From the NCBI GenBank assembly GCA_028289675.1, contig JANQOL010000604.1, positions 1 to 38,002 on the forward strand: DNA of 38,002 nt, written 5' to 3'. Below the pieces are notes generated by a model. The model did not search any database. It was not told where the DNA came from and was given only the letters and a program-made list of their open reading frames with translations. Source of the stretch: Pirellulaceae bacterium. GTDB lineage: Bacteria > Planctomycetota > Planctomycetia > Pirellulales > Pirellulaceae. Position 1 is the first letter of the stretch, and every line of letters begins with the position of its first letter. Shown here one piece after another: positions 1-38,002 of the stretch. The translations under genes and the position numbers were made by a program.

Positions 1-3000
1 AAGTTGTCCCAGCGGTACCCACCGTCACCTTTACCTCCAACAATTGGGACACGCCGCAAATCGTCGCGTTCAGCGGAGTCGACGATGACTTGGACGACGG
101 AGACCAAGTCTCAATCGTGACATTCTCCGTCGACGATGCCGCGTCCGACGATCTGGCCGATCCAGCCGCTGACGTTACTGTGCTGGTGACCAACACGGAT
201 GACGACGAAGCCGGCTTCACCGTTACCGAAACTGAAGGTGACACGCGAGTCTCCGAATTGGCAACGACGGACCAAGTACTTGTGACCCTGGACGCCCAGC
301 CAGTGACGGATGTCGTGCTGTCCATCGCCAGTCTAGACACCGGTGAAGCCACGGTCGGCCCAGGTTCGTTGACGTTTACGCCCGCCAACTGGAATACCGC
401 CCAGTCGATTGTGGTGACCGGAGTCGACGATCGGCTGCTGGACGGAGTCCAATTGACTGCCATCGAATTTGCGGTCGATAGTGCCAATTCCAGCGATGAA
501 TTCGACACGGTGGCAACCCAGCAGGTCACCGTGCTCGTTGCCGATCATGAGTCACTCGAATTGGCGATTTCACCGAACACCATGCCCGAAAACGGGGGCG
601 CTGTGACGGCCACGGTCTCGCGCAGCGACGTCGATGACTTGTCGCAAGAACTCACCATTCAGGTTTCCAACGATGATGGCAGCGAGGTCGCGACGCCGAT
701 GCTGGTTATCATTCCCGCGAATGAGGTCTCTACCGATTTTACGGTCGACGCCGTCGATGATGCGTTGTTGGACGGACCTCAACTAGCGAACATTTTTGTG
801 ACTCACCCGAGTTTTGAAGATGCTCAAGCGTCCGTCCAAGTTACCGATCACGAGTTCTTGGAGCTGTCCTTTGGGTCTGACAGCATCAGTGAGTTTGATG
901 GCATGACGACCGCCACGGTTCGACGCAGCAATATCGATGATTTATCGAGCGAAGTGATCGTCAGTCTGCTAAATGGCAACACCAACGAAATCAGCATTCC
1001 CGCTTCGGTAACGCTATCCGCCGGCCAAGCATCCGTCACCTTCCCGGTCGTTGCGGTTGACGACCATCTGCTGGACGGCGACCAAAATGTGTTTATCCAG
1101 GCGAGTACGACTACTCTGGACGACGCGGCGCAGGCCATCACCGTTACCGACTACGAAACAATTGTGCTGGCCATCGAGGATGAACGTATTCGAGAGGATG
1201 GAAGTAGCACGACGGCCACGGTGTTTCGCAGCGATGTTGATGACCTGTCTCAAGCGGTGGAGGTCATGTTGCTCAGCAGCGATACGACGGAAGCTCAAGT
1301 ACCTTTGTCGATCACCATTGCTCCCAACCAGTCGTCGGCGACGTTTGACATCCAATCGGTGGACGACCAAATTCTAGATGGGGAGCAAACGGTTCACATC
1401 ACCGGCTCGAGTACCGGTTTCCAAGACGGCTCTGATTCGCTCATGGTCGAAGATCACGAGACCATCACTCTAACAGCTCAGCAAACGTCAATCAGCGAGA
1501 GTGGCGGCAGCACGATTGTTACCGTCGCGCGCAGTACTTTAGACGACCTCACCCAACCACTGACGATCATGCTGGCTATCGATGACAGCAGTGAGTTGTC
1601 GGCTCCGGAAACCGTGGTCATTCCAGCCCTCTCTGCCTCGACCGAGTTCACGGTCGACGCCCTGGACGATGCGCTCTTGGATGGGACTCAACCGGCCATG
1701 ATCTCGGCAACTGCCACGTCGTTTGAAACTGGGCAGTTAACCATCGAGGTCACGGATTTCGAAACGCTGACTTTGACGGTGGACCCGAGCACCATCAGCG
1801 AAGCCGGCGGTCAAGTCGTGGGGCATGTCAGCCGCAGTGATATCGATGACTTGAGTCAATCAGTGACCGTTGATCTGTTCAGCGACGACACGTCGGAAGT
1901 CCAAGTGCCATCAACACTGTCGATTCCAGCAGGTCAGCACGAAGCCCAGTTCTCCATCACCATCCTCGATGACGCGATCTTGGATGGCTTGCAGCAAGTG
2001 GCAATTCAGGCCACGTCCATTGGATTCGAACTGGGAACCGTGCTGCTGGAAATCCAAGAACACGAAACACTGACACTACGCTTGGACGAATTTTCGATCA
2101 GCGAACAAGGCGGCAGATCCACGGCAACTCTGACACGCAGCAACATCGATGATATGGCATTGCCCTTAGTCGTATCGCTCAGCAATTCTGACTCGAGCGA
2201 GATAACGCTCCCAGCTCAAGTCACTATCCCTGCTCAGGAGGCATCAACAACCTTCGAGATTATCGCCGTGGATGACGCCCTCTTGGACGGCACACAGACC
2301 ACTAACGTGACCGCAGCTGCCGCTGGCTACGTGGCTGAAGTGTCGCAAAGCGTCGATGTAACCGACGCGGAGCATTTGTCGATCGTGCTGGATCTACCTG
2401 CCATCAGCGAGCAAGCCGGCGCTACCCAAGGGACTGTGTTCCGGTCGAACGTAGATGATCTATCGCAGCCCTTGGTCGTTAGCTTGTTCAATGACGATGC
2501 AAGTGAATTGGTTGTTCCATCCGAGGTGGTTGTCCCAGCTGGTCAGCCCTCCGCAACATTTTCATTGTTGGCGGTCGACGACGCCCTGTTGGATGGAACG
2601 CAAACCGTCACGCTGTCCGCCACGGCTGGCGGATACGCGAATCAGCCGAGTGAGACGATTGATGTCACCGATCATGAAACGTTGCAGTTGACCTTGGACG
2701 CACCGTCAATCTCAGAAGCCGGCGGCGCCACGTCGGGGACGATAACGCGGAGCAACATCGAAGATCTATCGTTACCGCTAGTAGTCGTACTGGTCGGCGA
2801 CGACTCGAGTGAACTATCCGTGCCGACGGAAGTCATCCTCCCTGCTGGGCAAGCCAGTGCCACGTTTACGGTGACGGCAGTCGACGACGCCCTGTTGGAT
2901 GGAACGCAAAGCGCGACCGTATCCGCTGCAGCCGTCGGATACGCGAATCAGCCGAGTGAGACGATTGATGTCACCGATCATGAAACGTTGCAGTTGACCT

Positions 3001-4841
3001 TGGGCGCACCGTCAATCTCAGAAGCCGGTGGCGCCACGTCGGGGACGATAACGCGGAGCAACATCGAAGATCTATCGTTGCCGCTAGTGGTCGCGCTGGT
3101 CGGCGATGACTCGAGTGAACTATCCGTGCCGACGGAAGTTATCCTCCCTGCTGGGCAAACCAGTGCCACGTTTACGGTGACGGCAGTCGACGACGCTCTG
3201 TTAGATGGCACTCAAACGGCAACTCTGTCCGCTTCCGCCGGAGGATACGCGGAACCGGCTGACACCGCGATCGACATTGTGGACTACGAGCGACTGCAGA
3301 TCGCGCTCGACACCAGTTCGATGTCGGAAAATGGCGGCCAGATTCAAGCGACAGTAATGCGGAGCGACACCGATGATTTGTCGCAGCCTGTGACCGTTAG
3401 CCTATCGAGCGCGGACCCCAGCGAGGCTCAAGTACCTGCTGAAGTGGTGATTCCCATGGGTGCCGAGTCCGCCGAATTTACGGTCGACGCGGTCGATGAC
3501 AGCATCTTGGACGGCACGGTCCAGTCAGACATCGCAGCGTCCGCCGCTGGCTTCGAACCGGACACAGTGCCCATCGAAGTCACCGACCACGAAGTGCTGA
3601 TGTTGGGAATCGACATGGTTGCGATCAGTGAACAAGACGGCTCGGCAGTCGGAACCGTATCTCGTCCAGACACGCATGATCTGTCGCAACCTCTGACGGT
3701 ACAGCTGCTGAGCGATGATGAGAGCGAGGCGCAAGTCCCGCAGTCGATCTTGATTGAAGCCAACCAACAGTCCAGCGAATTCCCGATTCAGGCTGTCGAT
3801 GATGCATTGCTGGACGGGACACAAACCATTTCGATTTCGGTGGCCGCGGACGGCTACGTCGGCACGAGCCAGCTACTGGAGGTTACCGATGAAGAACGTC
3901 TGACGTTGAGCTTGGACGTCACTGCGGTGGACGAAGGAACGGGTGTGGTGACGGCCACCCTCTCACGTAGCTCGGTGGACGATCTATCCGAGTCGTTGAT
4001 GGTCGCCTTGGCGGCCAGCAGCGAGCACCCCCTGTCCATGCCTTCCTCGATGATGCTGCCCGCCAATCAGTCAAGTATCACGTTTGAAATCACGGCACTC
4101 GACGATGCATTCTCGGGACCCGATCGGACAGTTCAGATCACTGCCACTGCCGATCCATTCTTGCCCGCGAATGCCACCTTGCAAGTCGTCGAAGATGACG
4201 AGGCTACCGTTCGATTGGAGATTGACCAAATCGCCTTGGACGAAAATGGTGGCGCCGCTACCGTCACGGTGTCGCGCAATACGACGACTGCCCAAGAATT
4301 ATCTGTGCAGGTGAGCACGGACTTGCCAGAGTTGGTCCACGTGCCTCCGTCGGTGGAAATCCCCGTGGATCGCCAGAGCGTCACGTTTCAGGTGACGGCT
4401 ATCGACAACGTGCTGGTTAGTGGTGATGTCACCGTGGCGATCAACGCCGTGGCGCCGTCGCATCAGTCCGGGCAACAGTCGGTGACCGTGATCGACGATG
4501 ATTTTTGGACGTGGACCAATCCAGTCAACCCGTTTGACGTCAATGACGACGGCTTTGTCTCACCCATCGATGCTTTGTTGGTGATCAATTATTTAAACCT
4601 GAATTCCGGAGGCCAACTGCCGCCGCTGGATAGCAAACCGGAGAACTTTTTGGACGTTAGCTCGGACAACTTCGCTTCGCCGGTCGATGCTCTGATGGTC
4701 ATCAATGAACTCAATTCAGCTAGCGGCGAAGGAGAAGCCCCTGACCATCAGCCGACGGCCGCGTATCTTGATTTGGTGGCAGAGCGAAAGCGCCGGCGTG
4801 CTAGCGACTTGTTCTTTGAAGAGTTGGGCGAATTCGAGTAG
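1..4841 (+). CDS. Partial (5' truncated by window) giant extracellular repeat protein with Calx-beta/cadherin-like repeats and C-terminal type-I dockerin-like domain
   Basis: Frame is open to the left window edge (translation upstream of the listed start reads ...VVPAVPTVTFTSNNWDTPQIVAFSGVDDDLDDGD), so the listed TTG start at 90 is an artefact. About 13 units of ~102 aa with [D]HETLxLxL...ISExGG...RS(D/N)xDDLSxPLxVxLxxDDxSExxVPxxVxIPAGQxSAxFxVxAVDDALLDGTQ; C-terminal DVNDDGFVSPIDALLVINYLN / DVSSDNFASPVDALMVINELN Ca-binding loops. Confidence 0.93.
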   Translation, partial: VVPAVPTVTFTSNNWDTPQIVAFSGVDDDLDDGDQVSIVTFSVDDAASDDLADPAADVTVLVTNTDDDEAGFTVTETEGDTRVSELATTDQVLVTLDAQPVTDVVLSIASLDTGEATVGPGSLTFTPANWNTAQSIVVTGVDDRLLDGVQLTAIEFAVDSANSSDEFDTVATQQVTVLVADHESLELAISPNTMPENGGAVTATVSRSDVDDLSQELTIQVSNDDGSEVATPMLVIIPANEVSTDFTVDAVDDALLDGPQLANIFVTHPSFEDAQASVQVTDHEFLELSFGSDSISEFDGMTTATVRRSNIDDLSSEVIVSLLNGNTNEISIPASVTLSAGQASVTFPVVAVDDHLLDGDQNVFIQASTTTLDDAAQAITVTDYETIVLAIEDERIREDGSSTTATVFRSDVDDLSQAVEVMLLSSDTTEAQVPLSITIAPNQSSATFDIQSVDDQILDGEQTVHITGSSTGFQDGSDSLMVEDHETITLTAQQTSISESGGSTIVTVARSTLDDLTQPLTIMLAIDDSSELSAPETVVIPALSASTEFTVDALDDALLDGTQPAMISATATSFETGQLTIEVTDFETLTLTVDPSTISEAGGQVVGHVSRSDIDDLSQSVTVDLFSDDTSEVQVPSTLSIPAGQHEAQFSITILDDAILDGLQQVAIQATSIGFELGTVLLEIQEHETLTLRLDEFSISEQGGRSTATLTRSNIDDMALPLVVSLSNSDSSEITLPAQVTIPAQEASTTFEIIAVDDALLDGTQTTNVTAAAAGYVAEVSQSVDVTDAEHLSIVLDLPAISEQAGATQGTVFRSNVDDLSQPLVVSLFNDDASELVVPSEVVVPAGQPSATFSLLAVDDALLDGTQTVTLSATAGGYANQPSETIDVTDHETLQLTLDAPSISEAGGATSGTITRSNIEDLSLPLVVVLVGDDSSELSVPTEVILPAGQASATFTVTAVDDALLDGTQSATVSAAAVGYANQPSETIDVTDHETLQLTLGAPSISEAGGATSGTITRSNIEDLSLPLVVALVGDDSSELSVPTEVILPAGQTSATFTVTAVDDALLDGTQTATLSASAGGYAEPADTAIDIVDYERLQIALDTSSMSENGGQIQATVMRSDTDDLSQPVTVSLSSADPSEAQVPAEVVIPMGAESAEFTVDAVDDSILDGTVQSDIAASAAGFEPDTVPIEVTDHEVLMLGIDMVAISEQDGSAVGTVSRPDTHDLSQPLTVQLLSDDESEAQVPQSILIEANQQSSEFPIQAVDDALLDGTQTISISVAADGYVGTSQLLEVTDEERLTLSLDVTAVDEGTGVVTATLSRSSVDDLSESLMVALAASSEHPLSMPSSMMLPANQSSITFEITALDDAFSGPDRTVQITATADPFLPANATLQVVEDDEATVRLEIDQIALDENGGAATVTVSRNTTTAQELSVQVSTDLPELVHVPPSVEIPVDRQSVTFQVTAIDNVLVSGDVTVAINAVAPSHQSGQQSVTVIDDDFWTWTNPVNPFDVNDDGFVSPIDALLVINYLNLNSGGQLPPLDSKPENFLDVSSDNFASPVDALMVINELNSASGEGEAPDHQPTAAYLDLVAERKRRRASDLFFEELGEFE
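543..4494 (+). repeat. Protein-level tandem repeat array, ~306 bp (about 102 aa) period, about 13 units
   Basis: Recurring D(H/Y/F)E(T/S/R)L start and VDDALLDGTQ motif at ~102 aa spacing in the ORF. Confidence 0.9.
2574..3185 (+). repeat. Two adjacent near-identical 306-bp units (recent tandem duplication)
   Basis: gtcgacgacgc(c/t)ctgtt(g/a)gatgg anchors at 2574, 2880 and 3186 are exactly 306 bp apart; the block atcagccgagtgagacgattgatgtcaccgatcatgaaacgttgcag at 2641 recurs at 2947. Confidence 0.92.
4525..4725 (+). other. Dockerin type I-like domain (two Ca-binding repeats)
   Basis: DVNDDGFVSPIDALLVINYLN and DVSSDNFASPVDALMVINELN match the DxNxDGxxxxxD dockerin loop pattern; the second loop is slightly degenerate. 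Confidence 0.85.
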
Positions 4842-4930
4842 ACGCGGCGGTTTCTTCGGCGGCTACGGCATCTGACGCATTCAAATGTCTCCCGCGCGCT
4901 CCGCATCTCAGACAGTTCTCTCGCGCCCTT

Positions 4931-4970
4931 GTGGAAGCCTGCGGCAATGTGCGGAAGCCGGCGGCACTGT
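4931..4970 (+). repeat. Imperfect 20-bp tandem direct repeat (17/20)
   Basis: GTGGAAGCCTGCGGCAATGT followed directly by GCGGAAGCCGGCGGCACTGT. Confidence 0.7.
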
Positions 4971-5128
4971 TCCGGTGTCTACAATACTCCGGGTACTCGC
5001 CCGACCTCGCAAGCGCCGTACATGTCTGCAGCCAGGAGCAGAGCGTCGCCGGCGCCTTTCGAGCGTTCGAGTCTGGCCCATCGGCGCTGGATGATCGCTC
5101 CAATCAAATCTGAAAGTAAAACTCTACG

Positions 5129-5833
5129 ATGAGCGTCTCAAACTATGTGGTTGTAGGTGGCAGCAAAGGAATCGGTGCTCAATTAGTCCGTCGCTTGGCC
5201 TCCGCAGCGGACGCCGTGACTGTGATTTCACGCACTGCCAGCGAAGTTACGACTTCGCAAAACGTTAAACACATCGAAGCTGACATAACACAAGATGAGA
5301 TTTCCCCCGACGACTTGCCGAGCGTCATTAGCGGTTTGGCCTACTGTCCTGGCTCGATTTCCTTGGGGCCCATTCGGCGCGTCGATGCACCATCGATGTT
5401 GGCGGATTACGAACTGAATGTGGTTGGAGCGGTCAAGTGTCTGCAAGCGGCGTTGAACGCGATGAAAGCCGCCGAAGCTTCGTCGATGGTCTTGTTCAGC
5501 ACCGTTGCCGTTGGTCAAGGCTTGCCTATGCACGCATCCGTGGCCGCCGCCAAAGGAGCCGTGGAGGGTTTGACACGCGCGCTGGCCGCTGAACTAGCCC
5601 CCAAGATCCGTGTCAACTGTATCGCGCCCTCGCTCACCGACACACCGCTGGCGGAAAAGTTGTTGGCCAACGAACAGAAGCGTGCCGCCATGGCCGATCG
5701 TCATCCACTGAAGAGAATCGGTACGCCCGATGACGTCGCCAGCTTGGCGGAATTCCTGCTGACGAAAGACTCCAGTTGGATCAGCGGTCAAGTTATCGGT
5801 GTGGACGGAGGCATGTCCTCGCTGCGCGTCTAA
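5129..5833 (+). CDS. SDR family oxidoreductase (3-oxoacyl-ACP reductase-like)
   Basis: VVGGSKGIGAQLVRRLA Rossmann glycine motif, C-terminal GTPDDVASLAEFLLTKDSSWISGQVIGVDGGMSS typical of classical SDRs. Confidence 0.93.
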   Translation: MSVSNYVVVGGSKGIGAQLVRRLASAADAVTVISRTASEVTTSQNVKHIEADITQDEISPDDLPSVISGLAYCPGSISLGPIRRVDAPSMLADYELNVVGAVKCLQAALNAMKAAEASSMVLFSTVAVGQGLPMHASVAAAKGAVEGLTRALAAELAPKIRVNCIAPSLTDTPLAEKLLANEQKRAAMADRHPLKRIGTPDDVASLAEFLLTKDSSWISGQVIGVDGGMSSLRV

Positions 5834-5844
5834 CGCGTAACGTG

Positions 5845-6906
5845 TCAACGTGATCGCAGCCTAGTTGTAGACTTGCTGACTTTGGCCGAGCGATGTGGGT
5901 CTCGAAAAGTGAGCTTGTCTGAACCTGCGCCGTGCCCGGCACTCTTTCTATCGTCAACTCTCGGTTCGGCAACTTCTCGAAAGACGACAACATACTGAAG
6001 CCTGTCCTGTTCGCCGAAGATCTCGTAGCCAGCAATCGTCGCCGGTTCGAGATTGCCCGCTGCCGCCAGCAGGTGAAGGTCATGCAGTTGTTCCGCCCGC
6101 ACACCCCAAAACACGAGATGTTGCAGGTTGCTTTGGCGAAACAGGACTCGGAACCCGGCCTCGGGAAGCAGATCACCTACTTCGATTGGATCGATGTGAA
6201 TCGGCCCACTTCCCATCGACATTGAGTTCTCCACGAACGACTCGATGTTGCTTTGAGCAACGGTCTCCGATGCCGCTGTCAAGATGCTACTCTTTTCATA
6301 CAGGGCCACGACTGCCTGGTTGGGCAATGGCCCAAGTGGGTTGGTGACGCTGTTTTGAGAGATGCGGCGAAAGCCCTGTGACCACAAGGTGTTGTGGGTC
6401 TCGGAGAACACTGGAGTATTTGGGCCGAAGTACACGTCGAATGGAAGTCGCTGCCTCGGCAAATACACGAGTACACGTTCCGCTGGTACGGTTTCCACCC
6501 AAACACCCGCAAATAGAGTGTCCAGAAGCAGATTTCCAGGCAACGCCTGACCGAGATCGCTCGAAGATGCCGTACAAGCGTCAACTTGCAGCAATTGGTT
6601 ATGTCCGCTGGTGGCAGCCAATCGATCTTGCACTGCGTCCCGATTCCATCCAATGAAAGGTTCTCGCCAAACTCCGTCATACTTTTTCCACAGTGAGCTC
6701 GTAAACACCTCCCCACCTACGTTGTAGACATCGACGTGCAGTGGTGACCAACCGAAAGCGACGATCCACTCATGAATCACTTGTGCATCATCAAGATGCA
6801 GATCAGTGACAATCAGACGATCGTCGACTTCGGACGCTGAAAAATCGGCACGGGCGGTACTGGCAGCCACGGCTAGCACCAAGACGCAAAGCATTCGAAG
6901 CGACAT
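5845..6906 (-). CDS. Secreted hypothetical protein with degenerate ~50-aa repeats (polyglycine-hydrolase-type repeats suspected)
   Basis: N-terminal signal peptide MSLRMLCVLVLAVAASTARA; purine-rich ggggagag upstream of ATG; repeats such as GWSPLHVDVYNVGGEVFTSSLWKKYDGVW and LEPATIAGYEIFGEQDRLQYVVVF. Confidence 0.75.
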   Translation of the reverse strand: MSLRMLCVLVLAVAASTARADFSASEVDDRLIVTDLHLDDAQVIHEWIVAFGWSPLHVDVYNVGGEVFTSSLWKKYDGVWREPFIGWNRDAVQDRLAATSGHNQLLQVDACTASSSDLGQALPGNLLLDTLFAGVWVETVPAERVLVYLPRQRLPFDVYFGPNTPVFSETHNTLWSQGFRRISQNSVTNPLGPLPNQAVVALYEKSSILTAASETVAQSNIESFVENSMSMGSGPIHIDPIEVGDLLPEAGFRVLFRQSNLQHLVFWGVRAEQLHDLHLLAAAGNLEPATIAGYEIFGEQDRLQYVVVFREVAEPRVDDRKSAGHGAGSDKLTFRDPHRSAKVSKSTTRLRSR

Positions 6907-7073
6907 TTTTTCTCTCCCCTAGGCAAAAATGACAATTGCCTTTGGATTGCCATTGGTTCCACCTACCGGACACGAGAGTTCGAGTGTCTAGAAAGTTGGC
7001 GGGAAGAGTCGCCGATCGGGCGCCGCAGCGGCAACGCGATGTGGTTGATCGGCACCACAGGAAACGGCCAGCA

Positions 7074-10000
7074 CTAATTGAGAATCGCTTGTTCCAGCCG
7101 TTCGAAGAAGCTGTTCCATGCTTGTGGTTTGCCCATCGCGGGATTGCCATCAACGCCCATTCGCACGACGACCATGTTCCATTCCGGAATGACGAATAGC
7201 AAGTTGTGGTTCAGGCCGCTGGCGTAATAGGTCTTCGGTGGTGCCGCCGGCATGAAATTCTCGCCTCCATTGGTCCACCAGTTGAATCCGTATGCCCCTG
7301 GGCCGCGTACGTGGGAGCGGTCCGTTTTACCGACCGGCAACTCGATGGAAACTTGATTTCGCGTGGCCGCATCGACCCATTCGACCGGCAAGATTTGATT
7401 TCCGTTCCAGTTGCCTCGATTCAAAAACAAATGGCCGAAGCGTGCTAGCTGGCGCGCGGTCAACTGGACATTGGTGCAGCCGTTGCAAATGGGAATGCCG
7501 TCGATCTCGCCTTCGTGCAGCCAGGCGACATCGCCCATCCCCGTGGGCTGAAATACTCGTTCGTCCAGATAGTCGCGCAACTCCCGTTGGCCGATGCGAG
7601 TCAGCATCCGCCCCAACGTCATCTGAGCTTCGTCCCAGTAGGCATATGCTGTTCCAGGGGCGAAGTACGGTTGATCGGGGACATAGGGCGTCCAGGACCA
7701 ATCTTCGTTTTCGTCGTCCCAACGGCTGCGACCTTCGGCGCTGAAGCCGGAGGTCATCGTTGTAAAATGACGAAGCGTGGCATCCGGATAGAGCTCTCGA
7801 AGCTCCGGGAGAATGTCGGCCGCACGCGTATCCAGTGAACATCTGCCATCGGCGATCAGCAGACCGAGCGCTGTGCTGGTAAACGACTTGCTGCACGACC
7901 AGATGTTGTGCTTGTTGTCTGTGTTATTGCCTTGATGAATGCACACGCCGTTACGAATGATCATAACTTCGCTCAGCTTGTCTTGTTTGCAGTGTCCAGC
8001 AATGTACTGCAGGGCGTTTCGCAGCTGAACCGAGTCAACTCCCTGAGACTCGGGCGACTTGCTGATCCATTGTTCGACTGGAAACATCATCTTGTCGGAG
8101 CGGTCGGAATGATGCTCGGCCGGCAAGTCGGGACGTGTGAAGCGAACCAGCTCGCCTAGTTCGGCGCCGCTAGGTCGGTAGTCGCGATCCATCGTGAGCA
8201 GAAACTGGTCAAAGGCGAAGCCATCCTCGCGCATGGAAAACTGGATCGTATGCTCTCCCGGCTCATCGATGTCCAGATAGATCTCCATGGGCACACCACA
8301 GTGTTCGTCTTCGGTGCGCTGGGCACATGCCCAAGTCCATTGATTTTTGCCCTGGCACCACTGCATCCGCTGTCCATGTTGCGGCCAGTTTTCGTCAATA
8401 CCCACGTGCAACCCATTGTCTTCCGTGCCGGTGGAGAACGCCCGCACCCACACGTAGTAGCGCCCCGGCTGATCGATATGAACGCGATACGACAAGATCG
8501 CCAACATGCCGGGATGGGGGCTGAAGTTTTCGCCCGGGATCAACGGATCGTCGTGGGTGCGTCTCGTATCCGGCAATAGTCGAAGGAAACGGCCCTTGCT
8601 CGCGGGTTTCGATGCCGACAGAATGCCACGCACCCAAGTCTTGGGATCGCCAGCACTTGGCACATCGGGTAGTTGGCCCGACTTCTTCAAGGTGTACCAC
8701 TTGCGCTTGTCCGTCTTGCTTTGATCCGAGAAGTGCTCTGCTTCGACAACGATCGTGTGCTGCCGCCCATCCGCGCAAAACACAGGCTCGGTCTTGCGTA
8801 CCAGGCAAACCCAGTCGCGACCTGGATGGTTGGGCGGCTGGCCGACGTTAACCAGTCCGGGACCCCACACGGTCTTCACGCCGCCACGTTGCAAAGGGCC
8901 GCCACCGCGCGGATCAAACCAGTGCACGGAGAAGGGACCGCCGTGGCGTTCCAGATCCAGTCGCGTGTTCCCACCGCTGAACAGATAGATGCAATAAGTG
9001 TCTCCCGGCTTCGCGAAACAATAGTCGGCGTAGGCTCGGGCCAAGTGATCCGCAGACTGCATCTTCGTGAATGGCAGGTACCGCTGGAAGAAGTCGATCG
9101 CGATTCTTGATTGCTGCCACATCGACGCTCGCGGTCGCCACGTTTCGGCCGATAGATCACTTTGCGGACTGTTGTTTTGCCAGCCAAAATACCACTCGAC
9201 GCCAGCTCCACCGGCCATCAAGTTACCCCACAGTCCTTTGCTGCGAGCGTTGAAATGGTCGGGTTCGTTGTCGTCTGTAGGTAGCCCAAACTGGGCACCA
9301 CCCATCTCATCACAGCAAACCACCCAAGGTTTCCCGGCGGCCCGCGATGCGGCGACGTACTTCTTTGTGTGATAGTGCACGTCATTCCAGTGAAAATCTT
9401 GAATGGCCGTTCCGTCCAATGTCGACTGGCCCAAGTGTGGATCGAAGGTCTCTTGGATGTTGGACGCCGCATAGTGATCGTTGTGAAGGACGATGGGATG
9501 GTTATAGGGATCGATGCGGCGAATGTAGTCGGCCATCGCTTGCTGCTGTTCGGGCGTCTGCAAGTTCTCCTCGCCGACGTTCCACACGATGGCCGGATGG
9601 TGGGCAAAGCGAGCGACCATTTCGCGAAGGTACAGCTTTCGAAGCGGCCCAAGTTGACCGCTATCGAGAAGATGATCGTTCTCAGTCTCTTGGAGCACGA
9701 CATGCAATTGAATTCCGCGGCGCTGCATGTGTTCGAAGACGATGTTCCATTGAGCCAATTTGCTGACGTCGAAGCGATCGTGTCTCCATGGACCGGTCCA
9801 TGGCCATACATTGCGCCCATCGCCGTTCACATTCATCGTCAGAAAGTAGATGGAATTGACTCCCTGATCAGCCAGATAGTTGATACCGCCGATCAGTCCC
9901 CGTCCCTTTCCCGACTGCCACGTCGGATCGCCATCGCGCCAATCGCGAACATGATCTCGATAACGATGTAGCCCGTTGTCGAGAGAGGGGAGCTCGATCG

Positions 10001-10586
10001 GGTCGTGGGGCGCGGGGATAGGGTGCTCGTTGGTGTCGTGCCAAGTTCCATCAAAGTCGTGGTAGCCAAGCAGAGTTTCCGGGCTGTCCGTGCCGGCTTT
10101 CAAGAAGTACTGGCCGCTACCAGCGAATCTCAAATACCGCTCGCCGACATAGCGCAGGTGTCCATGATTGCGGAAATCACGCCCAGACTTATCCGATTTG
10201 GCCACCGTGAATTCGCCTTGTCCGCCTTCCAGCGACACAGCTTCGTTGCCGTGCCGAAGCTCTGCGCGATATGTCCAGGTGCCCATCAACGGCGGAGAAA
10301 ACCTGGCCCGCCATTTGTTGCCAGCGGTGGCTGACGTTTCGGCCGCATTGCCGTCAGCCGCAAAGAATCCGGGGACTTCATAGCGCAGCTTGGACTCAGG
10401 ATGAATCAACCAGACCGTTAGCTCGTATTGCGCAAAGGGGCTCGATTCGGCGTCTTCGCCTTCATGCGGCCCGGCAAACGTCAATGTGACCGAATGCCAT
10501 TGTTTCAATTCACCGGACAACTCGGCAGCGTTGGCAGCGTCTGCGATCAGGGAGAGCAATAGAGTGAGTAAAATGGAATGTTTCAT
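7074..10586 (-). CDS. Secreted fusion: DUF5060-like N-terminus + glycoside-hydrolase-like (DUF4038/apiosidase-like) TIM barrel + putative carbohydrate-binding region + class C beta-lactamase-like serine hydrolase
   Basis: Likely start at 10586 (MKHSILLTLLLSLIADAANA signal peptide) rather than 10652. LSGELKQWHSVTLTFAGPHEGED...FAQYELTVWLIHP is DUF5060-like; FAHHPAIVWNVGEEN barrel strand; C-terminal SCSKSFTS (SxxK) and PGTAYAYWDEAQMTLGRML (Tyr motif). Confidence 0.85.
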   Translation of the reverse strand: MKHSILLTLLLSLIADAANAAELSGELKQWHSVTLTFAGPHEGEDAESSPFAQYELTVWLIHPESKLRYEVPGFFAADGNAAETSATAGNKWRARFSPPLMGTWTYRAELRHGNEAVSLEGGQGEFTVAKSDKSGRDFRNHGHLRYVGERYLRFAGSGQYFLKAGTDSPETLLGYHDFDGTWHDTNEHPIPAPHDPIELPSLDNGLHRYRDHVRDWRDGDPTWQSGKGRGLIGGINYLADQGVNSIYFLTMNVNGDGRNVWPWTGPWRHDRFDVSKLAQWNIVFEHMQRRGIQLHVVLQETENDHLLDSGQLGPLRKLYLREMVARFAHHPAIVWNVGEENLQTPEQQQAMADYIRRIDPYNHPIVLHNDHYAASNIQETFDPHLGQSTLDGTAIQDFHWNDVHYHTKKYVAASRAAGKPWVVCCDEMGGAQFGLPTDDNEPDHFNARSKGLWGNLMAGGAGVEWYFGWQNNSPQSDLSAETWRPRASMWQQSRIAIDFFQRYLPFTKMQSADHLARAYADYCFAKPGDTYCIYLFSGGNTRLDLERHGGPFSVHWFDPRGGGPLQRGGVKTVWGPGLVNVGQPPNHPGRDWVCLVRKTEPVFCADGRQHTIVVEAEHFSDQSKTDKRKWYTLKKSGQLPDVPSAGDPKTWVRGILSASKPASKGRFLRLLPDTRRTHDDPLIPGENFSPHPGMLAILSYRVHIDQPGRYYVWVRAFSTGTEDNGLHVGIDENWPQHGQRMQWCQGKNQWTWACAQRTEDEHCGVPMEIYLDIDEPGEHTIQFSMREDGFAFDQFLLTMDRDYRPSGAELGELVRFTRPDLPAEHHSDRSDKMMFPVEQWISKSPESQGVDSVQLRNALQYIAGHCKQDKLSEVMIIRNGVCIHQGNNTDNKHNIWSCSKSFTSTALGLLIADGRCSLDTRAADILPELRELYPDATLRHFTTMTSGFSAEGRSRWDDENEDWSWTPYVPDQPYFAPGTAYAYWDEAQMTLGRMLTRIGQRELRDYLDERVFQPTGMGDVAWLHEGEIDGIPICNGCTNVQLTARQLARFGHLFLNRGNWNGNQILPVEWVDAATRNQVSIELPVGKTDRSHVRGPGAYGFNWWTNGGENFMPAAPPKTYYASGLNHNLLFVIPEWNMVVVRMGVDGNPAMGKPQAWNSFFERLEQAILN

Positions 10587-10813
10587 CGATAACAGGTCCG
10601 GCTCGTTGATCGGAAAGCTGCTCGGAAAACTGCTCGGCAGCGTACAATGCAAGCTCGCTCAAGCAGTTGATGGGTGGGGCGTTTGGTTGCCAAATCATGG
10701 ATAGTACACGTCCATTGCCGGCGTGGCTTGGTGTCGGTCGCTAAATCTGAAATGTTTTCAAAATCCGCGTAAAACAGACGGCGTCAGAGACATTTATTTT
10801 CGGAGCAAGTTCA

Positions 10814-11395
10814 TTGTCCGACACGCCGGCTGATTTTGACGACCTGCTGGAGCAGGCTCAGCGGCCCGTACTTGGTTATCTAATCAGGCTGACGGGCTCG
10901 ATGCATGCTGCGCAGGATTTGTTGCAGATGGCCAATGTCACGGCGATCTCGAAGCAAAGTTCTTTTGCGGTCGGCACCGACTTCGTTGCTTGGTTGCGTA
11001 CGATTGCCATGAACCATTTTCGCAACCACGCGCGGAAGCAAGCCGGCGAGCGTCAGGTACCACTGGTGGATAGTGACTTGCACGAATTGATCGAACGTAG
11101 GCATCGGGAACGAATCGAAGCCAAACACCAGGTGGAACGGTGGCAGCGGGTGATGAACTGTGTGGAACGTTTGCCCGAGCACCAACACGACGTGGTGTTG
11201 CGGTTTTATCTGCACGGTCAGTCACTCCGGCAGATTGCGCAAGTTCTCAATCGAACAGCAAACGCGGTGGGTCAAACGTTGCACCGCGCGCGATCGGCGG
11301 TAGTGCGCTGCGTCCATCAACCACTTGCTGAATCGCCGAGTCCACCCCAAGAGGACTTACCCTCCAATTCCGTGGGTAGCTCACGTTATCTCTGA
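10814..11395 (+). CDS. RNA polymerase sigma factor, ECF (sigma-70) family
   Basis: LLEQAQRPVLGYLIRLTGSMHAAQDLLQMANVTAISK (region 2) and CVERLPEHQHDVVLRFYLHGQSLRQIAQVLNRTANAVGQTLHRARSAV (region 4). TTG start is uncertain. Confidence 0.88.
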   Translation: MSDTPADFDDLLEQAQRPVLGYLIRLTGSMHAAQDLLQMANVTAISKQSSFAVGTDFVAWLRTIAMNHFRNHARKQAGERQVPLVDSDLHELIERRHRERIEAKHQVERWQRVMNCVERLPEHQHDVVLRFYLHGQSLRQIAQVLNRTANAVGQTLHRARSAVVRCVHQPLAESPSPPQEDLPSNSVGSSRYL

Positions 11396-11409
11396 GGTCA
11401 TCTGAAATC

Positions 11410-14400
11410 ATGAAATCACTGGATCGTTTTGACCGGTTATTGCAGCGGCATCATGCGGGCGAACTGGGACCGGATGAGACCTTGGAGCTGCGCGAACTTC
11501 TCAAGTCGGACGCGCAACTGCTCGACTGCTACTTGGATCTTTGTCAAGTCGATGAAGAATTGGCGGCCCTACATGGTCCTTCGATGATTCCCGCCGCTGA
11601 TGACATTCGGGACAGCCAAGCCATCGCCGAAGAGCGTCCGGAGGCCGCACAAAGCCGTGGGCTATGGAGTGTCGTTACGGTCGCCGCGGCGATGCTGCTG
11701 ATCGTGGGGGTGATTGCTCAAAGTGCTTGGAAGCCGAGTGGAACTGGGATCGTCATGGCCGACCCCGAGGAACAAATCGATAGCGATGGAGCGACCCGGC
11801 GGAGTCCGAATCCGTGGAAGGTCATCAATTCGACGGGTGCGATGAGCCATCCGACGTTGACCGAAGCGTCCATCCCGAACGTGGCTTCGGCCGCGACGCG
11901 CAGAATTCAATTCAATCGTGATATCCGTCCGATCTTGTCGGAGACTTGTTTTCATTGTCATGGTCCGGACGACCATGGACGGCGAGCTGACTTGCGGCTG
12001 GACATTCTGGCGGGGGCCACGGAAGACCGCGGAGACTATCAGGCGATTGTTCCTGGCAACCTCGGCGATAGTGAGGCTTGGAATCGAATCACCAGCGACG
12101 ATCCGGACCTGTTGATGCCGCCGCCCGAATCGCATTTGGCATTAAGCGAAGATCAGAAGACGCTTTTAAGACGCTGGATTGAACAAGGAGCCGGGTACGA
12201 ATCGCACTGGGCGTTTATTCCGCCCAAGGCTCCCGACGTTCCCGAGGTTGACTTCGCCATTGGCGATGTGACTTGGGGGCGAAACGCCATCGACGCGTTT
12301 GTCGCGGCCAGACTGGCCGAATCCGAGATGGCCCCGTCGCCAGAAGCAGATCCACGTACGCTGATTCGCCGATTGACGTTCGACTTGACGGGCTTGCCTC
12401 CGACAATCGACGAGGTGCGGTCTTTTGTTGGCGAATGCCAGACAGACAAAGAAGAGGCCATTCAACAGGCGATTACCCGACTGTTGGATTCACCGCATTT
12501 TGGAGAGCGGATGGCCGTTCCTTGGCTGGATCAAGCGCGTTACGCAGACACGAACGGATATTCCATCGATGGCGGACGCGATATGTGGTTGTGGCGTGAT
12601 TGGGTCATTCAGGCTTACAACGACAACATGCCCTTCGATCAGTTTTTGACCGAACAATTGGCAGGTGACTTGTTGCCCGATGCGTCCCCTGGGCAACGCA
12701 TTGCCAGCGGTTTCAATCGGAATCATATGATCACGCACGAAGGTGGCACGATCCCGGCAGAGAACCTGACGAACTATGTGGCCGACCGAGTCAAAACGAC
12801 TGGCGAGGTGTTTCTGGCTTTGACAATGGGCTGCGCGCAGTGCCATGACCACAAGTACGATCCAATCTCTCAAAAGGAGTATTACCAGTTCTTTGCGTTC
12901 TTCAATGAACTGGAGGACCGCGGTCTGGACGGTAACTCCGGCGTCAACTCGGCGCCGCGAATTATGGCTCCTACCGTTCTGCGCAGCGATGAAGTGAAGA
13001 CTATTCAGGCCGATATCAAGGCCGTGCAAGAAGAGCTGCAGACGACGACCGACGGCTTTGACGACTGGTTGGCGTCGGAGCGTCAGCGCGAGCTTAACCG
13101 CGGACAGGGTTTCAAGTTCGTCGATGCCACGCTTTTGGACGCCTCATCGCCAAACCGGCCGGGACCGTTTGAGTTCAGCGAAGATGGCAGTGTTCGAGTG
13201 TCTGAGCCAAGCCGAGGACTGAACGGATTCAGCCACTCCATTCAGCTGGCGCAGGACTCCGTGGATTTGGTCACGGGCATCCGACTCGAGTTCATACCGC
13301 AGGAAGCTGGCCAAAACGAGGACGGTGAGAAAGCCGAAGACGCCAGCACCGGCCAAGAGGAATCGAAGCCAAAGCCGCTGGTGCTCACTCCATTTGACGA
13401 TGGGGTGCCGAAGGTGACCGCCGTACTGGTATCGGCAACGACACAGGCTGCTGACCAAGTGGATTACAACAGTCAGCGGGTGTTGAGCGAGGCGACCGCC
13501 AGCAGCACGGCCGAGGGACACCCAGCAGCTTCGGTGTTGGATGAACGCAATCTACAGTGGTGGCAGCCAGTCGGCGGTGATGGACCACAGCATTTAACGC
13601 TGACGTTCGAACGACCTGTCGATCCCGCCAACACGCCTTTTCTTTCAGTATTGGTCTTCTTCGGCACGAACCAGTCCATGCCATTCCACTGGCGGGTCCG
13701 ACCCTTTGCCGGAAACGATACGGAGAGCAAGTGGGATGAGGAAATCGCCGCTGCCATCACGCGCGAACCATCGGAATGGCAAGCGGAAACCCGGCAAGAC
13801 GTCGTGTCTGTGTTTCGTTCAAGCGCGGTCGGCCTAGATGGACTGCGGACACGGTTGAAAAATTTGCAAGAACGTCGTGACGTGTTGACAGCGGAGCATT
13901 CGACGATGGTCATGAACACCGCGGCCAAACCGAGAAAGACGTTTGTTTTGGAACGCGGTCAGTACGACGCGCCCTTAGATCAAGTGATACCGCAGACGCC
14001 AGGGGTCCTGCCCCCACTGCCGATCGTCAGTCAAAATGCGTCTGGCGTTGATGACACCAAAGATGACGATGGCGAGGCCACGTCCACACGACTCGACCTG
14101 GCCCGGTGGATGACGGATCCCAATCATCCGCTGACCGCTCGCGTTGCGGTGAATCGGATCTGGGCCATGTTCTTTGGCACGGGAATCGTTGCCACCTCAG
14201 CTGACTTTGGTTCGCAAGGCGAATACCCCAGCCACCCAGAGCTGCTGGACTATCTGGCGACCAAGTTGGTACGGGATGGCTGGGATCAAAAGCAACTGAT
14301 TCGGGAGATTGTCTCCAGTGCAACGTATCGCCAGCAATCCAAGGCGACTGAGGAGCAGCGGGCGTTGGATCCGGGAAATCGATTGTTGGGGCGTGGCCCA

Positions 14401-15045
14401 CGCTTTCGATTGCCCGCTGAGTTCATTCGTGATCAGGCACTGCAGTTAAGCGGCCTGTTGGTACCCAGAATTGGCGGTCCTAGTGTGCACCCATACCAGC
14501 CGCCAGGATTGTGGAAGGAAGTCAGCCACTTTGGCAGCACTCCGGCCACCAAACAGGTTTTTGTGCAGGACCACGGTGAAAAGCTCTACCGAAGGAGTCT
14601 GTATACGATCGTCAAGCGAACGAGTCCGCATCCGGCCATGGCTGCTTTTGATGCTCCCAACCGAGAGATGTGCGTTGTGGATCGCGGCGTCACGAACACA
14701 CCACTGCAAGCTTTGGTGACCTTGAATGACCCCCAGTTCGCGGAAGCGTCGCGGGCGCTGGCGGCCCGATGGCTGCGGGAGCAGCCACTCGCGGATGAAG
14801 AGCGGATTGTGCTGGCGTTTGAGACCGTGTTGTCGCGGCCTCCTAGCGACGCGGAGGTCGTAGCTGTTATCGACTTTTTGAAATCGGAACGATTTCGCTA
14901 CCAACAATCCAAGGACGAAGCAAGTCAGGTTGTATCCGTTGGAGAAGCTCCCTTGGCAACCGGAGTTGAACCCATTGAACACGCGGCTTGGACACATGTG
15001 GCTACGCTGCTGCTGAATTTAAGTGAGGCGCTGACTAGATCTTAG
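11410..15045 (+). CDS. Anti-sigma-like N-terminus + TM helix + PSCyt1 cytochrome c + DUF1549 + DUF1553 (PSD1) protein
   Basis: N-terminus [108 protein letters not shown] (CxxCH); [10 protein letters not shown] (DUF1549); [14 protein letters not shown] (second CxxCH); [31 protein letters not shown] (DUF1553). Confidence 0.92.
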
Positions 15046-15132
15046 CGCGGTTTTGCATGGCCGCGTACACCGCCCGGTTGTTTGAGCAGCCGTGGATCGA
15101 GGCGCTAGCAAAGAACTTTGGAACCACGAAGC

Positions 15133-16605
15133 ATGAGTCTTTCACTACACGACGAAGTTACAAAGCGGCAATCTCAACTGATGACACGGCGCTCGTTGCT
15201 GGGCAGTTCTGCTGCTAGTGTCGGAGCTATCGCGCTGGCAGATTTGCTGTCGTCCGAGCGAGTGAGTGCGTCGGAGCCTTCTGCCGCAAACAGCGTGCTG
15301 CCTCACTTTGCTCCCAAAGCGAAACGCGTCATCTATCTGTTTCAATCCGGTGGGCCAAGTCACGTCGACTTGTTTGACCAACACGATGAACTCGAACAAC
15401 TGCACGGCACGGATCTTCCGGGTTCGGTGCGCGGAAGCCAACGTCTCACCGGGATGACGTCCGGTCAAAAGAGCTTTCCCGTACTGAAGGCCTTGTGGGG
15501 AGGCAAGCGTTGCGGAAGCCACGGAACGTGGATCGGTAATCTTCTGCCACATACGCAAAAGATGGCCGACGACATCACGATCTTGCGTTCTTTGTGGACC
15601 GAGGCGATCAATCATGATCCGGCCGTCACGTTCATCAATACGGGCTCGCAACAGATGGGGCATCCGTCGATGGGGGCCTGGTTGAGTTATGGCCTGGGCA
15701 CCGAGAACGAGGATTTTCCCGCGTATATGGTGCTCCTCAGCCAGGGGAGCGGCAAGAATCCCGGCCAGCCGCTTTTTTCACGGCTCTGGGGCAGTGGTTA
15801 CCTGCCCTCCAGCCATCAAGGCGTCATGCTGCGTCCGGGCGCGAATCCCGTGCTGTACTTGCAAAACCCGCAAGGTGTGTCCCGAGACTCACGTCGCAGT
15901 CTGTTGGACACGCTCGGCCAGCTGAATCGAATGCACGCCGAAGCCGCTGGCTCCGAGGAAACGCTGTCGCGCATCGAGGCTTACGAAATGGCCTACCGCA
16001 TGCAAACATCGGTACCGGACTTGACCGACTTGTCTGACGAACCCGAGTCGACTTTTCAGTTGTATGGCGATGATGCCCGCCGACCAGGCAGCTTTGCGGC
16101 GAATTGCCTGCTCGCGCGCCGCATGGCGCAACGTGGCGTTCGTTTCATCCAGCTGTTTCATCGCGGTTGGGATCAGCACATATCGATCAAGAATCAACTG
16201 CCGCGTCAATGCCGCGACGTCGACCAGGCATCAGCGGCGCTGGTTCAGGATTTGAAGCGCTTGAGCATGCTGGACGACACGCTGGTGATCTGGGGAGGCG
16301 AGTTTGGACGCACGGTTTACAGTCAGGGGGCTTTCGGTAGCCCGACGTCAGGCCGCGATCACCATGGTCGCTGTTTTTCCATTTGGATGGCCGGCGGCGG
16401 TATCAAAGCGGGGTACGACTACGGCAAGACTGATGAGTTTGCTTACAACATCGTCGAAAATCCGGTTCACATCCGCGATCTGAACGCGACGATCCTGCAT
16501 CAACTAGGCATCGACCACGAACGATTCACGTTCAAGTTCCGTGGGCTGAATCAACGTCTCACCGGTGTCGAAGAAGCAAATGTTGTGAAAGACATTCTCG
16601 CCTGA
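15133..16605 (+). CDS. DUF1501 domain-containing protein, Tat-like N-terminus
   Basis: [23 protein letters not shown] twin-arginine signal; [64 protein letters not shown] motif. ATG at 15133 preferred over TTG at 15118. Confidence 0.94.
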
Positions 16606-16664
16606 TGCAGTTTGATTTATTGCGAGATGTGCGGGCGACTCGTACTCGACGCATCTAAGACCGG

Positions 16665-18071
16665 CTACCTACCCGCGGCACCCGACATCAACCCCACCGT
16701 GTTCTCCGCGATGACCCGATAGCTGGACGTCGGAGAAGCCACGTCATCGACAAACTGCATCTTGACCAACGGTTGCAATGGAGTATCGCTGTACTGGAGT
16801 CCCTGAAATACGGTGCGGCCTCGTTTGTTGTTGGGTTTGCTTGGGATCGTCGCAATGATCTTGCCGTCTCGCTCGATGTGAAAGCGAGCAATGCCGCTTT
16901 CCAGATCGGCCTCTGCTTCCCAGTGAATCACATTGCCTTTTCGCGACACGTTGGTCGGCATCGGCGGTGGAGTGTCATCGCTAACGCTCGTGTCGTTCAC
17001 ATACTCCATCCATTTCCGGGCAATCACCTCGTTCGGCAGCCAGCCGAGCTTGAGCGGATCACCGCTCGCATCGCTCGCGGGTGTGACCTTCCGACCCGTC
17101 GGCTCCGATAGCCAACCGGCATCTGAAGGCAATTCATGCATGGAGGTCGACTCATCGGAGCGTAATCGCAACGATAAACACGTGTCGAACCAAGGAATGG
17201 CCAAATAGCGTTGATTGCCACATTCGTGGGACGTCAACGGATCAACGGCAACGCCAATGAGGCCCTTTCGTGATCGGAAGTGCTCAAAGAAACTGCGGAC
17301 GTTGGGCCAAACTTTTGCGAACCGTCCTTCGTCGTTGGTCACACCTTCGCGAGTTCCCAAGTTGCACATAACGGGCACGTTCAAGCTGCCGTGATTCATC
17401 TTAAAAGGTCTCGTGTCGGGGCGCTCCGGGTCGGGCTGTAGTCGTGGAGCGCCGGAACGAAGCCAAGCAGCAACGACCCGTTCTGGGTGAAGCAATAACA
17501 TGCCGCCAACCCATGAGGCTCCACCACTATGTCCCCACAGGGCCCAGGGCACGGTTTGCAATTCGGAATGACCGGATTGTTCGCCGAGATCACGTAACGC
17601 ACGTTGAAAGGCCGCGCCGGACCCATTCCTTGGATCGCACCATCGTTGGCAAACCACGCCATCGGGCGCTTCATACGCTGGCGATAACAAAACGCAGTCG
17701 TGCTTCTTCGCCAACTGCTGCCAGTGCAGATCGTAGGCACCGGTCAGCCCCGACTTGCACGAGCCCGTACCACAACCGTGTTGATGGACGACAATGCCCC
17801 GCAGTCGGTCGACCGCAGGAATCCAAATCGTAAAGTTGACCGGTACCGCCAACTTCGATTCGCCGTCTTCCCGCTCATAGCGAACTCGATAGTACGGTGG
17901 TTTCGCCTCCGGGTAGATAGCGAAGGCCTGAATCTGGGCCTGGGCGCTACCCACCTGCGTCAGAAGACAGCCCAAGATACCGATGACAATAGATGGTACG
18001 TTGGATCGTCGCTTCTGAGGTGGGTTCGCGAAAGCTACCAGCTGCGCGACACGCGGATTGGAATCCAGCAT
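16665..18071 (-). CDS. Secreted alpha/beta-hydrolase fold protein with C-terminal fibronectin type III-like domain
   Basis: Hydrophobic N-terminal segment VPSIVIGILGCLLTQVGSAQA; nucleophile elbow ALWGHSGGASWVGGMLL; C-term PPPMPTNVSRKGNVIHWEAEADLESGIARFHIERDGKII...YRVIAENTVGL. Confidence 0.75.
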   Translation of the reverse strand: MLDSNPRVAQLVAFANPPQKRRSNVPSIVIGILGCLLTQVGSAQAQIQAFAIYPEAKPPYYRVRYEREDGESKLAVPVNFTIWIPAVDRLRGIVVHQHGCGTGSCKSGLTGAYDLHWQQLAKKHDCVLLSPAYEAPDGVVCQRWCDPRNGSGAAFQRALRDLGEQSGHSELQTVPWALWGHSGGASWVGGMLLLHPERVVAAWLRSGAPRLQPDPERPDTRPFKMNHGSLNVPVMCNLGTREGVTNDEGRFAKVWPNVRSFFEHFRSRKGLIGVAVDPLTSHECGNQRYLAIPWFDTCLSLRLRSDESTSMHELPSDAGWLSEPTGRKVTPASDASGDPLKLGWLPNEVIARKWMEYVNDTSVSDDTPPPMPTNVSRKGNVIHWEAEADLESGIARFHIERDGKIIATIPSKPNNKRGRTVFQGLQYSDTPLQPLVKMQFVDDVASPTSSYRVIAENTVGLMSGAAGR

Positions 18072-18306
18072 TTGTCATTCTCGATTTGGTACTTGCGGTG
18101 GTTGCGACTCCATTGAGGTAGCCGATTGCTGGATTTTATTCGAGGTAAGATGGCGATGCGATCACACGCGTCCAAAACATCGATGATTCGCTGCATAGGA
18201 TTTGGTCACCAGAAATCTGCCAGTAGAAGATTGAACGTGTAACGGTCTGGCGTTCATTCCTGGGAGAGCAAACATCCGACAATCCCCCCAAGCCGTGAGG
18301 CAGGTG

Positions 18307-19872
18307 ATGAAAAAATCGTGGTCACGCCGTCGTTTTCTTTCCTCGGGCAGTCTGCTGTCAGCTTCATTGGGAGCCTCCGGAGTAGCGGCCCTGGGCAATC
18401 TGGCTCCACTTCGCGCGGACGACTCCAAGCTCGAGGGCAATACCAAGCTGATGTCGGATGGGCTGCGGGCCGACGTCGAGATCGAGCGTCTGGTGCGGTT
18501 GATCGACCAGACTCCGCGCGAGCAGGCCGTCGAAATGATGGTCAACCAGCTCCGTTCCGGAGTCAGCTACCGAAGCTTTCTGAGCGCGGTATTTGTAGCT
18601 GCGGGGCGCTTCAATATGTCACCGCACAAAGTGCTGATGGTCAATTCGGCACATCGTATCAGCCTCGATATGCCGCGGGAACAGATGCTGTTACCGATGT
18701 TTTGGGCGCTCGATACGCTGATGCACGAGCGGAAAGACGGACTTCGGCACGAAGCGTTCGAGTTGCGGAGCATCTCGCCGTCCGCAGCCGAATCCGAACT
18801 GGCAGACGCCATGAATCGTTTTGATTCGGAACGCGCCACGTCAGCGATACTGGTGCTATCGCGAACCATCGGACCCCGACCGGCAATGAGCCGCTTGTGG
18901 CGATATGCAGCGCGAGACTTCAGCTTTATTGGGCACCGCGCGATCGCCATGGCGAATTCGTGGCGTGTGTTGGAAACGATTGGTTGGGAAAACGCCGAGC
19001 CGATGTTTGAGTTCGTAATCCGGCAACTCAATGGCGGAAAATGGGAGCACTGGTGTCACGACGAAAACGTCGCTCGGGCGAAAGAACTAGATAAGCTGCC
19101 CGCCACCTGGGCCGGAACAAAATCGAATCCGGCAGCCACGGAAGAATTGCTCGAGACATTTCGGAAGGAAGATCATTTTGCCGCGTGCAAACATGCCTAC
19201 GAGTTGCTCGTCGAAGGTAGAGCCCAAGCTGCCGCAATTTGGGACGCGGTGTATTTGATTGGCGGCGAGTTCATGATGAGCTATCCCGTAGCCGACTATA
19301 TCCGTGCGGCTCCGCTACATACGAATACGTCGTCCGAGGCATTGCGCGTGGCCTTCGATCGGTGTGGCGACCCGGAAGTTCGGCTGTATACGTTATTGCA
19401 AGCGGTTGCCTGGGCGGGCAACTTCTTCAGCGTAGGTCGTGAACGAGATAATCTGCGGCCTATCAAGATCACCGAGATTCCCGAAGTCGAAGTTCCTCAA
19501 CAGCCCAGCCAAGCCGTCGAGGCGATCTTTTCCACTCAACCGCGTCAGCGGTTCGTCGAAGATGACCTGTCCAAGTCACGCGGTGTCATCGGTAGTCGCG
19601 AAGAAATGGATCAAGCATCACAAATGGCCTTTGCGTTCGCCAAACAACATGAAAACCACACCGAGTTCCTGTCGACGGCCCGCACCGTTACGGCGATGAA
19701 AGCAACTCAGAACACGCATGACGTCAAGTTTCCGGCCGCGATTTTTGACACTTACCGGCGCATTTCTCCCGAGTGGCGTCCGCATGTCATTGCCGCGTCG
19801 ATGCACCACCTTCACAGTTCCAAGATGCTTGACAATGCAGCGACCCAACAGATGAAGGAGCTGCTGGGTTGA
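18307..19872 (+). CDS. Tat-exported all-alpha protein of unknown function (possible questin-oxidase-like fold)
   Basis: MKKSWSRRRFLSSGSLLSASLGASGVAALG twin-arginine signal; helical sequence with conserved-looking His motifs FIGHRAIAMANSWRVLETIG and LHTNTSSEALRVAFDRCGDPEVRLYTLLQAVAWAG. Confidence 0.7.
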   Translation: MKKSWSRRRFLSSGSLLSASLGASGVAALGNLAPLRADDSKLEGNTKLMSDGLRADVEIERLVRLIDQTPREQAVEMMVNQLRSGVSYRSFLSAVFVAAGRFNMSPHKVLMVNSAHRISLDMPREQMLLPMFWALDTLMHERKDGLRHEAFELRSISPSAAESELADAMNRFDSERATSAILVLSRTIGPRPAMSRLWRYAARDFSFIGHRAIAMANSWRVLETIGWENAEPMFEFVIRQLNGGKWEHWCHDENVARAKELDKLPATWAGTKSNPAATEELLETFRKEDHFAACKHAYELLVEGRAQAAAIWDAVYLIGGEFMMSYPVADYIRAAPLHTNTSSEALRVAFDRCGDPEVRLYTLLQAVAWAGNFFSVGRERDNLRPIKITEIPEVEVPQQPSQAVEAIFSTQPRQRFVEDDLSKSRGVIGSREEMDQASQMAFAFAKQHENHTEFLSTARTVTAMKATQNTHDVKFPAAIFDTYRRISPEWRPHVIAASMHHLHSSKMLDNAATQQMKELLG

Positions 19873-19910
19873 TCCAACCAGGCATTGTCCGAGCAGTCAT
19901 GGTCAGTTTT

Positions 19911-20026
19911 TCGTTTAGCAGCGTTTAGCAGGGGGCTGCAGGTGTACAGATTCGTAAGCTAAGTGCTTCGCAAGGCAGGTACGCCTGCGGCTGACTGCTA
20001 AACAATCTCTCCATATGGCTAAACGA
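19911..20026. repeat. Nested inverted repeats in the 3' intergenic region (possible REP/MITE-like element or structured terminator)
   Basis: Outer TCGTTTAGC (19911-19919) / GCTAAACGA (20018-20026); inner GTTTAGCAG (19923-19931) / CTGCTAAAC (19995-20003); internal hairpin GCAGG-TACG-CCTGC (19975-19988). Confidence 0.6.
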
Positions 20027-20459
20027 ATTGCGATCGGGCGCGGCGTAGACCGCTGCCGCCTAGAGCGAATCCCACCAACAGTATCCCGAGCGAAACCGCG
20101 TTGACCCAGGGCGCGGCGTTGCCTACCACATAATCCGCGGCCACTCCGGCTAACCAGGCAGCCAGAAATCCCACCGCCAGCACTGGAAAACTCCACGCCA
20201 GTTTTCGAGCCAGTCCGCACCACAATAGCCCCAGTGCTGCGGCACAAAACGCTACATTCAACCCGTTTGCAAAGACAGCGATCGAGTCAATCGTAGCCAG
20301 CGCGTTGGTCGAGAGGGCCTGGACATCGGCTTCGGAGAGAATCAGGTACAGCGCTGGCGTGTGACCGCCGCGAAACAGTGTGTCTACCACGATCGTCAAA
20401 GACATGATCAGATTGAGCGCCGCCCAAATGGACAGCACCCAGCAACCCGCTTTCAACAT
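20019..20459 (-). CDS. Small multi-pass membrane protein, unknown function
   Basis: Several hydrophobic segments (WVLSIWAALNLIMSLTIVV, VAFCAAALGLLWCGLA, FPVLAVGFLAAWLAGVAA, VSLGILLVGFALGGSGL). Confidence 0.7.
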   Translation of the reverse strand: MLKAGCWVLSIWAALNLIMSLTIVVDTLFRGGHTPALYLILSEADVQALSTNALATIDSIAVFANGLNVAFCAAALGLLWCGLARKLAWSFPVLAVGFLAAWLAGVAADYVVGNAAPWVNAVSLGILLVGFALGGSGLRRARSQFV

Positions 20460-20493
20460 GGCTTGAATTGCTCCTCAAAATGACATGTTCGAA

Positions 20494-21711
20494 CTAGACG
20501 CCTCGATATTGGGCGGAACCCAAAATTACGGCGCTGTCGAACTGTTGCATTAAGCGGTTCAATTCAGCTTCATTGTCGAGAACGCCCAGCCCAAGGCTCT
20601 CGACGACTTCCCGCTCCACCCCAGAGACCAGGTACACGTGATGCTGCTGGGTTAGGTGGTGTATCAAACCGGCTGGTAGAGCATCATCGCCGGCGTCCTC
20701 TGCCAAGCTGCGGAGCAAGCCATCATCGTCGGCCTTGTTGTTCCGCAGTCGCTGCAGTGATGGGCCCGGACGATCCTGGTTTTGCGTGCACACGACAAGC
20801 GTAGCCTGTTCGGACGCGCGACAACCGGCGGCGTAGAGAGCTTGTGCCATGGCCAACCAACTCTGCTGAGACCAACCTCCGTCGACTAACGCAATAACCA
20901 ATTCGCTGGCTTCGCAATCTGTGGCCCAAGCTTGATCGGCCGCGGCTTGAGCCGCGTCATGAGTGGCGGCCAATTCACCGGCGTGCAGGCTGGCAATGCG
21001 GTCATCGCCAGCTGGCACCACTTGCAGTGCCATCAGGAATCCGGTCCAGCGCGCGGCCTGATCGGCCCAGGAGCGGAGAATCGATCTCGATTCATCAGAT
21101 TGTAGACTTTGCCAGCGGTAGAGCTGCGATCGCGTCGAACGATCCGTCAGCTGCGAGAAAATGCCTCCGGCGCCAAAATTTGTCAGGCCACCCGAACTCG
21201 AACACGTGCTGACCGGCAGTACCACGTCTGCGTCCACAACGGTTCGGTTGACGTAAATCGGCAGGGACTGATCGTTGGCCGCCACGTATGCCAAGGCCTT
21301 TGAGTCGTCGGGGTCGTGAGCTTCTAAACGAATCGCGGAACCGAACTGAGATGCCAAGGCCTTGCCCAGTGGCTCGAGCGCTGTTTGCACGTCACTACCG
21401 ACAACTACTTGGATATTGGCCGGAGGTGTGCCCCGTTCAGCAAACCAAGTGACCAAATTGGGTAACAAACGCTCCAATGCGGGAACGCTTGGATCGACTG
21501 CCAGAACCAATTGGTCGCCTGGGACGACCGCTTGGTCCAGCGAAGGAAATTCTCGAGGATGGCTTAGCGCCTGCTCCAAGGCCGACTCGATATCGTCCAT
21601 AACGTCCGTATTGCCGGTCAAATAGCTAGCAATATGTTCCCCGGCGGGTACGTGCCACAGCGCGTCGCTGCCGAATCGCAGTTGGAGCAGGTTTTCGGTA
21701 TCAGCAGTCAT
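20494..21711 (-). CDS. LarA-like (lactate racemase domain / DUF2088-type) protein with apparently degenerate active site
   Basis: VVPGDQLVLAVDPSVPALERLLPNLVTWFAERGTPPANIQVVVG and YVNRTVVDADVVLPV resemble the LarA N-terminal domain; start ATG at 21711 (MTADTENL). Confidence 0.6.
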   Translation of the reverse strand: MTADTENLLQLRFGSDALWHVPAGEHIASYLTGNTDVMDDIESALEQALSHPREFPSLDQAVVPGDQLVLAVDPSVPALERLLPNLVTWFAERGTPPANIQVVVGSDVQTALEPLGKALASQFGSAIRLEAHDPDDSKALAYVAANDQSLPIYVNRTVVDADVVLPVSTCSSSGGLTNFGAGGIFSQLTDRSTRSQLYRWQSLQSDESRSILRSWADQAARWTGFLMALQVVPAGDDRIASLHAGELAATHDAAQAAADQAWATDCEASELVIALVDGGWSQQSWLAMAQALYAAGCRASEQATLVVCTQNQDRPGPSLQRLRNNKADDDGLLRSLAEDAGDDALPAGLIHHLTQQHHVYLVSGVEREVVESLGLGVLDNEAELNRLMQQFDSAVILGSAQYRGV

Positions 21712-22001
21712 GGCACGGCTTGGGTTGGCGAAGTAGCTGGGAACGTCTGAAAGCAAGAGCCGAGGCGCAGTTCACATTGCTACTGTGCTGGCAATCTGGT
21801 ACGGACTTGCTGGGTTTTTGAACGCACAAATGCGTAACTACGCATCTTATGCGAACACTGGCCAATTGATGAGCCACCCTGGGCCAAACCAACAGAATTG
21901 GCTGGCGGCTCGTCGGAATAAGAACTGGACAGTTGTGGACTGTCCTGGACTAAGAACCGCCAGTCCCTCGGGAATGAGCAGGCTGGGAGGACACACTGGA
22001 T

Positions 22002-24548
22002 ATGCACGTGTTGGACAAGTGTTGCTGCCGATCGACAACTGGAAAAGCGGCCACCAACTGGTTGCGCTGGCCACTGCTTGTGCGACTAGTGCGCTTCGTC
22101 TGCCTGTTGGCCATCGGCGCGTGGCTGGGCTGCGACCGCAGTTCCGAGATGATGCATGCCGAACGAGACGATTCGCCAAGTGGCAGTCGTTTGGTTAGTG
22201 CCCGCGTTTCGCCACGAGCCACCATCGACGAATGTTTGGCCACTTACCGGCGTTTGAACAGCTACCAAGACAAAGCGCAAGTTGTTCTGCGCTACCGCAT
22301 GGATGGAAAGCCTCAGGTCGATCGGGCACCGCTGTCGGTGGCCTGGCACCGGGATGGCCGTTTAGGACTCCGAGTTTACGGTATCCAGGCTGGACCTTCC
22401 GCAGGGCGTTGGCGACTACGACTGAACTCGAACAATTCGAGCACGGGAGCGCAGGTTCTCAGCCGCGCTGTCCCCGAGAGCTTGGACTTTTCTTGGCTCC
22501 TGGCCGATCCCGTCGTCGCGCAACAACTGGCGGCCGGCTTGGCGGGTTTTCCTCCGCAGCTGGATTTGCTCATCAGCGAAACACCGTTCGAGGGCTTGGT
22601 CAATGACGCCGCCCAGTTGACTTTCAGGCAGCCGACATCGATCGATGGTCGCGCTTGCCATGTCATCTCCATCCATCAACGCGGTCCTCGCGAGCTGCTG
22701 GAGACGCGCCTGGTCATCGACCAGGCCACCATGCTGTTGCGACGGATTACACTGCCGCTGGTCGATTTGCCCGCACAGTTTCGCTCCGATCAGAGTATTT
22801 ACGATGTTCAACTTTCCATCGAGCTGCGTGACGTGCGAACGAACGAGGCTGTTGAGTGGGGCGCTTATGAAGTTCGGCCCTCGCCGGACGAGTTGTTGGT
22901 CAACCACTTCGTGTTGCCGCCGGTACCCGTCAACACCCAAGGCGTTGGTGAGCGCGTGCCGGCTTTTCGTTTGACAGGCGTGGATGGTCAAGAGGTCTAC
23001 AACTCGAGCAGCAGGCACGCGAGCCAGCGCTGCACGGTGTTGATGTGGTTGGCGGATCACCCGGCTTGTCAAGTTGCCGCCGAACAACTGACAGCCGCGG
23101 CAAAAACGATTCATGCAGCGGGTATGGACGAGCGTGTTGAATTCGTATGCGTCTGGGCAGAACCACAACCGCCGGCGAATTTAACGTTTGACGACCTGGC
23201 AACGAATTGGAATTTGCCAGGATCGTTGGCCATCGATCGAGACGCTTTGGGCCGCGATTTATTCGGCGTCCATGAAGCTCCTACGTTGGTCGTGCTCGAT
23301 TCCAACAATCGAGTTCAGCTGCGAGAGTCCCGTACCAATCCAGTGCTCAGCCAGGTATTGCCGAAGTTGCTGACGCGTGTCGCCCAAGGCGACGATTTGG
23401 CGGCCCAGTTGATCCGGGAATCCGACCAGTTGCAATTGCGGTATCGGGCCGAAAAACAGCTGGCCCAAGCGGTAGAGGCTCGGCGCGATTCAGCCGAAAA
23501 ATTGGATCTACCAGCCTATGCCCCATTGATCGCTGAGATCAAGGAACTGGATTCGTTCTCGCACGCCCCAGTCGCCGCGACCACTCAAGATGCCGAGCAC
23601 TCGCTGTGGTTGCTGCATGAGTCTGGGCGGTTGAGCCGCTCTCGAGATCCGGCCCGCCAAGTCGGATCAGAACCGCAATTTGAACCTCCTTGGCGGCCAG
23701 ATGTGGGTAGTCGTATCGTCACGTCGCCCACATCGGATTACGTCGTCTTGCTTCAGCCTGACCGTTCCCAAATCGAGATTTTCTCCACCAGTTCGCGGCA
23801 GAACCGCATCGTTTCGCTGGGCGGAGAGTTGCCGTTGGATTTGAAATGGATGACGTTGGCTGGCGCGCATGAATCGCGTCTCGCCGTCATCACGGATCGT
23901 CGAAAGACGATCCTACTAGATCCTGGCAATCACGAACAATTGAGTGGTCGTTGTCCGGCGGATCCGGTGGCCCTGCTGGCTAGCCAGGGCGATCAACAAA
24001 CGGTTGCCGGCCGCGTTGTGTTGTCAGACCGATCCGTTCAGCCGATCCATTTGTCTCAAGACTCGGCGCAGCGAAGTTTGCCGCTGTTGGGGCGATCCGC
24101 GTCGCATGCACTCCCTGCACCGGCTGCCGCATCCGAGCAAGCGGCGGAGCGGTTGACTTTTCAGCCCGCCGGTGCTCCATGGCACACGATTCAGCATCTA
24201 GACAGCGAATGGATCTTGGCGCGCGGATGGTTGGCGCGCGACGAGCCAGCTCTATTCATGCTGGATAAGGACTTGGCTCCACAGTGGCATTTTCGGATCG
24301 GTCTACAACCGGACGGAGTTCCTGCGCCGAGATTGTGTGCCGCCATTGATCCCGCCAGCGGTTTGCCAGTGTGGATGATGGTGGACGCAGACCAGACGAT
24401 CTACCTGATGCGCGCCGATGGTCTGAGCGACCATTTTCGGGTGGAACGCCCGCTAACTGGCATTGCGCTTACTCCCAGTGGTGCACGCTTGTTGCTCTGC
24501 CTGACATTTCGGACCGAGACCAGTGTTCGAGAGTTGTCGTGGCGTTAG
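22002..24548 (+). CDS. Membrane-anchored/exported protein: LolA-like (DUF2092-type) N-terminal domain, degenerate TlpA/thioredoxin-like domain, C-terminal propeller-like region
   Basis: Hydrophobic N-terminal anchor LLVRLVRFVCLLAIGAWLGC; LNSYQDKAQVVLRYRMDGKPQVDRAPLSVAWHRDGRLGLRVYG; VGERVPAFRLTGVDGQEV...TVLMWLADHPACQVAAEQL. Confidence 0.65.
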   Translation: MHVLDKCCCRSTTGKAATNWLRWPLLVRLVRFVCLLAIGAWLGCDRSSEMMHAERDDSPSGSRLVSARVSPRATIDECLATYRRLNSYQDKAQVVLRYRMDGKPQVDRAPLSVAWHRDGRLGLRVYGIQAGPSAGRWRLRLNSNNSSTGAQVLSRAVPESLDFSWLLADPVVAQQLAAGLAGFPPQLDLLISETPFEGLVNDAAQLTFRQPTSIDGRACHVISIHQRGPRELLETRLVIDQATMLLRRITLPLVDLPAQFRSDQSIYDVQLSIELRDVRTNEAVEWGAYEVRPSPDELLVNHFVLPPVPVNTQGVGERVPAFRLTGVDGQEVYNSSSRHASQRCTVLMWLADHPACQVAAEQLTAAAKTIHAAGMDERVEFVCVWAEPQPPANLTFDDLATNWNLPGSLAIDRDALGRDLFGVHEAPTLVVLDSNNRVQLRESRTNPVLSQVLPKLLTRVAQGDDLAAQLIRESDQLQLRYRAEKQLAQAVEARRDSAEKLDLPAYAPLIAEIKELDSFSHAPVAATTQDAEHSLWLLHESGRLSRSRDPARQVGSEPQFEPPWRPDVGSRIVTSPTSDYVVLLQPDRSQIEIFSTSSRQNRIVSLGGELPLDLKWMTLAGAHESRLAVITDRRKTILLDPGNHEQLSGRCPADPVALLASQGDQQTVAGRVVLSDRSVQPIHLSQDSAQRSLPLLGRSASHALPAPAAASEQAAERLTFQPAGAPWHTIQHLDSEWILARGWLARDEPALFMLDKDLAPQWHFRIGLQPDGVPAPRLCAAIDPASGLPVWMMVDADQTIYLMRADGLSDHFRVERPLTGIALTPSGARLLLCLTFRTETSVRELSWR

Positions 24549-24661
24549 AGCGCACCGACTTCTAGATGGTCCTGTGGGCGACGTGACGAACAGTCGCCAT
24601 TGTTGGTAGAACAGGCCAAGGGCACTTGCCACTCGCACCAGTCACTAGCGGGCGGCGGAAC

Positions 24662-24886
24662 TTACCCTTCGTCATCCTGTCCCAGTGCTTGCCGCACGTC
24701 TTCGGGCAAGGTGGATTGAGGATCGAATTCGATTCCAGCATGCTTGAGCAACAGGTCCACTTTGGCGTCCAAGCGGGCGATACGCGCTTTGTCTTGAGCG
24801 CTGAAGACGGCCGCGGCGCTCGCACCGAAGGCGGAGACAATGATGGCGATGATGACGTAATCGAAGAATTCCAAGACGGCTAGCAT
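24662..24886 (-). CDS. Small single-TM protein of unknown function (74 aa)
   Basis: MLAVLEFFDYVIIAIIVSAFGASAAAVFSAQDKARIARLDAKVDLLLKHAGIEF: TM helix followed by coiled-coil-like segment; fills a gap between larger genes on the same strand as the upstream CDS. Confidence 0.65.
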   Translation of the reverse strand: MLAVLEFFDYVIIAIIVSAFGASAAAVFSAQDKARIARLDAKVDLLLKHAGIEFDPQSTLPEDVRQALGQDDEG

Positions 24887-24919
24887 GCTGTCGCTTCCCT
24901 CGTTTTCTTACAGCAACCT

Positions 24920-27559
24920 CTAACGCTGCTTCAAAATCCTCGCTTTGGCGGCCACTTCGGCGGCTCGCGGCGAATCTTCGTGCGAGATCGCTACCGCCAG
25001 CCAGCCGTCGTTCAGTGCCAGCTGCGAGACGGCCAGTCCGTCGGACCGTTGGTCCTCGATCCAGGCCTTGCTGATTAAAGGAATCTGTGGGCGCGACACG
25101 AATACCTTGGCAAAAATCAACCGCAGTGCCAAACGGTCACGGTGGCTGACGATTTCCACGACACCATCACGAATCAACTCGGCGCTAAGTCCTTCGGCCA
25201 CAGGCACGTAGCTGGAACTGACCAAGAAGCGTTCAATGTGCAGCTGTCCGGGGCGCGTCAACTTGGCAATCCGCAACGTTAGCCGCAACTTTCCGTCTTT
25301 CAGTTCCACCGTCGCTGGTCGGCTGTCAGCAAAGCGGATGATGATATCCGTGGGCACGTCATCGGGCAGCTGCCATTCCGATTGTTGAAATACCTGGCCC
25401 AGCCGTTCGTACAACTCCGGTAACGTCCAGTCGCGTCCGCTGAGACCGACCTGAGCAATGGCGTTGTTGATGGCCGACTGATGGATCTGCATACTCAGTT
25501 TGGCGTCGCTGGGTGCGCGAGGACGAGGCGTGTGCGCGGCCATCTGGGCTTCGTTGGCAACGCGATAACGGATGGTCAGCCGCTGCGGCGTCGTGTTCAT
25601 CGACACGACCATCGGATTCAAGCTGAGTGCCTCCAGGGGACCGACCAGGCGTTGCTCCAACTCGCGTTCCGCTTGCGCCAAGCCTTCACCAATACGGCGA
25701 TCGAGCTCGGCGTCCGTCTCTTGGGCAATCAATCGCCGGGTAATCCGCTGCGCCAGCCCACGCTTTTGATCAAATTGTTCTCGGACCAACAGCCGCACAA
25801 AGTCGCCGATGATCGGCAAGCCATCGAAGTCCGTGCTCATCTTTCTCAAGTAATCCTGAGACACGACATTGGTCGGCTGGCTACTGATCTGATAGCCCAT
25901 CGGGTCCAGCCGCAGATAGCGAACACTGCTAATCTGCGCGGTGGACGTATTGTGAAACACCGCCGGTCCCTTGCTGGACGACGTGTTGCTAGTCATATCA
26001 CCGGATACACCCAAGGCGATATGCCAGCCGTTTGGATCAGGTAGCAGCTGGACATTCAGATTGGTTTGTACGGAACTGTCGCCTCGCGTGTCGGCTCCCA
26101 GGATGCGTTGCCTGACCGGCCGAACTTCGTATTCTCCGTTTGGCAGAAAACGTTGAATGAGATCATCTGCCACACTGAGACGCACATTGGCGTTGCGATA
26201 GTGGTTGTTGATTTCGGTCGCCACCCGCTGTTGGTCTTGTTGGTCGGACAGCCGCAAGACTTGCACCGCGCCGGCCAGTTTGGTGCGTATCCGGCTGATG
26301 GGATCTTCTTCCAGTTGCTCCAATTCGGTCAGCAACGTGCGGTAGTCGACCGGGTCGCGTCCCCAGGCGATCAGGTGAGCTGCCAAGTTCTCGAATTCGG
26401 GTTGGGCCAAGAAGGCTTGCTGTGCGTCGCTCAAGCGTTGCCAGTGCAGTCGCGACAGGACACGCAACGCCACCTCGTTGCCGGCACTCCAGATATCCTG
26501 GGAAGAGTTCGCCCAAGTCGACAGTTCAGCCAACAACAAGTACTCGCGCCAATTTTGTGCGGCCCCAGTGCCGGTCAGGCGGGCCTCGACCCGCGCGATG
26601 GCACCCAACAGTTCTTGGCGGGCCAGTTCAGGATTTCTTGGCGCCGAAAGGCCGATGGACGTACTGTCCAGACTGTCTTGGATGGCCTGCCAGACGACCA
26701 CGCGGCGCTGCAGCGCGTACGCGGCTCGATTCACGCGTGCTGCCAAAGTGTAGTCGGACAACGATTCGCTGATACGCGGACCGATCGCTGCCTGTTCAGC
26801 CAGTTGCTCCAGCTCGCGGGAGCTAGCTGGATGTTCCAATCCGTGCTGGATGACGATTTGCGTCAATAATGCCTGAGTCTGTGCGATCCATTGCTGGATA
26901 TGGTCGGCTTCGGTCGGACTAATGCTGGTCCTCGAAAGTGTGGCCACGTACTTAGGTTCGGTCGCCGCGCCGCCGGGGTGGCTGACAAATTGATGCAACT
27001 GAGCCAGTTCTTCGATCAATGCGGCGGGTTCGGGCATTTTGGCCGCCATGCTCGCCGGTGATGGCAACGCTGCCAATCGGTTTCCTTGGATGGGAAATGA
27101 TGGCACGTCGCGCTCCGGACGGTGAGCGCTGACGACGTGCAATGGCCGCTCAAAAGCTTCGTCCATCGCGTCCATGAGATACTGAATTCCGGACCGGCTC
27201 GAGGTCAGCGGCAGTTCGCTCAGCTCAAAAGCCACGGGCGCTTGTAGCACCACGTTGGCGGCCGGTTCGGGCGGCCTTCTCAGCAATCCGGACGTCGGTT
27301 CGGCCTGCGGTTCGGCGCTGCGCGTAATGGTCGCTCGATCGGTCCGCGGATACTGCTCGATACCAGCCAGCCCCGGATTAACCGTGAGCAAAATGCCGGG
27401 GCTGTCTGTTGTCGTCGCTGGATTGTATTTGCTAGCGCTGTGGAAGAACCTGCGGACCGGATTCCGACCATGCTTTTCCACGACCAGAAAAACCAGGGAA
27501 AGGGTAATTGCCACGGTCGTGGCTGCCATCCATCCTCGATAGCCCCGTCCACCATGCAT
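24920..27559 (-). CDS. Large membrane-anchored protein of unknown function
   Basis: N-terminal TM GWMAATTVAITLSLVFLVVEKHG; start ATG at 27559 (MHGGRGYRG) preferred; long uninterrupted ORF. No family recognised with confidence. Confidence 0.75.
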   Translation of the reverse strand: MHGGRGYRGWMAATTVAITLSLVFLVVEKHGRNPVRRFFHSASKYNPATTTDSPGILLTVNPGLAGIEQYPRTDRATITRSAEPQAEPTSGLLRRPPEPAANVVLQAPVAFELSELPLTSSRSGIQYLMDAMDEAFERPLHVVSAHRPERDVPSFPIQGNRLAALPSPASMAAKMPEPAALIEELAQLHQFVSHPGGAATEPKYVATLSRTSISPTEADHIQQWIAQTQALLTQIVIQHGLEHPASSRELEQLAEQAAIGPRISESLSDYTLAARVNRAAYALQRRVVVWQAIQDSLDSTSIGLSAPRNPELARQELLGAIARVEARLTGTGAAQNWREYLLLAELSTWANSSQDIWSAGNEVALRVLSRLHWQRLSDAQQAFLAQPEFENLAAHLIAWGRDPVDYRTLLTELEQLEEDPISRIRTKLAGAVQVLRLSDQQDQQRVATEINNHYRNANVRLSVADDLIQRFLPNGEYEVRPVRQRILGADTRGDSSVQTNLNVQLLPDPNGWHIALGVSGDMTSNTSSSKGPAVFHNTSTAQISSVRYLRLDPMGYQISSQPTNVVSQDYLRKMSTDFDGLPIIGDFVRLLVREQFDQKRGLAQRITRRLIAQETDAELDRRIGEGLAQAERELEQRLVGPLEALSLNPMVVSMNTTPQRLTIRYRVANEAQMAAHTPRPRAPSDAKLSMQIHQSAINNAIAQVGLSGRDWTLPELYERLGQVFQQSEWQLPDDVPTDIIIRFADSRPATVELKDGKLRLTLRIAKLTRPGQLHIERFLVSSSYVPVAEGLSAELIRDGVVEIVSHRDRLALRLIFAKVFVSRPQIPLISKAWIEDQRSDGLAVSQLALNDGWLAVAISHEDSPRAAEVAAKARILKQR

Positions 27560-27803
27560 GCGGGTCGTCCTTCCAGTGTGCTGTGAAGCAGTTAAACCGG
27601 CGCACCTTGCGCCGCTCGTAGGCTGCGTCCATGAATTTCTGGGCAATTCTGGCGGCAAAAATCGCGCGGTGGTTGCGGTTCGATAGCGCCAATCCAGCTC
27701 AACGGAGCATGCACTTATGATCGGCAGTCGACTGGGCAGACCCGCATCGGTCTTTTCACGGAAGCACCTGCCAGTTCGGCTGAGGACGCACTAGGCAGTC
27801 TGG

Positions 27804-29072
27804 CTAGACTTTAACGGCCGGCAACGGCGAGGCTGCCGACGTCCGGCGACGGCGCGAGCTCACAGAGGAGGTGCTTTTGGGCGCACCGGTGGTTTTGGTG
27901 GCGCGCGTGATCTTGGGTAAGAAGGTCTGCTTGAGTTCAGCGCGATGTTTGCGGAACCAACTGGACACCAATGCCAGCGTTTCTGGTCGAGGTGCAAAGC
28001 TGGCACCGATCAACTGGTCTTGCTTTAGCCAGCGACGGACCTGCGCCGTCGCCCGCCGCTTTTCCGTGATATTGCGTGGGGCGGCCATAGCGCCCTCGAT
28101 GATGCCGTGGCGGATCAGGTACCACACATCTTGGCTCGCCGCCTGCGGTCGTGCGGGAGCGATTCCGGCAACCGGATAGACGAACGTATAGTGCTCGCGT
28201 GCGGTGGACAGATCTTGGGCGCGGCGATGCAGCCAAGTGACCGCCTGCAGGTCATCTCGCAGCACCATGGCCTGTTCAAAATGTAGGTTCTTGGCCGCTT
28301 GCTCCATCTGTGTCTGCAGAACGTGCACGGGCCGATCATCCGATCCGTCCAAGAACTGACCCGCCAGATCGACCTGATATTGGTAGTCTTTGCGGGAGCA
28401 GCCAGAAATGCAGGGTCCCAAGCAGGATTGGATTTCCAAGCGAATGCAACCGGGCCGCATATCGATGTCGAATAACTGTAGCTGGTCGGTAAAGCTGCAC
28501 GGCTGCTTGCTACTGCAATCTCTGAGTTTGTAGACACGGTTGAGAACTTCCACAGCTCGGCCAGCGCGCGATGCGCCGAACAAGGGTCCGATCGATGTCA
28601 GAGCGCGGTGTTCGTGTTGTCGTGCGGTGTAGAATTGTTCGGCCGGTTGGCGCCCCAAACACACGAACACCGGCTGCTGGCGACGTGGAATTCCCTGGAC
28701 ATTGAAGCGCGGTTGAAACTGACGAATCAAGGCTTGTTCGCGCACCAGCGCGGCAAACTCGCTGGGCTGCGTTTCCCAAACGATGGACACGCTCGACTGG
28801 ACAATTCGTCCCGCTTTGTCTTCTTCGTTGTTGGGCAGAAAATAGCTTAGCAGGCGATTGCGAAGCAACTTGGATTTGCCCACATAGATCACACGACCCT
28901 GGACATCGAGCATGCCATACACGCCCGGTTCCTTGGGCGCAAACTGTCGCACCTGAGCTCGCAGAGTTTCCGGACTGTCTCCGTCAATATGGCGGAGACC
29001 GGTCCGCGCAAACGGATACAACGGATCCTCGCCAAAATCAAAGAAGGGGCTCTCAGTGAGCACTGCGTCCAT
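27804..29072 (-). CDS. GIY-YIG nuclease with UVR motif, UvrC N-terminal-half/Cho-like
   Basis: EPGVYGMLDVQGRVIYVGKSKLLRNRLLSYF (GIY-YIG), EFAALVREQALIRQFQPRFN, CIRLEIQSCLGPCISGCSRKDYQ Cys motif, LQTQMEQAAKNLHFEQAMVLRDDLQAV UVR motif; no RNase H-like or HhH domain at the C-terminus. Confidence 0.88.
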   Translation of the reverse strand: MDAVLTESPFFDFGEDPLYPFARTGLRHIDGDSPETLRAQVRQFAPKEPGVYGMLDVQGRVIYVGKSKLLRNRLLSYFLPNNEEDKAGRIVQSSVSIVWETQPSEFAALVREQALIRQFQPRFNVQGIPRRQQPVFVCLGRQPAEQFYTARQHEHRALTSIGPLFGASRAGRAVEVLNRVYKLRDCSSKQPCSFTDQLQLFDIDMRPGCIRLEIQSCLGPCISGCSRKDYQYQVDLAGQFLDGSDDRPVHVLQTQMEQAAKNLHFEQAMVLRDDLQAVTWLHRRAQDLSTAREHYTFVYPVAGIAPARPQAASQDVWYLIRHGIIEGAMAAPRNITEKRRATAQVRRWLKQDQLIGASFAPRPETLALVSSWFRKHRAELKQTFLPKITRATKTTGAPKSTSSVSSRRRRTSAASPLPAVKV

Positions 29073-29271
29073 GCTGCCTGCTCCAGCAACTCTCCATTGT
29101 TAGTCGTTTTCCCAACGGACACCGTCGTTCGCAGGCGGTCGTCCCGCATGCGTTGGCACGTAGTGCGCCTGCTATCCGCTGAGTGGACCGCTATTATGAG
29201 CACGTTGCGGTTTTCACGACAACCAGAATCCGTTGTATAACTGCTCTATGCCATGGCAGGCCAACGATTGG

Positions 29272-29295
29272 AGGCCGCCTGGCGGCCTGATTTTT
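29272..29295 (+). terminator. Intrinsic terminator-like hairpin followed by T-tract
   Basis: AGGCCGCC-T-GGCGGCCT perfect dyad then GATTTTTCT. Confidence 0.6.
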
Positions 29296-29328
29296 CTCGC
29301 AAAAGTTCGCCACATGGATCAGAATGGG

Positions 29329-29380
29329 GCGTTTTCAAAGTGTTGAGCGGCGTTTTCAAAGTGCCAGCGTTTTCAAAGTG
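29329..29380 (+). repeat. Three direct copies of GCGTTTTCAAAGTG
   Basis: Exact copies at 29329-29342, 29350-29363 and 29367-29380. Confidence 0.95.
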
Positions 29381-29503
29381 ATTGCACAATGAAGTCACGG
29401 TCGTCATCAGCTGGATGAGAACCGGTCTGAAAACCTCGCCGTAGTTTGGGCCGGCCCCGGCGATCTCGGAACCTCGTCGTCCTCAAAGTAAAATCTCGCG
29501 TCT

Positions 29504-30343
29504 ATGCAAGTTACCAAAGCTATCATTACCGCTGCCGGCCAAGATCAAACGGCCTTGCCATTGCAAACGGTGGTTGACCGAGCCGGCAATGTTCGCACAG
29601 CGTTGGCCCTGTTACTGGATGAAGTGTCCAGTGCGGGCATCGACGACGTAGCGCTGGTGGTCTCCCCAGGGCAAGCGGAGCGGTACCGGCAGGCGGCGAG
29701 CGTTCACGGCGATCGCATTGCGTTCTTTGAACAGCACGATCCCCGCGGGTACGGCGACGCCTTGTTGCGAGCTCGCGAGTTTGCGGGCGACCAGAGCTTT
29801 TTGCACTTGGTCAGTGATCACTTGTATGTCACCCGGAACTGCAAGTCGTGCGCTACTCAGTTGATCGAAGTGGCGCAGCGCGAGCAGTGTTCGGTGTCGG
29901 CCATTCAGCCCACTCGCGAGAACAAGCTAGCCTTTTTTGGTGCGATCGGAGGCGCTCCGCTGGCTCGCCAACCGGGTATCTACGAAGTGCATACCGTTTT
30001 GGAAAAACCGACGCCAACAGTCGCTGAACAACAGTTGATCGTCGCCGGCCAACGGGCGGGACACTATTTGTGCCTGTTCGGCATGCACGTTTTGACCCCT
30101 GGCATCTTTGATCTGCTGGAACAGGCCGTAGCTGGTTTGGAAGACGGGCAGACAGCCAATCTATCGCAGTCGCTCCATGAACTGGCGCAATCGCAACGAT
30201 ACCTGGCGTCTCAGTTGGATGGTGAGCGCTACAACATCGGCGAGAAGTACGGCTTGTTACTCGCCCAATTGGCGATCGCTTTGTCGGGTGACGACCGAGA
30301 CAACGTACTCACCGAACTTGTCGAGTTGGTGGCCAAGCAGTAG
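29504..30343 (+). CDS. GalU-like sugar-1-phosphate nucleotidyltransferase family protein with degenerate nucleotide-binding loop
   Basis: VTKAIITAAGQDQTALPLQTVVD...SAGIDDVALVVSPGQ; HLVSDHLYV; VLEKPTPTVAEQQLIVAGQRAGHYLCLFGMHVLTPGIFDLLE resembles the GalU VEKP...GRYILTPEIF segment. Confidence 0.8.
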   Translation: MQVTKAIITAAGQDQTALPLQTVVDRAGNVRTALALLLDEVSSAGIDDVALVVSPGQAERYRQAASVHGDRIAFFEQHDPRGYGDALLRAREFAGDQSFLHLVSDHLYVTRNCKSCATQLIEVAQREQCSVSAIQPTRENKLAFFGAIGGAPLARQPGIYEVHTVLEKPTPTVAEQQLIVAGQRAGHYLCLFGMHVLTPGIFDLLEQAVAGLEDGQTANLSQSLHELAQSQRYLASQLDGERYNIGEKYGLLLAQLAIALSGDDRDNVLTELVELVAKQ

Positions 30344-30374
30344 ACACGCGATTCTCGTCCAGGATGCGCCCTTC

Positions 30375-33300
30375 ATGTCCAAATCTTCTTCCATGGCCAC
30401 CGCGGATCTCGTCGAAGTCATCACTTCGAACGATCCCCTGGCGCGAAACACGTCGTTGGACGCTGTCTGTCAAAACCTGTCGCGCGAGGAACTGCTGACC
30501 ATGTGCGGTCAGTTGGATCAGTTTCGCAGGCATAGCGACAATCTCTATCACCGGGTACGAGCGCTTTTCTTTCTATACGCGATTCACCGTTTTCATCTGC
30601 CTCGCGAACTGGCAGGCCGCGAATGCGGTGTCATCCCGTTTACGGCCTACGAAGGATTACTGAACCGCAGATTTCAGGAGGCGATACGCGATCTACTTGT
30701 CGAGCAAGAATTGAGCGGTCCAAGTATCACGCTGTCCAGTGGACTGGCGGCCGCTTATCACAGCCTGGCGTTCCAAACACTGGCTGATCAAGTTCGAAAA
30801 AGCGTGCGGACGGTCAAAGGCAATCAGTGGATGTTTCGCACCGGGCATCCCGCGGATCTGCCGTTGCGCATTCGCCCCGAATTGTTGCAAGTCGACGACC
30901 ACGGTTGTTTTCCATTATTGCGGGAACGCACCAGCGTTCGCATGGACTTTTCCCATAGCGGTTGGAGTGACATTTTCTTTCTGGGCATGGATTTTCCGGA
31001 AGGCGCGCGTGTCATCAACGCGTCAGTCGATTTGGCAGTGCGCGGCAAGCATGCTCAGCCCGAACCGCCGATCGAAGCCGTGTTGCGAGTCATCGACGAA
31101 CCGGTGCTGCGTTTGGTTAGCATCGACTTGGACGCTTCCGCGGACATTCGCTCGCTGGGCGAAGTCTACGACTTTGCCCGGGACTACCTGGGGCTGCTCA
31201 AGGCCGCCGTCATCGCTTCCGGCCTGATTCCGCCCGGCATGGAAGGCTGCGACGAAGGAATTGAATCGGTGCTGAACAAACTAGTCGGGCCTGGCAAGGG
31301 GCTGGAGATTGTCAGCCGCGTCAACGACATTCCCAAAGGATCGCGTTTGGCAGTGTCGACCAATTTGTTGGGCTCGCTGATTTCAGTGTGCATGCGCGCC
31401 AGCCATCAAGTTTCGAGGTTGACGGGCACCCTCAGCGAGGAAGATCGGCGGATCGTGGCGGCGCGGGCCATCTTGGGTGAATGGCTCGGCGGCTCGGGAG
31501 GAGGTTGGCAGGATTCGGGTGGAGTCTGGCCGGGAATCAAACTGATTAGCGGTAGCCCAGCGGAACCCGGGGATCCCGAACACGGCATCAGCCGCGGCCG
31601 ACTACTGCCTCGGCACCATGTGTTTTCTAAAGAAGAGATCTCCCATGAGACTCGAACCCAGCTGCAGGAATCGCTCATCCTGGTGCATGGGGGCATGGCG
31701 CAGAACGTCGGGCCAATTTTGGAAATGGTCACCGAGAAGTACCTGCTGCGCAGCGGCCAAGAATGGGAAGCCAGACAAGAAGCGATGGCGATTCTCGATG
31801 AAATCGCTTCCGCTTTACAGGCCGGCGATCTACGCGAGGTCGGCAAGCTCACCGGTCGGAACTTTGCCGAACCTCTGCAGCGCATCATCCCGTGGTGTTC
31901 CAACCGCTACACCGAGTCATTGGTCGAGCAGTGCCAAGCCAAGTATGGCGATCAATTCTGGGGATTCTGGATGCTGGGCGGCATGGCCGGTGGCGGCATG
32001 GGTTTCATTTTCGATCCCGCCGTCAAAGGCGAGGCCTCCGATTGGCTGGCGGACACGATGTTGGCTACCAAACGCGATTTGGAGCACAGTTTGCCCTTCG
32101 CCATGGATCCGGTGGTCTACGATTTTGAGATCAATGACTCGGGCACCCGTGCTGAACTAGTCAGTGATGGCGCGATGCCGCGCGGCTACTACGAACTGAT
32201 AGTGCCGGAGTTGCTGCGCCGCGACATGCAAGGTTTAAGCTCAACTCAGCAATCCGAATTGCAGCGCGTGAGCGGGTTGTGCCGCGGGACGACAGCGGCT
32301 GCGGATCCAGGCCTAGCGCACCGCTTGTTGGATCGGATCTTGCCTGAGGCGCACACAGAAGCTGAAAACTCCACCTCTCTGGCTCAGCTGTTGGAAGAGA
32401 ATGGATTCGATCTTATCGCGCACAATCAGCTGCGCGAAGACATTCTATCCGGCCGACTCGGGCTGCCGCAGAATCGACTGCCGGCCAATGCGCGCATCGA
32501 GGACGTCTACGCTGAAGACATCCTGGACGCGCGGCAAGCCATTCCGGCGTCGCTGGGGCAAGCTGCCGAGAAAGCGATCGCCGCGGGTGAAGTGGCCGTG
32601 CTGACGTTGGCCGCGGGCGTTGGCAGCCGCTGGACACAAGGCGCCGGGGTCGTCAAGGCGTTGCATCCGTTCTGCAAGATGGGCGGGAAGCACCGGACGT
32701 TCCTCGAAACGCACTTGGCCAAGAGTCGCCAAGTTGGCCAGCGCTGGGGACAGTATCCGACACACATTGTCTCCACCGGCTACATGACCGACGGCCCCAT
32801 TCGCGGTTACTTGGATCGCTTGGATTATGCGGGACGCAAAGTGGTCTCACGAGGCAAGAGCGTCGGACTGAGAATGATCCCCACCGCGCGGGATTTGCGA
32901 TTTGCCTGGGAGGAAATGCAGCAGCAGTTGCTGGACGAACAACAAGAAAAGATGCGGCAGAGCGCTCGGGCAGCACTGCTGCACTGGGCCGAAGCGGCAG
33001 GCGAAGCGGCCGACTACGTGGACAATCTGCCGATGCAGTGTATGCATCCAGTCGGCCATTGGTACGAAGTGCCCAATCTGCTACGCAACGGTGTGCTCAG
33101 TGACCTGCTCTCCGAGCAACCTTCGTTGAGGTACTTGATGCTACACAACATTGATACGCTCGGCGCATCGATCGACCCGGGCGTGCTGGCCCTGCACATG
33201 ACCAGCGGAGCATGCCTGTCATTTGAAGTGATTACGCGACGGCTGGAGGATCGCGGTGGAGGGCTGGCACGCGTCGACGGGCGGCCACGACTAGTGGAAG

Positions 33301-33707
33301 GCTTGGCAATGCCTGACGAACGGGAAGAATTCAAACTGTCGTACTACAATTCGATGACCACTTGGATCGACATCGACCGTTTGTTGGAGGTCTTTGGGTT
33401 GTCGCGAGGCATTCTGGATCAAGCCGATGTCGTGGACGAAGCGATTCGCAGCCTGGGCCGGAGAATGCCCACCTACGTGACGCTGAAGGATGTCAAGAAA
33501 CGCTGGGGCAACGGTCAGGAGGACGTCTTTCCAGTCTCCCAATTCGAAAAACTGTGGGGTGACATGACAGCACTTTCTGAAGTGGATTGCCAGTTCATCG
33601 TTGTTCCCACCGTCCGCGGCCAGCAGCTGAAAGAGCAAGCACAGTTGGACGGATGGCTACGAGATCAGTCCGCTGCGCAAATTGAATCACTGTGTGCCTG
33701 GTCCTAG
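30375..33707 (+). CDS. Bifunctional-looking protein: N-terminal GHMP kinase (fucokinase-like) + C-terminal UDPGP-type sugar-1-phosphate nucleotidyltransferase
   Basis: Start at 30375 (MSKSSSMATADL) rather than 30177, which lies inside the preceding gene. GHMP motif 1 SVRMDFSHSGWSD (within 30927-30971), motif 2 GGSGGGWQDSGGVWPGIKLI (~31488), motif 3 LGGMAGGGMGFIFDP (within 31968-32018); VLTLAAGVGSRWTQGAGVVKALHPF (~32593) nucleotidyltransferase signature. Confidence 0.85.
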   Translation: MSKSSSMATADLVEVITSNDPLARNTSLDAVCQNLSREELLTMCGQLDQFRRHSDNLYHRVRALFFLYAIHRFHLPRELAGRECGVIPFTAYEGLLNRRFQEAIRDLLVEQELSGPSITLSSGLAAAYHSLAFQTLADQVRKSVRTVKGNQWMFRTGHPADLPLRIRPELLQVDDHGCFPLLRERTSVRMDFSHSGWSDIFFLGMDFPEGARVINASVDLAVRGKHAQPEPPIEAVLRVIDEPVLRLVSIDLDASADIRSLGEVYDFARDYLGLLKAAVIASGLIPPGMEGCDEGIESVLNKLVGPGKGLEIVSRVNDIPKGSRLAVSTNLLGSLISVCMRASHQVSRLTGTLSEEDRRIVAARAILGEWLGGSGGGWQDSGGVWPGIKLISGSPAEPGDPEHGISRGRLLPRHHVFSKEEISHETRTQLQESLILVHGGMAQNVGPILEMVTEKYLLRSGQEWEARQEAMAILDEIASALQAGDLREVGKLTGRNFAEPLQRIIPWCSNRYTESLVEQCQAKYGDQFWGFWMLGGMAGGGMGFIFDPAVKGEASDWLADTMLATKRDLEHSLPFAMDPVVYDFEINDSGTRAELVSDGAMPRGYYELIVPELLRRDMQGLSSTQQSELQRVSGLCRGTTAAADPGLAHRLLDRILPEAHTEAENSTSLAQLLEENGFDLIAHNQLREDILSGRLGLPQNRLPANARIEDVYAEDILDARQAIPASLGQAAEKAIAAGEVAVLTLAAGVGSRWTQGAGVVKALHPFCKMGGKHRTFLETHLAKSRQVGQRWGQYPTHIVSTGYMTDGPIRGYLDRLDYAGRKVVSRGKSVGLRMIPTARDLRFAWEEMQQQLLDEQQEKMRQSARAALLHWAEAAGEAADYVDNLPMQCMHPVGHWYEVPNLLRNGVLSDLLSEQPSLRYLMLHNIDTLGASIDPGVLALHMTSGACLSFEVITRRLEDRGGGLARVDGRPRLVEGLAMPDEREEFKLSYYNSMTTWIDIDRLLEVFGLSRGILDQADVVDEAIRSLGRRMPTYVTLKDVKKRWGNGQEDVFPVSQFEKLWGDMTALSEVDCQFIVVPTVRGQQLKEQAQLDGWLRDQSAAQIESLCAWS

Positions 33708-33719
33708 CCCGGATGTTGC

Positions 33720-34910
33720 ATGATTCTGCATGTTGACATGGACGCGTTTTACGCGTCCGTCGAAGAGCGCGAACGCCCAGAACTGGTGGGTCGCCCCTTG
33801 GTGGTCGGAGGTTCGCCGACCGGGAGAGGTGTCGTGTCGGCGGCCAACTACGAAGCTCGCAAGTTTGGAGTGCACAGCGCCATGCCGGTCGCTCGGGCGC
33901 TGCGACAGTGTCCCGAGTTGACCATCGTCCGCCCTCGCATGGAACTGTATGTCGACATCTCCAAGCAGATCCGCGCGATCTTCTATCAGTTTACACCCGA
34001 CGTAGAACCACTTTCATTGGACGAGGCATTTCTCGATGTAACTGGGTGCGAGTCCTTGTTCGGATCCGCGGAGTCCATCGGGCGTCGCATCAAGCAACAA
34101 ATCCGTAGCCAGCTGCACTTGGTAGCTTCGGTGGGCGTAGCGCCCAACAAGTTCTTGGCCAAGCTGGCCAGCGATCTCGAAAAACCCGACGGGTTTACCG
34201 TGATTTCACCGGACACGCTCCACGCGACCTTGGATCCCTTGTCGGTGTCGCGCATGTGGGGCGTCGGACGCGTGACTCAGCGTAAATTAGAACGCTTGGG
34301 CATCTCGACCTTCGGTGACTTGCGGCGGTTGTCGTCGGCACAGGCCAGACAATTGTTTGGCCCTACGGGAGAGCACTTCTGGAACTTGTCACATGGCCGT
34401 GACGACCGACGCGTGGTCGCCGAGCGGCGGGCCAAGTCCATCTCGCACGAGACGACATTCGCGCAAGACATTCAAGACCTAGAAATCTTGCTGGCCTGGG
34501 TGCTGGAACTGACCGAGCAGGTGGCCGGTCGTCTGCGTTCTCGGCAACTGATGGGTAAGACGGTGAATCTCAAAGTGCGCTACAGCGACTTCCATACCAT
34601 TACTCGTTCGAGCAGTCTGGACCACGCCAGCCAGTCGACGGACGAGATCTGGCAAGTCGCGTCCAAGTTGCTTCGAACCTCGCTACCCGAGCGGCCGCTG
34701 GACATCCGTCTGCTGGGCGTCGGAGTTTCCAATATCCAACGCCATCGCCCGCGGCAATTGCAATTGTTCGACGAAGCTGGACAACCGATTCGCCCGGCCT
34801 TGGACAAAGCCACCGATGAGGTTCGGAAGCAGTTTGGCCGGCACGCGCTGCGTCGTGGGAGTACGCTGCGGCACACCCGCTCTCGCCCACGTCCGGAGTT
34901 GGAAGAGTAG
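33720..34910 (+). CDS. dinB: DNA polymerase IV (Y-family)
   Basis: MILHVDMDAFYASVEERERPELVGRPLVVGG, YEARKFGVHSAMP, EPLSLDEAFLDVTG, SVGVAPNKFLAKLASDLEKPDG. Confidence 0.97.
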   Translation: MILHVDMDAFYASVEERERPELVGRPLVVGGSPTGRGVVSAANYEARKFGVHSAMPVARALRQCPELTIVRPRMELYVDISKQIRAIFYQFTPDVEPLSLDEAFLDVTGCESLFGSAESIGRRIKQQIRSQLHLVASVGVAPNKFLAKLASDLEKPDGFTVISPDTLHATLDPLSVSRMWGVGRVTQRKLERLGISTFGDLRRLSSAQARQLFGPTGEHFWNLSHGRDDRRVVAERRAKSISHETTFAQDIQDLEILLAWVLELTEQVAGRLRSRQLMGKTVNLKVRYSDFHTITRSSSLDHASQSTDEIWQVASKLLRTSLPERPLDIRLLGVGVSNIQRHRPRQLQLFDEAGQPIRPALDKATDEVRKQFGRHALRRGSTLRHTRSRPRPELEE

Positions 34911-34967
34911 CCACGGCTGACACTGAGAAAACGCAGCGAAGATCCACCGGTTCCGCCAGCGCATGAA

Positions 34968-35004
34968 AACAGGCTCGTGGGGTGGTGAACCTCACGAGCC
35001 TGTT
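34968..35004. terminator. Strong bidirectional terminator hairpin between convergent dinB and secretin genes
   Basis: AACAGGCTCGTG / CACGAGCCTGTT perfect 12-bp stem, extendable inward by GGGT/ACCT pairing (one G-T); AAAA at 34966-34969 gives a T-tract on the minus strand. Confidence 0.85.
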
Positions 35005-35032
35005 GGTCTTGTCGGAGAAAGGATGGGACGCT

Positions 35033-38002
35033 TTACGGAGCCAGCAATCCAGCCTCTTCCTCTTCTTGGATGATGATTCGCGGCGTGACCGTCATCATCA
35101 ACGTGCTGGTTTCACGACCAATCGCGGTGTTCTTGAACAAGCGGTTGACGTAAGGGATCTTGCTCAAGATGGGCACACCCCGTTCAATCCGACCTTCTCG
35201 CATCCGCTTAATACCACCTAGCAGGATCGTGCCGCCGTCAGGAACACTAACCGTGGTCGACACGCTGGTGACGGCAAAGCTAGGTTGCTGAACCGTGGTA
35301 CCTTGCGTGATGACTTCCTGATCGTCGGTCGACCCAGTGATGTTGCCATCCGGATCGAGGATGTCGTTGCCGTCACGCGTCGAATTGGTACGCGTCGTTT
35401 GTGAGCCTTCGAAGGTAAAGGTGTCAACTCGATCGATCTGCGAGAACGATGGGTTCAACGTCAGGCGTACAAAGCGTTTGTCCGGCGATACGGTTGCTTG
35501 CACATTCAGCACGGTACCTTCGTTCAAGATCACAATGACTGGCTGCTGAGCTACGGCAAAGTCAGCCACCACTGGAATCAAGCTGGTTACGAAGGGTCGC
35601 GAGATCGTGTCGGTGATCGACGCGAATTGACCGTCGAACATGGTGACCCGCGGAGCTTGCAGCACGTTCGTTCGTTGGTCACCCTGGGCGGCATTCATGA
35701 AGAAGAACATCTCCAAGTCGCTCAAAATGGCGAAGCCCAGGCTGGCTCCCGTCGCCGCGTCGAAGCCACCAAAGGCGGGGACGGCGCTGGTAAAGCTGTC
35801 TTGTGCCAAGCCAATGTCAAAGTCGGCTGTGAAGGGAAGGGTCGCTTGACCTGGATCGAAAGCGGCATTCAAGCCGACAGTGGCACTCGGGCCCTGATCG
35901 TCCAGTGGCAGTTCGCGAACGTTGTCATCAATACGCAAGTCGAAGTCGACACCGATGCGTTCGAAGAAGTTGTCGTTCAAGGTGATGAACTTAACTTCGA
36001 TCGTCACCTGCAAGTCTTGCAAGCGTCGCAGCGACTCGAGCAGATCCGTAATCTTTTCATGCGTCGTCTGAGGTGCACTGACAACCAGTGACAGGTTGGA
36101 CGGATAGGGCAGAATGCTGCTTGTACCGCCGGCGGCCAACCAAGAATCAGGATCGATCGTCTGCTGAATCAAGTTCATCAGAGTGTCAAAGTCCGCCATG
36201 GCGGCTCCACCACCGATAGCCCCAGGAGAGCCCATGGACATGGCACCACCGCCGTTCATGCCGCTGCCCATCACGGGTCCGGTGCCACTACCCAATCCGA
36301 ATCCGCCACCCAATTGTGCCGGCAGGTTGCCACCAGCCAGTGCACCGTTGTTCAGCTGACCTAAGACGGCGGCGTTGGGGTCCAGTGAGGCGGAAGCCAG
36401 TTGCACGTTGTTGCCCAGCCCGTTGGTGGCCGGAGCGGTGCGAGCTACCAATCCACGACCAACCGTCTCGTAAGCTTGACGCAGAGCGCCGGCCATGCCG
36501 CTGTTGTAGTCGGTAACAAAGTTCGGGATGGGGATGACCAAGTCCTTGACGCTGTAGGTGACTTGGCGATTCGCTTGCGCCGTGTTGCGGGCGGAAGTAA
36601 TCATCAACACTTCATTGCGGACTTGATAGTCCAGGTTCTGAGTGTTCAGCAGCAAGTTCAAAGCACTACGGAACGAGATCTGTGACGGTAGACTGAGCGT
36701 CACCGGTATGTCCGAAGTGTAGCCTTCCATGGCCAAGCCGGCCTGGTCGACGTGGATCAACACACCTGTCATATCCGACAAGGCGTTCATGACTTCCGAC
36801 AGTGGGCGTTCTTTGAAGTTCACCAACACCGGTTGCTTCAGTTTTTCGTAGATAGCTTGCTCGGCAGGAGTCAGGCCACGCTCTGACTCTCGGACTTGTT
36901 GAACACGACGCTTGGTCAGTGCTTCCCAGCGATCCACGTCTCCGAAGACCATTGGAGCCGCGTCCGTCATGGTGGCGCCCAAGGCGGCCCGATCCACATC
37001 GTTGTAAGCGTCGATCGTCAAGTCCTCGCGAGCTTGTCGGATCTCTTCGTACTCACCGATACGTCGAGCGTTCCGGGCGTTGGAGATCAACAACCGGGCG
37101 ATGGTCGAGTTGCGATCCAGCGTGCCAACTTGCTTGGCCACTGTTTCCGCTTCCATGAATTCGCCCTTGTCCATCATGTCGTTGTAAGTCTCTACCAACG
37201 ACGCGATTTGCTGGTCGATCTTCAAGCGTTGCTCTTGATCCAGGGCGATTTGCTCCGTGATTTGGCGGTTGCGCAAATTCTGGTCAATCTCAGCCCGGTT
37301 CTGATTCATGTAGATTTGGTGTGCCGTAATGGCCCGGTCCACCAATGTCAGCATCTGCTTGCGAGCGTTGCCGTCCAAGTTGGCTTGAGAGACTCGGATA
37401 CGCAACGTCTGCAATCGCTCGGAGACAATTTCCGGCTCCAGCTCTTGGTTGGCCTCGGCCGCGGCAATCTCTCCAACGACCTCGTTCATCATGCGTTGTC
37501 GAACCGCCAGTTCCTCGTCGCTTAGGCGGCGCAACGGAGAATTGTTGGCCGTCTGAGGATTGTTGGCTAGATTCGCGGCTTGCATCGAGCTCAGCTTGTC
37601 TTTCAGCTGATTGCGAATTGTGATGTCCATCTCTTTGTTGTACTGCCAAGCCTTCAGAAAGTGCTCATAGGCTGCTTCGCGCTGGCCCTGGCCTAGCAAC
37701 TCGACACCACGACGGTACAGTTCTTCACCACCGGCGTTTTCGTCGATGGGCGACGGAACGGCCAATTCCACTTGAGAGCTGGCGGGCTGCGTGCGGGTGG
37801 CGTCTCGTTCCGGGAAAAAGACTCCGGGAGTCACCGGACCCTGCACTGTTGGAGCCGACACCGTTGGACCCTGTGCGGTGGGCTGGTTGCCGGCCTGGGT
37901 GGCACTAGCGGCAGCCACGCCGCCAGCGGGCACGACCGTTCCGGTAGTCGGTAGCTTGGGTAGAGCGGTACTTGGTGCTGGACGCATCGGCCCCAAGCCG
38001 GC
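35033..38002 (-). CDS. Partial (5' truncated by window) secretin family protein (GspD/PilQ-like)
   Basis: C-terminal VSTTVSVPDGGTILLGGIKRMREGRIERGVPILSKIPYVNRLFKNTAIGRETSTLMMTVTPRII secretin signature; VNFKERPLSEVMNALSDMTGVLIHVDQAGL N0-like domain; no stop between 37996 and the window end in this frame. Confidence 0.93.
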   Translation of the reverse strand, partial: AGLGPMRPAPSTALPKLPTTGTVVPAGGVAAASATQAGNQPTAQGPTVSAPTVQGPVTPGVFFPERDATRTQPASSQVELAVPSPIDENAGGEELYRRGVELLGQGQREAAYEHFLKAWQYNKEMDITIRNQLKDKLSSMQAANLANNPQTANNSPLRRLSDEELAVRQRMMNEVVGEIAAAEANQELEPEIVSERLQTLRIRVSQANLDGNARKQMLTLVDRAITAHQIYMNQNRAEIDQNLRNRQITEQIALDQEQRLKIDQQIASLVETYNDMMDKGEFMEAETVAKQVGTLDRNSTIARLLISNARNARRIGEYEEIRQAREDLTIDAYNDVDRAALGATMTDAAPMVFGDVDRWEALTKRRVQQVRESERGLTPAEQAIYEKLKQPVLVNFKERPLSEVMNALSDMTGVLIHVDQAGLAMEGYTSDIPVTLSLPSQISFRSALNLLLNTQNLDYQVRNEVLMITSARNTAQANRQVTYSVKDLVIPIPNFVTDYNSGMAGALRQAYETVGRGLVARTAPATNGLGNNVQLASASLDPNAAVLGQLNNGALAGGNLPAQLGGGFGLGSGTGPVMGSGMNGGGAMSMGSPGAIGGGAAMADFDTLMNLIQQTIDPDSWLAAGGTSSILPYPSNLSLVVSAPQTTHEKITDLLESLRRLQDLQVTIEVKFITLNDNFFERIGVDFDLRIDDNVRELPLDDQGPSATVGLNAAFDPGQATLPFTADFDIGLAQDSFTSAVPAFGGFDAATGASLGFAILSDLEMFFFMNAAQGDQRTNVLQAPRVTMFDGQFASITDTISRPFVTSLIPVVADFAVAQQPVIVILNEGTVLNVQATVSPDKRFVRLTLNPSFSQIDRVDTFTFEGSQTTRTNSTRDGNDILDPDGNITGSTDDQEVITQGTTVQQPSFAVTSVSTTVSVPDGGTILLGGIKRMREGRIERGVPILSKIPYVNRLFKNTAIGRETSTLMMTVTPRIIIQEEEEAGLLAP

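Follow-up and report, generated by a model that had tools for sequence, protein, structure and literature searches.

The window, i.e. the whole stretch of 38,002 nucleotides of Pirellulaceae DNA analysed here, contains on its forward strand an open reading frame that begins MQVTKAIITAAGQDQTALPLQTVVDRAGNV and in which, further on, VLEKP...GHYLCLFGMHVLTPGIFDLLE is still present. It is followed, after a gap of 31 nt, by the ATG (position 30375) of a second reading frame, of 1110 amino acid residues (Table 1). The original prediction had described the first product as a GalU-like protein that lacks the GxGTR/PK signature and retains VLEKP, encoded 31 bp upstream of the next gene; the sequence and its alignment with relatives confirmed both the missing and the retained motif, and the gap was also confirmed.

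The GalU profile TIGR01099 recognised the window protein with E=3e-23 and 82.7 bits, below the curated cut-off of 326.8, its best match beginning at residue 71, and the Pfam NTP_transferase profile covered residues 36–220 and nothing earlier. An AlphaFold2 model, obtained with a 55-sequence family alignment, had a pLDDT of 93.1 and a pTM of 0.91, and a Foldseek search of this model against the PDB gave YngB and GalU structures as best matches (E to 8e-23); this confidence and these matches identify the fold as that of GalU. As modelled, the window protein is a GalU/GT-A-like fold without the catalytic front end. Compared with GalU (TIGR01099; YngB and the H. pylori and P. aeruginosa UGP), it is alike in the GT-A-like fold, the Q/G base contacts, the metal Asp and the EKP sugar contacts, but it is devoid of the GxGTR motif, the PKEM Lys loop and the tetramer segment, the second Asp is mostly Asn in its family and its score lies far under the curated cut-off. 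No protein above the GalU cut-off was found in the window's assembly, which is 84% complete, the window protein being its best match to the GalU profile; a separate UDPGP protein, encoded on contig C685, could be a source of UDP-sugar in this genome.

Table 1. Coordinates of the genes and residues discussed in the text.
Feature	Position in the window	Strand	Basis
GalU-fold pseudo-nucleotidyltransferase (putative), 279 aa	29504..30343	+	ORF, profiles, model, structure matches
Residues 12–22 (GQDQTALPLQT), remnant of the GxGTR loop; PKEM/Lys loop (8 residues) deleted between 22 and 23	29537..29569	+	alignment
Residues 51–79, a segment with 24 more residues in active-looking relatives; site of GalU tetramer contacts	29654..29740	+	alignment
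Asp105, metal-ligand Asp, invariant	29816..29818	+	alignment with GalU
Glu167-Lys168-Pro169 (EKP), sugar/diphosphate contacts, invariant	30002..30010	+	alignment with GalU
Asn244; Asp in GalU and Hydrogenedentota orthologues (second conserved Asp, YDxG)	30233..30235	+	alignment
Partner, fusion of an N-terminal FKP-like GHMP kinase with a C-terminal UDPGP-type pyrophosphorylase; intact motifs	30375..33707	+	profiles, structure matches, motifs

Loss of the catalytic motifs

In the alignment with intact relatives, residues 12–19 of the window protein (GQDQTALP) correspond to GLGTRFLP of GalU, and eight residues, including the Lys of PKEM, are deleted after residue 22, directly after LPLQ. The signature, which the original prediction considered to be missing, is indeed gone, not by simple replacement but by this deletion together with the decay of GxGTR. 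The Lys loop is missing in 71/71 distinct rows of the deletion clade, and, since so many distinct homologues share its loss, this loss is not due to chance, drift or sequencing error; an assembly error was rejected on the same ground. In YngB, Lys28 and Glu29, both within the loop deleted here, contact the uridine moiety (PMC7961091), and the T20M/R21H replacements in the GxG(T/S)R motif of E. coli GalU decreased activity about 500-fold (PMC4643126). The Arg of GxGTR, absent from the window protein, is present in 20/71 deletion-clade rows (e.g. GRSQRTLP), and position 244 is occupied by Asn in 53/71 and by Asp in 18/71. This Asp to Asn change and a second deletion, of 24 residues (see below), had not been noticed in the original prediction.

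The Arg present in those 20 rows would be in line with an ordinary, active GalU whose signature is shifted and misplaced by the alignment. This explanation seems very unlikely, given that the Lys loop is absent from every deletion-clade row, that the Arg is not conserved and is missing from the window protein, and that the second Asp is mostly Asn. Catalytic Arg/Lys residues at shifted positions, which had been proposed as evidence against a pseudo-nucleotidyltransferase, were sought near the lost loop, and no conserved basic residue was found at positions 12–22 of the deletion clade. On this comparison, the reading of the window protein as a pseudo-enzyme is well supported.

In a motif-masked tree, loop loss required one change, the Asp/Asn exchange six and the Arg nine; when the 24-residue segment was also left out, a single loop loss was again obtained, the deletion clade being composed of exactly the 62 non-redundant rows that lack the loop. 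Where the signature was lost, Q15, L18, P19, L20 and Q21 are mostly fixed in this clade, and H101, V103, T170, P171, T172 and Q176 are also fixed or nearly so; Q15, L18, L20, Q21 and the latter six all differ in Hydrogenedentota. Such clade-specific fixed residues look like a repurposed pocket, not like drift. They cluster at the emptied loop, on the metal strand and beside EKP, as might be expected of an enzyme with altered chemistry, in which the remodelled site (Q15, Q21, H101, T170-P171-T172, Q176) would carry out hydrolysis, transfer or a reaction with another donor on a nucleotide-sugar; the invariance of one metal Asp, and the presence of both in 18/71 rows, also point in this direction. 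Nevertheless, an altered nucleotide chemistry, already considered in the original prediction, has become less likely, because the phosphate-handling residues are gone and most members have also lost one conserved Asp; moreover, no new conserved basic residue for phosphate handling is observed near the lost loop, and the repeated changes at the second Asp and at the Arg look like relaxed catalytic constraint. We thus regard this alternative as improbable for the family, although some deletion-clade members may have a residual or altered activity, given that 18/71 keep the second Asp and 20/71 keep the Arg.

Retained pocket and loss of the tetramer segment

Q77, G82, D105, E167, K168 and P169 are invariant in the deletion clade, Q77 also when the Hydrogenedentota orthologues are included. 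By alignment, the first five correspond to Gln105, Gly110, Asp133, Glu191 and Lys192 of YngB, which were described as contacts to the base, the metal, the glucose and the diphosphate (PMC7961091). The conservation of base, metal and sugar contacts argues that the pocket may still bind a nucleotide or a nucleotide-sugar.

The second deletion concerns segment 51–79, which has 29 residues in 61/62 non-redundant deletion-clade rows and 53 in 23/23 Hydrogenedentota rows. According to the alignment and to the numbering of PMC11005391, the equivalent segment of P. aeruginosa GalU holds the tetramer-interface residues E63, H65, D67, Y70 and H74. K21, D67 and R101 were identified as the most critical residues for the PaUGP tetramer (PMC11005391), and the equivalents of K21 and R101 are also not kept in the window family. 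That the GalU tetramer surface appears to be gone would be in keeping with a switch of oligomeric partner.

The adjacent kinase-pyrophosphorylase

The N-terminal half of the partner protein matches NCBIfam PRK13412 (FKP; E=2e-21), in the kinase part only, and it also matches FKP by fold (PDB 9iip, 9iit), while the C-terminal half matches PF01704 and has plant, fungal and animal UGP and UAP as structure matches. The kinase motifs (IPKGSRLAVSTN, GGWQD and GGMxGGGMG) and the UDPGP motifs (LAAGxGSRW...GAGVVKAL, HNIDTLGA and YYNS) are intact in nearly all partner rows. The partner sequences of L130, L134, L135 and L138 are divergent, the tree placement of the long-branched ones being unsure.

The kinase half is thus similar in sequence and fold to that of FKP, the bifunctional L-fucokinase/fucose-1-P guanylyltransferase, but the partner differs from FKP by its reversed domain order and by a pyrophosphorylase half of the UDPGP type. 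In fact, the profiles detected no FKP-type guanylyltransferase N-terminal domain, the UDPGP-type half being present at the C-terminus instead. A description of this reverse-order architecture of FKP-like kinase and UDPGP was not found in the literature searched.

Association of the two genes

In the window's family, for which 119 genomes were searched, 40 genomes have the GalU-like subunit, 40 have the partner and 39 have both (Fisher p=4e-29, a value without phylogenetic correction); the two single occurrences are each truncated by the end of their contig (7,039 and 4,915 bases long). Once contig ends are allowed for, pairing in the family is perfect. Also, an overlap of 4 bp between the two genes is common to many lineages, and the proposal that the GalU-like protein belongs with the next gene is therefore well supported. 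When 34 loci, that of the window among them, were compared, the partner clustered in all 34 and the subunit in 28, and no other gene recurred in more than three; a larger conserved operon was thus rejected, widespread recurrence being limited to two genes. The original prediction suggested checking the conservation of the pair across planctomycetes: the pair recurs there and reaches beyond them, and the Hydrogenedentota copies look intact. These genetic data support the reading of the window protein as a putative partner subunit.

Distribution and history of the family

The family with the loop deletion comprises at least 71 distinct sequences from Planctomycetota and Chloroflexota; one scan of GTDB genomes yielded 41 loci, and family-, phylum- and cross-phylum searches yielded more. 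In four other loci (L097 and L098 from Planctomycetota, L174 and L177 from Chloroflexota), a GalU-like domain lies within long open frames of about 640–680 codons, and these domains are possibly parts of fusion proteins; L097/L098 have the sequence GFGVELFP, in which the Arg is gone, and their Lys loop is present.

Stepwise motif loss and the existence of partner-only genomes could be taken as signs that the gene is a pseudogene in decay, a passenger of the operon. However, close pairs with finite dS have dN/dS values of 0.02–0.14 in the window family, similar to those of the partner (0.03–0.08), and this strong purifying selection led us to discard the pseudogene, which would be the least credible of the explanations considered. 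Nor do the high-confidence fold, the clade-specific fixed residues and the reading frames, open in nearly all sampled members (an internal TGA was observed in one row, L169), favour decay.

In Hydrogenedentota, the orthologue adjoins the same partner, and 25/25 full-length loci examined have the Lys loop, the Arg and both Asp; judged by these motifs, the Hydrogenedentota members look catalytically intact. L072, from Phycisphaerae, has lost the Arg but neither the Lys loop nor the long segment, and it branches as the sister of the deletion clade (96/86). Two intact relatives were identified in Planctomycetota (L136 and L137), with no partner found nearby. Finally, L131, L132 and L133 (genomes G163, G267 and G296) have the partner, and no GalU-like subunit of this family was found in these genomes. 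In a quick tree these three group with L139/L140, inside the deletion clade, a placement which suggests that the subunit may have been lost later, after inactivation. The subunit is likewise absent in the long-branched L130 and L134. The occurrence of the partner alone in several genomes implies that the subunit is not strictly required.

That some lineages manage without the GalU-like subunit, together with the strict pairing, the recurrent gene overlap and the loss of the homotetramer segment, would also be compatible with a structural or chaperone-type role, in which an inactive GalU fold would sense no ligand and would serve only the stability or oligomerisation of the kinase-pyrophosphorylase. 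We consider this role unlikely, though the strongest of the alternatives, as the invariant base and sugar pocket residues would be needless in a purely structural subunit.

A putative regulatory pseudo-nucleotidyltransferase

Taken together, the window protein probably derives from a GalU-type uridylyltransferase whose catalysis was lost, and has been retained to serve the adjacent enzyme as a dedicated non-catalytic subunit or regulator. A ligand-sensing regulatory subunit, comparable to GMPPA in its role for GMPPB (PMC11228364), is the best-supported reading. We propose that the operon ancestor had two nucleotidyltransferases, one of the GalU type and one formed by the UDPGP half of the fusion protein. 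The GHMP kinase half of the partner would phosphorylate a free sugar, and its own UDPGP half would then activate this sugar; because the partner already had a nucleotidyltransferase, the GalU-type active site may have become dispensable. The pocket (Q77, G82, D105, E167, K168) may now bind a nucleotide or nucleotide-sugar and signal to the partner, as from GMPPA to GMPPB, and the deletion of the homotetramer segment may have made a surface available to the partner in a putative physical complex. In its most specific form, i.e. a GalU-type enzyme turned into a nucleotide-sugar sensor subunit for a UDPGP-class enzyme fused to a fucokinase-like kinase, with intact, decayed and lost states beside the same partner, the proposal is tentative, and our confidence in it is somewhat short of even.

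Non-catalytic nucleotidyltransferases that bind the product and control a pyrophosphorylase were described in GMPPA-GMPPB and in plant KJC1-VTC1 (PMC11228364; PMC9168903). GMPPA is a paralogue of GMPPB and both have beta-helix domains, whereas here a GalU-type pseudo-subunit would regulate, as we infer, a UDPGP-type partner fused to a GHMP kinase. In plant ADP-glucose pyrophosphorylase, the large subunit is modulatory and the homologous Arg is replaced (K44; PMC4643126); unlike the window pair, its catalytic and modulatory subunits are homologous within one enzyme class, and reversion of a single residue restored activity, whereas in the window family the entire loop is absent. In E. coli, the GalU homologue GalF, whose GxG(T/S)R motif is broken, is a monomer of very low activity (PMC4643126). 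The window protein is also a GalU homologue in which this motif is broken, but GalF has two residues changed and residual activity, while the window family also lost the whole Lys loop; furthermore, GalF is an extra paralogue of GalU, and the window gene is instead tied to a kinase-pyrophosphorylase.

The window family has, by alignment and model, what would characterise a regulatory pseudo-nucleotidyltransferase, a fold with lost catalytic residues and a kept ligand pocket, and it has a conserved link, in the form of genetic linkage, to an active-looking pyrophosphorylase. This kind of protein is already known; what is new is a GalU-type subunit with a UDPGP-type kinase fusion and with intact orthologues in the same operon slot. 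In the literature searched, nothing was found on this pair or on bacterial pseudoenzyme nucleotidyltransferases. Transitions from enzyme to regulatory pseudoenzyme are usually inferred from paralogues, and here from orthologues in one fixed operon slot. Since intact (Hydrogenedentota), intermediate (L072), loop-deleted and absent states occur beside the same neighbour, the transition is directly testable with matched protein pairs. The locus suggests a sugar-activation pair, so far uncharacterised, in which an FKP-like layout is reversed, and it cautions against the annotation of window-family genes as GalU.

Other features of the window

A PHROGs search with the window locus gave no match, and a promoter/terminator scan of it gave signals near the shuffle level. 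A DNA polymerase IV (DinB) gene (33720–34910, forward strand) follows the partner gene at a distance of 12 nt, and a reverse-strand gene (27804–29072) encodes a UvrC-like protein of about 420 residues with GIY-YIG and UVR motifs, far under the UvrC profile cut-offs and possibly of the Cho or exonuclease-linked type. Neither has a counterpart in the relatives' loci searched, and DinB is, for this reason, probably a chance neighbour. A long reverse-strand open reading frame (7074–10652), of putative start and frame, combines DUF5060 near the N-terminus with a serine beta-lactamase-type domain near the C-terminus, an unusual pairing.
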